Source: an uncultured Ignavibacteriota bacterium (GTDB lineage Bacteria > Bacteroidota > Ignavibacteria > UBA10030 > UBA8401). Taken from it: a DNA stretch of 64,000 bases. The position numbers and the translations under genes were made by a program. Each line of letters begins with the position of its first letter. Within the stretch, counting starts at the first letter, position 1. Location of the stretch: NCBI GenBank assembly GCA_903884005.1, contig CAISDA010000083.1, positions 124,001 through 188,000 on the forward strand. The letters run 5' to 3'. The notes below the pieces were generated by a model. It saw nothing but the letters and a program-made list of their open reading frames with translations, was not told the origin of the DNA and made no database searches. Of this stretch, positions 1-64,000 are shown piece by piece.

Positions 1-367
1 AATACGACATGGCGCGTTTATACCGGGCGCGTGCAATATACTTCGACAAGGGCATGGAGCGGATGAGCATATCGTATTCGGCAGCGGCAAGGATATATTC
101 GCTGCGCTGAAACCTCGACTCGCCGATATAGAATTGCGCGCCGTCGGCGACCGTGCTGCCTTGATATTGAACGGTGATCGTCTTAAATGCTTCTATCGCA
201 TCCAAATAATTTTCAGCGTCGTATTCGTGCATCGCTTTGGCGAACTGCATTTCGGAGGTGAGCACCTCTTCGCCCTTCGTGGCACTGCAGGATGAGACGG
301 CCAATGCCGCGCCTATGGTGATGATGACGACCGCTGCGAGAGTATAAATTCGATGTACTGCTGTCAT
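1..367 (-). CDS. bamD: BamD-like outer-membrane assembly lipoprotein (5' part)
   Basis: The gene begins at 367 and runs off the left edge of the window, so only the N-terminal 122 residues are visible. They start with a hydrophobic signal segment ending in VSSC, a plausible lipobox, followed by tetratricopeptide-like helices (the stretch YLDAIEAFKTI, then GESRFQRSEY and AAAEYDMLI). This is the arrangement of BamD/YfiO, the lipoprotein that works with BamA to insert beta-barrels into the outer membrane. The family call rests on the lipobox, the TPR pattern and the local spacing; another TPR lipoprotein cannot be excluded because the C-terminus is missing. It lies downstream of, and co-directional with, the CapA-like gene, 15 bases away. 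Confidence 0.75.
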   Translation of the reverse strand, partial: MTAVHRIYTLAAVVIITIGAALAVSSCSATKGEEVLTSEMQFAKAMHEYDAENYLDAIEAFKTITVQYQGSTVADGAQFYIGESRFQRSEYILAAAEYDMLIRSMPLSKYIARARYKRAMSY

Positions 368-382
368 AAGGGATAGTCTTTT

Positions 383-1426
383 TTATTGGAACTGCGTCAA
401 TGAAATGGTTGAATACCGCCGCATACGCGACAGGAGTTTCCCGCGCACACTCGCGTTGCTGATGTGTGCGGGCTGAAAACCGACTGCGACCGGAATGACC
501 CGGATCAGCGAGACCGTTGTTGCTCTGCCTATTTTTGAAAATTGAAATTCGACCCCGAAACTCACTTGCGTCCACTCGTTCTGGGGCTGATGGAATACAA
601 AGTTTCCCAGCGACGACACAATGTAGCGCCCACCGTACTCCTCGATGCCGTACGGAACGTGCGGATGATGTCCGAGCACGACCGCAGCTCCCTGCGCGAC
701 GCATGCATGCATGAATTGTTCCATGCGGTGCGAGGGGATATCCGCATACTCATCGCCGCCATGGACGCTCACAACGACGGCATCTGCTGCGGCGGCGGCT
801 TCCCGTATCTTCGGGAAGAGCCCTGCTGTATCGGTGGATGCAACATGCGCGCGCCACATCCGGCCGTTATTCATGATATCCGTTACGGCAAAGAACGCGA
901 AGTGTATCCCGTTTTTTTCGATCCACAGCGGCTCAAACACATGCTCCGGCGCCCTCGAGCTTCCGATATGGGCGATATTGGCCTCGTCGAGGTTGTCGAT
1001 CGTTTCCAACACCGCTCGTTCGCCGTAATCGTACGCATGATTGTTCGCCGTTGCAACGCACGTTATGCCCGCGCCGGACAACGTCGCCGCACCGAGCGGC
1101 GGGCCGGTGAAAATGTAATTGCTTGCCGGCGACTCGGTCTCGCCATGCTGCTCGGATAATGTGCTTTCCAGATTGACAAAAAAAATATCGGCGCTGTCTT
1201 CGCAAAATTTTTCGAACGGATACTGCACCGCGTCGTGCAGGATCTTTTGTCCGAGCGCGCGCCCCAAATTCACATCGCCGAATGCGAGAAGCGATGCCTG
1301 CAGGCTCGGCGCAGGCCTGGTGCGGCGCCTGACGACGCGGTCGGCCGAATTTGTTGTCGCATAAAAATATGACGCTGCACAGACCATGCCGCCGAACATC
1401 AGCAGCGCCGCGTTGTGTGTGCGCAT
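383..1426 (-). CDS. CapA-family metallophosphatase-fold protein
   Basis: 347 residues. An N-terminal hydrophobic anchor (about residues 6-24) is followed by a CapA/PgsA domain: GDVNLGR near residue 50, FVNLES near 85, NNHAYDYG near 128-135, a VHGG motif and LGHHPHV further on. These are the conserved metal-site motifs of the calcineurin-like CapA family, linked in Bacillus to poly-gamma-glutamate export and otherwise of unknown substrate. An open frame extends 29 codons upstream, but the ATG at 1426 is preferred because it places the hydrophobic anchor at the N-terminus and lies 5 bases after the stop of the preceding gene. No capB/capC partner is nearby, so a role in polyglutamate synthesis is not supported. 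Confidence 0.8.
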   Translation of the reverse strand: MRTHNAALLMFGGMVCAASYFYATTNSADRVVRRRTRPAPSLQASLLAFGDVNLGRALGQKILHDAVQYPFEKFCEDSADIFFVNLESTLSEQHGETESPASNYIFTGPPLGAATLSGAGITCVATANNHAYDYGERAVLETIDNLDEANIAHIGSSRAPEHVFEPLWIEKNGIHFAFFAVTDIMNNGRMWRAHVASTDTAGLFPKIREAAAAADAVVVSVHGGDEYADIPSHRMEQFMHACVAQGAAVVLGHHPHVPYGIEEYGGRYIVSSLGNFVFHQPQNEWTQVSFGVEFQFSKIGRATTVSLIRVIPVAVGFQPAHISNASVRGKLLSRMRRYSTISLTQFQ

Positions 1427-1431
1427 CAGCC

Positions 1432-2055
1432 TCAGCTCCGCACGGTAAAAAAGAGATAGATGGCGATGCCCGACGAGACCGTCAGTATCGCCGGCTCCAT
1501 GATCTTCTCCCACAACGACGGCCGGGGAGGTTCTCCTGAGGCCACGTGCTGCGCCGAAACGCTGAGCCTCGCGATCTGGTCGACGCTCACCGTATCGACG
1601 ACCGCACTGCGAACCGTGCGGACGAACACTATTTTTCCCGACGATTGCTGCTGCATTTCCAAACGCAGGGCAATACGCACGGTTCGTTCAGTTTTTTTTT
1701 CACCAAACCATCCGTCCCTGAATGCGGGACCGTAGCACACATTCACATCCTCGATGCCGAAGGTGATGGCCGTATCGGCAGCCGTTCCTTCTGCGTAGAC
1801 GGCGCCGCTGCGAGCCGCAGCCGCATCCATCAGGACGGAGCGAAAAAATACGGTCCGCTCGCCGCTGCTGAACGCGACGCGCACGCTCGATGCCCGTGTG
1901 ATGCCGCCGGCGCCGATGAGTGAATCTGCCGCCGTGCGGCATGCCTCGTCGAATACGCTCTTGTTGGGCCGCGCGCCGGTGTCTGATGTCTGCGCAATCG
2001 CCGTAAGGCACGTCACGGCGGCCGCGGCCGCGATCAGGAGAGTGCGGAGGCTCAT
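1432..2055 (-). CDS. secreted protein of unknown function with C-terminal membrane segment
   Basis: 207 residues from the ATG at 2055, chosen because it begins a clean signal peptide (MSLRTLLIAAAAAV, then a cut after AIAQ); the frame stays open to 2109. The middle contains a beta-rich stretch with FGIEDVNVCYGPAF and alternating hydrophobic strands, and the last 20 residues form a probable transmembrane helix. I do not recognise a family. It lies 5 bases upstream of the CapA-like gene and is probably co-transcribed with it. The 5' side carries copy A of the twin-hairpin repeat. Confidence 0.65.
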   Translation of the reverse strand: MSLRTLLIAAAAAVTCLTAIAQTSDTGARPNKSVFDEACRTAADSLIGAGGITRASSVRVAFSSGERTVFFRSVLMDAAAARSGAVYAEGTAADTAITFGIEDVNVCYGPAFRDGWFGEKKTERTVRIALRLEMQQQSSGKIVFVRTVRSAVVDTVSVDQIARLSVSAQHVASGEPPRPSLWEKIMEPAILTVSSGIAIYLFFTVRS

Positions 2056-2119
2056 GCGTCTATCCCCGAGAATGGTTGCTGTTGGTGAGGCTGTTTCGGT
2101 CGTCTTCATAGTTGCTTAT

Positions 2120-2233
2120 GAGCGCAGTCTGTTCTTCTGCAACGTTTTTTTTCTCGAACGTACCTCGCTGCCGTTTCATTGGCGCGCATGTCAGGCGAGC
2201 TGTTAGCTCGCCTGCACCGCTTCGCGGTGCAGC
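2120..2233. repeat. twin-hairpin dispersed repeat, copy A
   Basis: About 110 bases holding two abutting perfect hairpins: arms 2192-2201/2205-2214 with a GTT loop, and arms 2212-2220/2224-2232 with a TTC loop. The left part has TCTGTTC, TCTGC, a T-run, CGAA, CTCGCTGCC and TTGG in the same order and spacing as positions 32886-33003. Both copies lie between co-directional minus-strand genes, just upstream of a start codon. It may function as a transcript stabiliser or terminator, but the shared unpaired left half argues for a mobile or REP-like unit. Confidence 0.7.
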
Positions 2234-3094
2234 TTACTTGTGAGAATCGCGATCCAACTGAATCCGGTCCAATTGCTGCACTGTCAAATGCATGTCTTCG
2301 TCTATCACGTGGCGCGAAAATCTCCGCGCCCGCCTCACTTCATTCTCGCTGATGGACGCCTGAATCATGTCCTCATCGAATAATTTCGCCTGCGCAAGGA
2401 TGTCGCCCGCCGGGCTCACAATGTGCGATCCGCCCCAAAAATTCACGCCGTCTTCAACGCCGACCCGGTTGCAGTAGACGACATACGAACTGAGCAGGCG
2501 CGCGTAGGTCTTATGATGTTCGTAATTGAGCGCGAGCGCCGGCAGCATCGGCGACTGGCCTGAGATGCGCGTCGGGCTGGCGGCAAGGCAAATGAGTATC
2601 TCCGCGCCGTCCTGCGCAAGCACGTAGGGCAGCGACATATGCCACATGTCCTCGCAAATAAGAATGCCGAGCCGGCCATGGCGCGACGGAAAGCAGCGCG
2701 CGCTGCTGCCCCGCGAGAAGTACCGCATCTCTTCGAACATGCCGTAGGTGGGCGGATAGATCTTCCGGTGCGCCGCAGAGACCACGCCGTCTTCAAAGAC
2801 GAAGGCCGAATTATACATGCCGAAATTGTCCGCCTCTTCAACAGCCCCGAGGATGATCGTGGCCTGAGAACTGAGATTGATCAGTTCCTCGAACAGTTCC
2901 TGCTTCCTCGCGCGCACTGCCACATCCCAATTCAGATCGCGCACCGTGTAGCCGGTCAGGCTCAGTTCCGGAAAAACGACGATCGCTGCGCCGCTGTCGA
3001 TCGCCTTCCGGACAGCGATGCAGTGGTTCGCCACATTCGTTTTCAGATCCCCGACCGCTGCATCGACCTGTGCTACCGCTAGTGTGCAATTCAT
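2234..3094 (-). CDS. nitrilase-superfamily amidohydrolase, NadE-glutaminase-like
   Basis: 286 residues. The complete nitrilase catalytic triad is visible: Glu43 in FPELSLTGY, Lys111 in HRKIYPP and Cys147 in ICEDMWH. The ICEDMW context resembles the glutamine amidotransferase domain of NAD synthetase, but no synthetase domain follows, so this is a free-standing carbon-nitrogen hydrolase with unknown amide substrate. The start at ATG 3094 is chosen over an in-frame TTG at 3106. The gene ends a minus-strand run led by lemA, 12 bases after the TPM gene, which suggests co-expression. Confidence 0.85.
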   Translation of the reverse strand: MNCTLAVAQVDAAVGDLKTNVANHCIAVRKAIDSGAAIVVFPELSLTGYTVRDLNWDVAVRARKQELFEELINLSSQATIILGAVEEADNFGMYNSAFVFEDGVVSAAHRKIYPPTYGMFEEMRYFSRGSSARCFPSRHGRLGILICEDMWHMSLPYVLAQDGAEILICLAASPTRISGQSPMLPALALNYEHHKTYARLLSSYVVYCNRVGVEDGVNFWGGSHIVSPAGDILAQAKLFDEDMIQASISENEVRRARRFSRHVIDEDMHLTVQQLDRIQLDRDSHK

Positions 3095-3106
3095 GCTGAA
3101 CGCCAA

Positions 3107-3553
3107 TTATGAGAATGAAACATCATTCGAGAGTTCGTTGGTATCGCCGTCGGCGACCGGAAATTCTTTTGCGAGAAGCATGCCGATCTCCCGAATGGCA
3201 TAACAGATCCCCTCGCAGAACTTCGCCGTTTTAAAATGACGGGACATCGTCTCTGCAAGCGCATCCCAGTATTCCTGGTGTATCTTCTTGTGTATGCCCT
3301 CATCGGCAACGATATGGAACGCACGGTCGCCAATGCAGAGGAAGATCAACACGCCGGTTTTATCTTTCGTTTCGTGCATGCCCAGCGCGTGGAAATGCCT
3401 GAGGGCCAGGTCGTGGACCGGCAGGCGCCGTTCGCGCCAGCTCCGCCTGGCGTGGATGTTCACTCTGATCTCGCCGCTGGTGGCCTCTTCAGCCTCGGCA
3501 ATCGTTGCCGCTACGCGGCGAAGTTCTTCTTCTGTCAACAGTTTTTTTGCCAC
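3107..3553 (-). CDS. TPM-domain protein, soluble form
   Basis: 148 residues with no signal peptide. The sequence LTEEELRRVAATIAEAEEATSGEIRV opens a TPM (DUF477) domain, continued by the strand motif KTGVLIFLCIGDRAFHIVADEGI. TPM domains occur in chloroplast photosystem II maintenance proteins and in bacterial YgcG-type membrane proteins; some have phosphatase activity, but the bacterial role is unsettled. This copy lacks the membrane segment and Gly-rich tail of the paralogue at 4299-5069, so the operon has one exported and one cytoplasmic TPM protein. The start lies 12 bases after the response regulator stop. Confidence 0.8.
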   Translation of the reverse strand: MAKKLLTEEELRRVAATIAEAEEATSGEIRVNIHARRSWRERRLPVHDLALRHFHALGMHETKDKTGVLIFLCIGDRAFHIVADEGIHKKIHQEYWDALAETMSRHFKTAKFCEGICYAIREIGMLLAKEFPVADGDTNELSNDVSFS

Positions 3554-3565
3554 GGGGTTCGCCGG

Positions 3566-4237
3566 TTATGAGAGATCGAGCATTCGTATGTTTTTAACAT
3601 ACTCAACGGTTTTATCTTCTTTCAACGTTTTGAGCTTATCGAGCTTTGTCTGCATCCGTTCGATATTGTCACGGATGATGCGCAGATACGACGCCATGTC
3701 ACGCATTGCAAAACTTTTCTGCAACTCCTGTATATCATTCGCCATGATCGCAATCGGTTCGATAAGATTTTTGCTGATATCGAACACCATTTCCTGGATC
3801 GCTTCCAGGCGGTTCGTGCTCACCTCAAGCGTTGTGAGCTCCTGGCGAAGTTTGTTGCGTCCGATAACATTGTAGACGGATTTGACGAGCGTTTGTGCCG
3901 TTAAATTTTCTTTTACCAAATAATTATGGACGCCGAGTTTCATCGCCTCGACCGCCAGCCGGAATTCCTTGATCACAGTGATGAAGATCACCGGAATGTA
4001 GACGCCATTCTCGATCATGGTCCTCATCAACGCGTCGCCGTTCATGCCGGGGAGATAATAATCCAGCAGTATGATATCGAATGACGCATTATCCTTCAGG
4101 GCCGCCAATGCAGAGGATGCGTCGCTGCATGCCGTTATGGTGAAGAGCGATCGGCCGCTGTGTATGAGAAACATCTCAACCAGGCGGATAAATTGCGGAT
4201 CATCGTCCACAAGGAGTATCTTAATCGGATCTGTCAT
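3566..4237 (-). CDS. response regulator with DHp-like C-terminal helices
   Basis: 223 residues from ATG 4237, preceded by a GAAGGA ribosome site; the frame stays open far upstream but only through low-complexity DNA antisense to the neighbour's Gly-rich tail. Residues 4-125 are a receiver: DDD at 11-13, phospho-acceptor Asp59 in LLDYYLP, and the Lys of YLVKE. After it comes about 95 residues of helix resembling the dimerisation region of histidine kinases (EMVFDISKNLIEPIAIM), but without the phospho-accepting His. The output is unknown; it could act by dimerising with a partner. It sits inside the lemA/TPM operon. Confidence 0.82.
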   Translation of the reverse strand: MTDPIKILLVDDDPQFIRLVEMFLIHSGRSLFTITACSDASSALAALKDNASFDIILLDYYLPGMNGDALMRTMIENGVYIPVIFITVIKEFRLAVEAMKLGVHNYLVKENLTAQTLVKSVYNVIGRNKLRQELTTLEVSTNRLEAIQEMVFDISKNLIEPIAIMANDIQELQKSFAMRDMASYLRIIRDNIERMQTKLDKLKTLKEDKTVEYVKNIRMLDLS

Positions 4238-4298
4238 TGTCTTTTTCCTTCTGTCATTTTTCGCAACTCGGTCATGCCACACCAGGCGGTACCGTGAA

Positions 4299-5069
4299 TC
4301 ACCAACTTCCGCTCGCGCCCCCCCCGCCGAACGAACCGCCTCCCGCCGACCATCCTCCGCCCCCCCCGCCTCCGCTAAATCCGCCACCGCCAAATCCGCC
4401 TCCGCCGAATCCGCCACCCCACCATGACGACGAACGATACCCGCGTCCGTTGATCGCGTACTGGCTGCCACCGCGCAATAACGACATCAGCACCGATCCC
4501 ACCACAAACAGCACCAGGAGTACGGCAAACGGTCCCGATCCCTTTTTCGACTTTCTGCCGGTACCGGTGTACTCACCGCGCGTCGCAAGCTCGATCGAAT
4601 TGACGGCGGCGGCGATTCCTTCGAAGTACTGGCCCTCTTTAAAGCGCGGCCGCATTTCATTCCGGATGATCTGATCGCTCAACGCGTCCGGCAGGACTCC
4701 CTCGAGTCCATACCCGACCTCGATGCCGATCTTCCGGTCCTCTTTTACGACAAGCAGAAGAACCCCGTTGTCACGGCCATGCTGCCCGATCATGTTTTGT
4801 TTCAACAACCCAATGCTGAATTCGCGAATATCCGCATCGCCAAGACTCGGTATGATCACAATGGCAATTTGATTCGATGTGCTGTCTTCAAAGCGCCGCA
4901 CCTCGCGTGTCAACGCCGCAACTTCCGCCGGCGCCAGTGTCGAGGTCGCATCGTAGACCGGCGATGTCAATTTCGGAATTGCCACAGTCTGCGCCGATGC
5001 GGCAACTGCGGCGCACGCCAGCAGCACGAGGGCAAAAGTGCACCAGTATCGATATTTCAGAGGAAGCAT
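4299..5069 (-). CDS. YgcG-type TPM-domain membrane protein
   Basis: 256 residues: signal peptide (about 1-26, ending SAQ), TPM domain (about 38-160, with DNGVLLLVVKEDRKIGIEVGYGLEG), one transmembrane helix (about 182-200), then a tail of Gly/Ser/Trp repeats of GGGGF type ending in SGSW. This is the usual layout of YgcG-family proteins, which are commonly paired with LemA. The start is one base after the lemA stop, so the two are almost certainly translated from one message. The Gly-rich tail explains the extreme C-run composition of the plus strand around 4310-4420. Confidence 0.88.
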   Translation of the reverse strand: MLPLKYRYWCTFALVLLACAAVAASAQTVAIPKLTSPVYDATSTLAPAEVAALTREVRRFEDSTSNQIAIVIIPSLGDADIREFSIGLLKQNMIGQHGRDNGVLLLVVKEDRKIGIEVGYGLEGVLPDALSDQIIRNEMRPRFKEGQYFEGIAAAVNSIELATRGEYTGTGRKSKKGSGPFAVLLVLFVVGSVLMSLLRGGSQYAINGRGYRSSSWWGGGFGGGGFGGGGFSGGGGGGGWSAGGGSFGGGGASGSW

Positions 5070-5070
5070 A

Positions 5071-5679
5071 TTAGAATTTCACCTTCGGTGCGGATTCTGC
5101 GCCGGCTTGTGCCTGGAAGTACGGCCGTGCAGCAAAGCCGCCGAATCCTGCGATCAATGATGTCGGAATGGTTTTGATTCGTGTGTTATAGAGCTGCACC
5201 ACTTCATTGAACCGCTTGCGTTCAACGGCGATGCGGTTCTCAGTGCCTTCAAGCTGCGCCTGCAGCTGCAGGAAATTTTCGTTCGCTTTGAGGTTCGGAT
5301 AATTTTCTGAAACCGCCATGAGACGGGTCAGCGCGGACGACAACTCGCCCTGCGCCTTCTCGAACATCTGGAAGGACTGGGGATTCTTCAACACTTCGGG
5401 CGAAATGACCATCTGTCCGACTTTTGCGCGCGCATTGGTGACGTTCTCCAACGTTTCCTTTTCATGTGTTGCATACCCCTTCACCGTTTCAACCAGGTTC
5501 GGGATGAGATCGAACCGACGCTGATACTGATTCTGCACCTGCGACCAGGCACCGTTGACGGATTCGTCCAACGCCACAAGACCGTTATACGTGCGCACGC
5601 CCCACATGATTGTCATGATACCCAGCAGAATAATGCCGCCCACGACTGCAAGCGCGATAATAAGTCCTTTGCTTTTCAT
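5071..5679 (-). CDS. lemA: LemA family protein
   Basis: 202 residues: an N-terminal transmembrane helix (about 5-27), then the LemA helical domain with YNGLVALDESVNGAWSQV, NQYQRRFDLIPNLVETVKGY and the conserved helix EKETLENVTNAR. LemA proteins are inner-membrane proteins with a soluble helical bundle; their function is not established, although they usually occur with TPM proteins, as here. An AAGGAGA ribosome site stands about 10 bases upstream of the ATG. This is the first gene of a five-gene minus-strand run: lemA, TPM/YgcG, response regulator, soluble TPM, nitrilase. Confidence 0.92.
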   Translation of the reverse strand: MKSKGLIIALAVVGGIILLGIMTIMWGVRTYNGLVALDESVNGAWSQVQNQYQRRFDLIPNLVETVKGYATHEKETLENVTNARAKVGQMVISPEVLKNPQSFQMFEKAQGELSSALTRLMAVSENYPNLKANENFLQLQAQLEGTENRIAVERKRFNEVVQLYNTRIKTIPTSLIAGFGGFAARPYFQAQAGAESAPKVKF

Positions 5680-5829
5680 TCGAGATTGTCTCCTTATAAG
5701 ATTATACTTCAGATGATACTCTAAAAATAGGCAAACATCGATTCAAAAACAAGGAATGATATTAAATGATGGCGAGCACGAGTGTCGTGAAAAAACCATC
5801 GGCGAATTCCATTTTTTTTCGGTAGGATA

Positions 5830-5858
5830 TTGCATTGTGGCGGGAGATTTCGTATGTT
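5830..5858 (+). promoter_or_regulatory. sigma-70-like promoter of tRNA-Leu
   Basis: A TTGCAT -35 box at 5830-5835 and a TATGTT -10 box at 5853-5858 are separated by 17 bases. The predicted transcript start, near 5865, lies about 19 bases before the mature tRNA. Confidence 0.55.
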
Positions 5859-5883
5859 ATTGTCGAAGTTGTTCATTTGCACC

Positions 5884-5966
5884 GCCCGAATGGTGAAATG
5901 GCAGACACACTGTCTTCAGGAGGCAGCGCCCGTGAGGGCATGGGAGTTCAAGTCTCCCTTCGGGCA
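5884..5966 (+). tRNA. tRNA-Leu, anticodon CAG
   Basis: The acceptor arm GCCCGAA (5884-5890) pairs with TTCGGGC (5959-5965), followed by discriminator A. The D-arm, a 5-bp anticodon stem CTGTC/GGCAG with loop TTCAGGA (anticodon CAG), a long variable arm (CGCCCGTGAGGGCAT region) and the T-arm GGGAGTTCAAGTCTCCC are all present. The long variable arm and the anticodon agree on leucine, reading CUG. The 3' CCA is not encoded. Confidence 0.95.
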
Positions 5967-6011
5967 CTCTCGTTCGAGAGCATTACGACCCAGAATATGA
6001 TTGGTACAATG

Positions 6012-6045
6012 AAAATGGCGACGCTTCATGAAGCGTCGCCATTTT
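6012..6045. terminator. strong intrinsic terminator after tRNA-Leu
   Basis: A perfect 15-bp stem (6012-6026 with 6031-6045) around a CATG loop, flanked by A-runs on the left and T-runs on the right. It can work in both directions, ending the tRNA transcript on the plus strand and the HEAT-repeat gene on the minus strand. Confidence 0.9.
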
Positions 6046-6115
6046 TATTTCACCCTGCCCCAGACGCTCACACCGGAACGTCTCACTACCCCGCTCCCTG
6101 CCATCTGTGATGCAT

Positions 6116-6568
6116 TTACCGTTCCGCATTATACCGCAGCGGCAACTCGAATTTTTCACCGCTTGCCGATATCAATGAGCGGCAGAATTGCGCAACATCC
6201 ATATTGCCGTTTCCTTTCGCCGCAAATTCGAGCGCTTCAAACGCCTCAGGCTCTCCCAGCCGTGCAAGGGCCAGTGCGGCGGCCAAACGGGCCACTTCAT
6301 TCTTATCGGAATTCAACATGTCGGTCAGCGGACCCATGGCGCCTTCCATATGATATTCGCCAATATTGTTGGCGGCAGAGATGCGAACACCGATGTTATC
6401 CGATTTCAAATCCTTCACATAATTATACTCGACATTCTTCCAATTTATCCATTTGCCTGGTTTCGTTTTATGTGCATTCTCAAACGAGTCATTGGCGAAT
6501 GCCGGTGTCGAGACCGCGATTGCAGTTGCAAAGGCAGTCAGGACGCAGAACAGCGTTCGGATATTCAT
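6116..6568 (-). CDS. secreted HEAT-repeat protein
   Basis: 150 residues with a signal peptide ending at AFA (about residue 25). The mature part holds at least two HEAT-like helical repeats, seen in VRISAANNIGEY...GPLTDMLNSD and VARLAAALALARLGEPEAFEAL. Such repeats serve as protein-binding scaffolds; no partner can be named. It is a single minus-strand gene between the tRNA terminator and the propeller pseudogene. I see no operon partner. Confidence 0.75.
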   Translation of the reverse strand: MNIRTLFCVLTAFATAIAVSTPAFANDSFENAHKTKPGKWINWKNVEYNYVKDLKSDNIGVRISAANNIGEYHMEGAMGPLTDMLNSDKNEVARLAAALALARLGEPEAFEALEFAAKGNGNMDVAQFCRSLISASGEKFELPLRYNAER

Positions 6569-6691
6569 AACTCCTCCTCAATGGATCATTGCATTGATGC
6601 GCTACAACAGGCTTCAGTACAAATATACCGGAGGAGCATTTCATTTGTTACACATTTGGGACGAATTGACGGATCCGAGGGACGAAATTCT

Positions 6692-7518
6692 CTACAGCGG
6701 GGTGCCGAATACCTGCATGAACTTTTCGTGATATGTGCGGCTCATGGTGACCGCTGCATCCGTTTTCATAATGATTTTGTATTTGCCGTTAAACCATGGA
6801 TGCATTTCCTTGATTCGGTCGATGTTGACAACGGTGCTGCGGTGCACCCTGATAAATTTTTGGGGATCGAGTTTTTTCACAACCTCGGTGAGCGTGTCGC
6901 GGAGCACATGCGTTGTATGCGGTCCGCAATGCAATACACTCCTCCGTGGCCTCCCAGCCACAGGCGGCGGTGTCTGTCGAAACAAATATCCCTGATCGCA
7001 CCCCGTATCGCCTTCGTGTGCGTGAAGACGGGAACGAACACCCCGTTCTCCAGCCGCAAGAGGTCGCCGTCATTATTCCCGCCCCAGATCACTCCATCGT
7101 CATCCTCGACGGACACCCACACGATGTGCGAGACGCCGTCGACGCGGAATGTTGAAAAAGTGCTGTTCGACAAGCAATTGACGCCCCCCCCCCTTGTGCC
7201 GATCCACAGGGTGCTGTCGGATGACAACAAGAGGGAAAAGATTTGATTGCCAAGAAGCGCGGGGGTCGTGCGTGTAGTGAAGATGGTGAACAACTGCCCG
7301 TCGAAACGTGCGAGTCCGTCATCAGTGCCGAACCAGAGATATCCGTCGGGAGATTGTACGATAGCGTGAACGGAATTCGACGGCAATCCGTCCTTCTTCA
7401 TCCATACGCGATGGCGATATTTATTGATTTCCTTTGCTGGGTCCAACCCCGCCGACACGAAAGGGGCGGCACCGAGACAAGAGAAAATCACCGACACGAA
7501 GAGCAATCGCAGGTTCAT
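6692..7518 (-). pseudogene. two-component propeller / LytTR regulator, internally deleted and frameshifted
   Basis: Reading from 7518, a signal peptide and three to four Reg_prop beta-propeller repeats are clear (VWMKKDGLPSNSVHAIVQS, GYLWFGTDDGLARFDG, LWIGTRGGGVNCL, RLWLGGHGGVYC). At about 6920 that frame degenerates, and another frame, from about 6935 to 6692, encodes the C-terminal half of a LytTR DNA-binding domain (HVLRDTLTEVVKKLDPQKFIRVHRSTVVNIDRI). Intact relatives carry a dozen or more propeller repeats, a Y_Y_Y domain and a membrane helix between these parts, usually many hundreds of residues. One deletion plus frameshift explains the joint. A G10 run (C10 at 7184-7193 on the plus strand) lies in the propeller part. 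Confidence 0.82.
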
Positions 7519-7594
7519 CCTCCCTCCGTGCTAATTCTTTGCCGGAATGTTCTCACCGACATTCAATGGTACGCAATAATGTACTCATTGTAAA

Positions 7595-7627
7595 TCAATA
7601 GTGTCAATAGTGTCAATAGCGTATTGA
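7595..7627. repeat. three 9-bp direct repeats plus inverted half-site
   Basis: TCAATAGTG at 7595-7603 and 7604-7612 and TCAATAGCG at 7613-7621 are followed at once by TATTGA (7622-7627), making a perfect TCAATA-GCG-TATTGA palindrome. The array ends 7 bases before a -35 box and is a candidate binding site for a regulator of the small gene at 7715. Confidence 0.6.
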
Positions 7628-7634
7628 CCGGGTC

Positions 7635-7664
7635 TTGACATCGTCGGTGATTCGGATGTATCTT
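7635..7664 (+). promoter_or_regulatory. sigma-70-like promoter of the 58-residue protein
   Basis: TTGACA at 7635-7640 and TATCTT at 7659-7664 have an 18-base spacer. The predicted start near 7671 gives a leader of about 44 bases to the ATG at 7715. Confidence 0.55.
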
Positions 7665-7714
7665 ATATGATCATAACCGTCCGCTTCATGCACAAGCACC
7701 GGAATGAAAGAGTC

Positions 7715-7891
7715 ATGGATGTCAAGATCGAAAACGGAAAACTTCTCATCAGTATCGAGCTGCAGGAACCAACGCCGAGCGCATCGGGAAAAACCCTTGT
7801 TGTGGCAACGACGCATGGCAATATGGCGACCGATTGTGTGATCAATGGAAAGAACGTCGTCATCGGCCTGAACGCCTATATCAAGAAATGA
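7715..7891 (+). CDS. small conserved-looking protein of unknown function
   Basis: 58 residues. The frame is open from 7667, but ATG 7715 is chosen: it follows a GAAAGAG ribosome-like site and a plausible leader, and the upstream codons would overlap the predicted transcript start. The sequence has two beta-like halves (DVKIENGKLLISIEL and GKTLVVATTHGNM...INGKNVVIGLNAYIKK) with a PTPSASGKT linker. From memory it resembles short unannotated bacterial proteins with the same SGKTLVVA and NAYIKK motifs; I know no function. It has its own promoter with iterated upstream motifs. Confidence 0.6.
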   Translation: MDVKIENGKLLISIELQEPTPSASGKTLVVATTHGNMATDCVINGKNVVIGLNAYIKK

Positions 7892-8071
7892 TCGGCAACA
7901 CCAGCGCGGCTCCCCCGCCAGAAGCCCGCATGATGCACGGGATATCGACACGGTCGCAGTGGCGCGGTGTGCCGAAGAACAATTGTGTATCTGATACGTC
8001 TCTATGCCATTGCTCCGGGCCATCACGCCGGCATCTCCTTTTTCTTAAACCCTATTAATCGAAAGGCCTTT

Positions 8072-8926
8072 ATGAATTCAGCAGTACGTTCGATCGCAGG
8101 AGCGGTATGCATGTGCATCACACTGATCCTCGCGCAGGGATGCGGCAGCGCCGTCCAGGTCACCTCCATCGCTCCGTCGGCCCCCATCGTGATCGATGGA
8201 AAATCGGACGACTGGGCGGGTCATCTCCTCTACTACAGGAATGACAAGCTCACGCTGGGTGTGAGCAACGACAAGGAATTTCTCTATCTCTGCGTGATGA
8301 GTTCGGACCAAACCGTCTATCGCTCGATCCTGATGAGAGGCCTCACGGTGTGGTTCGATACGACGGGCGGCAAGGGAAAATATTTCGGGATGCGCTATCC
8401 TCTGGATGCGGCCCCGTCGGACATGGGGAAGGATCGCGAAGAACCGCCGGGCTCGATGGATGATATGATGAAGCGGCGCGCCGACGAAGCCACGAAACTG
8501 GCGGTTGTCGGAGCAAAGAAGGACGCACGCACGGAGATACTGCTGCCTGGAAAATTCGGGCTCGATGCGCGCATCGGGTACAAGCCGGGGGTGTTTATTT
8601 ATGAAATGAAAGTGCCTCTCGGCATCGACCTTGCCGACGGCATGAAGCTCGCCTTTTCAGGCGATGGCCGGTTAAGCATCCGTCTGGAGACGCCCGAATT
8701 CGAAAAGGGCATGGCGCCGATGCGCGATAAGTCGCAAAGCGGCATGAGCGAAGGCGGCATGAACGATGGCGGCATGGGTGAGGGTGGCATGCAGGGCGAG
8801 GGAAGCGGCGGACGCGGAGGACGGCGTGGCGGCGGAGGCCGGGGCCCGGAGGGCATGGGCTCGGCTGACCAGGCGCACAAGTCCGTATCACTCGACTTTC
8901 TCATGGTCGTGCAGAAGGCGCAATGA
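8072..8926 (+). CDS. lipoprotein with CBM9-like domain and Gly/Met-rich tail
   Basis: 284 residues. ATG 8072 follows GAAAGG and starts a lipoprotein signal ending in LAQGC. Residues about 37-240 look like a carbohydrate-binding-module-9/DOMON-type beta-sandwich: IVIDGKSDDW at the start, LTLGVSNDKEFLYLCVMSSD, and LTVWFDTTGGKG, as in family-9-like domains at the surface of Bacteroidota enzymes. The tail (about 215-268) repeats GGM, GEGGM and GRGGRRGGGG units. No enzyme domain is present. Binding of sugar or redox ligands is possible but not shown. It stands alone, convergent with the SPFH gene. Confidence 0.72.
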   Translation: MNSAVRSIAGAVCMCITLILAQGCGSAVQVTSIAPSAPIVIDGKSDDWAGHLLYYRNDKLTLGVSNDKEFLYLCVMSSDQTVYRSILMRGLTVWFDTTGGKGKYFGMRYPLDAAPSDMGKDREEPPGSMDDMMKRRADEATKLAVVGAKKDARTEILLPGKFGLDARIGYKPGVFIYEMKVPLGIDLADGMKLAFSGDGRLSIRLETPEFEKGMAPMRDKSQSGMSEGGMNDGGMGEGGMQGEGSGGRGGRRGGGGRGPEGMGSADQAHKSVSLDFLMVVQKAQ

Positions 8927-8946
8927 CCGCCGCTGCCAGTACATCA

Positions 8947-8986
8947 ATCGCGGCGCTCTTCCAGATGCACTGAAGAACGCCGCGAT
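8947..8986. terminator. inverted repeat between convergent genes
   Basis: Arms 8947-8961 and 8972-8986 pair over 15 bases with a single mismatch around a 10-base loop. It lies between the lipoprotein gene and the convergent SPFH gene. There is no T-run, so it may be a factor-assisted terminator or a 3'-end stabiliser. Confidence 0.5.
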
Positions 8987-9016
8987 CGATGCCTGTCGTA
9001 CCACACCACTCATTCC

Positions 9017-9904
9017 TTATTTTCCGCTGAGCCCCGGCAGCTGCAAAATCATATTGTTGCCCGTTGTTCCGCTATACACGGTCGGCACCGATCCGTTCCA
9101 TTTCCCGAGCGCCTTCTCGTTGATTTCAAGCCTTCGCCACTCGATCAATTGCTGAGAGATGGATGACGTGAGGAGACGGTTCGCTTCGGAAGCGCCCTTG
9201 GCTCGCGTGATCTGCTGCTGCGCTTCGGCTTCGGTCTGCCGCAGCACGTTCTCCGCCTTGATGGCATTCTGCGTCGCTTCGATCTTCGCGTTCAACGCAT
9301 TGATGACATTCTCGGGAATGCGCAGCGCGCCGACAAAACCAAACTGCTCGATCTTGATGCCGTACGTCTGGATGTTGACATTCACGCGCTCCTTCACCTT
9401 GCTCAGGAATTCTTCCTTCCTCACCCCATATAACTCTTCGACCGTGAAATTGACGGCTTCTTCATTGAACGCATCGCGCGTTAAATTGCGCATGATGCCG
9501 TGCGTGAAATGATCCAGGTTATCCTGCCGGAACTTCACATAAAAATCCGGCACTTTTTTTTCATCCAATTGATACGAGAGGTTCACGTCTCCCGAGATCA
9601 CCAGACCCTCCTTCGAGTTGAATGTGATCTCTTCGTTCGTGGCTTTTCCCTCATCGGCGCTGCGCGTCCAGATCGCCGTCTGCACGAAGACCGGATACGT
9701 CACGATGCTCGTCATGAGCGGGTTGTAAAAGACCATGCCGGTCCGCAGTGAATAACTCTGCACGCCTTTGTTCCCGCCGTAGAGGTCGACTTCAATGCCG
9801 GCATAACCCGGATCGATGCGCTTCGTGCATGTGGTGAACAGGATCAGTCCGGCAACAATGACAATGACCGGCGCAAATTTTATCAGTAAATTTTTGGGGT
9901 ACAT
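9017..9904 (-). CDS. SPFH/prohibitin-family protein, possibly lipid-anchored
   Basis: 295 residues, with GGAG six bases before the ATG. After a hydrophobic N-terminus (about 9-25) that ends in LFTTC, an SPFH domain follows (RIDPGYAGIEVDLYGG, VNLSYQLDEKKVPDFYVKF, IMRNLTRDAFNEEAV), then the coiled-coil EAQQQITRAKGASEANRLL. SPFH proteins form large rings or scaffolds in membranes and tune proteases or membrane domains. The Cys after the hydrophobic stretch suggests either a membrane helix or a lipoprotein anchor, the latter being common in Bacteroidota relatives. It is monocistronic. Confidence 0.88.
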   Translation of the reverse strand: MYPKNLLIKFAPVIVIVAGLILFTTCTKRIDPGYAGIEVDLYGGNKGVQSYSLRTGMVFYNPLMTSIVTYPVFVQTAIWTRSADEGKATNEEITFNSKEGLVISGDVNLSYQLDEKKVPDFYVKFRQDNLDHFTHGIMRNLTRDAFNEEAVNFTVEELYGVRKEEFLSKVKERVNVNIQTYGIKIEQFGFVGALRIPENVINALNAKIEATQNAIKAENVLRQTEAEAQQQITRAKGASEANRLLTSSISQQLIEWRRLEINEKALGKWNGSVPTVYSGTTGNNMILQLPGLSGK

Positions 9905-10149
9905 GTACTTCTCCGTGAATAAGTGATGTGCTCATGAATGCATGGGACATGCACTAAATTGAACAATAATTTATTCATTTCCAATTTTTTTTTGTATGCA
10001 TGCGGGAAACACGCTGTCCAGTACGCTGCAGCGGCGCAGGCGGAACGCTGGAACCTGTCGCAGTACTCCCCCAACGTACTACCCGGTTCCGGCTTCCAAC
10101 ACTCCCCGCCGCTTTCTTGTTCATGAGACGATCGTGTGCCGAAGTTCAT

Positions 10150-10545
10150 TCAATGTACGTGCTGCGGCGACGCCAATTGACCCGTTGCGTTGTAGTGTGC
10201 AATGATGCTGTCAAGATGTGTAAATTCATGCAGTGTATCGAAGCAGTACTCTGCGCCGAATCGCAGACATTCGCGCGAGAATCGCGTGAAGGGATAATCG
10301 TAGAGCAGTACGAACCGCACTGAAGGGTGCCGCACTTTTAACGCGGTAAAATCGTGGATCTGCGCCCTGAGAAGGAGACGCATATCAAGCACCGCAACAT
10401 CCGGTGAACACCGATCGAGGTCGGATGACAGCGTGCCGCCCTGGAATACGACGCCCGTCAAATCGACCGCCTTCATATCAGAGAGCAGTTCGGCAAGACG
10501 CGCACTGACCACTTCGGAGTGGTAACCAAGAAGTACACGAACCAT
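10150..10545 (-). CDS. degenerate receiver-domain protein
   Basis: 131 residues with the fold pattern of a CheY-like receiver: MVRVLLGYHSEVVSARLAELL at the N-terminus, a possible phospho-acceptor Asp54 in VAVLDMRLLL, and the strand VRFVLLYDYP. The paired acidic residues that bind Mg2+ after strand 1 are replaced by GYHSE, and the usual switch Thr/Ser and Lys are not found. It is therefore probably a pseudo-receiver that signals by binding rather than by phosphorylation. It has no output domain and lies alone, 256 bases from the NarL-type regulator. It could also be decaying. Confidence 0.65.
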   Translation of the reverse strand: MVRVLLGYHSEVVSARLAELLSDMKAVDLTGVVFQGGTLSSDLDRCSPDVAVLDMRLLLRAQIHDFTALKVRHPSVRFVLLYDYPFTRFSRECLRFGAEYCFDTLHEFTHLDSIIAHYNATGQLASPQHVH

Positions 10546-10801
10546 ACATCCCCCCTCACGTAAAAAAATATTCGAGTATCGCCGGCCCGGTGCAGTGTTC
10601 GGCGCATTCGTTCCATGTGGAATATAAAAACGAAAATACTGAGGGGGTATCGTTAATCGTATGTTTTTTCTGTCACGAATTCTATTTATTTTTTGCCATT
10701 AAAACTATTACACTATATCGCGTAGAAAATATGCTGAGCATTCAATGCGTATATTTCCTATAACGATTCGTCTCATATCCGGTCTTTTCGCGTCCGTCAC
10801 T

Positions 10802-11428
10802 CTAGGCAAGATTGTTTTCAATCACATAGTGTATGATCTCAGAATTCGAAAATAGATTCAATTTCCGCAGGATTCTGGAGCGATATGTGTTTACCGTCGG
10901 TACCGAGAGGGCAATTTTTTCGGCAATATGAGAGACAGTCTGACCTGTACCGAGCATGATGAGTATCTGGTATTCACGGTCCGAGAGCAATTCATGCGCG
11001 GCTTTCGTTGAATCGTCAAAATGGTCGGCAATTTTTTCTGCCAGGTCAAGACTGAGATACTTTCGCCCCTGCGCGGCGCGTTGAATGGCAATGATCAGTT
11101 CTTCGGTCGCGGATTCTTTGGTCAGATATCCTGAGGCTCCCGCTTTGAGTGCGCGCACCGCATATTGTTTTTCGGGATACGTGCTGAGCATCATGACATG
11201 AACAGCCGGATGGTCGAGTTTGATTCTCTTGAGCACTTCCAGTCCGTTGATATCAGGCATCGCTATGTCCAGCACGACGACATCGAATTGCTGCACTGCG
11301 ATTTTTTCCAGGGCTTCGGTGCCGTTCGCCGCTTCGTCGATCACACGAATATCATTCGTTTGTTCGAGCATCATCCGCAGTCCCTGCCGGACAATTGTAT
11401 GGTCGTCTACCAACAGGACTTTTATCAT
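10802..11428 (-). CDS. NarL/FixJ-family response regulator
   Basis: 208 residues. The receiver covers residues 1-120 with DD at 8-9, phospho-acceptor Asp54 in VVLDIAMPD and Lys in GYLTKES. A LuxR-type helix-turn-helix follows (about 145-205): LSDREYQILIMLGTGQTVSHIAEKIALSVPTVNTYRSRILRKL in sequence order. It is the partner of the kinase encoded 28 bases upstream, the classic HisKA_3-kinase/NarL pair, and probably a DNA-binding transcription factor. Its targets are not visible here. Confidence 0.93.
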   Translation of the reverse strand: MIKVLLVDDHTIVRQGLRMMLEQTNDIRVIDEAANGTEALEKIAVQQFDVVVLDIAMPDINGLEVLKRIKLDHPAVHVMMLSTYPEKQYAVRALKAGASGYLTKESATEELIIAIQRAAQGRKYLSLDLAEKIADHFDDSTKAAHELLSDREYQILIMLGTGQTVSHIAEKIALSVPTVNTYRSRILRKLNLFSNSEIIHYVIENNLA

Positions 11429-11456
11429 AATGGTGTTTTTAAGTGTGTGAACGGTA

Positions 11457-13013
11457 TTAGAGGATGGGTATCTTCACGACCACTGCCGTGCCGACACCCC
11501 GCCGACCGATGATATCGACGGTCCCGTTGTGGCTTCGGACCCGTTCGCGTATGCCCATCAAGCCGATGGATTTTGTATTGGTAATTTCAGTTTCAACGAT
11601 TCCTTTCCCATTGTCGCGCACCATCAGCGACAGCCTGCCCTCCGATTTCCTGAGCGTGATATGAACGACCGTCGCCCCGGCATGCCGCGCAATATTCGTC
11701 AGCGTTTCCTGAAAAATGCGGAACACCGTTGTTGCTATTTTTTTCTCGAGTTCGATCTCTTCGGGTTCAATGCGCAGGAGGCAGTGAATGTCCGTGCGTT
11801 CTTCAAACTCTTCGGTCTGCCACTCGATCGCCGCGCCGAGCCCCAGATCGTCGAGCATGCCGGGCCGCAGTTCGGAGGAAATGCGCTGCACCGATTTCAC
11901 CGTTGCATCGATGAGCTTTTGCATCGCGACGGTTTTTATCTTCAATTGCGACGATGCGGTGCCGAAGGTGTTTTCGATCCACCGTGTGTCCATTTTCAGG
12001 GCCGTGAGCGCCTGCCCCAGTTCGTCGTGAACCTCCCGCGCGATATGCGAGCGTTCCTCTTCGCGCACCGTTTCAACGTGGGCGGCGAGGCGCCGCAGAT
12101 CTTCCTGCGACTGTGTTAATTCCGCTTCCATGTGCACCTTTTCGGTCACGTCGTGCACGATGGCGTACATGAGATGCGTGTGGAGCAAACGGACCGGACT
12201 GGTGTACACCTCAACTTCGCGCGTGTCCCCGCTGGCCGCCCGCTGCCGCATGAAAAAATGGTCGGAACTCCCGTGCATCGTGAATGCGATCTCGCCGGAT
12301 TTCCCGTCATCGGGCGATGCCACGATGTCCGTCAAGTGTTTCTCGTGAAATGTGTTTTTATTCCATCCGTAAAATGCGCACGCAGTCGGGTTTGCTCCGA
12401 TGATCGTGGATGTCAGCGGATTGATCAACAGCATCACAGCGGTGTTGTTCTCGTAGAGCGTGCGGTACAATTCCTCGCTGCGCTTGAGCGCGGAGGTGAG
12501 ACGATTATGGCGCGTCACGTCGCGGCCGATGATGCACACGGCTTTGCACTTCCCGATCGAGACAAGCATTGCGCTCGCATCGACGGTGAGTATGGTGTTC
12601 TCCTTGCCGCGGAAAAATCGCTCTCCCAGATCGATGTGCGGATCGGCCTCGAGCCTGTCGATGGCGGCGTCGATCGCCGCGGGCTCGTCCGCAATGATGT
12701 CGTAGATCGTGCGGGACGGTAAGTCGTTCTGCATGTATCCCGTCATCGTCTCGAAGGCGGCGTTCCCTTCAATGAGGCGCTTGGTTGCAAAATCAAAGAT
12801 GAAGACGCTGTCCTTCACCTGCGTCATGATGGCCCGGTACCGGCTCTCGCTTTCGCGCAGCACATCCTCATGGTTCCGCCGATCGCCGTCGCTCGTCGTG
12901 CCCGCCGGTCCGTCCGTGCCGGCGCACGGCCGACATCGGCACGAGCCGCGCTTTTTGTGTTTCTTGCGCAGCACGGCCGGCGGCGCAGATGATGACACCG
13001 GGCGCTTAGGCAT
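11457..13013 (-). CDS. soluble PAS-PAS sensor histidine kinase (HisKA_3)
   Basis: 518 residues with no membrane segment. A basic Cys-containing N-terminus (1-45) precedes two PAS domains (about 56-170 and 183-292), a coiled coil, and a HisKA_3 dimerisation domain with His329 in REVHDELGQALTALK. The ATPase domain shows FQETLTNIARHA (N-box), DNGKGI (G1) and GLMGIRERV (G2). It should phosphorylate the NarL-type regulator that follows. The signal must be cytoplasmic. Its start overlaps the acyl-CoA ligase stop by 8 bases, so the three genes form an operon. Confidence 0.92.
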   Translation of the reverse strand: MPKRPVSSSAPPAVLRKKHKKRGSCRCRPCAGTDGPAGTTSDGDRRNHEDVLRESESRYRAIMTQVKDSVFIFDFATKRLIEGNAAFETMTGYMQNDLPSRTIYDIIADEPAAIDAAIDRLEADPHIDLGERFFRGKENTILTVDASAMLVSIGKCKAVCIIGRDVTRHNRLTSALKRSEELYRTLYENNTAVMLLINPLTSTIIGANPTACAFYGWNKNTFHEKHLTDIVASPDDGKSGEIAFTMHGSSDHFFMRQRAASGDTREVEVYTSPVRLLHTHLMYAIVHDVTEKVHMEAELTQSQEDLRRLAAHVETVREEERSHIAREVHDELGQALTALKMDTRWIENTFGTASSQLKIKTVAMQKLIDATVKSVQRISSELRPGMLDDLGLGAAIEWQTEEFEERTDIHCLLRIEPEEIELEKKIATTVFRIFQETLTNIARHAGATVVHITLRKSEGRLSLMVRDNGKGIVETEITNTKSIGLMGIRERVRSHNGTVDIIGRRGVGTAVVVKIPIL

Positions 13014-14694
13014 AGAGATAGCGTTTTATTTTTTGTGTCGGCGTTTTTTCGAACGGTTCGATCTGCTCGATCACGCGGCTGATCTGCGAAAATTTCGACA
13101 CGCGGGCGTTCACATGCCCGCGCAGATCGAGCAGCAGGGATGCGATTTTTATCTTGATCTCGGTCTCGCCCAATCGCGCGTCAGCACAGAGACGTTCGAC
13201 GATTTCATAATTTAAATGCACGCGCGCCACGACCTGATTTTGCTCGGAGAAGACGAGCGATTCGGTCACAATTTCACATTCATTGATGACCGATTCGATC
13301 TCCTCCGGATAAATATTCTCACCGCTTGGTCCGATGATGACGTTTTTCAAACGGCCTTTGATATACAAATAGTTGTCCTTGTCGAACATGCCGAGATCGC
13401 CGGTATGGAACCATCCATCGGCCGTAATGACCTCCCTGGTCCGGTCGGGATCCTTGTAATATCCCTTCATTACGACGGGTCCGCGGACGAGGATCTCCCC
13501 TTCGCCCGTGTGCGCGTCCGGGGCGTCGATCATGATCTCGATGCCCGGCAGCACGGGGCCCGTTGCACGGAACCGCGTGCGTGCCGTGTTCGTGCCCGCC
13601 ACGAGCGGTGATGTTTCAGTCAGCCCGTAGCCTATCGCGTATGGGAAGTGTGCTTCCTTTAAAAATTTTTCAACGTCCGCTGCCAGCGGCGCTCCCCCGA
13701 TGCAGAAGAGCCGAAGATTGCCTCCGAAGGTCTCGCGCAATTTTTTCCCGGCGGCCTTGTTCAACGTCTTGCGCACGAACGGAATCGCATAGAGCCTGCG
13801 CATGATTTTCGTACCCGTCAGCTGCGGCAGAATTTTCCCCCGGTAGATTTTTTCAATGACCAGCGGCACAGACAGCATGATCGTCGGTCGCACTTTCTGC
13901 ATCGCCGGCACCAACACCTGGGGGGTCGGCGGCTTATCCAGATAGTACACGGACATGCCCGACGACAGCGGTGTGACAAGACCGAGCGTGCATTCATACG
14001 CGTGCGATAACGGAAGGATCGAGAGCATCCTGTCGGCCGCGACAATCGACACCAGTTCCGCCGTCGCCTTCACATCCTCAAGAAGGTTCCGGTGCGTCAG
14101 CATCACTCCCTTGGAATGCCCTGTGGTTCCGGAGGTGTAGATGATGGTCGAGACGTCGTCCGGCTGCGCTTCAGCCGGGGTCCACCCGACAAGCCGCATC
14201 GCCGATTCCTTCAATTTTGCAAATTCCTTTTTTCCCCCCTCCACCATTTCCCGAAGCGTTCCCTTCTGCGTCTCGGGCGGTATGATGGAAAAATCGTCGA
14301 TCAGAAATATCGCGGCCAGGTCGGCGAACGTCCCTCCCTCGATCTTCTGATAGTAGCGCTCCGATATGAAGATCGCCTTGCACTCCGCATGACGGAGAAT
14401 ATGCTGCGCTTCGGATGAATGGAAATCCGGGAGGATCGGCACAGAAATCGCGCCCGTTGCGGCAATGGCGAAATACGCAATGCCCCACTCCGGTTTATTC
14501 TCGCTCAGAATGGCGACCCGGTCACCGGCAGCGATCCCCTGGTCGTGCAGCACTCCGGAGACTTCCCGGACCTTGTCATACAGCGCGCCATACGTCCATG
14601 GTTCGCCATTGACGGACGCAAGCGACGTGTTGGAACGGAACCTGTCCGCGCTTCTGGCCAGCATTGTAATGAGCGTATCGTTTTCAACAATCAT
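13006..14694 (-). CDS. long-chain acyl-CoA ligase (AMP-forming)
   Basis: 562 residues from ATG 14694; the frame is open 45 codons upstream, but this start gives the normal N-terminus (MIVENDTLITML). Hallmarks of the AMP-binding superfamily are clear: the P-loop-like YTSGTTGHSKGVMLTHRN, GYGLTETSPLV, the Asp of WFHTGDLGMFD, and KNVIIGPSGENIYPEEIE. Most similar in layout to bacterial FadD/long-chain ligases that activate fatty acids to acyl-CoA at the inner face of the membrane. Its translational coupling to a kinase and regulator is unusual for fatty-acid activation. Confidence 0.9.
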   Translation of the reverse strand: MIVENDTLITMLARSADRFRSNTSLASVNGEPWTYGALYDKVREVSGVLHDQGIAAGDRVAILSENKPEWGIAYFAIAATGAISVPILPDFHSSEAQHILRHAECKAIFISERYYQKIEGGTFADLAAIFLIDDFSIIPPETQKGTLREMVEGGKKEFAKLKESAMRLVGWTPAEAQPDDVSTIIYTSGTTGHSKGVMLTHRNLLEDVKATAELVSIVAADRMLSILPLSHAYECTLGLVTPLSSGMSVYYLDKPPTPQVLVPAMQKVRPTIMLSVPLVIEKIYRGKILPQLTGTKIMRRLYAIPFVRKTLNKAAGKKLRETFGGNLRLFCIGGAPLAADVEKFLKEAHFPYAIGYGLTETSPLVAGTNTARTRFRATGPVLPGIEIMIDAPDAHTGEGEILVRGPVVMKGYYKDPDRTREVITADGWFHTGDLGMFDKDNYLYIKGRLKNVIIGPSGENIYPEEIESVINECEIVTESLVFSEQNQVVARVHLNYEIVERLCADARLGETEIKIKIASLLLDLRGHVNARVSKFSQISRVIEQIEPFEKTPTQKIKRYLYA

Positions 14695-14810
14695 GGTAAC
14701 GGTTCCTTGCTGTACAAATCCGGCGTAGACATGTGGTGCTCTGCCCCCGGCGCATGGTGGACAATCAGAATAATAATATGTAAAATCAGACTGAAACATG
14801 AAATAGATAA

Positions 14811-14844
14811 AAAAAAGCGCAGATACCATGTACGGTATCTGCGC
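14811..14844 (-). terminator. intrinsic terminator of the small gene at 14872
   Basis: An 11-bp perfect stem (14817-14827 with 14834-14844) is followed on the minus strand by a T-run (A-run on plus at 14811-14816). It ends transcription of the 63-residue gene before the acyl-CoA ligase. Confidence 0.85.
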
Positions 14845-14871
14845 GCTGTGAAAAAAAATCTCCCGGCTGTG

Positions 14872-15063
14872 TTACATGTGCATATCGAAGGATGTCTGAG
14901 GCGGAGCGGACCGAACCGTGCCGTTCGCATCATATACCATGGTCGGCTGCGTCATGGCCGCGGCAAACCGCTGCTGCATTTTCATTTGATCCGTCATGAC
15001 CTTCATCGCAATCGTCGACGACAGATCAATTTTGGCTCCGGAATCCACCATGCCAATGCTCAT
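14872..15063 (-). CDS. small YjfB-like protein, putative
   Basis: 63 residues, starting at ATG 15063. The N-terminal half has the helix IDLSSTIAMKVMTDQMKMQQ, which recalls the short YjfB-type putative motility proteins; the C-terminal half is Ser/Pro/Gly-containing and probably unstructured. The match is by eye and weak. That it is a real gene is supported by its own downstream terminator and by clean spacing on both sides. It contains no cysteine, signal peptide or membrane segment. Confidence 0.55.
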   Translation of the reverse strand: MSIGMVDSGAKIDLSSTIAMKVMTDQMKMQQRFAAAMTQPTMVYDANGTVRSAPPQTSFDMHM

Positions 15064-15144
15064 ATCGTGCTCCTTCGTTCTCCGTTAACAATCAAACTGC
15101 TATGGAGATCATCGGCAGCAGGTGCGGAAACTTTAATGGCAGTG

Positions 15145-15687
15145 TTATTGTGTCTCCCTGTACGCCTGCACGGAAACAAAAATACCCCACCCAAGACCGG
15201 CCAACGCCGCCAGCATGCCTGCAAAGAAAAAAAATTCGCCCAGCGGCTCTCCCCAATCGAGGGCATCCCGGCGATAGAGCACCGTCCACCAGTCGTGATG
15301 TGAATTTTTCCCTCCGAGAAGCGGAAGTATGCGTGTCGCCGCATCTTTCATGTAGATGCTGATGTCCACCATGCTGAGCCCGGTGAAAAAGAGCGCCACG
15401 GGCACAAGCCTGGACCGTTCATGCCATGCAGTGAGGATCCACACGAAGGGAACGAGCACCTGCATGATGGATCCGCCCAGGATGTACATCGTTTCACCGA
15501 ACGGAGCGAAGAGGACATGCCCCGCTTCGTGTATGTACAAAATGATGAGGTGGATGAACCAGAGCACTGCGGGCATGTGCATCGTCGCAGTCGGCACATA
15601 ATACGTATCCGGCAGCAGCAGCCACACGTACAACAGCAGCCCGTACGCGAACAGCGACACCGTGAGTTGAAATTTTGGTGTGAGCAT
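15145..15687 (-). CDS. polytopic membrane protein with HEAGH metalloprotease-like motif
   Basis: 180 residues with about four or five transmembrane helices. Near residue 53 a helix carries HEAGH, the HExxH zinc motif typical of site-2-protease-like (M50) and related membrane proteins, followed by GETMYILGGSIMQVLVPFV. A second metal ligand, such as the NxxPxxxxDG motif of S2P proteases, is not obvious, although DISIYMKDA in a later helix offers an Asp. Small proteins of this kind are usually annotated only as hypothetical. Intramembrane proteolysis is possible but unproven. It is divergent from ruvB. Confidence 0.65.
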   Translation of the reverse strand: MLTPKFQLTVSLFAYGLLLYVWLLLPDTYYVPTATMHMPAVLWFIHLIILYIHEAGHVLFAPFGETMYILGGSIMQVLVPFVWILTAWHERSRLVPVALFFTGLSMVDISIYMKDAATRILPLLGGKNSHHDWWTVLYRRDALDWGEPLGEFFFFAGMLAALAGLGWGIFVSVQAYRETQ

Positions 15688-15882
15688 TCGATGTGATCGT
15701 TAACAATAGTCATCGCACGCCGCACCCGCCCCCCTCCCATGGGGGGACCAGGCACCTGTGTGTGCGAAGCACCGCGTGTATTGCAGCGGCGTAGCGCCGC
15801 CGCGACTGTCTGCACAATACCAACTTGCCGCGCGAAAGTCAATGGAAATTGAATTTCATTTTCCTTCTTCGTAGATTATGCA

Positions 15883-16941
15883 ATGATAACATCCAACACA
15901 CACAAGAAAGCGAACATCACTCCCGAACGGACCGCCGGCGAAACGGACTTCGATCGGACATTGCGACCGACGGCTTTCACTGAATTTTTCGGACAGACAA
16001 AGATCGTCGATAATCTGAAGATCTTCATTGCCGCCGCGCACAAACGAAATGAATCGCTCGATCATGTGCTGTTGACGGGGCCTCCCGGACTCGGCAAAAC
16101 CACGCTCTCGCACATCATTGCCCATCAGATGGGCGCGAACATCAAGATCACGTCGGGGCCCGTCCTTGATAAGCCCGGCGATCTTGCCGGCCTCCTCACT
16201 AATCTGGAAGAAGGAGACGTGCTCTTCATCGACGAGATCCATCGCTTGAACGCCGTTGTGGAAGAGTACCTCTATTCGGCCATGGAAGATTTTCGCCTCG
16301 ACATCATGGTGGACTCAGGCCCGAACGCGCGCAGCATACAGCTCTCGCTGCCCCGTTTCACGCTCGTCGGGGCAACGACACGTGCGGGACTGCTCACCGC
16401 GCCGCTTCGCGCCCGCTTCGGCGTGACCAATCGATTGGATTATTATACGCCCGAAGTGCTCTTCACGATCCTCATGCGTTCGGCGGAAATACTGAACGTC
16501 AAGATCGACGCAGCAGGCGCAATGGAGATTGCCAAACGGTCGCGCGGCACGCCCCGCATTGCCAACCGACTGTTGAGACGATGCCGCGATTTTGCCGAAG
16601 CCGATGCGCTGCTCGCCCATCACCAGGGCGTCATCACGCAGGAAGTGGCGGCCCATTCGCTCCGCGCGCTGGAAGTGGATGAATACGGCCTCGATGAAAT
16701 GGACAAGCGCATCCTCCACGCGCTCATCGACAAATACAACGGCGGACCCGTCGGCGTCAATACGCTCGCCGTCGCCGTCGGCGAAGAACCCGGCACGATC
16801 GAAGAGGTGTATGAACCGTACCTCATTCAGGAAGGCTTCATCATCAGGACGCCGCGCGGCCGAGAAGCCACACCGCTGGCGTATGCGCATTGCAAGGCGC
16901 AGCCGCGGAAGCCCGGAACCGCCTCGCTGTTTCAGCAATAA
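15883..16941 (+). CDS. ruvB: Holliday junction branch migration helicase RuvB
   Basis: 352 residues. Walker A GPPGLGKT at 66-73, Walker B LFIDEIH near 115, the sensor region [19 protein letters not shown], the arginine-finger region TRAGLL...RARFG and the winged-helix end ([21 protein letters not shown], then [10 protein letters not shown]) are all typical of RuvB. With RuvA it forms the hexameric motor that drives branch migration for RuvC. ruvA and ruvC are not adjacent, as in many Bacteroidota. The start at 15883 follows a TATGCA spacer without a strong ribosome site. Confidence 0.97.
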
Positions 16942-16976
16942 CACAATGGGCGTGCATCGGGATGGCCTCTGCTTTC

Positions 16977-17005
16977 TTGCTTCTGATACTCTGATAATGT
17001 AAATT
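16977..17005 (+). promoter_or_regulatory. sigma-70-like promoter of the cNMP/GAF kinase
   Basis: TTGCTT at 16977-16982 and TAAATT at 17000-17005 are 17 bases apart. The predicted start near 17012 favours the ATG at 17042 over the one at 17015. Confidence 0.4.
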
Positions 17006-17041
17006 TTGTAATTCATGTTTTGCTGTCACACTTCATCCGTA

Positions 17042-18676
17042 ATGAGTATGGAAAATTTTCTGCTTACCGTCGACAATCTCAAAACGAATTCTTTATTCAA
17101 GTACATCAGCGATACGAATCTTCAGACCATCATCAAGCTCTTCAAAGAGGAAGCCTATCCCGCCGACACCGAGATCTTCCACGAAAACACGAGAGGCGAG
17201 CACCTCTATCTCATCCTCGAAGGCAGGATCAAGATCACCAAGGTCACCAAGTACGGCATCGAAACCGTCATCGCGATCCTTGGGAAGGGCGATTTTTTCG
17301 GTGAAATGGAACTGTTGGACGATCAGCCCCGGTCTGCGCGCACGTCGGCGATCGATCTGACGGTCATTGCGAGCATGTCGGAGCAGGATTTCAACACGCT
17401 CGTGAAGACGAACCACATCATCGCGCTCAACATGCTCAAGGCGATCGTCAAGCGGCTTCGGGCCGCCGACCAAACGATCGTCAACGAACTCGACCGCACC
17501 GTTGAAATATCGAAACTGCATATCAATCGCCTGAATCTGCTTATCGAAGCGACTAAGTCCGTCAACTCCACACTCGACCTGGACAAGCTGCTCGAGATCA
17601 TTCTGGACACCTCCATCAAATCGATCAACGCCGACAGGGGCACGCTCTATCTGCTGGACGAATCGAAAGATGAAATATGGTCGACGGCCCTGCACGGCGC
17701 CGAAGTCGTCGAGATACGCCTGCCTGTCGGCAAGGGGCTTGCAGGGTATGTTGCAAAGACCGGCGAAACGATCAACATTCCCGATGCGTACAACGATTCC
17801 CGGTTCAACCGCGAGATCGACATGCGCACCGGATACCGCACCAATAACGTGCTCTGCATGCCGATGCGTAACCGCGACGGCAAGTTGATCGGCGTTTTCC
17901 AGCTCCTCAATAAGAAAGATTCCGCATTCACCAAAGCCGACGAAGAATTCATCAACGCCCTCTCCATGCACGCGTCGATCGCAATCGAAAATGCCCGCAT
18001 CGCCAAAGAGATGGTGAACAACGAACGGCTCACCGCCGTCGGACGGATGGCCAGCACGATCATCCACGACATCAAAAATCCGATGGGCACGCTGCGTGTC
18101 TATGCCCAGGTGATGAAAAAAAAATCGGGGAATGAAGAAGCCTCGCAGCTCGCGGATGAAATGATCACACAGGTCGACCGGTTCGTGACCATGACACAGG
18201 AAATTCTGGACTTCAGCCGGGGCGTGAGCGCGACGAACATCACCGAGATGTCGTGCGGAGATGTGGTAGAGGGGGCTCTCATGTTCATCGAAAAGGATCT
18301 GACGAAGCGGAATATCACCATTGCAAAGCGCCTGCATTATACCGGCAGTGTCCGCCTCGACGCAGACAAGATGATGCGTGTCTTCTATAACATTGCGGGG
18401 AACGCCGCCGACGCCATGCCCAAAGGCGGCTCGTTAACGGTCACGACCGAAAATCTCGGCACCATGTGTATGATCGAATTCGCGGACACCGGCTTCGGCA
18501 TGCCCGATGATGTGAAGCGGAAAATTTTTGAGCCGTTTGTCACACACGGCAAGAAACACGGCACCGGATTGGGAATGGCGATCGTCAAGAAGATCATTGA
18601 CGATCACAACGGCAAGATAGAGATCGAAAGCGAAATGGGAAAAGGAACAGCCATCAAATTATTCCTGCCCCTGTGA
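17042..18676 (+). CDS. cyclic-nucleotide-binding-fold / GAF sensor histidine kinase
   Basis: 544 residues, soluble. Residues about 10-130 form a CRP-like cNMP-binding fold (GEHLYLILEGRIKITK, KGDFFGEMELLDDQPRSARTSA), about 165-320 a GAF domain (DRGTLYLLDESKDEIWSTAL, VGKGLAGYVAKTGETINI), then a HisKA domain with His in TIIHDIKNPMGTLRVY and an ATPase domain with NAADAMPKGG, DTGFGMP and TGLGMAIVKKI. No receiver or output gene is adjacent, so it is an orphan kinase. The start is ambiguous between 17015 and 17042. Its last 18 bases overlap the 3' end of hpnE on the other strand. Confidence 0.9.
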   Translation: MSMENFLLTVDNLKTNSLFKYISDTNLQTIIKLFKEEAYPADTEIFHENTRGEHLYLILEGRIKITKVTKYGIETVIAILGKGDFFGEMELLDDQPRSARTSAIDLTVIASMSEQDFNTLVKTNHIIALNMLKAIVKRLRAADQTIVNELDRTVEISKLHINRLNLLIEATKSVNSTLDLDKLLEIILDTSIKSINADRGTLYLLDESKDEIWSTALHGAEVVEIRLPVGKGLAGYVAKTGETINIPDAYNDSRFNREIDMRTGYRTNNVLCMPMRNRDGKLIGVFQLLNKKDSAFTKADEEFINALSMHASIAIENARIAKEMVNNERLTAVGRMASTIIHDIKNPMGTLRVYAQVMKKKSGNEEASQLADEMITQVDRFVTMTQEILDFSRGVSATNITEMSCGDVVEGALMFIEKDLTKRNITIAKRLHYTGSVRLDADKMMRVFYNIAGNAADAMPKGGSLTVTTENLGTMCMIEFADTGFGMPDDVKRKIFEPFVTHGKKHGTGLGMAIVKKIIDDHNGKIEIESEMGKGTAIKLFLPL

Positions 18677-20023
18677 TGCCGTTCCGAGATAACCGTCGGC
18701 AAGCTCTGCGCAAGCGTACCCGCTTTGCGCCGCTCCTTCGATCGTTGCAGGCAGCCCCGTATCGGTCCAGTCGCCTGCGATGAAAAAATTTCGTAGGGCC
18801 GTTGCATGCTGCACGCGGCACGCCGCAATGTCGCCGCTTGGTGAAAACGTCGCACGCTTTTCTTTTATCACCAGCGAGTGCCGAAGCGCCGCCTCCGATG
18901 CGCCCGGAAAACAGCGGCGCAGTTCTCTGTCCGCCATTGCAACAATCGCTTCCTTCGCCTGAGTGCTCTCTTCACGGGCTGCGCTTATCACCAGGGACAG
19001 ATGCATCAAGCGCCCTGATGTCCGGCCCGCCGTTGTCGATTTGTTGAACACCCAATCAATCGGCGATCCCAGCAAAGCGGTAAATTCGTCCTCCATGAAA
19101 TGCCGGTCATACCACAAATGAATTGACACAATGGGCACCGCCTCAAAGCGGTCCATCCGCTCGGGCAGTGGCAGGGCGCTGCGGCTGCCGTGTGCAAACA
19201 TGGCACCGATCGCGTGGTACGGAACGGCGCTCACCACCGCCCGAGGCTCGATACGCGTTTGGCCAAGCATCACCGATTCCACCGTTCCGTTTGTGACGAC
19301 GATGTTTCCTGCCCTCGCCCTGAACGCGACACTGCCGCCATGCTCCTGAAGATAGGAGGCGGCGCCGTCGGCAAAGAGCCTGCTCAACCCTGTGCGCGGC
19401 AGCGCGATCGATGCATCGCGCCGGCTGCCCAGGAACACCGTTTGCAGCACGTTCACAAACAGGGCCGCCGATGCCCTCTCCGGCCGTTCATTCATCGTTC
19501 CGATACTCAGGATGTTCCATACATTGTTTTTCGCTTCCAGGCTCTGTCCGTGTTTCGTCAGCCATTGATCGACCGTCATTGTCAGGAGATCGGCATCGGT
19601 GCGTGGATTCGCCGTCAGCAACGCAGGCACAATGCGGAGCATCGAGAGTCGGTCGCGCCACGAGAGCGAACCGAGGCGAAGCAGCGCACCGAACACATGG
19701 AGAGGCGAGGGAAGCAGCGGCGCACGCAAACGATAGCGCCCCACGGTACTGCGAAACGATATGTCGAGCGATGGTTGAATGGAGAGCTGATCGATCGTGC
19801 CCACGGTGCGCAGAAACCGAAGCGTCGAATGATAACATCCGAGCATGAGATGCTGGCCGTTATCGACAATGTCTCCTGTTTCCATGTGGAGAAAGGAATA
19901 TGCGCGGCCGCCAAGATGCTGCGACTGTTCGGCAAGGATCACCGAGCGCCCGCGCGATGCGCACTCGACCGCGGCGCATAAGCCGCTGACTCCCCCGCCG
20001 ATGACGAGAACGTCAACCGGCAT
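18659..20023 (-). CDS. hpnE: hydroxysqualene dehydroxylase HpnE
   Basis: 454 residues from ATG 20023; the frame extends 11 codons upstream inside hpnD, but MPVDVLVIGGGVSGLCAAVE is the natural start. The FAD-binding GxGxxG motif sits at the N-terminus, followed by GGRAYSF and NGQHLMLGCYHS, and a C-terminal second FAD motif (FFIAGDWTDTGLPATIEGAAQSG). HpnE reduces hydroxysqualene to squalene as the last step of the HpnCDE route. It overlaps hpnD by 11 bases. No squalene-hopene cyclase is in the window. Confidence 0.92.
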   Translation of the reverse strand: MPVDVLVIGGGVSGLCAAVECASRGRSVILAEQSQHLGGRAYSFLHMETGDIVDNGQHLMLGCYHSTLRFLRTVGTIDQLSIQPSLDISFRSTVGRYRLRAPLLPSPLHVFGALLRLGSLSWRDRLSMLRIVPALLTANPRTDADLLTMTVDQWLTKHGQSLEAKNNVWNILSIGTMNERPERASAALFVNVLQTVFLGSRRDASIALPRTGLSRLFADGAASYLQEHGGSVAFRARAGNIVVTNGTVESVMLGQTRIEPRAVVSAVPYHAIGAMFAHGSRSALPLPERMDRFEAVPIVSIHLWYDRHFMEDEFTALLGSPIDWVFNKSTTAGRTSGRLMHLSLVISAAREESTQAKEAIVAMADRELRRCFPGASEAALRHSLVIKEKRATFSPSGDIAACRVQHATALRNFFIAGDWTDTGLPATIEGAAQSGYACAELADGYLGTASQGQE

Positions 20024-20876
20024 CGGCGCGCCGTGTGGGGTTGTGCCACCAGACATTCACAGTGATCACGAGCTTCTTGAATGCCGAAAGCCGGATGCGA
20101 TTGTCATAGACATTGTACTCTGCGCGTTCGATGTCCTGCAGTATCCGGAAGTAGATCGCCTCCATGATCCTCGCGGCCAGGAACAGCGGCTTGTCTTCCT
20201 CCGAAAGGAATGTGAGGGCATGCGTAAAATACGACCGCGCTCGGTCGCATTCAAATTTCATCAGCCGCCTGAAGTTTGCATTATACCGATGCGCACTGAT
20301 ATCGTCGTCCGTGTAATCAAATTTGAGAAGATCTTCCTGGGGCAGATAAACCCGTCCGTTCTCCGCATCATCGGCGACGTCGCGCAGAATGTTTGTCAGC
20401 TGCAGGGCGATGCCGAGGTTGACCGCATATTCCTTCGCCCCCTCGTGATGATACCCGAAGATCTCCGTGCACATCAATCCCACGGTGGACGCGGCGCGAT
20501 AACAGTATTCACGAAGTTCCTCGAATGTCGTATAGCGCGTCTTCACCAGATCCATCTCCATGCCCTGGAGAAGATCGCGGAACGGATGAAGCGGGATATT
20601 GAAGCGGCGCACGGTCTGGCTTAATTTATTCAAGAGCGGATAGCGGGACACGCCGGACATGGCCTGTTCGAATTCGTATGTCCATTGACGCAGCAGCACA
20701 TGTTTCAGGTGTTCGCTTTCTTCCTCATCGACAATATCGTCCGTCAGCCGGCACCACGCATAGACAATGTTGATCGCTTCCCGCTTCTGTTTGGGAAGCA
20801 GGAGGAACGAGTAATAGAAATTACTTCGCTTGTTCTTTTCAAATGTGTCGATGAATGCGAGTTGTTCCATAGTCAC
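20013..20876 (-). CDS. hpnD: presqualene diphosphate synthase HpnD
   Basis: 287 residues of the squalene/phytoene synthase fold. Both Asp-rich substrate motifs are present: LTDDIVDEE near residue 46 and LRDVADDAENGR near 174, with RVYLPQEDL after it. HpnD condenses two farnesyl diphosphates to presqualene diphosphate. It lies between hpnC and hpnE in the pathway-order operon hpnC-hpnD-hpnE, 15 bases after hpnC. The product feeds hopanoid or other triterpenoid membrane lipids. Confidence 0.92.
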   Translation of the reverse strand: MTMEQLAFIDTFEKNKRSNFYYSFLLLPKQKREAINIVYAWCRLTDDIVDEEESEHLKHVLLRQWTYEFEQAMSGVSRYPLLNKLSQTVRRFNIPLHPFRDLLQGMEMDLVKTRYTTFEELREYCYRAASTVGLMCTEIFGYHHEGAKEYAVNLGIALQLTNILRDVADDAENGRVYLPQEDLLKFDYTDDDISAHRYNANFRRLMKFECDRARSYFTHALTFLSEEDKPLFLAARIMEAIYFRILQDIERAEYNVYDNRIRLSAFKKLVITVNVWWHNPTRRADAG

Positions 20877-20891
20877 AAAAGTTGACGGCGA

Positions 20892-21740
20892 TCACCGCGA
20901 GGCGATCGCCTGAAATAATACCGACACCTTGTCTATTGCCGAGAGCACTGGACGGCGGGTCAGTGTGTCGTACTGCCGGTCTTCGATCGTGCGAACGATC
21001 CGCATCCCTCCATGCCAGATCAGACGCAGTTCAAAACGAAACGGCCGGGACACACGATCGAGCAGCGGCTTGCCTGCATCGAACAGGAGCTTCGTCCTGT
21101 CCAGTTCAAAGCGCATCAACGCGCGCACTGCTGCCGAAGCCGGCGGCGCTTGGCATGCGTCGCGTGTGACTCCGAAGGTGCGGCAGTCTTCTTCGGGCAC
21201 ATAATACCGATGCCGCACTGTATCAATTAACAAATCCTGCCAGAAATTTGCAAGCTGCAGCGCCGTACAAAGTGCATCGGACAAGTCGCAATTGCCCGGT
21301 GTCGCACAATTGAAGATCTGCAGCATCAGCCTCCCGATCGGATTTGCGGAATGCCTGCAGTAGACAAGGAGGTCATCGTACGCGGCAAAGCCCGTGTGGC
21401 GCACGTCCATCCTGAACGCTTCGATGAGATCGTCCAAGAGCCCGATATCGAGCCGGTAGCGGCGGACAGCATCGGCAAGATTCATAAAAAAATCGGTGCC
21501 GGTGCCGCCCTCGACCGCCGTGTGCAGCTGTCCCAGCCACGCATCAAGCGCCTGCAAGCGCTCCTTTGGCGGGTCCGTCCACTCATCGGCGATGTCGTCC
21601 CCCACCCGCGCGAACGCATAGAGCAGGTGAATGGGTGTGCGAAACTCCGCGGGAATGAATCGCGACGCGACGGGAAAATTTTCGTAGTGCGTGTGTGCCA
21701 GGCGTTCAAGGATCGGCGCGCTGCCTGTTCGACGATTCAT
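20892..21740 (-). CDS. hpnC: hydroxysqualene synthase HpnC
   Basis: 282 residues, squalene/phytoene synthase family. The N-terminal HYENFPVASRFIP motif is typical of HpnC, followed by ARVGDDIADEW as the first Asp-rich motif. The second is replaced by LANFWQDLLIDTVRHRYYVP, as expected in HpnC, which converts presqualene diphosphate to hydroxysqualene instead of catalysing the first condensation. First gene of the hpnCDE operon. Confidence 0.92.
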   Translation of the reverse strand: MNRRTGSAPILERLAHTHYENFPVASRFIPAEFRTPIHLLYAFARVGDDIADEWTDPPKERLQALDAWLGQLHTAVEGGTGTDFFMNLADAVRRYRLDIGLLDDLIEAFRMDVRHTGFAAYDDLLVYCRHSANPIGRLMLQIFNCATPGNCDLSDALCTALQLANFWQDLLIDTVRHRYYVPEEDCRTFGVTRDACQAPPASAAVRALMRFELDRTKLLFDAGKPLLDRVSRPFRFELRLIWHGGMRIVRTIEDRQYDTLTRRPVLSAIDKVSVLFQAIASR

Positions 21741-21821
21741 TGATGTCCGTTATTGTTGTATGACGAATGTTGCGACATCCGCATAGACGACTGCCGGAGC
21801 GCTCCGGATCGGCGGGCAGCG

Positions 21822-22565
21822 CTACAGGATGAGAATGACTTTCAGATACGGCAAAAATAATAATGACCCCGTGGAGGCGAGCGGGCGCACTGCGGCGATA
21901 TCCCATGCGATGCGCTTGCCGGCAAAGCGGGCCCCGAATGTGAGGATCCCGCTGAAGTCACTGAATGCTGTAATGGAATTTTCGTACTCCACAATAAGCT
22001 TCGTCACAGACGAGACCCGTTGCGCGTACCCGGCCATAAGAACGTTTCCCGATGCATCGTCCGCTCCCACGATCGCGGTATATCCGATGTGTCCGCTCGA
22101 CGCATCGGACCCGATGCTCACCACTCCCCCCAGGGACCCGAACGACGCTTTGGGCGTATACGAGCCGAAGACGGCGGCGCCGAATGATTCCGAGGAGTAC
22201 ACATTCTGCTTCACGCCAAGCGCGACCGATTGCAGAACGTCGGTCGTGATCGGAAAGACGGTGAATGCGCCGATGTGCGTCGTGTTAGTGATCGCCGTAG
22301 TGATGTTCAAAAAGAACAGCTCGTAATCCTCGAAATACGTATTCCCCTTGGGCATCGTGTACGCCGTCGGCATGAAGAAGAGTTCATGGCCGCCGGGGTG
22401 TACGCTTTCAACACCAAGGCTGTCGCTTCCCTGCGCCGCAGCGGTCAACGGCACACAGCATACCGTACACAGAATGAGCAGACGGGCCACTGATGCCGGT
22501 CTCAGGAACGAACCGGTGGCCCAACGGAACTGTGATCGCACGACGATGCCCTTCTCATTTATCAA
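21822..22565 (-). CDS. exported beta-strand-rich envelope protein, unknown
   Basis: 247 residues. A signal-like segment (about 25-45, LLILCTVCCVPLTAAAQG) is followed by amphipathic strands rich in Gly/Ala/Val (YFEDYELFFLNITTAITNTTHIGAFTVFPI, GAAVFGSYTPKASFG, HIGYTAIVGADDASGNV in sequence order). This is the texture of a small outer-membrane beta-barrel, and the final residues LLFLPYLKVILIL end on a hydrophobic strand. I do not recognise a named family. The signal starts late, so the true start may be a downstream codon. It lies 81 bases upstream of hpnC and may share its promoter. Confidence 0.65.
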   Translation of the reverse strand: MINEKGIVVRSQFRWATGSFLRPASVARLLILCTVCCVPLTAAAQGSDSLGVESVHPGGHELFFMPTAYTMPKGNTYFEDYELFFLNITTAITNTTHIGAFTVFPITTDVLQSVALGVKQNVYSSESFGAAVFGSYTPKASFGSLGGVVSIGSDASSGHIGYTAIVGADDASGNVLMAGYAQRVSSVTKLIVEYENSITAFSDFSGILTFGARFAGKRIAWDIAAVRPLASTGSLLFLPYLKVILIL

Positions 22566-22602
22566 TGGGGTAATATACGAAAATCCAGGGAGGCGTCCAA
22601 GA

Positions 22603-22614
22603 ACGGCGCGCCGT
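22603..22614. repeat. GC-rich palindrome between genes
   Basis: A perfect 12-bp palindrome (ACGGCGCGCCGT) opens a 110-base GC-rich stretch with a further near-perfect hairpin around 22668-22690 (CCGGC and GCCGG arms). It lies between the efflux permease stop and the start of the envelope protein. A rho-independent terminator is not evident because no T-run follows. Confidence 0.4.
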
Positions 22615-22710
22615 CAGGCGGGCGGCGCGTGCGGCATGCGAGCAATGCATGGTAAGCGGGGGGGCTCCGGCTCGCGCGCCGGAAGCTCGCTCCATTCGTC
22701 GCGGGCACGG

Positions 22711-23880
22711 TCAGGTCAATGAGGATCGCAGCAGCGCTCGCATGCGCAAGCGAGTACAGACTAATCCGGCTGCCGCGAGTCCCAGAAGCCACCAGAGCTC
22801 CGGCATCACCTCGCGCCATCCGGCATTCATCTCCATGATGCGCACGGCGGCGGTGAAATAATGCGTGCTCGGCAGCAGCTGCGCGCACCATTGCAACGGC
22901 AGTGGCATGCCGGCCTTCGGCCAGCTGTAGCCCGACATGAAGAAAATGGGGTACGACGTGAATGCGATTGTCTGCAGCGCAATGATCTTCCGCGTGAAAA
23001 ATGAAGAGAGGAAGATGCTCATGTAGATCACCGATAAAAGGAAAATTCCCGTGATCACGCCCAACGCGAGAAGGTCGCCTTTCAACTGCAACGTAAAAAG
23101 CCTGAAGTACACCGCGGCGTAGAGCACCGCGTACGACGCATAGAGCAGGAAATACACGAACGCTTTCCCCGACAGCATGGCCCAGAGGCTGTCCTTTGCC
23201 ATGCGATAGAGTTCAGGAAGCGTGTTGTTCTCCCGCTCCTTGGCAATGCTTTGCGAGAGTCCGATGAGCAGCGTCTGCTGGAGAATGAGTATGAATATGC
23301 CCGGTATGAGAAAATCGCCGTACGCTTCGGTGATATTGAACATCGGGCGCACGTCGTCGCGCACGGGATCGCTGACCTCCTCGGCCTGTGTGAGGCTGTA
23401 GCCCGCCATCTGCAGGAATTTCACGCGGCTGGCTGCCGCGTTCTTCACAGCAACCGACGTGATGGCTTTGTTCAGATCGTTCGAAGGGAGGAACCGGCTG
23501 GTGTTCAGGAACACCTTCACATCGGTCCCCTTCCCCCTTTTTTGCGAAGAAGAAAAATCCGGCCCCAGCAGCACGATCCCCTGCACATCGAGGCGGCAGA
23601 GACGGTCCTGCGCGGCGGCGAGATCGGGTACGACCTCGACGACCTTGATGAGCTGATGCGCATCGAGATCGCGTATGAATTCGCGCGAGAGTGCGGAATG
23701 GTCCTGATCCACAACAACGATCGCAACATCGACCTCGGTTTTCTGCCAGTACACCGAACCGTACAGGAGCGGATACAACAGCGGGGCGGCGATCACGATC
23801 GTGCGGATGTTCATGTCCCCGAGCAGCGACTTCGCTTCGCGCACGAACACGGCCCAGAAGCCCGTCAGTGTGTTCTTCAT
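22711..23880 (-). CDS. ABC-2 type transporter permease (YbhR-like), second
   Basis: 389 residues: one N-terminal transmembrane helix (about 25-45), a large periplasmic domain (about 50-190, beginning VDVAIVVVDQDHSALSREFIRDLD), and about five C-terminal helices with the ABC-2 signature around PIFFMSGYSWP. This topology is that of YhgE/YbhS/YbhR permeases that export drugs across the envelope together with a HlyD adaptor and TolC. The ATG overlaps the stop of the upstream permease by 4 bases (ATGA). Last gene of the efflux operon. Confidence 0.9.
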   Translation of the reverse strand: MKNTLTGFWAVFVREAKSLLGDMNIRTIVIAAPLLYPLLYGSVYWQKTEVDVAIVVVDQDHSALSREFIRDLDAHQLIKVVEVVPDLAAAQDRLCRLDVQGIVLLGPDFSSSQKRGKGTDVKVFLNTSRFLPSNDLNKAITSVAVKNAAASRVKFLQMAGYSLTQAEEVSDPVRDDVRPMFNITEAYGDFLIPGIFILILQQTLLIGLSQSIAKERENNTLPELYRMAKDSLWAMLSGKAFVYFLLYASYAVLYAAVYFRLFTLQLKGDLLALGVITGIFLLSVIYMSIFLSSFFTRKIIALQTIAFTSYPIFFMSGYSWPKAGMPLPLQWCAQLLPSTHYFTAAVRIMEMNAGWREVMPELWWLLGLAAAGLVCTRLRMRALLRSSLT

Positions 23881-25073
23881 CGTTCCCCCCCGGTGTTCTT
23901 CCTCCCGGCGCGATGCCGTACGATCTGGAAGTGTATGGCCGCGAGCCCCACTCCAAGCGAGACGAAGAGGAAGGCCGAAAGGTGCAGCACTTCAGGAACG
24001 ATGTACTTCAGCGGGGCATTCATCTGGTACACTTTCATGAACGCCGTCAGAAACGGCGTGAACGGCATCGTCTGCGCGTACCACGCGTCGGCAGCTGGCA
24101 TCGCCCATGCGGGAAAAGTGAGGCCGCTGAAGAGAAACGCCGGCGTCACAAGAAAGATCGCCACCTCCGTGGCTTTTTGCTGATCGTGCATGAGGCTCGA
24201 GATCGCCAATGCCAGAAACAGGGATGCACCCACGAAATACAGCAAGAGCAGGATCACCGCAAGGATCGAGCCGTTGATCCCGATGCCGAAGAGCGGGAAC
24301 ATGATGCCGACGATGCCGAGCGCGCTTGCCGAATGGATGGCGAGATGCGGGAGCGCCTTTCCGAAAAAGACCGCGAGAAGATTGTCGCCGCCCACATCCA
24401 GCAGTTCGTTGAATGTCGAGTGCGTGAATTCGGAACTCATCACGAGCACGCCCGCGACCATGATGATCATCTGCAGCACAACCGGCAGCATCGGGGGAAT
24501 GAGATAATTGAGATAACTGTAGTTCGGGTTGTAGAGCACCTGCGTATCGAGGCGGATCGGATTGACCACATTCATCGCCTGTTCTTCGCTCATGCCTTTC
24601 GAGCGCAGCTTCTTGAGCATCGCCCCGCCCGAGACGGTCTTGAGTATCGTCGCCGCATCCTTGAGTATCATGTTGCCGATGATCAGGTTGAACGTATTCT
24701 TCACGACAACGACGGTGGAAAACCTGCCGCCCTTCACGTCGGCCTCGAAGTGCGGCGGAATATAGAAGCCGGCCTGGATCGTTCCCGCGAGCATGCCTTC
24801 CCGGATCTCGGCCATCGACTGCGCATACATCACAACGCTCATCGAACTGGTGCTCTCGACGGAGCGGATGAGCAATCGGGACAACTCCGAATGGTCGTCA
24901 TCGCAGATCGCCACGGGCAGATCGTGGACGATGCCGTTGTTATAAATGAGTGCGAGCAGTACGAAGAGCACGATCGGCAGTCCGATGGAGAGCAGATACA
25001 GCGTTTTCCGCTCGGTGATCCGCCGGAACTCCCGTTGCATGACGCGCACCAGCGGCGATGAATTCTCAGACAT
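23877..25073 (-). CDS. ABC-2 type transporter permease (YbhS-like), first
   Basis: 398 residues from ATG 25073; the 46 upstream open codons overlap the intergenic leader and the adaptor gene, so they are rejected. Same plan as its neighbour: N-terminal helix (LLSIGLPIVLFVLLALIY), periplasmic domain starting VAICDDDHSELSRLLIRSVE, then about five membrane helices (FLVTPAFLFSGLTFPAWAMP). The two permeases probably form a heterodimer. No ATP-binding subunit is encoded in this operon, so the ATPase must come from elsewhere. Confidence 0.9.
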   Translation of the reverse strand: MSENSSPLVRVMQREFRRITERKTLYLLSIGLPIVLFVLLALIYNNGIVHDLPVAICDDDHSELSRLLIRSVESTSSMSVVMYAQSMAEIREGMLAGTIQAGFYIPPHFEADVKGGRFSTVVVVKNTFNLIIGNMILKDAATILKTVSGGAMLKKLRSKGMSEEQAMNVVNPIRLDTQVLYNPNYSYLNYLIPPMLPVVLQMIIMVAGVLVMSSEFTHSTFNELLDVGGDNLLAVFFGKALPHLAIHSASALGIVGIMFPLFGIGINGSILAVILLLLYFVGASLFLALAISSLMHDQQKATEVAIFLVTPAFLFSGLTFPAWAMPAADAWYAQTMPFTPFLTAFMKVYQMNAPLKYIVPEVLHLSAFLFVSLGVGLAAIHFQIVRHRAGRKNTGGER

Positions 25074-25093
25074 AGCGAGTACCTGTTCTATGA

Positions 25094-26074
25094 TTACAAT
25101 GTGACATTCACGGACATGCCCGGGCGCAGGCCCGGTATCGGAGCCTTGGCGCGCAGACGGACCTCGAATGTCTTGAGATCGAATTCGCCCTTCTGCTTCG
25201 TGGGGCGCCACGCGGCATAATCGCCCATTGCCGCCATCGTGGCCACGTCGAACTCGAATTGCGCGTTATTCAATGCCGGGATTGTCGCTTTCATGGTCAT
25301 GCCTTTTTTAATCGCGCCGAGCTGGTCTTCGCGCACTTGGATCGTGACCCACATATCCGTCGGATCGAGTATGGTGAAGATGGGGTACCCTCCGGCCGCC
25401 ATTTCTCCTGCATCGACGATGCGCTTCGTGATCTCGCCGTCGATCTTGCTCGTAATGCGCGTTTCGCCGTCGTATGCCATCGCCTCGGCATATGCATTTT
25501 CGGCCTGATGGAAGAGCGATTTGGCGCCGTCGATCTCTTCGGACCGTGCGCCATTCATGACCATATCCAATTTCGCCTTGGCCGCGTCCATCTGATCGCG
25601 CGCCGCCGTGAATTGGAATTCGACCTGGTCACGTTCCTGCGTGCTGATGAGGCTGTCTCTGTAGACCCGTTCAACGCGCGTCCATGTTTTTTGCGCGAGC
25701 TCGAACTGCGCCTGCGCCTGCTGATACAATTTTTTCACCGCTTCCTTTTCTTCCGGGCGCGCGCCGCGCAGCGCCATCGAGAGACGCGCATGCGCCGCAT
25801 CCATCGCGCCGCGGGCCTGTTCCACCTTCGCTTCGATCTCCTTGCTTTCAAGCACCGCAAGGAGCTGTCCCTTGAATACGCGGTCTCCTTCGCGCACGCA
25901 CACCGTGTCCACGCGGCCGGGGATCTTCGACGCCGCGTCGATCTCCGTGGCTTCGGCCATGCCGGTGATGATGGTTGCCTCCGGTCGTGCGGCGCCGACA
26001 ACAAGGACGATCACCGAAGTGATAACGATGAGCGCGGGTATGCCCAAAATAATGTGATGCTTCTCGAGTTTCAT
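25094..26074 (-). CDS. HlyD-family periplasmic adaptor
   Basis: 326 residues. N-terminal membrane anchor (about 8-28), biotinyl-lipoyl half motif (KIPGRVDTVCVREGDRVFKGQLLAVLES), a long alpha-helical hairpin with many Ala/Glu/Gln residues (about 75-165), then the second lipoyl half (ITSKIDGEITKRIVDAGEM) and a beta-barrel. It links the inner-membrane permeases to the TolC-type channel. The ATG at 26074 overlaps the tolC-like stop as ATGA, with AAGGAGA before it, so the two are translationally coupled. Confidence 0.93.
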   Translation of the reverse strand: MKLEKHHIILGIPALIVITSVIVLVVGAARPEATIITGMAEATEIDAASKIPGRVDTVCVREGDRVFKGQLLAVLESKEIEAKVEQARGAMDAAHARLSMALRGARPEEKEAVKKLYQQAQAQFELAQKTWTRVERVYRDSLISTQERDQVEFQFTAARDQMDAAKAKLDMVMNGARSEEIDGAKSLFHQAENAYAEAMAYDGETRITSKIDGEITKRIVDAGEMAAGGYPIFTILDPTDMWVTIQVREDQLGAIKKGMTMKATIPALNNAQFEFDVATMAAMGDYAAWRPTKQKGEFDLKTFEVRLRAKAPIPGLRPGMSVNVTL

Positions 26075-27555
26075 TGGTCTTCTCCTTTTCCATTCCAAAT
26101 TGTGACTACTTTTTCGGGCGTGCCGACCGTCGCATAGAGTTCGGTCATAGCCTTATAATAATCGAAGAGCGATTGCTTGCGTTCGATCTGATTTTTTTCC
26201 AGCACCAGTTCCGCATCGATCACATCGAGCGAAGTGCCCAGGCCGGTCTCGAACCGGTTCTGCATGAGCCGCAGATTTTCCTGCGCGAGTACGATATTTT
26301 TTTTCAGCCGCTGATAGCGGTTGCGGGCATTCACGAGCTCGCGATAATTTTTATTGACCAGGAGGTCGATCTTTTTGCGCGCGTCGGCGTCGATGTATTC
26401 GACTTCGCGCTCCAGATGCACAGCCGCTTCAAGTTTCGAAAAGCTCTTGAACCCGTTGAAGAGATTCATGCTCAACTGCACGCCCACCGCCCACCGGGGT
26501 TCGAGAATGGACAGGTACTGGGGATACACCTCATACTTGCCGAACGCAGCGATCTGCGGCAGGAATTCGGAGCGCTGCACAGTGTAATTCTGCGCGGCGG
26601 CAACGCGCTTTTCGGCGAGGATCTTCAGGACCGGATGCCCGGACATTGCGGCCACTTGGTACGTGGCAAGCGTGTCGTCGGTCGTTCTGTATGCGAGCGA
26701 TTCCATGACGTCGATCCGTTCCTCCGTCGGCATGCCGAGGGACGTGCGCAGCGCGATGTTGGCAAGCTCGAGTTTGTTCTCGTCGTCGAACAGATTCCGC
26801 TCGGCGTCGGCTACGGCCACTTCGGCACGCATCACCTGATGGCTTGCAATGAGGCCTTCATGGAACAATTTCTTCGCCTGCTCGTCGTGGCGGTTCATGC
26901 CGGCCAGGACGTCCCTCCGTGTCGCGACAACGTCGGTCATGAGCACGACCGCGAGATAATTGGCGACCGTCTCCTGCACGATCTCGGATTTCGTCCTCTC
27001 CAGTTCGATCACGGCCGAGCGCTGTTCGGACAATGCGTAGTTTTTCGCCGCCAGCAACTTGCCGCCGAGGAACAGCGGCTGCGTTGCAACGAACGTGCCC
27101 GACTTGTAGTCCTGATGCTTGAGCTCGTCCACAAACAGCGGCAGACGGTCGTTGAGCGATGCTGCATTGGCGGCCGTCGTCGCCTCACGCTGTGATGGCG
27201 TGAGGCCCGGCTTGCCCTGAAGGAGCGTGTAGGCGTTTGCGAATTCTGTTTGCGTGCCAGCCTGCAGCGCTATCATCGCCTGGCGCACCGGTTCCAGGTC
27301 CATCGTGATCGGATCGTTGAGGCGGGTGTAGCCTGCAGTGAAGGTGAGCGACGGAAGAAAATTGCCCCAAGCATCCTTCGTGCCGTATTCCTTTTGTGCA
27401 ACGCGTTCCTGATACTGGCCGATCCGTTCACTTTTTTGCAGCGCCGTTCCCACGGCCGTCTCGAGCGTCAGCGTCTGCCCATGGCAAAGCGCAGGCGCGA
27501 TGAGCGCGAGCGCAACAAACCGGCCGCATCGCCGATGGAGTCCCTGTCTATTCAT
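26071..27555 (-). CDS. TolC-family outer-membrane channel
   Basis: 494 residues. Signal peptide ends at CHGQ (about residue 26). The mature protein has the duplicated TolC helix-strand pattern: LETAVGTALQKSERIGQ at the N-terminus, long coiled-coil helices, LRTSLGMPTEERIDV in the middle, and ENLRLMQNRFETGLGTSLDVIDAELVLEKNQIE near the end. It forms the trimeric exit duct for the adaptor and permeases downstream. It stands 56 bases after the TetR gene in the same transcription unit. Confidence 0.93.
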   Translation of the reverse strand: MNRQGLHRRCGRFVALALIAPALCHGQTLTLETAVGTALQKSERIGQYQERVAQKEYGTKDAWGNFLPSLTFTAGYTRLNDPITMDLEPVRQAMIALQAGTQTEFANAYTLLQGKPGLTPSQREATTAANAASLNDRLPLFVDELKHQDYKSGTFVATQPLFLGGKLLAAKNYALSEQRSAVIELERTKSEIVQETVANYLAVVLMTDVVATRRDVLAGMNRHDEQAKKLFHEGLIASHQVMRAEVAVADAERNLFDDENKLELANIALRTSLGMPTEERIDVMESLAYRTTDDTLATYQVAAMSGHPVLKILAEKRVAAAQNYTVQRSEFLPQIAAFGKYEVYPQYLSILEPRWAVGVQLSMNLFNGFKSFSKLEAAVHLEREVEYIDADARKKIDLLVNKNYRELVNARNRYQRLKKNIVLAQENLRLMQNRFETGLGTSLDVIDAELVLEKNQIERKQSLFDYYKAMTELYATVGTPEKVVTIWNGKGEDQ

Positions 27556-27611
27556 AGCGTGGTATCCTTGCTGTGTTCACATACGTAAGGCCGCACACTG
27601 CACCCGCCGCG

Positions 27612-28214
27612 TTATTTTTTGGTGGGATGGTGGAGTATGCCGTTTTTAATGATGAATTTTAAATTTTGCCTGACCCGGTTCAGCGGCATCGATTCCGGAT
27701 CGAGCGTCCACTGCTGAAGAAGATGCCGGAAGGCGCCGATGATGAAGTGCCGGAATATTTTAATGTCGATATGCGCGTTGAAGATACGATGGTCCACGCC
27801 TTCGCGAATAATTTCTTCGCCCAGGTCCAGAAATTCGTCGTAATTGTGTTTCAGTGTGCCGGCGCCCTTGGACAGGAACTGGTGATTCTCATTCACGAAG
27901 ATGAGCGCGAGTGCCGTGTTGCCGGTAAAAATATCGAACACGAGATCGACCGTCATGTCGAGCTTCTCCACCGGTGAGAGGTCCGCTCTCGGTGTAAGCA
28001 GGCGCATCTCCCTGGCAAGGTCTCCCCAGAGCTGTTCCAGTATGACGACGATGATCGCCTCTTTGTTCGGGTAATACCGATAGATGCTCCCTGTGGCGAC
28101 ACACGCCCGTTCGGCGATCTTTGCGATCTTCGCCGCATGGAACCCGTCTTCGGCAATCACATCCATGCCGGCTTTCAGAATTGCCTTCCGCTTGCTGTCG
28201 TCGAGTGTTCGCAT
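27612..28214 (-). CDS. TetR-family repressor of the efflux operon
   Basis: 200 residues. The N-terminal helix-turn-helix (KRKAILKAGMDVIAEDGFHAAKIAKIAERACVATGSIYRYYPNKEAI in sequence order) is typical of TetR proteins; the ligand domain follows and is not specific by eye. It is the first gene of tetR-tolC-hlyD-permease-permease. A 29-bp palindrome 16 bases upstream of its start covers the -10 region, so it very likely represses its own operon and is released by a transported compound. Confidence 0.93.
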   Translation of the reverse strand: MRTLDDSKRKAILKAGMDVIAEDGFHAAKIAKIAERACVATGSIYRYYPNKEAIIVVILEQLWGDLAREMRLLTPRADLSPVEKLDMTVDLVFDIFTGNTALALIFVNENHQFLSKGAGTLKHNYDEFLDLGEEIIREGVDHRIFNAHIDIKIFRHFIIGAFRHLLQQWTLDPESMPLNRVRQNLKFIIKNGILHHPTKK

Positions 28215-28229
28215 GGCACCATCAAAGTG

Positions 28230-28258
28230 ATAATGAATAATGAATCATTATTCATTAT
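28230..28258. promoter_or_regulatory. TetR operator, perfect 29-bp palindrome
   Basis: Arms of 14 bases (28230-28243 and 28245-28258) are exact inverted repeats around one central A. The palindrome overlaps the -10 box and the transcript start of the tetR promoter, the expected place for an autorepressor site. Confidence 0.88.
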
Positions 28259-28282
28259 ACAACACCAGCCGCAAAAAGTCAA
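28254..28282 (-). promoter_or_regulatory. sigma-70-like promoter of the tetR efflux operon
   Basis: On the minus strand, TTGACT (28282-28277) and a consensus TATAAT (28259-28254) are separated by exactly 17 bases. This is the best-matching promoter in the window and is overlapped by the TetR operator. Confidence 0.85.
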
Positions 28283-28397
28283 GAGCTGACCGCCCGGCAA
28301 CATGATTTTTTCGGCGAGCGGGGTACCCCCCCCCCCGGCTGCGCCCTTATCATTTGGCATAACCGGCCGATAGTATACATACAGGAGAAGTACTGCT

Positions 28398-28682
28398 ATG
28401 AATGTCGGGAATACAACCGCCAGTGTTATCACGCAGCATGTCAAACAGGCTGACACGGCAAAAGAACAATTGGGCACGCAGACAGTGCCGCACCTTGCTT
28501 TTCTCGAAAAGCAAACGGAGGCCCATGTTCAGATGATATTGGAACAGGTTGTCCAGAAGGAAAAAGCCGAACGCACCGTTAACAAGGATCCGCAGCAGAA
28601 AGAAAAGCGGACGCTGCGCTATACCGTGAAGGGGAAAAAAGTCACCGCCATCACGGAACCCCATATCGATACGCGAATGTAA
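28398..28682 (+). CDS. small hydrophilic protein of unknown function
   Basis: 94 residues. AGGAG lies 10 bases upstream of the ATG and a strong terminator follows the stop, so the gene is probably real. The sequence is charged and Gln/Lys-rich with a helical middle (EKQTEAHVQMILEQVVQKEKAE) and a short beta-like end (TLRYTVKGKKVTAITEP). No membrane, signal or metal motif is seen and I do not recognise a family. A C11 run lies about 62-72 bases upstream of the start. Confidence 0.6.
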   Translation: MNVGNTTASVITQHVKQADTAKEQLGTQTVPHLAFLEKQTEAHVQMILEQVVQKEKAERTVNKDPQQKEKRTLRYTVKGKKVTAITEPHIDTRM

Positions 28683-28689
28683 AAATAAA

Positions 28690-28724
28690 AATCCCGGCCA
28701 TGTGATCATGGCCGGGATTTTTTT
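28690..28724. terminator. intrinsic terminator
   Basis: A 13-bp stem (28690-28702 with 28707-28719) around a TGAT loop, with A-rich DNA on the left and a T7 run on the right. It ends the plus-strand gene at 28398 and could also stop minus-strand Hsp20 transcripts. Confidence 0.9.
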
Positions 28725-28803
28725 CCCCACTACGGTCTCCCCCTCTGCCTTTCAGGAACGTGACATCCCCGTCGGCGGTTCGAGGCATGCGGCATGCCGT
28801 GCG

Positions 28804-29292
28804 TTATTTAACTTTCACCTCGATGAGTTTCTGTTTCGACTCCTCGGTCTTCGGCAACGTCAATGTCAGCAGCCCCTCGTTGTATTTGGCGTCGACCGCA
28901 TCGGGTTTGAAAGCGCCGGGTATCGAAATGGACCGTTCAAACGCTCCGAATGAACGCTCGATCCGATGATAATTGCCTTCCTTTTTTTCATACTCAGACT
29001 TCTTCTCCCCCGTGATCGTCAGAATATTGTTATTGAGGGTCACTTTCACGTCCTCTTTTTTCATTCCGGGCAGTTCAGCCTTGATGATGTACGAGTCCTT
29101 CGTTTCCGAAAAATCCACGGCCGGCGAAAAGACCACTCCCATTCTTCCCGTGTCTTCGAATGCATCCCCGCCGAAAAATTGGTCAAGCATTCGGTTCATT
29201 TCCCGCTGGAAGGAGTGCAGACTGCGCACACCCGGCAGGTCGCGGTTCCACGCTTCCAGTTCCGTTGACGGATTACGCTTAATGAGTGCCAT
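28804..29292 (-). CDS. small heat-shock protein Hsp20, copy 3
   Basis: 162 residues from ATG 29292, which sits 7 bases behind a full AGGAGG site; the frame extends 10 codons further but lacks such a site. N-terminal region with FQREMNRMLDQFFGGD, then the alpha-crystallin domain (PAVDFSETKDSYIIKAELPGMKKEDVKVTLNNNILTITGEKK in sequence order) and a C-terminal GLLTLTLPKTEE. This is a typical holdase oligomer that binds unfolding proteins. Third of three Hsp20 genes. Confidence 0.93.
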   Translation of the reverse strand: MALIKRNPSTELEAWNRDLPGVRSLHSFQREMNRMLDQFFGGDAFEDTGRMGVVFSPAVDFSETKDSYIIKAELPGMKKEDVKVTLNNNILTITGEKKSEYEKKEGNYHRIERSFGAFERSISIPGAFKPDAVDAKYNEGLLTLTLPKTEESKQKLIEVKVK

Positions 29293-29314
29293 AGGATCCT
29301 CCTTTGATGATGAG

Positions 29315-29668
29315 TTATTCAATGGATATTTCTCGTGGCAGATAGTGCTGCTTTTTATTGAGCGTGATGGTTAAGACGCCAAGGTCATACGCTGCATCGA
29401 CGGCCTGCTGATCAACATCGTCGGCCAGCGAAAACTTCCGATGATATTCGATCGGCAGCGAATCGTCCAACAATAATGTCGCATCTTTTTTAAAGTGCGC
29501 ATCGACCAGTACTTCGACAGTCAACACGCCTTCTTCGATTTTTGCTTTGATATTCGCCCGGTCTGCTCCCGGTATATCCAGGCGCACCACATACGACTGA
29601 GGCATTTCCTGAATATCCGCCGACGGAGCGATCCGGCGCGTCATCGGTCTGGATTGATTGTTCTCCAT
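29315..29668 (-). CDS. Hsp20/alpha-crystallin-like protein, short copy
   Basis: 117 residues, nearly only the crystallin domain: SYVVRLDIPGADRANIKAKIEEGVLTVEVLVDA and, at the end, AAYDLGVLTITLNKKQ. The usual N-terminal oligomerisation region is reduced to about 20 residues, and the C-terminal anchor motif (I-x-I/V) may be represented by ISI in REISIE. The insertion KKDATLLLDDSLPIEYHRKFSL fills the dimer-loop position. AAAGGAG precedes the start. Middle gene of the three, probably the most diverged. Confidence 0.85.
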   Translation of the reverse strand: MENNQSRPMTRRIAPSADIQEMPQSYVVRLDIPGADRANIKAKIEEGVLTVEVLVDAHFKKDATLLLDDSLPIEYHRKFSLADDVDQQAVDAAYDLGVLTITLNKKQHYLPREISIE

Positions 29669-29800
29669 AAATATTCTCCTTTCATCGTCCGCACCTCGCA
29701 GCCCTTACATACACTGCTGCGGCGAGCCGGCATTTCATTTGCACATTCGCTGCATGACAATCATTCTCGTGCGTGCACACTTCCCGCCCGCGCGTGCGTA

Positions 29801-30235
29801 TCACTGAATTGCTATTGCTCTCGGTTTGGCTGCTTGTGTTTTTGGAAGCGTGATGCGCAGCATACCGTCATGGCATTCGGCTGACACTTTCGATCCATCG
29901 ACCTCGTATGGAAGTGTGAATGATCGCTCGAATTGTCCATAGGCTATCTCCTGACGCACACTCGTTGCACCTTTCTCCGCTTCCGGCGCTTTCCGATCGC
30001 CGCTGATTGTCAGCACATCGCCGAGCAATTGGATGTCGATGTCTTTTTTTTGCACCCCCGGCACCTCGGCAACCACATGGAGAACATCTCCCATATCGGC
30101 GATGTTCACATACGGATACGCTTCAGCCGGTACATACTCCGTCTGCCACTCGACATCCGGAAAAACAGCATTCCGATCGAACAGCACATCCAGAGGCATT
30201 GTCGTGATGGGGCGTGATTCAAGTCGTATGATCAT
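29801..30235 (-). CDS. small heat-shock protein Hsp20, copy 1
   Basis: 144 residues: short N-terminus, crystallin domain (NIADMGDVLHVVAEVPGVQKKDIDIQLLGDVLTISGDRK in sequence order), then YGQFERSFTLPYEVD and the terminal GMLRITLPKT. AAAGGAG lies 9 bases upstream. It is the first of the three Hsp20 genes and has an inverted repeat (30288-30326) and AT-rich DNA in front of it, so the heat-shock control of the cluster probably lies there. Confidence 0.92.
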   Translation of the reverse strand: MIIRLESRPITTMPLDVLFDRNAVFPDVEWQTEYVPAEAYPYVNIADMGDVLHVVAEVPGVQKKDIDIQLLGDVLTISGDRKAPEAEKGATSVRQEIAYGQFERSFTLPYEVDGSKVSAECHDGMLRITLPKTQAAKPRAIAIQ

Positions 30236-30287
30236 GGCTCTCTCTCCTTTGTCTGAAATGATAACGGTTGACGACTACATCGTAAAA

Positions 30288-30326
30288 TTTTTCAAAAGGT
30301 ATGCCAATTTTTAAAAGTTTGAAAAA
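30288..30326. promoter_or_regulatory. inverted repeat before the Hsp20 cluster
   Basis: TTTTTCAAA (30288-30296) and TTTGAAAAA (30318-30326) form perfect 9-bp arms 21 bases apart, starting about 53 bases upstream of the first Hsp20 start. It is not the CIRCE consensus; it may be an operator or part of a thermosensitive leader. Confidence 0.4.
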
Positions 30327-30447
30327 TCGCATTTTTGCGGGAAACGAGCATGTCGCTCATTCCCGTATGGTAGCCAATTTGTCACTGCTGCTGTCAATAT
30401 GTATTTGAAGTGCTGAAATTTTGTCAACAGCGAATGACAATTTTTCA

Positions 30448-30485
30448 CAAAAAAAAAGGACTCCACTGTTTCCAATGAAGTCCTT
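30448..30485 (-). terminator. intrinsic terminator of trxB
   Basis: Arms 30456-30462 (AAGGACT) and 30479-30485 (AGTCCTT) pair, followed on the minus strand by a run of T from the A-run at 30450-30457. Confidence 0.75.
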
Positions 30486-30574
30486 CTGTATCGCAGTCAC
30501 TCGGACTGGGAATAGTGAAACTCTTACGTCATTCACACCGCTTCGTGGTACGCACTGCATACCTCGTCGCCATC

Positions 30575-31519
30575 TTACTCCATGGATTCAAGGTAGCGTT
30601 CCGCATCGAGTGCGGCCATGCATCCCGTGCCCGCGGCGCTGACCGCCTGGCGGTAATAGGAATCCGCAACATCGCCGGCGGCAAACACGCCGGGAATATC
30701 GGTGCGCGTCGATCCGGGATGCACGAGCAGATATTCCTTCTCGTCCATCGGAAGAATGCCTTTGAACAGTCGTGTGTTCGGCTGATGGCCTATTGCCATG
30801 AACACCCCATCGGCGGCGGCTTCCGTTATTGCACCGGTCTTCACATTCTTCAATTGTATTCCGGTCACAAATTTTTTCCCGTCCGCGTTCGTTCCGAGCA
30901 CATCATGCACGACCGAATCCCATACCACGGCGATCTTCGGATTTTTCAGCGCCCGTTCACGCATGATCTTCGAGCCGCGGAATTCATCCCTGCGGTGGAC
31001 AAGTGTCACTTTCGATGCGAAGCGCGTCAGAAAATTCGCCTCCTCAAGCGCCGTGTCGCCGCCGCCCACGACAAAGACTTCCTTGCCGCGGTAGAAAAAT
31101 CCGTCGCATGTGGCGCAGGCGCTCACGCCGTACCCCATATACTCGGCCTCCGATGGAATATTGAGGAGTTTCGCCGATGCCCCCGTGGCAACAATGACCG
31201 TGTCGCCAAAATATTCTTCATCCTCCACAACGACCCTGAACGGACGCTGCGAAAAATCCACTGAAGACACTTCCTTAAACACGCATTCGGCCCCGAATTT
31301 CACCGCCTGTTCCCGAAACAAGTCCATCAGCTCCGGTCCCATGATGCCCTTGGGAAAGCCGGGAAAATTTTCAACTTCCGTCGTGATGGTCAGCTGGCCG
31401 CCCGGCTGATTTCCCTCGAAGATGATCGGGGCGAGGTTTGCCCTTGAGGCATAGATGCCCGCTGTGAGTCCGGCCGGTCCCGAACCGATGATGATGACTT
31501 TTCGACGATTCTTGTCCAT
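30575..31519 (-). CDS. trxB: thioredoxin reductase
   Basis: 314 residues. FAD motif GSGPAGLTAGIYASRA at 12-27, the redox pair Cys135-Ala-Thr-Cys138 in SACATCDGFFYRGKEV, the NADPH motif VVGGGDTALEEA, and the closing FAD motif VFAAGDVADSYYRQAVSAAGTGC. This is the low-molecular-weight bacterial enzyme that reduces thioredoxin with NADPH. It is monocistronic or precedes no close gene, with a terminator downstream. Confidence 0.96.
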   Translation of the reverse strand: MDKNRRKVIIIGSGPAGLTAGIYASRANLAPIIFEGNQPGGQLTITTEVENFPGFPKGIMGPELMDLFREQAVKFGAECVFKEVSSVDFSQRPFRVVVEDEEYFGDTVIVATGASAKLLNIPSEAEYMGYGVSACATCDGFFYRGKEVFVVGGGDTALEEANFLTRFASKVTLVHRRDEFRGSKIMRERALKNPKIAVVWDSVVHDVLGTNADGKKFVTGIQLKNVKTGAITEAAADGVFMAIGHQPNTRLFKGILPMDEKEYLLVHPGSTRTDIPGVFAAGDVADSYYRQAVSAAGTGCMAALDAERYLESME

Positions 31520-31624
31520 GATTGTCCCTTGGTTATTTGATCGACTCAGCGTGGTCTCCCATCGCCCTGAGCAGTGTCACAGATGCTGCAAAAAAAAATG
31601 ACCGTGCGCGCACCTCAGCGAGCA

Positions 31625-32557
31625 TTATTGTTTCCTGCCGTTGCGTGCAATAAGTTCCGCGTTCCGGACCATGCCCGCGAGCTTCGTCCGTTTGATGGCG
31701 CTTTTCGCATACCGTTGTGAAAATTTTTCCTGCGTCAGCGCCGAAATATCGTCGAGCGACGGCGTCACATTCCCCGGCCGTGGCGCATATTCCCGATGGG
31801 CTGTCGGTTGTTCAAACCTGTTCCACGGACAGACATCCTGGCACGTATCGCAGCCGTAGATCCATTGCTCAAAACTGCCGGCCAGTGTTTCATCGATCGG
31901 TCCCCGGTGCTCGATGGTCTGATACGAAATGCATCGACCGGCATCCACGACGTACGGTTCGACGATCGCGCCGGTCGGACACGCGTCCATGCACGCCGTG
32001 CACGATCCGCACCAGTCGCCGATCGGCGTATCGTATTCCAACTCGAGCGTCGTGATGATGCTGCCGAGAAACACCCACGAGCCGAAGTCTTTGGTGATGA
32101 GATTGCTGTGTTTCCCCTGCCATCCCACGCCGGCCCGCGCAGCCCAGGCCTTTTCCATCACCGGCCCGGTGTCCACATAGTACCGGCCCTGAGACTCCGG
32201 CGCCATCTGTTGGATGCTGTCATACAGGGATTGGATTCTCTTCGTTGCGTGCAGATGATAATCGTCGCCCCACGCGTAGCGAGAAATCTTGCCCTCGCCG
32301 CGTGACGGGTCATGCACGACCGGCACAAAATAATTTTCGGCGACAATGATCACCGACCGGGCGTCGGGCACGAGCAATCGCGGATCCATCCGCTTGTCCG
32401 TGTTCCCCGCCATCCACTCCATCGACGCGTGATAGCCCCGATGCAGCCACTCCATTAGCCGGGCTCCCTCGGCCGGCAGCGCCTCGGCACGCGCGATGCC
32501 GATCTTCGCGAAGCCCAGCTCCAGCGCCCTGCGCTTGATGTCGTCAGTGATCGTCAT
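31625..32557 (-). CDS. queG: epoxyqueuosine reductase QueG
   Basis: 310 residues. The cobalamin-binding N-terminal half (LGFAKIGIARAEALPAEGARLMEWL, YHASMEWM) is followed by two [4Fe-4S] ligating motifs, CGSCTACMDACPTGAI and CDTCQDVCPWN. QueG reduces epoxyqueuosine to queuosine in the wobble position of certain tRNAs. It lacks the HEAT extension of longer members. Its start overlaps the Rieske gene stop by 14 bases, so the two are coupled. Confidence 0.95.
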   Translation of the reverse strand: MTITDDIKRRALELGFAKIGIARAEALPAEGARLMEWLHRGYHASMEWMAGNTDKRMDPRLLVPDARSVIIVAENYFVPVVHDPSRGEGKISRYAWGDDYHLHATKRIQSLYDSIQQMAPESQGRYYVDTGPVMEKAWAARAGVGWQGKHSNLITKDFGSWVFLGSIITTLELEYDTPIGDWCGSCTACMDACPTGAIVEPYVVDAGRCISYQTIEHRGPIDETLAGSFEQWIYGCDTCQDVCPWNRFEQPTAHREYAPRPGNVTPSLDDISALTQEKFSQRYAKSAIKRTKLAGMVRNAELIARNGRKQ

Positions 32558-32858
32558 CGAGTGTCACATAGATGTCGGTGCCGCGCACTTCGGCGGCTAT
32601 TGGTTTCAACTGTCCGTTGGCATTCACCGGGGCTCCCGTGCGCAGGTCGAACGACCATCCGTGCATCGGGCAGGTGATCGTGCCGCCTTCCACAACGCTC
32701 TCGTGGAGCTTTGAGACATGCTGGTGCGGACAATAATTGTGCACCGCAAGCACCTCTCCATCCACGCTGAACAGCGCGATATCAACTCCTCCGACGGTCC
32801 GAACTATGCCGCGTCCGCGTTTCAGCTCAGCGACATCCGCAATTTTTATTTTCGCCAT
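32544..32858 (-). CDS. Rieske [2Fe-2S] ferredoxin-like protein
   Basis: 104 residues from the ATG at 32858; the upstream frame has no family homology and passes through repeat copy B. The Rieske ligands are CPHQH near residues 43-47 and CPMHGWSF near 63-70. It resembles NirD/biphenyl-dioxygenase-type small ferredoxins that pass one electron at a time. Overlap with queG (14 bases) suggests it may deliver electrons to QueG, but that is inference only. Confidence 0.9.
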   Translation of the reverse strand: MAKIKIADVAELKRGRGIVRTVGGVDIALFSVDGEVLAVHNYCPHQHVSKLHESVVEGGTITCPMHGWSFDLRTGAPVNANGQLKPIAAEVRGTDIYVTLDDDH

Positions 32859-32885
32859 GGCGTATTGATTTGAATGTGCGTTGAA

Positions 32886-33003
32886 GAGCACGGTCTGTTC
32901 GTCTGCGGCGCACTTTTTTTTTCGAAGTAACTCGCTGCCTTTGTCTTGGTGCGATGTAGGGCGAGATGGCATCTCGCCCGCTCGAGCGAAGCGGTGCGAG
33001 TTT
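32886..33003. repeat. twin-hairpin dispersed repeat, copy B
   Basis: The segment repeats copy A (2120-2233) in order: GAGC, TCTGTTC, TCTGC, a T-run, CGAA, CTCGCTGCC, TTGG and GCG. A perfect 9-bp hairpin has arms 32959-32967 and 32971-32979 with loop GGC. The second hairpin is weaker than in copy A (CTCG and CGAG arms at 32981-32984 and 32997-33000). As with copy A, it lies upstream of a minus-strand gene. Confidence 0.7.
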
Positions 33004-33040
33004 CTAAGAGGAACTGAAGAGCCGCGAATTTCTTTAAAAT

Positions 33041-33076
33041 AAAAAAGCCGGTTCATCGAACATGACGAACCGACTT
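33041..33076 (-). terminator. intrinsic terminator of the ferredoxin gene
   Basis: Arms 33045-33054 and 33067-33076 pair with one mismatch; on the minus strand they are followed by a T-run. Confidence 0.7.
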
Positions 33077-33093
33077 CACAGGGTGAGACACGA

Positions 33094-33432
33094 TCATTTA
33101 CGGAAGTGCGAGTTCGTTGCGCTCAATTCAGCAAAGGCGCGTTCGGGATGGATCGCTTTCGCGCGCGCCAATAATACTTCTTCGGTCTCGACGAGATCGG
33201 TGTCCGGCACGCAGCAGTCGACCGGGCAAACCGAAGCGCATTGTTCCTGATCAAAATGACCGACACATTCCGTGCATTTCTCGGGAACGATGTAGTAAAA
33301 ATCGGCCGATAACGCATCGTGTGTGCCGCCGTTCAATTCATACTGTGCGCCGCCTGCGTAGATTGCAGTGTTCGGGCATTCCGGTTCACATGCGCCGCAA
33401 TTGATACATTCGTCTGTGATTTTTGTTGCCAT
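33094..33432 (-). CDS. YfhL-like 2x[4Fe-4S] ferredoxin
   Basis: 112 residues. First cluster motif [16 protein letters not shown] at the N-terminus; second ligands [22 protein letters not shown], with the eight-residue insertion between cysteines that marks the YfhL/Alvin-type ferredoxins. These small soluble carriers have low-potential clusters. AAGGAGA stands 9 bases before the ATG. A terminator follows and copy B of the repeat lies beyond it, so it is a single-gene unit. Confidence 0.93.
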
Positions 33433-33622
33433 GATTCTTTCTCCTTAAACAAAAAAATAAAACAGTAATTGATATCGGATGAAATTTATGTTCACTGTGC
33501 ATTGAACTCGAGCTGTCCGACCGGCAGTTATTCCGCTGATAATCGCTATAATGATACCAAAAACAAAATGGAATATCAATACTCGCGAAAAATATATACC
33601 GCTCCGCCTGTGCCACCCCCGG

Positions 33623-34258
33623 TCAGAGGTACCTGTGCTCCGCGATCGCGCCGTTGGCGTCGAACACATACAACAGCGGAGCGCCTGTCGGAATATTCAG
33701 TTCCAGCACCTGCTCTTTGGTCAGTTCCTCAAGATACATCACGATAGAGCGCAAACTGTTGCCGTGCGCGGCAATTATGATGTTTTTCCCCGCTGCGATC
33801 TCCGGGAGAATGTGTTTTTCGTAGTACGGAAGCGTCCGCGCGGCCGTGTCTTTCAGGCTCTCGCTGATGCCGTCCGGATTCAATTCGGTCTTGTCTGCAG
33901 GCGGCGGCACGTCGTAACTGCGGCGCCAGATCTTGACCTGTTCGTCGCCGTATTTTAGTGCGGTTTCCTGCTTGTTCAAACCCTGCAGCGCGCCGTAATG
34001 ACGCTCGTTCAATGCCTGATCGTACTCGATCTCGATGCCCGTTTGTCCGGTCACTTCCAGGATCGTCTTGAGCGTATTCTTCGCCCGCTGCAACACCGAC
34101 GTGAACGCCTTGTCGAATGTGTAGCCTTGTAATTTTTCACCGGCGGCCCGCGCCTCCTCCTCGCCTTTGGCGGAGAGGGGAACATCAACCCAGCCTGTGA
34201 AACGATTTTCGAGATTCCATTGCGATTCGCCGTGACGGACTAAAATGAGATTTCCCAT
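33623..34258 (-). CDS. gpmA: 2,3-bisphosphoglycerate-dependent phosphoglycerate mutase
   Basis: 211 residues. The phosphohistidine motif LVRHGESQWNLENRFTGW is at the N-terminus, followed by DVPLSAKGEEEA, the catalytic LNERHYGALQGLNK and the second His in IIAAHGNSLRSIV. It interconverts 3- and 2-phosphoglycerate in glycolysis and gluconeogenesis. It is somewhat shorter than the E. coli enzyme (about 250), as in several Bacteroidota. It stands 106 bases upstream of the metH stop in reading order. Confidence 0.94.
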   Translation of the reverse strand: MGNLILVRHGESQWNLENRFTGWVDVPLSAKGEEEARAAGEKLQGYTFDKAFTSVLQRAKNTLKTILEVTGQTGIEIEYDQALNERHYGALQGLNKQETALKYGDEQVKIWRRSYDVPPPADKTELNPDGISESLKDTAARTLPYYEKHILPEIAAGKNIIIAAHGNSLRSIVMYLEELTKEQVLELNIPTGAPLLYVFDANGAIAEHRYL

Positions 34259-34364
34259 GATGCGTCGGTTTCCTTTGGATGTTGATGTAATGAGTGCTCA
34301 CGTGTGGCCTGTGTGAATGTATAAATGTCAACATACGAAATCGTACGCCGAATTTCAACAGGCG

Positions 34365-37300
34365 TCATTTAATATTGAAATATTTTGCCTCAGGGTGGTG
34401 AATGATGATCGCATCGGTGGACTGTTCCGGCTCCAGCATGAATTCCTCTGTCATCACCACGCCGATCTGTTCGGGATGGAGCAGTTCAAAGAGTTTCGTA
34501 TGGTCTTCGAGGTTCGGGCACGCGGAATACCCGAAGCTGTAGCGAGATCCCTGATATCCCTGGCTGAACAGCCGCTTGATGTCGGTTGCATCCTTGCCGG
34601 CGATGCCGAGCTCCTGACGGATCTTTTGGTGCCACAGTTCCGCGAGCGCTTCGGTGACCTCAACGCTCAGTCCATGGAAATAGAGATACTTTTTATAATC
34701 GTTCGCGGCGTACAATCTCGCCGAGTAATCCGACGCTTCCCTTCCCATGGTGACCATGTGGAACGCCACAACATCCATCGAGCCGGCGGACACCGGCGCA
34801 AAATAATCAGCCAGGCACAGGTAGCGGTCGTCGTGCTGGCGCGGAAACGTGAACCGGACGCGTTCCGTTATCATGTCGTCGTGATACACGATGAGATCGT
34901 TGCCGGACGACTGGCAGGGGAAATACCCGTAGACCACTTTGGGCCGCAACAGGTGCTCGCGCATGCAGAGTTCCTTCAATTCGCGCAGGTCGGGATAGAT
35001 GGACGTCTCCAACTGCCGGCGGTAGTCCTCCTCCGAACGCTTCCCTTTTCTCACCTGAAACTGCCCTTTGATGAGCGCCGATTCGTTGATGAACGGATAG
35101 ATCTCCTCGAGCGGCACATCGTGCACGACCCTCGTTCCCCAGAACGGAGGAACCGGTATCGAGACGTCCGCCGTCACTGCCGAGTGTTTCTCGTGTGCGT
35201 CGACGGCGAACGCCATGGCGATCTTCGCCTCCGCTCCGGTGAGCAGTTCTTCTCCATCGTCGTCGGCCGTGGCCTTCGGCGCCTGTGCGCTGCGAAAGCT
35301 GTCGGCGCCCCGTGTTTTCAATTGCTCCATGAAATGGAGTCCGTCGAATGCATCGCCCGCGTAGCACACGACGCCGTTGTACACCGATTGGAGATCGTGT
35401 TCGACGTAGCGCCTCGTCAGCGCGGCGCCGCCAAGGACGACGGGGACGGTGATCCCGCGCTCGTTCAGCACTTCCAGATTTTCCTTCATCACGAGCGTGG
35501 ACTTCACGAGCAGGCCGCTCATGCCGATCGCATCGGCCTTATGTTCCTCGTACGTCCTGATGATGTTCTCGATCGGCTGCTTGATGCCGATGTTGTGCAC
35601 TTTATAGCCGTTATTGGTGAGGATGATGTCGACGAGATTTTTTCCGATATCGTGCACATCCCCCTTCACCGTTGCGAGCACCATCGTTCCCTTCGTTGCC
35701 GAATCCGCTTTTTCCATATACTGCTCGAGATACGCGACGGCTGTCTTCATCACCTCGGCCGATTGCAGCACGAACGGCAGCTGCATCTCGCCTTTGCCGA
35801 AGAGTTCTCCCACCACCTTCATGCCGTCGAGCAGCAGCGTATTGATGACCTCAAGAGGCGCATAGCGTTTCAGCGCCTCCTCCAGATCCTCGTTGAGGCC
35901 CTGCTTGTCCCCGTCCACAATCCTGTTCTTCAGTATCTCCTCAATGGTGCCCGAGCGCTCCTTCTTCTCGGCCTTCATCGTCCCCTTTTTATCGGCATAA
36001 TGGGCCATGAGCTCCATGAGCGGATCGAACGTGCATCGCTCGCCGTCGTACTCGCGTTCGTCGAAGATCAATTTGCGGCACAGTTCGCGGCCCCTCTCGT
36101 CGATCTTGAAGAGAGGCAGAATCTTTTGCGCGTTGACGATCGCCATATCGAGGCCCGCCTCGATGGCATAATGGAGAAACACCGAATTGATGACGTGCCG
36201 CATGTGCGCATCGAGTCCGAACGAGATATTGCTCACCCCGAGCAGCGTGCTCACGCCGGGAAACTGCTGTTTGATCATCCGTATGGCCTCGATCGTTTCA
36301 ATCCCCGCCTTGCGGAATTCCTCTTCGCCCGATCCGAGCGTGAATGTGAGCGTATCGAAAATGAGGTCGTGCGGTTTCATGCCGTACCGCCCCACGACAA
36401 GATCATAGATGCGCGCGGCGATCTCGGTCTTTTTCTGGGCGGTCTTCGCCATGCCGTCCTCGTCGATCGTCAGCGCGACGACAGCCGCGCCGTATTGTGT
36501 GCACAGCGGCACGATCGTGCGGATGCGCTCTTCGCCGTCCTCCATGTTGATCGAATTGACGATGCATTTTCCGGCAAACAGCTGCAGCGCTTCCTCGATC
36601 ACCGGTGCTTCGGTCGAATCGATCATCACCGGCAGCGCCACCTGCGTATTGTAGCGGAACGCCGCCTCGTGCATGTCCCGCACTTCATTGCGCCCGACGT
36701 AGGCGACGCAGAGGTCCAGGATGTGCGCGCCTTCCTTCACCTGGTCTTTGCCGATATTCACGATCGAATCGTAATCTTCGGCCTGCAGCAGGTCTCGGAA
36801 TTTTTTCGACCCGTTGGCGTTCGCACGCTCGCCGACAATGACCGGCGCCGGGTTCACATACAACGGCGACGTCGAATACAGGCACGAAGCGGAAGGAGTG
36901 AAGTCCACCGTCCGGCGCTTCGGCGAAAGCGTTCCCACCGCATTGACGAGTGCCCTGAGGTGATCCGGGCGTGTGCCGCAGCAGCCGCCCACCACGCTCA
37001 CTCCGAGATCCTTCACGAAGTGATGCAAATAGTGCGCAAAATCGTCCGGCGACAGGTGGTAATGCGCATGACCGCCCACGTTCTCCGGCAGTCCGGCATT
37101 GGGAATGCACGAAACGTGCATCGGCGCGTTCGAACAGAGATAGCGTATGTTCTCCGACATTTCCTTCGGGCCGGTGGCGCAATTCATGCCGATCACACTG
37201 ATGTCGTACGGCTCAAGTGCCGTAAGCGCTGCCGCGATTTCCGTTCCCATGAGCATCGTGCCGGTCTGTTCGATCGTCACCGATGTCATGACCGGAAGTT

Positions 37301-37850
37301 TCACTCTCTTATCGGCACAACACTTGAACACTGCACTGAGACATGCTTTCGTCTGCAGAATGTCCTGGCAGGTCTCGATCATCAGCAGATCCACGCCGCC
37401 GTCGATGAGCCCCGCGACCTGCAGGTAATAACTCTCGCTCATCTCTTTGAATGTAATGTGTCCGAGCGATGGAAGTTTCGTCGTGGGACCGATGGAACCG
37501 GCCACATAGCGCGGATGTGCGGGTGTGGAAAATTCGAGCGCCACCTTCCTGGCAAGATGCGCAGCTTTGAGGTTGAGCTCGTATGCCCGCGAGTCCAAAT
37601 GGTATTCGGCCAACACGATCGGCGCGGAACCGAATGAATCCGTTTCGATCACGTCGACGCCCGCGGCAAGAAAATCGGCATGCACTTTTTCGACCGCCGA
37701 GGGTTTTGTGATGATCAAATATTCGTTGCAGCCGTTGAGATGCTCTCCGCCAAAATCATCGGCGGTCAAATTCTGCGTCTGTATGTTCGTCCCCATCGCC
37801 CCGTCGAAAACGATGATCTTGTCTGTCAGTGTTGCTAAAAATGATTTCAT
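34365..37850 (-). CDS. metH: cobalamin-dependent methionine synthase
   Basis: 1161 residues from ATG 37850; 15 further upstream codons run through the terminator, so they are not used. All modules are present in order: homocysteine domain with zinc ligands (MNCATGP and GGCCGTRPDH), pterin-binding domain (VGERANANGSKKFRDLL), cobalamin cap and binding domain (DVHDIGKNLVDIIL with the His that coordinates cobalt), and the SAM-dependent activation domain at the C-terminus. It methylates homocysteine from methyl-THF. A terminator hairpin sits 25-56 bases upstream of the start. Confidence 0.97.
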   Translation of the reverse strand: MKSFLATLTDKIIVFDGAMGTNIQTQNLTADDFGGEHLNGCNEYLIITKPSAVEKVHADFLAAGVDVIETDSFGSAPIVLAEYHLDSRAYELNLKAAHLARKVALEFSTPAHPRYVAGSIGPTTKLPSLGHITFKEMSESYYLQVAGLIDGGVDLLMIETCQDILQTKACLSAVFKCCADKRVKLPVMTSVTIEQTGTMLMGTEIAAALTALEPYDISVIGMNCATGPKEMSENIRYLCSNAPMHVSCIPNAGLPENVGGHAHYHLSPDDFAHYLHHFVKDLGVSVVGGCCGTRPDHLRALVNAVGTLSPKRRTVDFTPSASCLYSTSPLYVNPAPVIVGERANANGSKKFRDLLQAEDYDSIVNIGKDQVKEGAHILDLCVAYVGRNEVRDMHEAAFRYNTQVALPVMIDSTEAPVIEEALQLFAGKCIVNSINMEDGEERIRTIVPLCTQYGAAVVALTIDEDGMAKTAQKKTEIAARIYDLVVGRYGMKPHDLIFDTLTFTLGSGEEEFRKAGIETIEAIRMIKQQFPGVSTLLGVSNISFGLDAHMRHVINSVFLHYAIEAGLDMAIVNAQKILPLFKIDERGRELCRKLIFDEREYDGERCTFDPLMELMAHYADKKGTMKAEKKERSGTIEEILKNRIVDGDKQGLNEDLEEALKRYAPLEVINTLLLDGMKVVGELFGKGEMQLPFVLQSAEVMKTAVAYLEQYMEKADSATKGTMVLATVKGDVHDIGKNLVDIILTNNGYKVHNIGIKQPIENIIRTYEEHKADAIGMSGLLVKSTLVMKENLEVLNERGITVPVVLGGAALTRRYVEHDLQSVYNGVVCYAGDAFDGLHFMEQLKTRGADSFRSAQAPKATADDDGEELLTGAEAKIAMAFAVDAHEKHSAVTADVSIPVPPFWGTRVVHDVPLEEIYPFINESALIKGQFQVRKGKRSEEDYRRQLETSIYPDLRELKELCMREHLLRPKVVYGYFPCQSSGNDLIVYHDDMITERVRFTFPRQHDDRYLCLADYFAPVSAGSMDVVAFHMVTMGREASDYSARLYAANDYKKYLYFHGLSVEVTEALAELWHQKIRQELGIAGKDATDIKRLFSQGYQGSRYSFGYSACPNLEDHTKLFELLHPEQIGVVMTEEFMLEPEQSTDAIIIHHPEAKYFNIK

Positions 37851-37874
37851 GATCTTGGTGTCGTGAATTGATAT

Positions 37875-37908
37875 AAAAAAACCCGGCAGTGTCACCGGGA
37901 TTTTTTGT
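37875..37908 (-). terminator. intrinsic terminator in the metH leader
   Basis: CCCGG and CCGGG arms (37882-37886, 37895-37899) extended by A/T pairs and a T7 run on the minus strand. It ends the upstream flavin oxidoreductase transcript or attenuates metH. Confidence 0.75.
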
Positions 37909-37934
37909 TACACAAAATAATATTTCGTCCATGA

Positions 37935-37963
37935 AACATACGGAAATATTTTATCATCGGCAA
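37935..37963 (-). promoter_or_regulatory. possible metH promoter upstream of the terminator
   Basis: On the minus strand, TTGCCG (37963-37958) and TATGTT (37940-37935) are 17 bases apart. Transcripts from here would read through the terminator at 37875-37908. Confidence 0.35.
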
Positions 37964-38051
37964 GTCCGGCGCACGCACTGCCTGTTGATGCCGCAGGTTC
38001 CTCTGAACACGCAGCGAAAATTCCGTCGATCATATGCACGACTGCGCCGCC

Positions 38052-39002
38052 TCACGTGTTGTCTGCGATACGGTCCCTCGCCTGTTCATACCCGCACACA
38101 ACATTGGCGACGACGTCCGCAGCCGGAAGCACGCCCTTGACGAGGCCCGAGCTTTGTCCCATCTCGAATTCCCCTTCCTCCCAATCGCCGTCGAAAATGC
38201 CGAGGCGTTCGCGTCCCTTCCCGTTGAGTTCGCGAAGTTCTTCTTTCGATTTTCCCGCCGCTTCCTCCTGCATCGCGCGGAGCGCGAACGGCGTTTTCAG
38301 CACCCGCAGGGGCGAAAGCTTCCTGAACGCAAGCACGGTCGCGCCGTCTTGCGCATCCACGACCGCTTGTTTGTATCGCTCGCTCGCCGACGATTCAACG
38401 GTCGCTGCGAATGCCGTTCCGATCTGCACGCCCTCGGCGCCAAGCGCCAGCGCAGCGAACATCTGCCTGCCGTCGGCGATACCGCCTGCAGCGATCACCG
38501 GAATGCGCACTGCATCCGCTACCTGCGGCACCAGTGCAAGCGTCGTGATTTCATCCAATCCGTTATGGCCTCCCGCCTCGAATCCTTCGGCCACAACGGC
38601 ATCCACTCCTGCAGACTCGGCCTTCCGGGCGTGCTTCACGGCGGCCACAACGTGAACAACGACCATTCCCTTTTCTTTCAAGCGCGGCGTGAACATCGCC
38701 GGGCTCCCCGACGATGTGAAGAGGATGGCGACTCCCTCATCGGCGATGACCGTCAGCAATTCTTCAACATCGGCCCGCATCAGCGGAAGATTCACTCCCC
38801 ACGGCCGCGTCGTTGCGGCCTTGATCTTCCGTATATGCTCTCTGAGCAGATCCGGTTTCATCGAACCAGCGCCGATGAGTCCGAGTCCGCCGGCGTTCGA
38901 CACGGCAGCCGCCAATTTCCATCCCGACACCCACACCATGCCGCCCGAAACGATGGGATACTCGATGCCAAATAATTCCGTGATCCTGTTTTTAAATTTC
39001 AT
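38052..39002 (-). CDS. NAD(P)H-dependent flavin oxidoreductase / nitronate monooxygenase family
   Basis: 316 residues from ATG 39002 (normal start MKFKNRITELFGIEYPIV). The FMN-binding TIM barrel shows GGMVWVSGWKLAAAVSNAGGLGLIGAGSM in sequence order, HVVAAVKHARKAESAGVDAVVAEGFEAGGHNG and IPVIAAGGIADGRQMFAALALGAEGVQIGT. Members include nitronate monooxygenase and the enoyl-ACP reductase FabK. The catalytic His for nitronate is in AGGHNG, shared by both, so the substrate cannot be told by eye. Confidence 0.9.
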   Translation of the reverse strand: MKFKNRITELFGIEYPIVSGGMVWVSGWKLAAAVSNAGGLGLIGAGSMKPDLLREHIRKIKAATTRPWGVNLPLMRADVEELLTVIADEGVAILFTSSGSPAMFTPRLKEKGMVVVHVVAAVKHARKAESAGVDAVVAEGFEAGGHNGLDEITTLALVPQVADAVRIPVIAAGGIADGRQMFAALALGAEGVQIGTAFAATVESSASERYKQAVVDAQDGATVLAFRKLSPLRVLKTPFALRAMQEEAAGKSKEELRELNGKGRERLGIFDGDWEEGEFEMGQSSGLVKGVLPAADVVANVVCGYEQARDRIADNT

Positions 39003-39082
39003 AGAATAGACGATAGGTAATGACAGCGCTCTGAAGGAACGCACGAGTCGTGATGGACTTGGCTGACGGACGACCGTGAGAA

Positions 39083-40105
39083 TCAATTCGTGTGAAACGG
39101 CTGCGGTTCGCTTTCGTCAGGTTGAAACGGCTCCTCGAATGGCAGCAGTGAAACCCGATAAAATGCCGTTCCTTTTTTGGAAGGTATTAATTTGACGGTA
39201 TGGCTTTCGATTGCTTTGTTGCGTATGAGGTGAGCCGATGTAAGTGCTTTGATTTTCAACATAGTAGAGCCGGGCGCATCAATAACAATATCGCCGCCTC
39301 TGATGTCGGCGCCGACGGGTTTATCGTCCACCAGCACCTGAATCGAATCCATCGCCGTATCATTTCCCGTGACGATGTCGACGTCATTTCCGGTATACGG
39401 AAAAAGAATGTATCCGTCATTTCCCTCGCCTGCATATTCGAACGAATTTCTCCCGGCGATCCAGATGCCGTGTGCGTAAAATTTCCCCTCCACATAGAGG
39501 AACGGATCGTGGTACTCTGCGGGGAGTTCGGGATTGTATCCCTCGCTGTTTCCGAGGGAGCCGTGCAGATATCCCAGATCAAAGTCCGGTGTCAATGCAG
39601 AAGACGAATATCCCGTTGCTCGGTCTTCGGCATATTCGACAAATGGAAGTTCTCCGAAAAACCCCGCCTGTCTCAGGAGGTACTGTATCGAGCGTTCAAT
39701 GCGCGAGAACGAGCCCTTGGGCGACTGAACATCGTAAATATCCCCCTTCGGGGCGATCAGGCAGACAGTGGGAACAGTTTCGATGCGATACGAATCGGCG
39801 ATCCTGCGCTCGTCATCGGCCACCACGGGGAACCGGATGCCGCACGAGCGGATGACTTCCTCTTTCTGAACCGGATCGCGGACCACAACATAGTCCGATA
39901 CCTGTATCCCGATGACGGTGAGTCCGGAGTCGCCGTATATTTCGTGCAAGCGGTTCATATGCTTGATGGCCCGCAGCGATTGCGTGGATGTGCGGTCCCA
40001 GAAAAAAAGGGCCACAACACTGCCATGCAGCGAACGCAATGCGATCGGGCCGCTGTTGCACCAGAAGTTCCCGTAGAGTTCGGGAGCCGTCCGGTCCTTG
40101 TCCAT
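39083..40105 (-). CDS. redoxin-fold protein without CxxC, with beta-rich C-terminal domain
   Basis: 340 residues from ATG 40105. A thioredoxin/AhpC-like fold occupies about 1-165 (APELYGNFWCNSGPIALRSL, TVPTVCLIAPKGDIY), followed by a beta-sandwich like the C-terminal domain of DipZ/thioredoxin-like redoxins (YVEGKFYAHGIWIAGRNSFEY, TAMDSIQVLVDDKPVG). Where active members have WCxxC, this one has FFWDRTSTQS, so both redox cysteines are gone. No signal peptide is evident. It may be a structural or binding protein. Confidence 0.8.
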   Translation of the reverse strand: MDKDRTAPELYGNFWCNSGPIALRSLHGSVVALFFWDRTSTQSLRAIKHMNRLHEIYGDSGLTVIGIQVSDYVVVRDPVQKEEVIRSCGIRFPVVADDERRIADSYRIETVPTVCLIAPKGDIYDVQSPKGSFSRIERSIQYLLRQAGFFGELPFVEYAEDRATGYSSSALTPDFDLGYLHGSLGNSEGYNPELPAEYHDPFLYVEGKFYAHGIWIAGRNSFEYAGEGNDGYILFPYTGNDVDIVTGNDTAMDSIQVLVDDKPVGADIRGGDIVIDAPGSTMLKIKALTSAHLIRNKAIESHTVKLIPSKKGTAFYRVSLLPFEEPFQPDESEPQPFHTN

Positions 40106-40179
40106 ATGTTTAGTGAGAAGCATGAGTAAAGTATACGCAAATTGATGAATCAACGCAACCCGGGTGAGCGCGAACGCGC

Positions 40180-40863
40180 TTATTTTGACCGGTCGATCAC
40201 GACGACAAATTCACCTTTTTTTTCTTCCGCCGACAGTTGTTGATACAGAGCCGGGGCAGTGCCGTGGAAGATCTGCTCTCCCGGCAGCGTCAAATCGAAC
40301 GCGACGCACAGCTTCCGTTCGGTGCCAAAGACATCGGCAATGTCTCTGAGAAGCGCAACAAGCCTGTACGGCGTATCCATCAGGACGATCGTCCGCTTCT
40401 CGCGGCGCAGCTGCTGAAGTTCCGCAATGCGCCGGGGCCGTTTGGGCGAGAGCCATCCGTAATACACAAATTGGTCGATCGAAAACCCCGACACGGTCAA
40501 CGCAGGCATCAACGATGATGCGCCGGGAATCGGCACGACGGTGATCTTCAGCTCCACGGCCTTCCTGACCAGAAGCTGGCCGGGATCCGAGAACACGGGC
40601 GTTCCGCAATCGGAAATGACGGCGACATTCTTTCCGGCCTTCAGATATTCAAGGATATGGAATGTCGCTGCCTGCTCGTTATGCTCGTTCAGACTTTCGA
40701 CGGGTTTCTCGATGCCTAAATGCCGCAACAGCCGGTTTCCTTCTTTGCGTTCTTCGTAAACGATCACATCGACCGAACGCAGCACATCGACGGCGCGAAA
40801 TGTGATGTCGGCATAGTTGCCGATCGGTGTTGCCACTAAATAGAGCGTTCCTGTGTGTTCCAT
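40180..40863 (-). CDS. rsmI: 16S rRNA 2'-O-ribose C1402 methyltransferase RsmI
   Basis: 227 residues. Tetrapyrrole-methylase fold with LYLVATPIGNYADITFRAVDVL at the start, VAVISDCGTPVFSDPGQLLVR, and VPIPGASSLMPALTVSGF. RsmI uses SAM to methylate the ribose of C1402 in the decoding centre, with RsmH. It is shorter than the E. coli protein (286) because the C-terminal domain is reduced. Eighteen bases separate it from the AI-2E transporter stop. Confidence 0.93.
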   Translation of the reverse strand: MEHTGTLYLVATPIGNYADITFRAVDVLRSVDVIVYEERKEGNRLLRHLGIEKPVESLNEHNEQAATFHILEYLKAGKNVAVISDCGTPVFSDPGQLLVRKAVELKITVVPIPGASSLMPALTVSGFSIDQFVYYGWLSPKRPRRIAELQQLRREKRTIVLMDTPYRLVALLRDIADVFGTERKLCVAFDLTLPGEQIFHGTAPALYQQLSAEEKKGEFVVVIDRSK

Positions 40864-40880
40864 CGTCTCCGCGGTCAGAA

Positions 40881-42149
40881 TTAATCAGCAGCGGCGTCGG
40901 GCGCCTCTGTCTGCATTTTTTGTTTGTGTTTTTTTTCAAGCTCTTTGGCTATTACCACAATGCTTCCCGCCGCCGGAATGGCGATGATGAGCCCGATGAA
41001 TCCTAAAAAATAACCGAATATCAACAGCGACAGGATGAGCACCACCGGATGCAGCCCGATCTTGCTGCCGATGATCCTCGGCGAAAGAATGTAATTTTCA
41101 ATCACATGCAATACGCCGACAACTCCGAGTCCGAGCAGCACATGGACAATGGCCGGCTGCTGGCTCAGCGAGGCGACAAGCGCAGTGATGATCAGCATCA
41201 TCATGAACCCGAAATACGGCAGAAAGAACAAGAGGCCCGAGAGCAGCCCGAGCACCATCGGGTACTGAATGCCGATCAGCCAGAATGCCGTACTGACGAC
41301 GGTCGCATCGAAGATCGCAATGATCATGGTCCCGCGGATGTATCGTCCTACGATCGCATCGACATAATTATAATAGACGACAGCCTCCTCCCTTTTGTTC
41401 TTCGGGAAGAGCAATTTAATGCGGTATTTGACGAGCGGAAAATCCTTCAAGATATAGAATGTCAGGAAGGGAATAATGACGATGTTCACCACACCGGTCA
41501 GTACGGTGTTAAATTCGCTCACGATGCCGAATGTGCCCTGAAGCAGTCGTTTCATCACATCTTCCATCCGCGGCGCGATGCTGTCCGTGACGAATGCGCG
41601 GAGCTGAACATTCGAAATGCCGTAGCGATGAATCGTCTTGAACACATCACCGTTCATGAGCCAGGCCGTGAACTGCGACGACATGCTGCTGAACGTCTGG
41701 AGTATCGAGCCGAACTGTTGAATGACGATCGGCACGGCGCCCATGAGCAGCAGAATGATGACCGCGATCGCGCATAATATGATAAACAACGTCGAAGTCC
41801 ACCGAGGCACGTTCCACCGCTCCACGCGCGTGACGACAGGATGCAGGAGATACGCCAGGAACAGAGCGATGATGAAGGGTGTCAGGATCGCCTGGATCGT
41901 TTTCGCCAGCCACAGCATGAAGAGGAAGAGTGCGAACCACATGATATTTTTGACAACGGGATACGACCTGATCGGATATAGAACGATCAGCAGAGCGGCA
42001 ATGAGCACGAACGGCGAGAACAGCATTGCTGTTGAATACAGCAGGAGGAGAAGGAGAACAAAGCCTCCGGCGGCAAGCGCAAATTCAGTGGTGGATGTTT
42101 TCGGGGGCACTTGTTTCAATGTGACTCCGTTTGTATCGCGAGTAGTCAT
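40881..42149 (-). CDS. AI-2E family transporter
   Basis: 422 residues with about eight transmembrane helices in the AI-2E (PerM/YdiK/TqsA) arrangement: two close N-terminal pairs, a long hydrophilic loop (about 155-230), then four to five helices with IGIQYPMVLGLLSGLLFFLPYFG and ILSPRIIGSKIGLHPVVLILSLLIFG. Members move autoinducer-2, sodium or other small solutes; the substrate cannot be told from sequence. It is co-directional with dut and rsmI. Confidence 0.9.
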   Translation of the reverse strand: MTTRDTNGVTLKQVPPKTSTTEFALAAGGFVLLLLLLYSTAMLFSPFVLIAALLIVLYPIRSYPVVKNIMWFALFLFMLWLAKTIQAILTPFIIALFLAYLLHPVVTRVERWNVPRWTSTLFIILCAIAVIILLLMGAVPIVIQQFGSILQTFSSMSSQFTAWLMNGDVFKTIHRYGISNVQLRAFVTDSIAPRMEDVMKRLLQGTFGIVSEFNTVLTGVVNIVIIPFLTFYILKDFPLVKYRIKLLFPKNKREEAVVYYNYVDAIVGRYIRGTMIIAIFDATVVSTAFWLIGIQYPMVLGLLSGLLFFLPYFGFMMMLIITALVASLSQQPAIVHVLLGLGVVGVLHVIENYILSPRIIGSKIGLHPVVLILSLLIFGYFLGFIGLIIAIPAAGSIVVIAKELEKKHKQKMQTEAPDAAAD

Positions 42150-42193
42150 AATGGCCTGTTAAAAAGTACGAAGGTCGTCACATCAGTGCACGC

Positions 42194-42661
42194 CTATACA
42201 CCGGTATGACCGAACCCTCCGGCACCGCGTGCCGTGTGGTCCAGCGCATCAGTTTCCTCCCAGTTCACACGGGCATACCGCGCAATGATCATTTGCGCGA
42301 TCCGGTCCCCTCTGTTCACGATGAAGTGTGCGCCGCCGAAATTTGTCATGATCACTTTTACTTCGCCGCGATAATCCGAATCGATCGTACCGGGAGAATT
42401 CAAGATACCGATGCTGGATTTGAGGGCCAGCCCCGACCGCGGCCGTATCTGCGCCTCGAACCCGCGAGGAATTTCGAGCGAAAACCCCGACGGGATCAGC
42501 GCCGTTGCTCCCGGAGCGATCGTCACCGGCTCCTCGACGGCTGCAAGAATATCCATTCCAGCGGATCCGTCAGTGGCATAGCACGGCAGGGTCAGTGCAG
42601 CCCCGTGAGGAAATACTCTTGAAATTCGTACGGTCAGATGTTCCACTAGTGGATGCCCCAT
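42194..42661 (-). CDS. dut: dUTP diphosphatase
   Basis: 155 residues with all five trimeric dUTPase motifs: [49 protein letters not shown] and the Gly-rich C-terminal GAGGFGHTG. It hydrolyses dUTP to dUMP and pyrophosphate, keeping uracil out of DNA. Start at 42661, or an internal ATG is not favoured because the N-terminal strand is needed. Confidence 0.96.
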
Positions 42662-42756
42662 TTTTTACGGAATGTACATAGACGGCGCCTGAAATGCAAA
42701 CAAACCCCGTAAATCGGCGAATAGAGGCGTATTTGTTGCATTCGTCGGTCCGGCAC

Positions 42757-42785
42757 TTGACATCACTCTTGTTTTTTCGTTAATT
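42757..42785 (+). promoter_or_regulatory. sigma-70-like promoter of the TPR gene
   Basis: TTGACA at 42757-42762 and TTAATT at 42780-42785 are separated by 17 bases. The predicted start near 42792 gives a leader of about 37 bases. Confidence 0.65.
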
Positions 42786-42828
42786 AATGTCAGTGCATTG
42801 ATCCAATCCGACACCACCAATTACATCT

Positions 42829-44262
42829 ATGTCCTATTTTGATTCCGATAATTTTTTCGATGATGACATGGAGAGCAGCCATTCTCCAAAAAAAAATCAT
42901 CGCGAAGAAGATATAGAACGGTTCAAAGAACTTCTTAAAAAAGGGGGCACCGGCATTTCGAGCATCGAAGCGCTGGAAGAGATCGTCAATTTCTATTTCG
43001 AACAGGAACGGTTCGAAGAGGCGTTAGGGTTCGCCTCGCAGCTTGTTGAATTTGCTCCCTACAGTTCCGATGCATGGATGTGCAAGGGTATGTTGTTGAA
43101 CAATATGTGCCGGTACGACGAGGCGCTCCAGTGCTACGATCAGGCCCTCTCGTTGAATCCCGCCGACAGCGATCTCTTCATCAACCGCGGCATCACGCTG
43201 GACAACGCGAACAGGGGTGAGGAAGCGCTGCTCAATTTCGACAAAGCGCTCGAGTATTCGCCCAACAACGATGAAGCGCTCTTCAACAAGGCCATCACGC
43301 TCGAAAAAATGGAGCGGTACGCCGAGGCGGTGGTAATCCTCACATTCCTGCTGGACGACAACCGCGACAACCGCGATATCTGGTTCGAACTCGGCTTCTG
43401 CTACGACCTCATGGACAGGCTCGACGAGTCCATTCATTGCTACGACGAACATATCGACCGCGATCCGTACAATTCCAACGCGTGGTACAACCGCGGCATC
43501 GTATGGGCACGCAAGGGCGACGTTACGAAATCGATCGACAGTTACGATATGGCGCTCGCCATCAAGGAAGATTTTGCCTCCGCGTGGTACAACAAAGGAA
43601 ATGCGCTTGCATCGGTCGGCAAGCTGACCGAAGCCATCGATTGCTACAAACAGACGTTGCGCTATGAACCGAACGATGTTCCGGCGTGGCATAATTTGGG
43701 CAATGCATACGAGGAAGCGGAAAATTACCCCGATGCGGTGCAGTGTTTCACACGTGCGATCCAGTTGGAGAGCGATCATTACGAATCGTTCTTCGGACGC
43801 GGCAGCTGTTACGATGCAATGGAGCAGTTCTCCAAGGCAATGACCGACTACAACAGGGCGCTTGAACTGTGCCGCGAATATCCGGAATTGTGGTATGCCA
43901 AAGCCGATTGCGAATACAACATGGGCAGGGAAAAAGAATCCCTGCTGAGTTACAAGATGGTGGTTCAGCTCGATGCGAACAATTCCGAAGCATGGTTCGA
44001 TTACGGCGATACACTGCTGGAACTCGGGCAGTTGGACGATGCCCTGCCGGCGCTCGAGCACAGCATCGAATTGAATCCGAATTTTGCAGAACCGTATTAC
44101 AGCAAGGCCAAACTGTTTTTTATTACTCGCAAGATCACCGATGCCATCGAGGCATTGAAAACGGCGTTCGGCCTGGACAGCTCGCTTCGTGAACGATTCG
44201 ACGACGATTTTTCACGAGTTCGGTCCATCAAGGATTTTGTCGGCTCACTTCTTCGCTCGTAA
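42829..44262 (+). CDS. tetratricopeptide-repeat protein
   Basis: 477 residues, soluble. An acidic N-terminus (DSDNFFDDDMES) precedes about twelve 34-residue TPR units with the W/L-G-Y-A-F-A-P pattern, for example DAWMCKGMLLNNMCRYDEALQCYDQALSLNPAD, NAWYNRGIVWARKGDVTKSIDSYDMALAIKED and ELWYAKADCEYNMGREKESLLSYK in sequence order. Such solenoids act as protein docking scaffolds; no partner is indicated. A promoter and a terminator bracket the gene, so it is its own unit. Confidence 0.92.
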   Translation: MSYFDSDNFFDDDMESSHSPKKNHREEDIERFKELLKKGGTGISSIEALEEIVNFYFEQERFEEALGFASQLVEFAPYSSDAWMCKGMLLNNMCRYDEALQCYDQALSLNPADSDLFINRGITLDNANRGEEALLNFDKALEYSPNNDEALFNKAITLEKMERYAEAVVILTFLLDDNRDNRDIWFELGFCYDLMDRLDESIHCYDEHIDRDPYNSNAWYNRGIVWARKGDVTKSIDSYDMALAIKEDFASAWYNKGNALASVGKLTEAIDCYKQTLRYEPNDVPAWHNLGNAYEEAENYPDAVQCFTRAIQLESDHYESFFGRGSCYDAMEQFSKAMTDYNRALELCREYPELWYAKADCEYNMGREKESLLSYKMVVQLDANNSEAWFDYGDTLLELGQLDDALPALEHSIELNPNFAEPYYSKAKLFFITRKITDAIEALKTAFGLDSSLRERFDDDFSRVRSIKDFVGSLLRS

Positions 44263-44291
44263 CCATACGCCGCCTTCACCGATTATACGGG

Positions 44292-44324
44292 CCTAATCTT
44301 TCTGGAACGAGGATTAGGTCTTTT
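44292..44324 (+). terminator. intrinsic terminator of the TPR gene
   Basis: CCTAATC (44292-44298) and GATTAGG (44312-44318) pair around a 13-base loop, then TCTTTTC follows. Confidence 0.7.
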
Positions 44325-44363
44325 CGTATTGCCGGCAGGCCGGCATCATTTGCGGAACGTTTC

Positions 44364-45221
44364 ATGGCACAGCCTCAGCACACCCTGTTAGGAATCATCG
44401 GTCACAACATCAGCTATACGCTCTCCCCCGCAATGCACAATGAAGCGATCCGGGTGCTGCATCTTCCCTGCGTCTACGGCGTCTTCGATGTGGAGCACGA
44501 TTTTCTTCCCGGTGTGATCAGCGCACTGTGCACCGAACATTTTCGCGGAGTGAACGTCACCATCCCCCACAAGGAGGCAGTGATCCCGCTGCTTGACACA
44601 CTGAGCCCGGAGGCCCGCGCACTCGGCGCCGTCAATACCATTATCAACAACGGCGGTGTCTTGGCCGGCGAAAACACCGATGTCGACGGCGTGCGCGCCA
44701 CGCTCCGTCCGCATGCTGAGGCCATTCGCGGCGAATCGGTGCTCGTGCTCGGCGCCGGCGGCGCGTCACGGGCGGTCGTATACGCCGCAGCGGAATGTGG
44801 GCCGCGGTCCATCGGTGTCTACAACCGGAACGAAGCCAGGGCTCAACAGCTGACCGCGGCGTTCCGGGAATTATTCCCTGCCGTCTCTTTTGCCGTGATC
44901 GCTCCCGACGCGCTGACGAGGGCGGTCGAAGATGCGGCAGTCGTCGTCAACACGACCCCGGTCGGCATCCAACCGGGGAGCACGGCCGTGCCGGTACCCG
45001 GCCATGTGCGATTTTCAAGTAAGCAAATTATTTTCGATATTATATACATACCGTCGCAAACGGCACTGTTGCGGAAAGCTGCGGCAGACGGTGCAACGGC
45101 CATCAACGGGTTGGAAATGTTTATACAACAGGGAGCGCGGTCATTCACGCTGTGGACCGGACTCCCCTTCCCGGCAGACGAAGCGCGCGAATGCGTGCGT
45201 CGCGAATTAGGAAAGCGGTAA
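44364..45221 (+). CDS. aroE: shikimate dehydrogenase
   Basis: 285 residues. Substrate-binding N-domain: GHNISYTLSPAMHNEA, then NVTIPHKEAVIPLLD with the catalytic Lys, NTIINNGGVLAGENTDVDG; Rossmann domain: VLGAGGASRAVVYAA and NRNEARAQQLTAAFRELF; end: NGLEMFIQQGARSFTLWTG. It reduces 3-dehydroshikimate with NADPH in the aromatic amino-acid pathway. Its stop lies 7 bases before the next gene. Confidence 0.96.
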   Translation: MAQPQHTLLGIIGHNISYTLSPAMHNEAIRVLHLPCVYGVFDVEHDFLPGVISALCTEHFRGVNVTIPHKEAVIPLLDTLSPEARALGAVNTIINNGGVLAGENTDVDGVRATLRPHAEAIRGESVLVLGAGGASRAVVYAAAECGPRSIGVYNRNEARAQQLTAAFRELFPAVSFAVIAPDALTRAVEDAAVVVNTTPVGIQPGSTAVPVPGHVRFSSKQIIFDIIYIPSQTALLRKAAADGATAINGLEMFIQQGARSFTLWTGLPFPADEARECVRRELGKR

Positions 45222-45228
45222 TGCGGAT

Positions 45229-46407
45229 ATGAGCACAGATAATCAACGCGCGGTCAGCGAACTCCTGCGCTCGGCCGACAAGGCGATCAAGGATGGGAAT
45301 CTCGACAACGCTCTTGCTGCGATCAGCAAGGTGTTTGAATTCGATCAGCGAAACGTGTATGCCCGCGCGTATCAGGAACGCATCCTTTCGTTGAAAGAGA
45401 TGCGAATGGCAACACGGGAAAACGCTGAAAAAATTCCATCCGACAGCGCGAAGCATGTCCAGGAATCCAATTTTGCACAACCGGAGGCCGTCGCTCGTGG
45501 CGCGAATGCAGCGGCACCTGCCCTTACACGCCCGGCGCCCGTACCACCCCGCACGTCTTCTCCGGCAGCGTACGATCAGCCGCCGGTATCCGTTTCCCGG
45601 ACTGTTCCCGCGCCGCAACCGGCACCGGCACCGGCTGCGCCTGAGGCCCACTCACAACCCCCTGTGCCGGCGCAAGCGTTCGAATATATGCAACATGCTC
45701 CGGCACGCTTGAAAGCGTATCGAACATTGCTCTCGGAAATCTGGACTGTCGGTACCTTTACCGACGCCGAGCAGCAGCGCATCAGCGCCGTGAGGCAATC
45801 GTTCGCCATTACGGACCAGGAACACAACGACATCGAACGCGATATCCGCTTTACTGCGTATCTGGCGGCGATCGAACTGGCATGGAAAAAAGGGGTCACG
45901 AGCTTCGACGAGATGAGAAAACAATTCCGCATCTCGGATCAGGAACATCTTCAGATCGAAGGGCGTGTCTTCCGTCTGCTGCAATCCCTGCGGTCCGTCG
46001 GCACGGTGCTCCTGATCGACGATGATCCGGAATTTTTGCGCCTTGCCAGCCGGCAGTTGACAGAGGGCGGCTTCTACTGCGTCTCGGTGTCCACGTGCGA
46101 GGAGGCGTTGTTTGTCCTGGAATCCCTCTCTCCCAATGTCGTGGTGTGCGACGTGAATTTTTCGAAACCGAACATGAGCGGATTTGCCTTCTACGAAAAA
46201 TTCCGCAGCATCGATAAATTTTTCCAGACCCCCTTCATCTTCCTGAGCGGGATGGTGCAGGAGGCCGTCCAGCGCACGGGTATGCAGATGGGTGCGGATT
46301 CGTATTTCACCAAACCGATCGACCTCGAATTGTTTCTGGCGACCATCGAAGGCAAGATCAAACGATCATCCGAACTGCAGCAGCGTATGTCGCCATACCG
46401 TCTGTAA
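45229..46407 (+). CDS. receiver protein with TPR-like start and duplicated EH module
   Basis: 392 residues. Residues 1-55 form a TPR-like helical pair; 85-150 are a Pro/Ala-rich linker; 160-250 are helical with two related modules ending ITDQEHNDIE (about 194-203) and ISDQEHLQIE (about 235-244); 258-385 are a receiver with IDDDPE, phospho-acceptor Asp308 in VVCDVNFSKP and Lys in YFTKPID. No DNA-binding domain is present. The following gene is a hybrid kinase 48 bases away, its likely partner. The role of the EH modules is unknown. Confidence 0.8.
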   Translation: MSTDNQRAVSELLRSADKAIKDGNLDNALAAISKVFEFDQRNVYARAYQERILSLKEMRMATRENAEKIPSDSAKHVQESNFAQPEAVARGANAAAPALTRPAPVPPRTSSPAAYDQPPVSVSRTVPAPQPAPAPAAPEAHSQPPVPAQAFEYMQHAPARLKAYRTLLSEIWTVGTFTDAEQQRISAVRQSFAITDQEHNDIERDIRFTAYLAAIELAWKKGVTSFDEMRKQFRISDQEHLQIEGRVFRLLQSLRSVGTVLLIDDDPEFLRLASRQLTEGGFYCVSVSTCEEALFVLESLSPNVVVCDVNFSKPNMSGFAFYEKFRSIDKFFQTPFIFLSGMVQEAVQRTGMQMGADSYFTKPIDLELFLATIEGKIKRSSELQQRMSPYRL

Positions 46408-46455
46408 CGAACGGGACAGACTGCCCCGTTTGCACACTCCCCTTGCGCTTGTACC

Positions 46456-48636
46456 ATGAAAAATATTTTACGGCGCCTGCGCGCCTTCTCATTCCACCTC
46501 GGCCTCGTCGAACAGGCGCAGATGGTCGCCTCGACGGGCGTGATCGTGATGATGGTCACCATCATCAGCGCGAATATCGTACTGAAGGAAACGATCGGCT
46601 TTCTTGAATTCATCAGCATCATCACGGTGGGCGTCATCGGGTTCGCCGGCGTGTATTTTTCGCTGAAATACGGCCGCCAACTTGAAGACCAGAACAGGGA
46701 ACTCGTCGCCCTCAATGCGATCGCCCAGGCCGTCAACCGGACGATGAACCTCCCGACGATCTTCGAGACCGTCCTGACAACCGTCACCGCGCTTCTTAAG
46801 AATGAATATGGCTGGCTCTACATCCTTGATAAAGATTCCCTCACGCTGAAAAATTCGAGCGGCGCTGCGTCGGCTTTTTTTGCAGACGCAGCCCTGGCTC
46901 ACATGCGGTCGCTCGACTGGATGCAGGTCATCCGCACGCACCGCGAGACGCGTCATCCGGATATGCCGCCGTGCCATGAGGACCTCGCTCCGCTCCACAT
47001 TGCGTCGTGGGTCTGCGTTCCTCTCCGCTCAGCCGACCGGCTTGCGGGCGTGATCATCCTTGCCACTCGTGCATCCGATTTTTTTTCCCCGAACAAGATC
47101 AACCTTATCTCGGCCTTCGGCAACCAGATCAACGTGGCGCTCAATAACGCACAGCTGTTTTCCCAGCTCCGTCAATCGCAGGAGCAGTACGCCGACCTGT
47201 TCGAGCATTCGCCAGACATGTATCATCTCATCGACCGCAGCGGCACGATCATCGGCTGCAATCAAACCGAGGCGGCAACACTCGGGTACGACAAGAAGGA
47301 GATCGTCGGGAACCATCTCTCACGCTTCTACCCCGAAGAGCAGCACGGACGCCTCAATGGCTTCATTCGGACCACCTTCGACGACGAGCGCGAAGCGCGC
47401 GACGAAGAGCATCAGATGCTGCACCGCAACGGCACGCTCCTCGACGTCAGCGTGAATGCGTCGCTTGTGGTCAATGAACAGGGCGTGCCCGTGTCGCTGC
47501 GGTGCGTGGTGCGCGACATCACGAGGAAAAAACAATTCGAAGAAAAGATCATCCAGGCGCAGAAGATCGACAGCATCGGCAATCTTGCCGGTGGTGTTGC
47601 GCACGACTTCAACAACATCCTCACATCCATCGGGAACGCTGCGGCAATCATGCAGCGCCGTATGGCGAAACGCAATGCGCTCATGCCGTTCATCGAGATC
47701 ATTGCGACCGCTGCGCAGCGCGGTGCGAAACTCACGACACAGCTGCTGACGTTCGCCCGTCGCACCCCGACGCAGCTTCATCCCGTCGATCTGCATCACA
47801 TTATTGACGAGACCATTGCGTTGTTCGTACCGGGCATCCCTCCGGGGGTCCGGATCACACGGCATCTCGCGCCGGTGCAAGTGCTCATCAACGGCGACGA
47901 AGGGCACGTGCAGCAATCACTGTTGAATATTTTGCTGAACGCGCGGGACGCGATGCCCCAGGGCGGAGAGATCACCGTCGCAACCTCTGTCAACGCGGAC
48001 GAGCACTCCGTCACGCTCGTCGTCAGCGACACCGGCACCGGCATGCCCGCGTCGGTGCAGCAGCATATCTTCGAGCCCTTCTATTCAACCAAGGACATCG
48101 GCAAGGGCACCGGGCTCGGACTCTCTGTGGTGTACGGGGTCATGACTTCGCATAACGGATCGATCGCCGTGAAGAGCAGGCCGAACAAGGGATCCTCGTT
48201 CGCATTGACATTTCCGCGGCTTGATGATTGTTCGTTCGCGCCGCCATCGGCCCTCGTGCCCATCTCCATGGGCGGCGGAGAATCGGTGCTCATTGTGGAC
48301 GATGAACCGACGATCGGTTTCACACTGGCCACGATGCTTCGCGACTTGGGGTATGAGGCGCATTCCGTCCAGAGCGGAAAAGAAGCGCTCGAGATCCTCG
48401 CGTCCCGGCAATTCGACCTCATCATTCTCGACATGAATATGCCGGATATGAACGGGGAAAAATTAGTGCGCAAGATCAAACGGAATAAATTTTCAGGCAA
48501 GGTCATCATCTCCAGCGGGTACAATCATTCGCTCGCCGATGAAGCGGCATTCTCGAAAAAAATCGACGGCTTCCTGAGCAAGCCGTATCTCGAGCATGAA
48601 CTGGCCGCGCAGCTGCATGCAGTCCTGGCGGTGTAA
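46456..48636 (+). CDS. membrane-bound GAF-PAS hybrid histidine kinase
   Basis: 726 residues. Two transmembrane helices near the start (about 22-45 and 52-70), a GAF domain (about 85-235), a PAS domain (about 240-355, with SPDMYHLIDRSGTIIGCN), HisKA with His in GGVAHDFNNILTSIG, ATPase domain (NILLNARDAMPQGG, DTGTGMP, GTGLGLSVVYGV) and a C-terminal receiver (VLIVDDEPT, Asp in IILDMNMPDMNG, and Lys in FLSKPYL). The internal receiver can store or pass the phosphate. It follows the receiver protein in one operon. Confidence 0.93.
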   Translation: MKNILRRLRAFSFHLGLVEQAQMVASTGVIVMMVTIISANIVLKETIGFLEFISIITVGVIGFAGVYFSLKYGRQLEDQNRELVALNAIAQAVNRTMNLPTIFETVLTTVTALLKNEYGWLYILDKDSLTLKNSSGAASAFFADAALAHMRSLDWMQVIRTHRETRHPDMPPCHEDLAPLHIASWVCVPLRSADRLAGVIILATRASDFFSPNKINLISAFGNQINVALNNAQLFSQLRQSQEQYADLFEHSPDMYHLIDRSGTIIGCNQTEAATLGYDKKEIVGNHLSRFYPEEQHGRLNGFIRTTFDDEREARDEEHQMLHRNGTLLDVSVNASLVVNEQGVPVSLRCVVRDITRKKQFEEKIIQAQKIDSIGNLAGGVAHDFNNILTSIGNAAAIMQRRMAKRNALMPFIEIIATAAQRGAKLTTQLLTFARRTPTQLHPVDLHHIIDETIALFVPGIPPGVRITRHLAPVQVLINGDEGHVQQSLLNILLNARDAMPQGGEITVATSVNADEHSVTLVVSDTGTGMPASVQQHIFEPFYSTKDIGKGTGLGLSVVYGVMTSHNGSIAVKSRPNKGSSFALTFPRLDDCSFAPPSALVPISMGGGESVLIVDDEPTIGFTLATMLRDLGYEAHSVQSGKEALEILASRQFDLIILDMNMPDMNGEKLVRKIKRNKFSGKVIISSGYNHSLADEAAFSKKIDGFLSKPYLEHELAAQLHAVLAV

Positions 48637-48725
48637 CGATCCGTATGCGTGCGAGGGCTTTGTGACGGCTATCTGCCGGGCACAGAACCGGTCTGCATTG
48701 ATTCACCTATAACCGAAAGAGACTT

Positions 48726-51583
<2,858 letters not shown>

Positions 51584-51666
51584 CCCCAACTCCGCTCGCT
51601 ATTTTTTGGAGCGCACATTCTTGCTTTTCACGCAAACCTTTTGCAATTTATTTTGAGACACATGCT

Positions 51667-52206
51667 ATGATTGAAGACATCAGAAAAAATATAGGTATCT
51701 TTCTCGCACGCCTGCAGGGACTCCGCAGACGGCATGAGCAAATGAATTTCACCGGCGTGTATTCACATGCCCGTTCAGCGCTCTTTATTGCACCGAACGA
51801 AGAGGGACATCGTTTGCTCGTTCTGGATGTTCTCCGGAAGGCGCAGCAGCAATTCCAGGGGAATGCACTCACGATTGTCACGACAGGATCGTCCGGCAAA
51901 CTCTCCGGGAGGCTGAAACAATGCACGATGGTCCCGGTCGGCGATGAACAGGTAAATTTTTTTTTCCTGCCCAATAAAAATCTGCTCAGGCAGCTGCGGG
52001 AACGCCGCTATGACGTCATCGTGGACTTGAATCTCAGCGTCACGCCGCTGGCGGCATCGATCTGCGCCGCCATCGAGTCGCCTTTAAAAGCAGGATTCTC
52101 ATCGCCCCGCTCCGATGCGCTGTATAATTTGCAGCTGCAGTCGGCACTCGAGCGGGAACCGAAAGCACGCTATGAGCAGTTGCTCCGAACGTTGGCAATG
52201 TTTTAG
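51667..52206 (+). CDS. GT9-like fold protein of unknown function
   Basis: 179 residues, no signal or membrane segment. The stretch ALFIAPNEEGHRLLVLDVLRKAQQQFQGNALTIVT and DVIVDLNLSVTPLAASICAAIESPLKAGFSS in sequence order looks like one Rossmann-like half of a glycosyltransferase family 9 (heptosyltransferase-like) or the related DUF6913 group. With only half the fold it is unlikely to be an active transferase. It precedes the STAS gene by 18 bases, so the two are probably co-transcribed. Confidence 0.6.
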   Translation: MIEDIRKNIGIFLARLQGLRRRHEQMNFTGVYSHARSALFIAPNEEGHRLLVLDVLRKAQQQFQGNALTIVTTGSSGKLSGRLKQCTMVPVGDEQVNFFFLPNKNLLRQLRERRYDVIVDLNLSVTPLAASICAAIESPLKAGFSSPRSDALYNLQLQSALEREPKARYEQLLRTLAMF

Positions 52207-52224
52207 ATCACTATTGGAGGAAGT

Positions 52225-52557
52225 ATGAAGTTCGAAGTTACCAAAAATGCGAACAGCGTTGTGCTCGTTGTCAAAGAACGGAAACTGGACGTGTCGGTGT
52301 CTCCGGAACTGAAGGGAGAATTCATTCTCCTCTGCCGGCCGACGGTGAAAACTCTGATCGTGGATTTGGGTGACGTCGAATTTTGCGACAGCTCGGGACT
52401 CAGTGCGCTGCTCATTGCCGAACGGCTCATGCGCCAGCAAGGCGGCAAAGTCAAACTCGTGGGCGTGCACAAAAAAGTGCTGTCGCTGCTGAAAATCTCA
52501 CAGCTCGACAAGGTCTTCCCCGTGTTCGAGACTGTCGCAAAAGCCGAAAAGAATTGA
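52225..52557 (+). CDS. STAS-domain anti-sigma-factor antagonist-like protein
   Basis: 110 residues, one STAS domain. The phospho-acceptor motif DSSGLSALL gives Ser56 as the likely target (the same place as in SpoIIAA and RsbV). TGGAGGA stands just before the ATG. In partner switches the unphosphorylated antagonist binds the RsbW-like kinase and frees its other client. A kinase (55135) and a PP2C phosphatase (61961) are encoded downstream, so the three parts of a switch lie within 11 kb, split only by a symporter gene and the Pel-like genes. Confidence 0.88.
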   Translation: MKFEVTKNANSVVLVVKERKLDVSVSPELKGEFILLCRPTVKTLIVDLGDVEFCDSSGLSALLIAERLMRQQGGKVKLVGVHKKVLSLLKISQLDKVFPVFETVAKAEKN

Positions 52558-52639
52558 CGTCCAGGCGGCCCATACCGGTTCCGCGCGAGACAGCACCGCT
52601 GGTCTGTCTCGCGACCTCTTGACTTGAATAGGACTACTC

Positions 52640-54106
52640 ATGGGTTTTGCCCTCCTCGATTACGTTATTGTCATCGTCTACCTCGTCGGCGTCACCGTCA
52701 TCGGCACCATCATCGCAGGCAAGCAGCATTCGTCGCGCGACTATTTCCTCGGCGGTAAATCAATGTCCTGGTGGTCCGTTGGTTTTTCGATCGTGGCCAG
52801 CGAGACGAGCACACTCACATTCATCAGCATCCCGGGACTCGCGTATAAGAGCGACATGCATTTCCTGCAGCTCGTCTTCGGATACTTCATCGGGCGTCTG
52901 CTCGTCAGTGTGATCTTCATACCAGCGTATTACAAGGGCAATCTTGAAACGGCGTATGATTTTTTAGGCAAACGCTACGGAATCCCGCTTCGCCAATTCA
53001 CCTCGTCCGTGTTCATCGTAACGCGCGTGCTCGCATCCGGTGTCCGGCTGTTTGCGACCGCCATCCCCGTTCATCTCATCACGGGACTGTCCTACGCCAA
53101 CAGCATCCTCTTGATCGGTGTCTTCACGCTTGCCTACACGTATGTCGGCGGACTCAAAGCAGTCGTCGCCATGGATGTGGTGCAGATGTTCATCTACCTT
53201 ACGGGCGCAGGTGCGGCCATGGTGCTCATCGTTAATGCGCTGCCCCACGGATGGGCCGATGTGTATGCGTATGCAACCTCGAACGGCGCGAATAAATTTG
53301 AGATCTTCAACTTTTCCTGCGGTTCGGGATTCCTCGCGTTCATTTCCGCGCCCTATACGCTTATCGGAGGATTTGTCGGCGGCACGTTCCTCACCATGGC
53401 TTCGCACGGCACGGACCAGCTGCTCGTGCAGCGCCTGCTGGGATGCAAACGCCGATGGGACAGCCAGCGCGCCCTCATGCTCGACGCCACATTCATCGTC
53501 ATTCAATTTGCATTTTTTCTGGTGCTCGGCTTGTGTCTGTTCGCATTTTACAAGGGAGTGCCGTTTCAAAGCCTCGGCCTCCACTCGTCGGATGAAATTT
53601 TCCCCAAATTCATCGTCGAGCAACTTCCCACCGGCCTCGCCGGACTTCTCGTCGCCGGCGTGCTCGCATCGGCCATGGGAACCCTGTCGTCCTCGATCAG
53701 TTCGCTGGCCTCAGCCACGTTTCTCGATCTTTTCAAGATGACCTCGCGCGGCAAAGCGCTTCACGTCAGCAAAGAGGTCATGTGGTCTAAACTCTTCACG
53801 TTATTCTGGGGGATCGTTCTCATCGGCGGCGCCATGCTCTTCACCGATACGAGCAGTCCTGTTGTCGAGATCGGCCTCAAGATCGCCTCGTTCACGTATG
53901 GGGGCCTGCTGGGAACATTTTTCCTCGGACTCCTTTTCCGCAACACGGCACAGCGCGATGCGTATATCGGATTCTGCGCCGGCATTCTTGTGATGATCTA
54001 TGTGGTGTTCGGCACATCGATCGATTTCACCTGGCACACGTTCATCGGAACGTCGGTCACGATTCTCGTCGGCAACGCTTCGGCGATGGCCCTGCCGAAG
54101 CGATAG
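52640..54106 (+). CDS. sodium:solute symporter (SSS family)
   Basis: 488 residues, about 13 transmembrane helices. The family signature is visible: ASETSTLTFISIPGLAYKSDM near residue 52, KSMSWWSVGFSIVASE, the YVGGLKAVVAMDVVQMFIY helix, and GLAGLLVAGVLASAMGTLSSSISSLAS. SSS proteins import sugars, amino acids, vitamins or sialic acid with Na+; the substrate cannot be told. It lies between the STAS gene (83 bases) and the Pel-like operon, which has its own promoter. Confidence 0.93.
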   Translation: MGFALLDYVIVIVYLVGVTVIGTIIAGKQHSSRDYFLGGKSMSWWSVGFSIVASETSTLTFISIPGLAYKSDMHFLQLVFGYFIGRLLVSVIFIPAYYKGNLETAYDFLGKRYGIPLRQFTSSVFIVTRVLASGVRLFATAIPVHLITGLSYANSILLIGVFTLAYTYVGGLKAVVAMDVVQMFIYLTGAGAAMVLIVNALPHGWADVYAYATSNGANKFEIFNFSCGSGFLAFISAPYTLIGGFVGGTFLTMASHGTDQLLVQRLLGCKRRWDSQRALMLDATFIVIQFAFFLVLGLCLFAFYKGVPFQSLGLHSSDEIFPKFIVEQLPTGLAGLLVAGVLASAMGTLSSSISSLASATFLDLFKMTSRGKALHVSKEVMWSKLFTLFWGIVLIGGAMLFTDTSSPVVEIGLKIASFTYGGLLGTFFLGLLFRNTAQRDAYIGFCAGILVMIYVVFGTSIDFTWHTFIGTSVTILVGNASAMALPKR

Positions 54107-54165
54107 GCACACGGCGGTTCGCTGTGCGATGGACGAAGCCGCAATCCGCCGAACGCATCCGCCAT

Positions 54166-54194
54166 TTGAACTTCAGCGCTTTTTGTCGTATCTT
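54166..54194 (+). promoter_or_regulatory. sigma-70-like promoter of the Pel-like operon
   Basis: TTGAAC at 54166-54171 and TATCTT at 54189-54194 are 17 bases apart; the predicted start near 54201 is 23 bases before the GTG at 54224. The boxes look like housekeeping sigma sites, not an alternative one. Confidence 0.55.
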
Positions 54195-54223
54195 TTAGAA
54201 ATTCCATTAACACAGCCGCATCA

Positions 54224-55105
54224 GTGCGCACCCTGAGTCCATACCCATTGCATATAGTTTACGGTCTCTCACTCGTCCTCATCTCCTTGTGGTCAATCGG
54301 CTGTGGGCACACACCGGCACCGAAGCCGATGAGTACTCGTGCGGCAGTCGGCGGCGTTCAACGCTTCGGCGTCCAATTTTCGGGCGAGTACAAGCTGGCG
54401 GAGATGGCGCGGTACCAGATGATGTTCCTCGATCCCGATCAGGCGGGCATTCACGACGCCGATTCGATCACCGCACGCGGAGGGCTTCCGGTCGCCTATC
54501 TCAATATCGGCGAGGCAGAAGCATACCGGTGGTTTTATGCGGAGATTCTCAAGGAGTGGATGCTGGCACCCAATCCGAATTGGAAGGACCATTTTTACAT
54601 CGATGTGAATAAACCGGAATGGCACGCGCTGCTGCTCCGTAAAGTGCTTCCGGCAATTTTTCAAAAAGGGTTCAGCGGTGTGTTCCTGGATATGGTGGAT
54701 GTCTCCAGCCCCGACTTGTATCCCATGCTTCAGCCCGGTGTGATATCGCTGATACGCGAGATACGCGAAGCGTATCCGGCGAAAATCATCATCATGAACA
54801 ACGGCACATGTATTGCCGGCGCGGTGAGCGAGCTCATCGACGGCATCGTCGTGGAAAGTGTGTTCGCCACCTATGATTTCGCCTCCAAGACGTATATGCC
54901 CGTCAATGCCGGTGCTTCGGCAGCCCGATGCGCCGAATTACAGCTGTTGATGAAATCAACCGGCATGAAAATTTTCGCCATCGACTATGCACAGCCCGGC
55001 GACACGCTGACGGCGCTCTTGGCCGCTCAGAAGTCGTCACAACAGGGATTTTTACCGTTCGTCAGTACGATCGAATTAAACGCATTGCCGAAACCACTTC
55101 ACTGA
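54224..55105 (+). CDS. TM1410/GH114-like lipoprotein glycoside hydrolase
   Basis: 293 residues, GTG start at 54224, lipobox Cys27 in WSIGC. The mature part is a TIM-barrel-like domain of the TM1410/GH114 type: PVAYLNIGEAEAYRW near 90, NPNWKDHFYIDVNKPEWH, then GVFLDMVDV with Asp156 and DGIVVESVF with Glu211. The Asp-Glu spacing (about 55) is close to that I recall for the acid/nucleophile pair of GH114 endo-alpha-1,4-galactosaminidases and of the PelA hydrolase domain (about 58). It would cut Pel-like aminosugar polymer outside the inner membrane. First gene of the operon. Confidence 0.75.
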   Translation: MRTLSPYPLHIVYGLSLVLISLWSIGCGHTPAPKPMSTRAAVGGVQRFGVQFSGEYKLAEMARYQMMFLDPDQAGIHDADSITARGGLPVAYLNIGEAEAYRWFYAEILKEWMLAPNPNWKDHFYIDVNKPEWHALLLRKVLPAIFQKGFSGVFLDMVDVSSPDLYPMLQPGVISLIREIREAYPAKIIIMNNGTCIAGAVSELIDGIVVESVFATYDFASKTYMPVNAGASAARCAELQLLMKSTGMKIFAIDYAQPGDTLTALLAAQKSSQQGFLPFVSTIELNALPKPLH

Positions 55106-55134
55106 CAACCCCTTACGATTGATTGGCGGCCGGT

Positions 55135-55548
55135 ATGGATGCACGTTCATCATTTCTTTGCACTCCCGATAAGGTCAAAGATGTCCGCGACTGGATCGCC
55201 GCCTCGCTCGTCGGCCATGCGGTAGACTCGGAGATCATCACGAAAATATTGCTGGCCGCGAGCGAGGCGATCACCAATTGCGTCGTGCACGCCTATAAAG
55301 CCACGCGTGAAGGAAGAGTGGATGTCGCCATCCGCTTCAAGGACGGCGAGGTCGAGCTGACGGTGCGCGACTACGGATCGGGACTGCGGATGGAACAGTA
55401 CGACACGCCCGATACCGAAAAAGCCTCGGAGGGCGGCTACGGCATTTATTTAATCAGATCGCTCATGGACGATGTGCAGCTCGTGCCGCATACCGATGGG
55501 ACGGAATTGACAATGCGCATTTCTACGGAGCCCGCACGCACACCATGA
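55135..55548 (+). CDS. RsbW-like serine-protein kinase (anti-sigma-factor type)
   Basis: 137 residues from ATG 55135; a TTG at 55123 is possible but less likely. HATPase_c_2 fold: N-box E44AITN48, G1 motif D79YGSG83, and Gly-rich GGYGIYLIRSLMD (100-112). These are the residues of RsbW/SpoIIAB kinases, which phosphorylate a STAS antagonist. The ATGA at 55545-55548 joins its stop to the first pelF-like start, so kinase and glycosyltransferase are translationally coupled. No sigma factor is near, so the client could be a Pel protein. This is the key oddity of the operon. Confidence 0.9.
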   Translation: MDARSSFLCTPDKVKDVRDWIAASLVGHAVDSEIITKILLAASEAITNCVVHAYKATREGRVDVAIRFKDGEVELTVRDYGSGLRMEQYDTPDTEKASEGGYGIYLIRSLMDDVQLVPHTDGTELTMRISTEPARTP

Positions 55549-56750
55549 CCGATATCTGTCTTCTGCTCGAGGGAACATATCCGTATAAAACAGGCGGCGT
55601 ATCCGCCTGGGTCGATACGCTGGTGAAAGGCCTGCCGGAACTGAGCTTTTCTGTCGCCCATTTGTATTACGGCCAGGAGCCGACACGCGTTCGCTATCAG
55701 TCTACCGCCAACATGCTTGGCACGACCGCCATTTCGCTCAACGCCTCGCCCGGCTCATCACCCCTGACAATCGCCCTCGATACGCTGCTGGACCAAATCC
55801 CGCGTGCGCGAATTTATCATGCGCTGTCCACTGGGTTTGCAGGATATCTGGGAACCGCCCTTAAGCGATCCCGCACCGGCGCGTTTATTGTGACAGAACA
55901 TGGACTGTATTGGCGTGAAGCGGAATTAGGCGTCGGCGAATTGGAATGCGGATTCAAGATCGTCGATACCCAGTCGGGCTCGCTGCATTTGGGCAGGACC
56001 TGGAGCAGCTGGAGTGACACGTTCCGCACACTGGCCGTCGACGCATATGGGGCAGCCGATGCGATCACGACCGTTTGTGAATTCAACCGGCGCCAACAGC
56101 TCGCCTTGGGGGCACAGGAGGATAAATCGACCGTCATCGCCAACGGCACAGTGATGCCTGCGGCACACGCTGTGCGATCAATCGCCGGCATCGCGGATGC
56201 GCACATTGCGCTCGTGGGCCGCGTGGCACCGCTGAAGGACATTAAGACATTCATCCGCGCATGCGCTTATGCGCAAGAGTTCATACCTCGCGCGCGCTGG
56301 TCGGTGATCGGGCCGACAGACCACGACCCGCAGTACTTTCAGGAATGCATGGCGCTCGCAGATTCGCTCTCGCTCGCACATTTCTCTTTCATCGGCGAGG
56401 TCCCGATGTACGAGTGGTATCCTCGCATCGATGCGGTTGTCTTGACAAGTGCAAGCGAAGCCCAGCCGCTGGCGCTCCTGGAGGCCATGGCCAACTCCAT
56501 ACCCGTCGTCTCAACAGACGTGGGAGGCGTTGCGGAGCTTGTGACGCCCGAGGGAATGGCGCACGGAGGACTCCTCTGCCCACCGTCCGATCCGGACGCA
56601 TGCGCGCAAGCCATCGTGCGGCTGCTGACCGATCCGGAACTCTACGCCGCGTGTTCGGCGGCCGGGCGGCGCATCGTGGAACGAAGCCATGACAGCAATG
56701 GTATGATCGATTCATACAGAACATTATACAGACGATTTCTTTTCGAATGA
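55545..56750 (+). CDS. PelF-like GT4 glycosyltransferase, first copy
   Basis: 401 residues. The N-terminus DICLLLEGTYPYKTGGVSAWVDTLV is the PelF hallmark; later VGRVAPLKDIKTFIRAC near 223 and the E-x7-E pair SEAQPLALLEAM near 304 with PVVSTDVGGVAELV. PelF makes the Pel polymer from UDP-sugars in the cytoplasm. At 401 residues it is about 100 shorter than Pseudomonas PelF (about 507) and than its neighbour; the missing part lies in the central N-domain region. Start overlaps the kinase stop. Confidence 0.88.
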   Translation: MTDICLLLEGTYPYKTGGVSAWVDTLVKGLPELSFSVAHLYYGQEPTRVRYQSTANMLGTTAISLNASPGSSPLTIALDTLLDQIPRARIYHALSTGFAGYLGTALKRSRTGAFIVTEHGLYWREAELGVGELECGFKIVDTQSGSLHLGRTWSSWSDTFRTLAVDAYGAADAITTVCEFNRRQQLALGAQEDKSTVIANGTVMPAAHAVRSIAGIADAHIALVGRVAPLKDIKTFIRACAYAQEFIPRARWSVIGPTDHDPQYFQECMALADSLSLAHFSFIGEVPMYEWYPRIDAVVLTSASEAQPLALLEAMANSIPVVSTDVGGVAELVTPEGMAHGGLLCPPSDPDACAQAIVRLLTDPELYAACSAAGRRIVERSHDSNGMIDSYRTLYRRFLFE

Positions 56751-56754
56751 AACG

Positions 56755-58287
56755 ATGAAAGCACTTAAGCCCCTTTCCGTACTCCTGGTCACCGAAGGCA
56801 CGTATCCGTACGTTGGCGGCGGCGTGAGTACGTGGTGCGACAGCCTCGTGAGAGAATTGAAGTCCGTCCATTTTTCAATCCTCGCCGTGACCGGCACACC
56901 CATTACGACGATGAAATATGTGCTGCCGTCAAACGTGAGGCACTTGCGTCAGGTGCCGCTGTGGGGCAGCGAAGAACCGTCGGAGTATATCCTTCCCGAA
57001 CGGTCGTTCGCCGATACGTATACGAACCGGACTGAAACAACGGACCAGATGGTGGGCAAATATTTCATACCCATTTTCGAGGATCTTCTGGAAGATCTTG
57101 TCAACCCGAACAAAAATGCTCCTCACCCGGAAGTGATACATCGGCTGTATAAATATTTTCGGCGCTTTGAATACAAAACGACGTTCCGATCTCGTCTGAC
57201 ATGGGAGACGTTCCGCGCGATGTTGCTGCGAACCGCGGGCCAATGGAGCGACATCGCCGAAGAACAACCCAACCTGTTCGATGTCATCACGGCGCTCCGG
57301 TGGCTCTACAGTTTCCTGCTGCCGCTGAGCGTTGCGCTGCCGAGAACCGACATCGCGCATGCGACACTGGCGAGTCCGTCGTGTCTCGCAGTGGTCGCGG
57401 CCAAATATGAGTTCGGCGCGGCGGTCGTTGTTACCGATCACGGCATCTTCATACGCGAACGCTACATTGCCCTTTCGGCCGAAACGTTCAGCAGATTTTC
57501 AAAACGGTTTCTGCTGAATTTGTCTGCGTACGCAAGCCGCGTGATCTACGCCTGCGCCGACCAGATCTCGCCTGTCTGCGATTACAACCATCGGTGGGAA
57601 TTGCGCTTCGGAGGGTCGGCTGACCGCATCAAGACGATCTATAACGGCATCGACCCGGGTGTGTTCACCCCGCGCGAGAAGCCGGAAAAGACGCGCAATC
57701 GTCCGACGGTGGTCGCGGTAGCGCGCATTTTTCCGCTGAAGGACATCGAAACAATGATCCGGTCCTGTGCTGCGGCGCGGGAGGAAATTCCCGATATTCA
57801 GTACATCGTGTACGGTCCAACGGACGTCGATCTGCCCTATACACAAAAATGCCGGCAGTTGATCGACGAGCATTCACTGCAGCAGCATTTTATGTTCGGC
57901 GGATTCCATCCCAAACCGCACGAAGTGTATAACGAAGGCGACATCAGCATTCTCTCGAGCATCTCGGAAGGGTTCCCGTATACGGTCATCGAGTCGATGG
58001 CGTGTGCGCGGCCTGTCGTTTCGACCGACGTAGGCGGAGTGCCGGAGGCACTCGAGGGATTCGGGATCATGGCTCGTCCCCGCGATTTCACCAGCCTCGC
58101 GCAGGGCGTTGTACAATTGCTCCGCGACCATGAACTCCGCCAGGGGCTCGGAAAAATTTCACGCGACCGCGTGCTTCTCCGGTTCAGAACCACGCTGGCC
58201 ATGACCCAATACATGCAGTCGTATCTCGCCTTGAGCGGCAGACAGGCGCAGGACGTTCCCGCCGGCGCTCAAGGGGCATATGCATAA
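56755..58287 (+). CDS. PelF-like GT4 glycosyltransferase, second copy
   Basis: 510 residues, the size of classical PelF. It starts LSVLLVTEGTYPYVGGGVSTWCDSLV, has the insert typical of PelF, then AVARIFPLKDIETMIRSC near 320 and the E-x7-E pair SEGFPYTVIESM near 403, PVVSTDVGGVPEAL. It lies 4 bases after the first copy and overlaps the PelG-like gene by 8 bases. Two PelF-type enzymes in tandem suggest two sugars or a catalytic/regulatory pair. Confidence 0.9.
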   Translation: MKALKPLSVLLVTEGTYPYVGGGVSTWCDSLVRELKSVHFSILAVTGTPITTMKYVLPSNVRHLRQVPLWGSEEPSEYILPERSFADTYTNRTETTDQMVGKYFIPIFEDLLEDLVNPNKNAPHPEVIHRLYKYFRRFEYKTTFRSRLTWETFRAMLLRTAGQWSDIAEEQPNLFDVITALRWLYSFLLPLSVALPRTDIAHATLASPSCLAVVAAKYEFGAAVVVTDHGIFIRERYIALSAETFSRFSKRFLLNLSAYASRVIYACADQISPVCDYNHRWELRFGGSADRIKTIYNGIDPGVFTPREKPEKTRNRPTVVAVARIFPLKDIETMIRSCAAAREEIPDIQYIVYGPTDVDLPYTQKCRQLIDEHSLQQHFMFGGFHPKPHEVYNEGDISILSSISEGFPYTVIESMACARPVVSTDVGGVPEALEGFGIMARPRDFTSLAQGVVQLLRDHELRQGLGKISRDRVLLRFRTTLAMTQYMQSYLALSGRQAQDVPAGAQGAYA

Positions 58288-59983
58288 TGATTCTACCACG
58301 ATCCGATTATTGAACGGAATGACCGAGACAACAGCAACCGACATACAGCTACCGGCAGCGGACGATGCGGCCTCCATGCTTCGCTCCAAGCACAAAGTGC
58401 TTGCCGAACATGAGGTCGAACTGGCTCGCGAAGTGTTCACGCTCATCGGCGAACCGCTGGATGTCTGGGCCGTGGCCGCAACGCTCGAGAGCATCGGCCT
58501 GCGCGATCTCGATGCGGTGACGTTATACCAGCGCCCGAACCTCTTCACGCTCGCGGAGCGTATTCTCTATCTGATACACGTTGATCCGACGCGGACGCGA
58601 TCCCGTGAGGAGCTTCCTCCGGTTCGCACGCGCGAGACCCATATGGCGCAGGCGCTCAAATTTTATTTGCGCGGCGCTTCGACAGCGCTGCCAATGGCGG
58701 GGCAAATTGCGTCGGTATTGCTGCTGCGCTATTCGCTGTGGGCATGGGTGGATTTCACCGAATCGCAGGCAACGGTGGTCACCATCGGAACCATCCTGAG
58801 CTTCATCATTACGGCCGGCTTTATTCAATCAATCGGCCGTGAAGGTTCCCGGTATATGGGCCATAAAAACTATTTTCTGGCTCACAAAATATCGATGACG
58901 ATCGTCCGCGCCGGCACGGCGTCGGTTGTGCTCTTCGGCGTATTTTTGTACACACTGAATCTCGTCTTCCCCTATTACGACGAACGGCTGATGATCATCA
59001 GCCTTATGTATTATTTTTTCCTCTCGGAACTATGGCTCTTCTCGTCGCTGGCGTACGTGCTCGGCAAAGTGTTCGCCGTCTTCGTGTGCACGACGCTTGG
59101 CGTTGTGCCGGTCTACTTCGTGATGGAGTATACACGCTTCGGCATTTATGCGGCCCATGCGTCGGGCATGGCAACGGCTATTCTCGCCATGGCGGTCTAT
59201 ACTGTCGCAACGCTGCGGCGCATGGCGCACAAAACGGACGCAGCCCTGAGGACGAGCAGGCTTCCCCACGCACCGGTGCGCACATACTTGGTCGCTCCGT
59301 ATTTTATCTATGGCCTGCTGTATTTCCTCAATCTCTTTATCGACAGGATCGTCAGCTGGTCTGCACCCAACCCGGAACCGCTCCCCTATGTGATCTGGTT
59401 CAGAACGTCATACGAATTGGGAATGGACTGGGCGCTGCTCTCGCTTGTGTTGACACTCGCCACCATGGAATACATCATTCACGAATTTTCATTTCATCAG
59501 GTGCCAAAGCAGCGCAGCATCCGCAACGACGATGTGCACGACTATATCACATTCTACAAGCGCTTTTATGTCAAGCATCTCATCGCGATCGTTCTCCTTG
59601 GTCTGTTCAGCATTGTCGCATGCTACTTCGGCGTCCTCTCGCTGCGGCGATTCGATTATATACTCGAAGTCAGGGAATTTTTCAGCAGTCCGGTCACATT
59701 TCACGTATTTTGGGCCGCGGCATTCGGATATTATTTTACCGCGCTCGGTTTGTACAATTGTCTTTTTTTCTTTACCTTATCGCGTCCTGAATTCGCGATC
59801 CGCTCCATCACCGCAGGACTGGCTGCCAATGTCGTGGTCAGCCTCGTGCTGAGCCGTTGGGTCCAGTATGAATACGGCGTGGGTGGGCTCATCGTCGGGG
59901 GAATCGTGTTTGCCGCGATGACAATGCAGTATGCATTTAAATTCTTCGACCGGCTCGATTACTATTATTATGCGGCATACTAA
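58280..59983 (+). CDS. PelG-like MOP-superfamily exporter with N-terminal extension
   Basis: 567 residues. About 12 transmembrane helices begin near residue 130; the pattern (QIASVLLLRYSLWAWVDFTESQATVV, TAGFIQSIGREGSRYMGHKNYFLAHKIS in sequence order) is that of PelG, the inner-membrane transporter of Pel. Pseudomonas PelG has about 456 residues, so roughly 110-120 N-terminal residues are extra; they are charged and helical (VLAEHEVELAREVFTLIGEP) and could dock the glycosyltransferases or the kinase. Confidence 0.85.
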   Translation: MHNDSTTIRLLNGMTETTATDIQLPAADDAASMLRSKHKVLAEHEVELAREVFTLIGEPLDVWAVAATLESIGLRDLDAVTLYQRPNLFTLAERILYLIHVDPTRTRSREELPPVRTRETHMAQALKFYLRGASTALPMAGQIASVLLLRYSLWAWVDFTESQATVVTIGTILSFIITAGFIQSIGREGSRYMGHKNYFLAHKISMTIVRAGTASVVLFGVFLYTLNLVFPYYDERLMIISLMYYFFLSELWLFSSLAYVLGKVFAVFVCTTLGVVPVYFVMEYTRFGIYAAHASGMATAILAMAVYTVATLRRMAHKTDAALRTSRLPHAPVRTYLVAPYFIYGLLYFLNLFIDRIVSWSAPNPEPLPYVIWFRTSYELGMDWALLSLVLTLATMEYIIHEFSFHQVPKQRSIRNDDVHDYITFYKRFYVKHLIAIVLLGLFSIVACYFGVLSLRRFDYILEVREFFSSPVTFHVFWAAAFGYYFTALGLYNCLFFFTLSRPEFAIRSITAGLAANVVVSLVLSRWVQYEYGVGGLIVGGIVFAAMTMQYAFKFFDRLDYYYYAAY

Positions 59984-59989
59984 CGGACG

Positions 59990-61948
59990 ATGACCGACTA
60001 TCATACCATATTGATCCTCTCGATACTCAGACTGCTCCTGGCCTGCGGTATTCTTTTCACAATCATGCCCGCGCTCCTGTTCCCGCCCTTTCCGTCGAAG
60101 AGCGCGATGGAACGGTTTATCGGCATGGGCCTCTATATGGCCGGCATGACGATGGTCTTTATGCACGGGTTCGTCCTGCTTAAATTGAATGATAATATCG
60201 CCGTTCTCATTATCATCATATGGTTCATCGCATTCAAATGGTGGAACATCTACCGGCGTCAGCATGTGGGGCTGGTGCTGATCAAGGCGGTTCTCCTGCG
60301 GTGGATAGAGATCCTGGCGCGTCCGTCGACATTGAAACGGTTGGGCACCAGTCTCGGCGATTTTGGAAAACGCAAGATGATGATGCGTATGACGTACGGC
60401 GTCGCATTCATCTCGATCATCGCCGCAAGCGTGGCCCTTCGGATCGGGCCAATTTGGAACCACCCCGCGCCGCTCTCGAGTGAATATTATGAAACCCTTG
60501 AACATGTAAAACATTTGCAGATCAATGAAATGTACCGGGGAGGCAGTCATATTCCCATCGGGATGCCGATCCTGATCAGCGCCTTGTGCACTGTGTCGCA
60601 GGTGAATCCAACTCTTGCCGTGCATTTCTTCGGCATCATCTCTGCGATCCTCTTGTGCGCCTCCATTTTTTTCAGCGTCTACGCCGCTACACGCAACGGC
60701 ATCGAGGCGGCCCTGGCCTCCATCATTTTCGCCGTCGCCTATGGCATGCTGCCGGGATCGGTGGATCACCAAATTGAGGCCGACAGCATGACGCTGGCCG
60801 TTGTGTTCTTGCTCCCCTCGCTGGTGTTTTTCATCAACTTTGTGACGCACGGCGGGCGCGCCCGTCTCGTTGCATCGATACTGGGACTTGTCGCCGTCGC
60901 ATCGATCAATCTGTTTGCCGGCTGTATCGGCATCGCTGCGGCAACGGTCATTCTGTGCTCGTCATTCTTCATACTGCCCTCCATGCCGAGACTGCGCTCC
61001 CGGTTGTTGCTCATCAACGTCGCGAGCACGGCAGCCGCTCTCACAGCGATCGGAGTGTGCTGGATGTTCGTGTCGAACGATCGATCCGCTCAGAACGTGC
61101 TGAACGTTATTTTTTATGATCAGCATTTCTATCGTTACGCGCTGACCGAGAAGCTCCGTGTCGCCTCCTTTTGCAGTATGAGCGCGGGAGTATTTCTCGC
61201 GCTTATCGCCTTCAGCATGTACCCTTCAGTGCGGAAACTATGGCATCTCCATCTCATCGGCTGGGGGTTTACGGGCATGCTGCTCCTTGTTTTGGCAACA
61301 CCGGCACTGCTCGGTCTTGACGAGATCATACCAACAGCACAAATTCTCTTCATCCTGTCTGTGGTCGTTGCGCTGGGGATCGGATTGTGCGCCGGCGTCC
61401 TCCTGGATACGATGCAGGGAGCATTGAACACCGTCGTCGTATCGGTGCCGGCGAGACAGTGGATGAGATCGCTCTCAGGCGGGGCCATCATCGCATCCGC
61501 GATCCTCATCTTTCACGGGGCACCGGCTTCGATATTGCAGACAGCGGAACCCGACGGTTTCGTGAGAAACCTGTATATGATAGAACGGACTTATATTCCG
61601 TATCAATGGACTATTGTTGCGCATCGAGGTATATTACTTGCTGGAATGAATCGGGGCCGATTCCTGGATTACGATTATTTTACGGCGCGATACGATCCCG
61701 TCACGTACCGCCATGGAACCAAGGATGCCATCCCTACTGCCCTGGTGTTCATTTTCATCGAGAAGAACAAAGATGTCACGGAAATATCATCGGAGCTCAC
61801 CCCCGTCAATCGCAATGCGATGGCGCAAGCACGGGAATGGTGTGAAACGTATCGAAAGACACACGACGACATGACGGTGTTTTTCAGCGACGATACAATT
61901 ATTATTTATGAACTACGAGACCCGCATGTGCCATCGCTGCGTGTCTAA
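59990..61948 (+). CDS. polytopic membrane protein of the Pel-like operon, unknown
   Basis: 652 residues with about 13-15 transmembrane helices and a C-terminal extracytoplasmic part of about 100 residues. Hydrophilic loops contain HVKHLQINEMYRGGSHIPIGMPILISAL and DQHFYRYALTEKLRVASF, and the helix pattern is like GT-C or polymerase-type membrane proteins, but no catalytic motif is certain. It does not look like PelD or PelE (those have TPR, GAF or GGDEF). It is tightly packed (6 bases after the exporter and 12 before the phosphatase), so it is part of the machine. Confidence 0.7.
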   Translation: MTDYHTILILSILRLLLACGILFTIMPALLFPPFPSKSAMERFIGMGLYMAGMTMVFMHGFVLLKLNDNIAVLIIIIWFIAFKWWNIYRRQHVGLVLIKAVLLRWIEILARPSTLKRLGTSLGDFGKRKMMMRMTYGVAFISIIAASVALRIGPIWNHPAPLSSEYYETLEHVKHLQINEMYRGGSHIPIGMPILISALCTVSQVNPTLAVHFFGIISAILLCASIFFSVYAATRNGIEAALASIIFAVAYGMLPGSVDHQIEADSMTLAVVFLLPSLVFFINFVTHGGRARLVASILGLVAVASINLFAGCIGIAAATVILCSSFFILPSMPRLRSRLLLINVASTAAALTAIGVCWMFVSNDRSAQNVLNVIFYDQHFYRYALTEKLRVASFCSMSAGVFLALIAFSMYPSVRKLWHLHLIGWGFTGMLLLVLATPALLGLDEIIPTAQILFILSVVVALGIGLCAGVLLDTMQGALNTVVVSVPARQWMRSLSGGAIIASAILIFHGAPASILQTAEPDGFVRNLYMIERTYIPYQWTIVAHRGILLAGMNRGRFLDYDYFTARYDPVTYRHGTKDAIPTALVFIFIEKNKDVTEISSELTPVNRNAMAQAREWCETYRKTHDDMTVFFSDDTIIIYELRDPHVPSLRV

Positions 61949-61960
61949 CGGACAAGAGCT

Positions 61961-63511
61961 ATGATCGCCAGTACATTATTACATGATGCAGTGTCACGGT
62001 TTTTACTGAATGTTGCCGCATACACGGGCATACCGTTCTACCTGATGGATCATGAGGGCAATATTGTCGTGCGGACGCCCGCCGGCGAACAGGGCTCCTA
62101 CGCATCCGAGATCGGATTCGGCACGGATCGAAAAATTACGCTGCGCGACAATACGCTGTGGCATCTCTATACGATGGACCACCCGATTCCCGGCACCGAG
62201 ATCCTGCGGGAACAAGTGCTGGACTTTACGGCGGAGGTCATCCTCTTCATTATCACCAATGAAGAGGAAGTGCAGAATCTGGCGACCGAATTGTTGGAGC
62301 GATATCAGGAACTGCACGTCCTGTACGATGTCATCAACGACGTCAGCACGGTGTTGAGCGAAAAAGAGATCTGTATCGCCGTGCTCCGCAAGGCCATGCA
62401 AACGCTGGATGTGGCGAGCGGAGCCGTTGTCTACGTCGATACGAAAGGAAGGCAAGACGTTCATTGCAAACAGGAAGGCGGATACGTCCTGAACGATGAC
62501 AGCCTGATGCGGTACGCCGATCAGGTGCGCGTTTCAAACTCGCACATTATTGTCGAACGAACGCAGACAGAAATGAACGGAGTTGCCGCCCAGTCGCCCG
62601 CAGTGCTCGCCGTTCCGATCGTCGTCAATAACACGTCGATCGGAGCGATGATCGTCACGGCGAAACGAAATGACGGAGACTTTACCTCCGGCGACCGGAT
62701 TTCTCTCTCCGCACTGGCCGGCTATTTGGGCATCGCCATCACATCGGCGCAGCTCATCAAGGAAGCGCACGATGCCGATGCCCTCCGGCGAGAATTCGAC
62801 TTCGCGCGCAAGATTCAACAGAGCCTGTTGCCGAAGCACCTGCCCGAGATCGCTTCGCTCGAGATCGCAGCGCGCTGCATCGCGGCAACCGAAGTGGGCG
62901 GCGATCTGTTTATGTTTCTGCCGACCGGCCCCGGCGAGTGGGCCTTCGGCGTCGCCGATGTCGCCGGGCACGGCCTGGGGGCGGCATTCATTCTTGCATC
63001 GCTTCGCAGCATCCTGCGCTCGGAATGCCGGCGGGGCACGATGCTGGACGAAAGCATTCGAAGCACCAATGATATTCTGTGTGAGGATACGCAGGAAAGT
63101 GAATTGTTCGCAACACTGTTCATGGCCACCTACAACGACACAACGCGCACATTGCGCACGGTCAATGCCGGACACCCTCCCGGCCTGTTGTGGCGGGCTG
63201 CAACACAGTCGATCGAGCAGCTCGAGCACGGCGGCATTGTTGTCGGGTTATTCGTTGACGAGTGTTACGGATATGACGAACTGACACTTGCCCCCGGCGA
63301 CACGCTCGTGATGTATACCGACGGCATCATCGAATGCAAAAACACGGGTGGCGAGCTGTATGGGATCGAGCGGCTGCACGCCTGCTTCGCGCGTCTCGTC
63401 TCCGGGTGCGCCGGAGACGTCCTTCAGGGCATCCTGGACGACATCGGCGATTTTCATCAGGGAGTTCGTATGAATGATGATGTGACAATTGTTGTCGTGA
63501 AGGCACGATAG
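61961..63511 (+). CDS. GAF-SpoIIE (RsbU-like) PP2C phosphatase
   Basis: 516 residues, soluble. N-terminal sensor-like region (about 1-115, with GIPFYLMDHEGNIVVRTPAG), a coiled coil, a GAF domain (about 125-270), then the SpoIIE phosphatase domain (about 280-516) with ARKIQQSLLPK, metal Asp in TEVGGDLFMF and VADVAGHGLGAAF, and MYTDGIIECKN. Such proteins remove phosphate from STAS antagonists, resetting an RsbW switch. It fits the kinase at 55135 and the STAS protein at 52225. The GAF domain may sense a small ligand. Confidence 0.92.
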   Translation: MIASTLLHDAVSRFLLNVAAYTGIPFYLMDHEGNIVVRTPAGEQGSYASEIGFGTDRKITLRDNTLWHLYTMDHPIPGTEILREQVLDFTAEVILFIITNEEEVQNLATELLERYQELHVLYDVINDVSTVLSEKEICIAVLRKAMQTLDVASGAVVYVDTKGRQDVHCKQEGGYVLNDDSLMRYADQVRVSNSHIIVERTQTEMNGVAAQSPAVLAVPIVVNNTSIGAMIVTAKRNDGDFTSGDRISLSALAGYLGIAITSAQLIKEAHDADALRREFDFARKIQQSLLPKHLPEIASLEIAARCIAATEVGGDLFMFLPTGPGEWAFGVADVAGHGLGAAFILASLRSILRSECRRGTMLDESIRSTNDILCEDTQESELFATLFMATYNDTTRTLRTVNAGHPPGLLWRAATQSIEQLEHGGIVVGLFVDECYGYDELTLAPGDTLVMYTDGIIECKNTGGELYGIERLHACFARLVSGCAGDVLQGILDDIGDFHQGVRMNDDVTIVVVKAR

Positions 63512-63592
63512 CGGATACGTGCATCACATGGCGCGCCGTCCCGAGCCGTGCGCAAAGACGGTGAACACATATTGATAGAAGGATTTTTTTCC

Positions 63593-63970
63593 ATGACAAC
63601 AAAAACCATTCTCATCGTCGACGACGACAGCAACATCCGGCGCGTCCTTTCTTTTCTGCTTGAACGCACGGGGTGCAAGGTGTACACCGCCGTGAACGGC
63701 GAAGAAGGCCTGCAGCGCACGCACGAGGTGAAACCGGACCTTGTCATCACCGATGCGATGATGCCGATGAAAGACGGATTCGAACTCTGCCGCGATCTGC
63801 GCAGCGATCCGCAATACGCCGCGTTGAAGATCATTATGCTCACGGCACGGGACCAGGCCACAGGCAGCAATCCGACGCTGGACTTTGGCGCGGATCTCTG
63901 TTTAATGAAACCGTTCAATCCGACGGAAATATTGCGCATTGTAAAAGAAATGCTGCTGCTGCAGCCCTAA
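63593..63970 (+). CDS. single-domain response regulator (CheY-like)
   Basis: 125 residues from ATG 63593. Receiver with DDD at 10-12, phospho-acceptor Asp54 in VITDAMMPMKDG, Thr in MLTARD, and Lys in LMKPFNP. No output domain. It follows the phosphatase by 81 bases and may be the last gene of the operon or start a separate unit; the window ends 30 bases later, so what it works with is not visible. It probably controls the partner switch or another kinase. Confidence 0.92.
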   Translation: MTTKTILIVDDDSNIRRVLSFLLERTGCKVYTAVNGEEGLQRTHEVKPDLVITDAMMPMKDGFELCRDLRSDPQYAALKIIMLTARDQATGSNPTLDFGADLCLMKPFNPTEILRIVKEMLLLQP

Positions 63971-64000
63971 CCGCCCTCCTCCACTTATGGGAAAAAATAT

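Follow-up and report, generated by a model that had tools for sequence, protein, structure and literature searches.

How a Pel-type exopolysaccharide machine might be controlled without c-di-GMP is the question raised by a gene cluster of an uncultured Ignavibacteriota bacterium (GTDB lineage Bacteria; Bacteroidota; Ignavibacteria; UBA10030; UBA8401). Pel is the textbook example of a c-di-GMP-gated polysaccharide, and the described Pel systems use the receptor PelD. The cluster is located on contig CAISDA010000083.1 of assembly GCA_903884005.1, within a stretch of 64,000 nt (positions 124,001-188,000, forward strand) that was analysed as a whole and is referred to here as the window. Judging from its gene content and conservation, we consider it likely that this cluster encodes a Pel-type machine controlled, independently of c-di-GMP, by a Ser/Thr partner switch dedicated to it, which would take the place of PelD and c-di-GMP. 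The locus bears on the open question of Pel control without c-di-GMP, as also encountered in streptococci, where PelD is devoid of a GGDEF domain and has a mode of control described as undetermined (PMC12345266).

Eight open reading frames occupy positions 54224-63970 of the window on one strand, with intergenic gaps of -8 to +36 bp. The first-pass annotation had described them as a tight operon of eight genes, and inspection bore this out, all of the reading frames lying where it had placed them and its family assignments being backed by significant Pfam or NCBIfam matches. The operon is in fact longer, comprising 11 genes in all and extending beyond the end of the window. On the host contig, the receiver gene that closes the eight-gene set is followed after 16 bp by a gene for a GAF/HD-GYP-like protein of 516 amino acids (plus strand, from 63987 and leaving the window; L003:987-2537; HD_5, 1e-19), after a further 12 bp by a gene for a 115-aa STAS protein (L003:2550-2897, ∼1.5 kb past the window end; STAS, 2e-18), and after another 6 bp by a gene for a 1342-aa DUF2194-TPR protein (L003:2904-6932; DUF2194, 6e-75).

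The polymer-making part of the operon begins with a GH114/GH166-type hydrolase (54224-55105, plus strand; PF03537, E = 4e-19) that has an N-terminal hydrophobic, lipobox-like start and is a homologue of the PelA hydrolase domain. Its nearest solved structures are those of PelA (9cgy, 1e-16; 5tcb, 4e-16), followed by TM1410, and the catalytic-type FLD/FID and E motifs are conserved in the alignment. Two GT4 glycosyltransferases with DUF3492 and GT1 domains, the short PelF1 (401 aa; 55545-56750, plus strand) and PelF2 (510 aa; 56755-58287, plus strand), scored 281 and 172 bits, respectively, against the NCBIfam PelF model NF038011, whose cut-off is 100 bits. The multi-spanning exporter encoded next (58280-59983, plus strand) is a divergent PelG, which at 29.9 bits is barely above the PF16933 cut-off of 29 bits and thus near the limit of detection; nevertheless, pelG and pelF are neighbours in every complete cluster examined. 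A second PelG match, at G000:C33, was rejected as an MFS-type transporter by its sequence. The 652-aa membrane protein encoded downstream of pelG (59990-61948, plus strand) matched no Pfam or NCBIfam family and showed no significant similarity by BLAST to the one PelE with which it was compared, so that its identification as PelE was rejected. The first 18 PDB matches of its AF2 model were all either GT-C enzymes or complexes that include one (STT3/PglB, DPY19, ALG9/12, ArnT and PMT). The protein probably belongs to the GT-C superfamily, an assignment that we take only as a lead because the model is poor (pLDDT 57). Almost every complete core cluster contains a homologue.

At the distal end of the operon, the DUF2194 region of the 1342-aa protein gave a sole structure match, 9zau (E = 1e-51), which is PelA_DA of Bacillus cereus, a demonstrated de-N-acetylase (PMC13254593), and it retains the metal and catalytic motifs DD, HxxxH and HPDD of that enzyme. 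Both a PelA-type hydrolase and a PelA_DA-type deacetylase are hence encoded. The TPRs of the protein are clear, while its barrel is indicated by a weak PgaA match only (E = 0.006), and the whole is best described as a putative fusion of the PelA deacetylase with a PelB-like protein. From its genes, the locus would work like Pel; we do not claim full membership of the Pel systems for it, because the search for PelD was negative and the nature of its polymer is a prediction from the genes.

Inserted into this machinery are the components of a partner switch. An RsbW/SpoIIAB-type serine kinase (55123-55548, plus strand; HATPase_c_2, PF13581, E = 5e-28) shows the conserved N-box E..N..H, DxG and GYG motifs, and thus the N, G1 and G2 motifs of its family, although the second G of DxGxG is replaced in the Kryptonia and KSB1 homologues. 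The GAF-SpoIIE phosphatase of the PP2C/RsbU type (61961-63511, plus strand; PF07228, E = 3e-49) has intact metal-site motifs (GGD, DVxGHG, TDG and DD) as expected of a PP2C enzyme, and the stand-alone CheY-like receiver (63548-63970, plus strand; PF00072, Response_reg, E = 1e-26) carries the DDD, TD and K motifs. In the STAS protein of the operon, which scores above the TIGR00377 cut-off, D54-S55-S56 is invariant in the alignment with relatives, providing a phosphorylatable Ser. The first-pass annotation had sought the STAS partner about 2 kb upstream of the operon. That gene is real (52225-52557, plus strand, identified by Pfam) and is probably not an operon member: its product is only 20% identical to the in-operon STAS protein, which in turn is 40-58% identical to the STAS sequences of relatives, and no counterpart was found beside the operon in the neighbourhoods of the class and KSB1 relatives. 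The upstream protein was therefore rejected as the switch partner in favour of the one encoded downstream, past the window end. The host and the relative G204 encode STAS in the same position as a gene of its own, whereas in the Kryptonia and KSB1 relatives, that is in most of them, it forms a C-terminal domain on the HD-GYP protein. Such a fusion is evidence, apart from the order of the genes, that the switch belongs with the operon. A second complete cluster, SpoIIE-RsbW-STAS-SpoIIE, exists elsewhere in the host, so that the pel-borne set is an additional one and appears to be dedicated.

In order to place the locus among its relatives, gene neighbourhoods were read in the class of the window, in its phylum and in the phylum of the KSB1 genome, where PelG homologues occurred in 10 of 245, 27 of 395 and 4 of 82 genomes, respectively. 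The layout RsbW-PelF1-PelF2-PelG-membrane protein-SpoIIE-receiver-HDGYP-(STAS)-DUF2194 was shared by 12 genomes from two groups, namely the class of the window (the host, G204 and seven members of one Kryptonia-type genus) and KSB1 (three genomes); two of the Kryptonia-type loci are partial owing to contig ends, and one KSB1 contig starts inside the kinase gene. Protein identity across these loci is mostly 25-60%. The end of the kinase gene runs into the beginning of pelF1, with an overlap of either 4 or 8 bp, in each of the nine loci for which this was measured. The GH114 gene precedes the kinase gene in the class of the window and was not seen beside it in the three KSB1 loci. The Pel-like operon with an RsbW/RsbU/STAS switch recognized in the first-pass annotation is thus a conserved arrangement: the neighbourhood collection that it had proposed linked kinase, phosphatase and STAS to pelF in all 12 genomes, and a general absence of such linkage among relatives, which would have spoken against it, was not encountered.

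Twelve other clusters of the phylum consist of a PelF2-PelG-GH114-membrane protein-DUF2194 core without RsbW, SpoIIE or STAS, so the machine itself does not depend on the switch. Eight of them, of the Balneola type, possess an HD-GYP-like gene, and seven of these eight have response-regulator and/or histidine-kinase genes upstream; in the remaining four, no regulator was recognized by similarity. PelF2 is 46-62% identical among the class, KSB1 and Balneola-type loci. Since clusters of other families have different regulators or none, the switch is a clade-specific plug-in, and the comparison across the phylum suggests a fixed polymer machine onto which controls (a partner switch, a two-component system or none) may be plugged. 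In the PelG tree, all 12 switch-less clusters group together (support 100/98). The opposite side comprises the loci with the switch and, in addition, a switch-less MAG labelled Anaerolineales, a short deltaproteobacterial contig and two PelG genes that stand alone. The simplest reading would be a single gain of the switch with some loss; as the sequences are related, the cluster counts do not represent independent events.

The usual c-di-GMP components were looked for at the genome level. A profile search for PelD (PF16963) was negative in the host and in nine other genomes while detecting its positive control, a plasmid-borne canonical pel locus; the same search accounts for the PelD-type receptor that, as the first-pass annotation had cautioned, might have lain nearby outside the window. 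The single GGDEF protein of the host has a degenerate signature (GRYDDGSF versus the GG[DE]EF motif), as has the only GGDEF protein of G204 and of two Kryptonia-type genomes; three further relatives gave one GGDEF match each, their motif sequence lying outside the comparison. No PilZ protein was detected in the host or in the Kryptonia-type genomes searched. The earlier statement that no GGDEF or PilZ protein was seen is accordingly correct for the locus and nearly so for the whole genome. Some of the switch-bearing bacteria seem, as far as their sequences tell, unable to make c-di-GMP. The KSB1 genome G245, however, encodes intact GGDEF proteins and a PilZ protein, so a lack of c-di-GMP is not common to all bacteria with the switch. 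As for the HD-GYP protein of the operon, its HD_5 domain is clearly related to cyclic-dinucleotide phosphodiesterases, e.g. the 3'3'-cGAMP-specific 5z7c, but the combination of HDxGK with complete metal ligands that marks such enzymes is missing in the host and in relatives. In the host protein HDVGM replaces HDxGK and Glu stands for the last metal Asp, and among the aligned homologues HDxGK is lost (M, Y or L), the last metal Asp is Glu in all, and HH has become HQ in some. An ordinary phosphodiesterase role is therefore unlikely.

We propose that the operon products would build, trim, deacetylate and export a Pel-like amino-sugar polymer, using a machine composed of the PelA-type hydrolase, two PelF proteins, PelG, the GT-C-like protein and the PelA-deacetylase/PelB-like fusion, and that the switch would control polymer making. 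The RsbW-like kinase would phosphorylate the Ser conserved in the DSS motif of the STAS protein or domain, and the GAF-SpoIIE phosphatase would remove the phosphate in response to a cue sensed by the GAF domain, perhaps with the aid of the stand-alone receiver; the state of STAS would then set which partner STAS and the kinase bind. We infer this phosphorylation, its polarity and the synthase as its target from the families and the arrangement of the genes. The likeliest outputs would be post-translational, with STAS acting together with, or by way of, the degenerate HD-GYP protein, its fusion partner in most relatives, and the kinase acting at the PelF/PelG synthase, to whose first subunit, PelF1, it appears translationally coupled. 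More tentatively, and with some doubt on our part, the kinase may directly hold or release PelF1 or the synthase complex, with STAS on a catalytically dead HD-GYP scaffold as the counter-partner. If such a gate exists, Ser phosphorylation would replace the binding of a cyclic dinucleotide as the on/off switch of a polysaccharide synthase.

The main rival to this proposal is a classical anti-sigma system, in which the kinase would hold a sigma factor until STAS frees it, and the transcription of the operon or a regulon, not an enzyme complex, would be controlled. Sigma factors are the classical targets of RsbW/RsbV/RsbU systems, and SigB/F/G-related factors do occur below the cut-off (e.g. G000:C79:91062, 246 aa). 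Yet none of the 10 genomes searched contains one that reaches the SigB/F/G cut-off, the operon is without a sigma factor gene in every relative examined, and both the STAS-HD-GYP fusion and the kinase-pelF1 overlap point to the enzyme complex; we regard an anti-sigma role as unlikely. That the switch is a minor modulator of an operon governed by c-di-GMP or another cyclic nucleotide through the HD-GYP protein is more improbable still. The ancestry of the HD_5 domain and the intact GGDEF proteins of one KSB1 relative would fit such control, but the residues lost from all aligned HD-GYP homologues do not, nor does a host that has neither PilZ nor any intact GGDEF. Least probable of all, in our opinion, is a mere co-transcription of regulatory genes that serve some general role unrelated to the polymer: although further SpoIIE and RsbW genes exist in the host and related clusters in other families of the phylum manage without a switch, the gene order has been kept at low identity in 12 genomes of two groups, with STAS fused to the HD-GYP protein of the operon itself and the overlap of kinase and pelF1 conserved.

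A further alternative concerns the product and is compatible with the partner-switch model. The PelF/PelG-like synthase and the GT-C enzyme may make a hexosamine polysaccharide other than Pel, as could be argued from the divergent PelG, the two PelF paralogues, the extra GT-C-like protein and a simple BLAST comparison (with one PelE) in which no similarity to PelE or PelC was seen in the host. We think this quite possible, if short of probable, since the PelA-type hydrolase and the PelA_DA-type deacetylase with its conserved active site speak for Pel, as does an epimerase encoded between the two pelF genes of G204, whose best matches are TviC and GalE and which has a similar counterpart at the same place in KSB1.

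Compared with the Pel operons pelABCDEFG of Pseudomonas aeruginosa and pelDEA_DAFG of B. cereus and Streptococcus, the locus shares PelF, a PelG-family exporter, a PelA-type glycoside hydrolase and de-N-acetylase and a TPR secretion partner, but differs from them in the lack of a detectable PelD or PelE, in its two PelF proteins and GT-C-like protein, in the fusion of deacetylase and TPRs, and in having a partner switch and a degenerate HD-GYP protein within the locus. In Deinococcus and Thermus, pelF loci carried on plasmids are annotated without any partner switch, and a literature search that extended to few subscription journals found no report on partner switching in Pel loci or joining PelF with STAS or anti-anti-sigma proteins. 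For a host without an intact diguanylate cyclase, the locus supplies a kinase, a phosphatase and a STAS protein as concrete proteins to test. RsbU/RsbW/RsbV and SpoIIE/SpoIIAB/SpoIIAA comprise the identical three protein families with the same motifs, and differ from the present set in that the latter has no sigma factor in its operon and is linked to polysaccharide synthesis. In the SiaABCD system of P. aeruginosa, a phosphatase/kinase/SiaC switch likewise controls biofilm formation, but it does so through a diguanylate cyclase, SiaD (PMC8457831), of which no intact equivalent was found in our host. A partner switch encoded within a polysaccharide locus has been described before, the nearest precedent being SypE/SypA of the syp locus of Vibrio fischeri, which combines an RsbW-type kinase, a PP2C phosphatase and a STAS protein with a conserved Ser, and in which unphosphorylated SypA promotes biofilm formation through a target that is unknown (PMC8256260, PMC4517449). 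In contrast to the locus described here, syp is not of the Pel type and SypE unites in one protein the kinase and phosphatase that are encoded here by two genes, while the STAS protein or domain of the present locus adjoins, or is fused to, a degenerate HD-GYP protein.

The multi-TM protein of the Pel-like cluster (652 aa; window 59990-61948, + strand) belongs to a conserved, unannotated family whose position within these Pel-like clusters is constant, with homologues on three further DNA stretches (L025:5654-7633, L027:14067-16124 and L030:3001-5109). A low-confidence model suggests a resemblance of this protein to GT-C glycosyl/oligosaccharyltransferases, a class that is absent from classical Pel operons. 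In genome G521 (L080:13273-17088), an intact Pel-like cluster is followed by a second, decayed copy comprising fragments of the membrane protein and PelF2, with PelG broken. Stand-alone PelG-like exporters without pelF beside them were found in Kapaibacterium/Ignavibacteria MAGs (L022:9955-11643 and L033:9905-11539), near a tsaD-like gene.

In G204, a relative from the same class as the host, the RsbW kinase is in frame with the GH114 protein, in a single open frame of 432 aa (L016:5229-6527). As one product it would place the kinase outside the cytoplasm; probably either the sequence contains an error or translation also starts within the frame.

The Kryptonia HD-GYP::STAS fusion proteins (L028:15200-17275 and L017:14999-17050) contain a Cys-rich linker (CW...C..CPVY...CW...C...C..C), which matches no family and is possibly a metal or redox sensor. 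The sole GGDEF protein of the genomes behind L063 (1370-3343), L064, L065 and L066 is conserved and degenerate, and a sigma-factor gene lies within a few kb of its gene. Downstream of the host operon, a CHASE2-class III nucleotide cyclase, a DUF4384 protein and a WD40-caspase (C14) protein are encoded consecutively on the opposite strand (L003:7556-12741, on the host stretch spanning the window end).

Follow-up and report, generated by a model that had tools for sequence, protein, structure and literature searches.

A putative partner switch encoded within a Pel-like polysaccharide operon of Ignavibacteria

Introduction

In a 64,000-nucleotide stretch of the genome of an uncultured Ignavibacteriota bacterium (GCA_903884005.1, contig CAISDA010000083.1, positions 124,001 to 188,000; hereinafter designated the window), the gene for an RsbW/SpoIIAB-type serine kinase overlaps the gene for a PelF-like glycosyltransferase. 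As a family rule, RsbW-type kinases phosphorylate a serine of a STAS-domain protein and a phosphatase removes the phosphate (PMC8256260). What, then, is the partner of a kinase whose gene is coupled to that of a glycosyltransferase? A first-pass annotation of the window took the coupling as a hint that the glycosyltransferase itself could be the client. Here we examine the gene cluster around the kinase, its relatives in other genomes and the candidate partners encoded with it.

Results

A Pel-like operon with embedded regulatory genes

The kinase gene is the second of a co-directional series with the order GH114-kinase-PelF1-PelF2-PelG-membrane protein-PP2C-receiver-GAF/HD-GYP-STAS2-DUF2194. 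Genes past the window end were read from the next contig stretch (L031) and are numbered as a continuation of the window.

54224–55105, + strand: GH114 (endo-alpha-1,4-polygalactosaminidase-like) protein, first cluster gene (PF03537, 69.3 bits, cut-off 27)
55135–55548, + strand: RsbW/SpoIIAB-type GHKL serine kinase (ATG start; TTG at 55123 possible)
55545–55548, + strand: ATGA shared by the stop codon of the kinase and the start codon of PelF1
55545–56750, + strand: PelF1, short GT4 PelF paralogue, 401 aa (NF038011, 280.7 bits, cut-off 100)
56755–58287, + strand: PelF2, full-length PelF-type glycosyltransferase, 510 aa (NF038011, 171.7 bits, cut-off 100)
58280–59983, + strand: PelG-like exporter (PF16933, marginal at 29.9 bits against a cut-off of 29)
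59990–61948, + strand: multi-spanning membrane protein conserved in the cluster (no Pfam or NCBIfam match)
61961–63511, + strand: GAF-SpoIIE (PP2C) serine phosphatase (PF07228, 167.8 bits; GAF_2, 31.4 bits)
63593–63970, + strand: stand-alone receiver domain (PF00072, 94.3 bits; upstream start at 63548 possible)
63987–65537 (L031:987–2537), + strand: GAF-HD-GYP protein (PF13487, 71.4 bits, cut-off 27.2)
65550–65897: STAS2, single STAS domain (PF01740, 66.4 bits), 1.55 kb past the window end
65904–69932 (L031:2904–6932): DUF2194-TPR-barrel-like protein, 1342 aa (PF09960, 253.1 bits)

The GAF-HD-GYP gene is cut at the window end, with only 63987–64000 inside, and the STAS2 gene, starting at 65550, lay outside the view of the first-pass annotation. 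The GH114 protein has a signal-like stretch at its N-terminus (judged by eye), the PelG-like exporter has no NCBIfam match, and the membrane protein, whose orthologue in a relative (G070) is 36% identical, has a low-confidence predicted structure (pLDDT 47). The DUF2194 protein of the genome containing the window (G000, 4.5 Mb) also matches TPR_19 (82.7 bits) and, below the cut-off of 27, PgaA_barrel (16.1). In PelF2 the Pfam DUF3492 match spans positions 2–266 of 268. Aligned with it, PelF1 is short of about 95 residues in the DUF3492 region, has TEHGxYWxE in place of TDHGxxxRER and retains the E-x7-E motif; its role could be that of a separate enzyme or of a regulatory subunit.

Compared with known Pel operons (pelABCDEFG; Gram-positive pelDEADAFG), the cluster shares PelF, PelG and GH114, and in G000 and G070 it may also have a counterpart of the PelB-type TPR and outer-membrane barrel protein. 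It differs in its two PelF paralogues, its DUF2194 protein and the presence within it of genes for a kinase, a PP2C phosphatase, a receiver, an HD-GYP protein and a STAS protein. No family match to PelD or PelE was found among the scanned operon proteins, although HMMs are known to miss divergent PelD (PMC7112168).

The kinase resembles anti-sigma kinases

The kinase is a small stand-alone HATPase_c_2 GHKL protein of 137 aa (PF13581, 98.1 bits, cut-off 27.4) that scores below the NCBIfam equivalog cut-offs for RsbW (64.5 of 145) and SpoIIAB (59.8 of 135). Its best PDB sequence match is RsbW 6m36 (E 6.2e-12), and 1til is also matched (E 1.3e-9). The predicted structure (pLDDT 82.8) superimposes on SpoIIAB and RsbW folds with Z 16–17 and rmsd 1.5–2.9 over 104–132 residues, the comparison with 1th8 giving Z 17.4 and 2.3 Å over 127 residues; a fold match to the SiaB-SiaC structure was obtained as well (Z 13.2, 2.8 Å over 127 residues). 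Kinases of the RsbW/SpoIIAB type have a catalytic Glu and a catalytic Asn in the N box that binds ATP, and the corresponding E44 and N48 are invariant in 9/9 aligned kinases.

Of 100 relatives, 94 have kinase matches, and almost none of these carries the operon; G000 itself encodes two other stand-alone RsbW-type kinases. In a kinase tree, with an outgroup of 8 of the 55 distant Clostridia-type loci (28–44% identity) returned by a kinase-only search of genome contigs, the eight pel kinases lie on one side of a weakly supported branch (78/47) and those of G000 and G070 group together (98/91). Synteny makes it likely that the kinases of both kinds of cluster descend from one ancestor; the tree does not show this.

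Two further arrangements of kinase genes were observed. On contig C6 of G000, a second switch (L032:2011–6989) carries PP2C, STAS, kinase and PP2C genes in a row, with no sigma gene among them, and adjoins heptosyltransferase-like and lipid A acyltransferase-like genes (by eye). In G070, GH114 and the kinase occupy one open frame with no intervening stop (L128:5229–6527), and the hydrolase looks exported. A fusion protein was considered in this case but not adopted, since the hydrolase would have to be outside the membrane and the kinase in the cytoplasm, and since an internal GTG start fits the kinase.

The whole module is conserved in order in a few lineages

PelF1 is rare, being present in 2/100 relatives with the genome containing the window counted. 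Searches of wider samples scored few candidates per genome, so that their counts are lower bounds: at least 14 of 391 genomes of the class sample have PelF1 matches, and at least one of 395 genomes of the phylum sample, the window's own, has kinase and PelF1 together. A whole short PelF1 is found in eight of the 14 class-sample genomes, namely G000, G070 and six genomes of one genus (g221), and five genomes of one family (f20) encode full-length PelF only; G553 was left out of the counts, as its contig begins inside PelF1 and the preceding gene is not visible. Within the order of G494, PelF1 matches occur in 7/7 g221 genomes, and 13 genomes of another genus gave weak glycosyltransferase matches or none.

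GH114, kinase and PelF1 stand in the same order in all eight whole clusters, GH114 lying upstream of the kinase each time. The remaining operon genes are co-linear in seven clusters (G000, G070 and five of g221), the eighth, in G516, breaking off within PelG where its contig ends. Identity of the kinase to the window copy falls to about 49% in G070 and 27–31% in the six g221 genomes. In the seven clusters long enough to judge, the position of the receiver gene and its receiver motifs are kept, and the PP2C motifs G-G-D, D..GHG and T-D-G are likewise retained in 7/7. The last operon gene varies in length: in g221 it encodes a DUF2194-like protein alone (about 606 aa; L154:12072–13892), and in G070 a 1323-aa protein with C-terminal likeness to the 1342-aa G000 protein (DUF2194, TPR and barrel-like region), suggesting that in G000 and G070 the protein has gained a fused module for export across the outer membrane. 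In G070, an NAD-dependent epimerase-like ORF (by eye; L128:7740–8650), possibly a sugar-nucleotide supply gene, lies between PelF1 and PelF2.

The reading of the kinase as tied to the Pel-like locus and not to a sigma-factor gene is borne out by these clusters, as it adjoins PelF1 in 8/8 assessable cases, and is further supported by the five f20 PelF loci without PelF1, which give no kinase match. Within about 6–16 kb on the upstream side of these five loci, we found no kinase, STAS, PP2C or HD-GYP match; the neighbours of one of them (L158) are ordinary (penicillin amidase, ABC transporter, MlaD).

Gene overlap is a general feature of these loci

The ATGA overlap itself stands as described in the first-pass annotation: the TGA stop of the kinase occupies 55546–55548 and the ATG of PelF1 starts at 55545, the end of 55552 given there being four bases beyond the kinase stop. 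The two genes overlap in 8/8 assessable genomes with short PelF1, by 4 nt in G000 and G070 and by 8 nt in the six g221 genomes, a count behind which stand three lineages only (G000, G070 and g221). A crude custom gene caller run on about 157 kb of G000 gave 4-nt overlaps in 4 of 95 co-directional pairs, kinase-PelF1 included, and overlaps of any length at 11 of 95 co-directional junctions. With 11/95 junctions overlapping, a single 4-nt overlap is ordinary and says little; the conservation of the kinase-PelF1 overlap exceeds chance.

Where the first-pass annotation went further and read the overlap as a pointer to a glycosyltransferase client, the surrounding genes lend no support. With starts chosen by script, the same kinase gene overlaps GH114 by 4 nt in 6/6 g221 genomes, and the membrane protein and PP2C genes overlap by 4 or 8 nt in 5/5. 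A plasmid search with PelF1 gave 26 records, all below 60% identity; in the four of them whose annotated pel loci were inspected, the preceding gene overlaps pelF by 14, 4, 4 and 4 nt, and no kinase, STAS or PP2C gene is annotated in the surrounding stretches. Overlap of pelF with the gene before it is thus usual and does not mark PelF1 as the partner of the kinase. The operon also encodes its own STAS protein with a conserved serine motif and its own PP2C phosphatase, which are, judging by family membership, the expected substrate and antagonist of an RsbW-type kinase.

STAS2 is joined to an HD-GYP protein in one genus

STAS2 resembles RsbV and SpoIIAA in sequence, accompanies the kinase in 7/7 assessable clusters and keeps its Asp-Ser-Ser motif in all seven. 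In 5/5 assessable g221 genomes (L149, L150, L152, L153 and L154; one genus only), HD-GYP and STAS2 form a single open frame of 682–697 aa. The two domains are connected by a conserved, Cys-rich linker of 72 codons with several CxxC-like motifs. Mean pN/pS in g221 is 0.13 for HD-GYP, 0.12 for the linker and 0.11 for STAS, and the match of the linker to its flanking domains indicates that it is translated; an extra internal start may give a separate STAS protein in this genus. Of the available clues to the output of the module, the fusion is the best, suggesting that the HD-GYP protein is the target of STAS2 or works together with it.

The usual HD-GYP form is HDxGK within the full signature HD...HHExxDGxGYP. 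The proteins here match the HD family and lack an intact HD-GYP signature: the first motif is HDVGM in 7/7, followed by HHE and GYP in G000 and G070 and by HQE and GFP in the other 5/7. Given these odd motifs, a phosphodiesterase output is doubtful there, and by its sequence the protein is as likely to have a PelD-like receptor role as an enzymatic one. Of 11 genomes searched for GGDEF genes, 10 have exactly one, and none was found in G551, which is 78% complete. In seven genomes, about 3 kb or less separates the only detected GGDEF gene from the strongest match to sigma region 3, which is RpoD-like (G000, at C4:87104–89852; G070, G494, G501, G516, G527 and G531).

Alternative partners of the kinase

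Besides STAS2, three candidates for the partner were weighed. The kinase could hold PelF1 inactive by binding it, until unphosphorylated STAS2 takes up the kinase and PelF1 is released in the way a sigma factor would be. The kinase gene is directly upstream of PelF1 and overlaps it in 8/8 assessable clusters; the epimerase-like insertion in G070 fell after PelF1 and left the pair unbroken; whole PelF1 occurs only with the kinase in the class sample, the five f20 PelF-only loci having neither; the operon has an intact PelF2 in addition to the shortened paralogue PelF1; and it contains no sigma gene. However, with synteny of the whole operon conserved, the placing of any single pair carries little weight, the kinase overlaps GH114 as well (6/6 g221 genomes), pelF overlaps its predecessor in 4/4 ordinary pel loci, and only three lineages are involved. 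We consider PelF1 an unlikely client, kept in view by its shortened form and its fixed neighbour. A broader variant, in which a GAF-HD-GYP-STAS protein would replace PelD in a PelD-less Pel-type synthase and the kinase would act as an anti-synthase on PelF1, removed by unphosphorylated STAS, so that a glycosyltransferase would take the role of the sigma factor in partner switching, appears unlikely too.

Alternatively, the kinase might be a true anti-sigma factor whose sigma factor (FliA/WhiG-like, ECF or RpoD) is encoded elsewhere, so that the switch would act on transcription. Its fold matches anti-sigma kinases, Chlamydia RsbW targets the housekeeping sigma factor (PMC8256260), and all eight genomes encode a 246–265-aa sigma factor with partial likeness to SigB/F/G (100–129 bits), which in G000, the one copy of the eight so classified, is FliA/WhiG (229.2 bits, cut-off 189.6). 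Against this, Pfam and NCBIfam detect no sigma family among the operon proteins, a SigB/F/G match above cut-off occurs in 0/8 genomes, and the other RsbW-type kinases (two in G000, with matches in 94/100 relatives) could serve the FliA-like sigma factor instead; this explanation is likewise unlikely. G000 has 12 sigma region-2 matches in all, and on its contig C79 a protein adjoining the FliA/WhiG-like sigma gene (L037:4351–5040) combines an HDOD-like N-terminal part (by eye) with a C-terminal match to the region-4 end of the FliA family. Least probable is a partnership with the STAS protein encoded inside the window (52225–52557), in which case STAS2 would serve another kinase. That gene, which lies just upstream of one for an SSS transporter, is nearer to the kinase (2.6 kb upstream) and keeps Asp-Ser-Ser-Gly, but no second copy was found beside the other clusters, in which its matches prove to be STAS2 itself (about 0.8 kb upstream being checked in G501), and it is STAS2 that travels with the kinase in 7/7 assessable clusters.

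Discussion

We propose, with a probability of about 0.62, that the kinase is part of a self-contained partner switch within a Pel-like operon, acting through STAS2 and the HD-GYP protein. STAS2, encoded towards the downstream end of this operon, would be the most likely substrate of the kinase, and the GAF-PP2C enzyme, with the lone receiver domain as its likely input, would strip the phosphate from it. The phosphorylation state of STAS2 would decide its docking on the GAF-HD-GYP protein, which, as a phosphodiesterase or, where its motif is degenerate, as a c-di-GMP receptor, would relay the signal to the PelF/PelG machinery and take the place of PelD. The ATGA overlap would then be ordinary translational coupling that ties the output of the kinase and PelF1 genes together.

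This STAS2-centred proposal is favoured because G000, G070 and five g221 genomes have the complete module in the same gene order, because the kinase Glu and Asn, the STAS2 Asp-Ser-Ser and the PP2C motifs are invariant, because HD-GYP and STAS2 share one translated frame in 5/5 assessable g221 genomes, because the STAS gene at 52225 has no second copy near the other clusters, and because the kinase is nearest to SpoIIAB/RsbW and STAS2 to their STAS partners. Known STAS-controlled c-di-GMP enzymes, discussed below, serve as precedents. Counting against it, the kinase gene lies about 10 kb from STAS2 yet touches PelF1 in 8/8 clusters, the fusion is confined to one genus, the HD-GYP motifs are odd, and a single clade of pel kinases has weak branch support. 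The sequences themselves show the domain content, the operon order, the conservation, the Ser motif and the fusion, whereas the phosphorylation, the direction of control, the HD-GYP protein as output and the replacement of PelD are what we infer.

The operon has in common with SpoIIAA-SpoIIAB-SigF and RsbV-RsbW-SigB the kinase fold, a STAS partner with a serine motif and a PP2C phosphatase, but it contains no sigma gene and its kinase falls below the RsbW and SpoIIAB equivalog cut-offs. Closer in layout are the Hsb and Bgr systems, of which HsbR contains a receiver domain and Bgr is linked to polysaccharide. In both HptB-HsbR-HsbA-HsbD and BgrSTUWV-BgrR, a kinase, a phosphatase and a STAS protein are combined and phosphorylation controls a c-di-GMP enzyme (PMC8457831). 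By contrast, the c-di-GMP-type protein here is a GAF-HD-GYP protein and not a GGDEF cyclase, STAS is fused to it in one genus, and the switch genes form part of a Pel-like operon. SiaABCD of Pseudomonas aeruginosa differs in that SiaC is a DUF1987 protein phosphorylated on Thr and SiaD is a cyclase, and to our knowledge it does not lie within a polysaccharide operon. It nevertheless sets a phosphatase, a kinase and a STAS-like partner on a c-di-GMP enzyme, and control of such enzymes by STAS or STAS-like partners is described for HsbA-HsbD, BgrV-BgrR and SiaC-SiaD alike (PMC8457831). SypA-SypE of Vibrio fischeri and HmpUVW of Nostoc are further cases in which a STAS protein and an RsbW-like kinase are encoded with polysaccharide functions, although those polysaccharide loci are unrelated and the accessible portion of the source describes no HD-GYP partner for them (PMC8256260).

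The switch thus probably works like Hsb, Bgr and Sia, the new elements being an HD-GYP output, the STAS fusion in one genus and the embedding in a polysaccharide operon. Our literature search, which took in little of the subscription literature, found no partner switch within a pel operon and no HD-GYP-STAS partner switch. Pel synthesis is gated by the binding of c-di-GMP to PelD, whose GGDEF domain is degenerate (PMC7112168), and the operon bears on how pel loci without a PelD receptor domain are gated, a question posed for streptococci (PMC7112168). It is also compact enough to test by what route a STAS switch may reach a polysaccharide machine without a sigma factor, as has been asked for SypA and HmpV (PMC8256260): a whole partner switch with a GAF-HD-GYP protein partnered with or fused to STAS, in genomes of which 10 of 11 have a single detected GGDEF gene.
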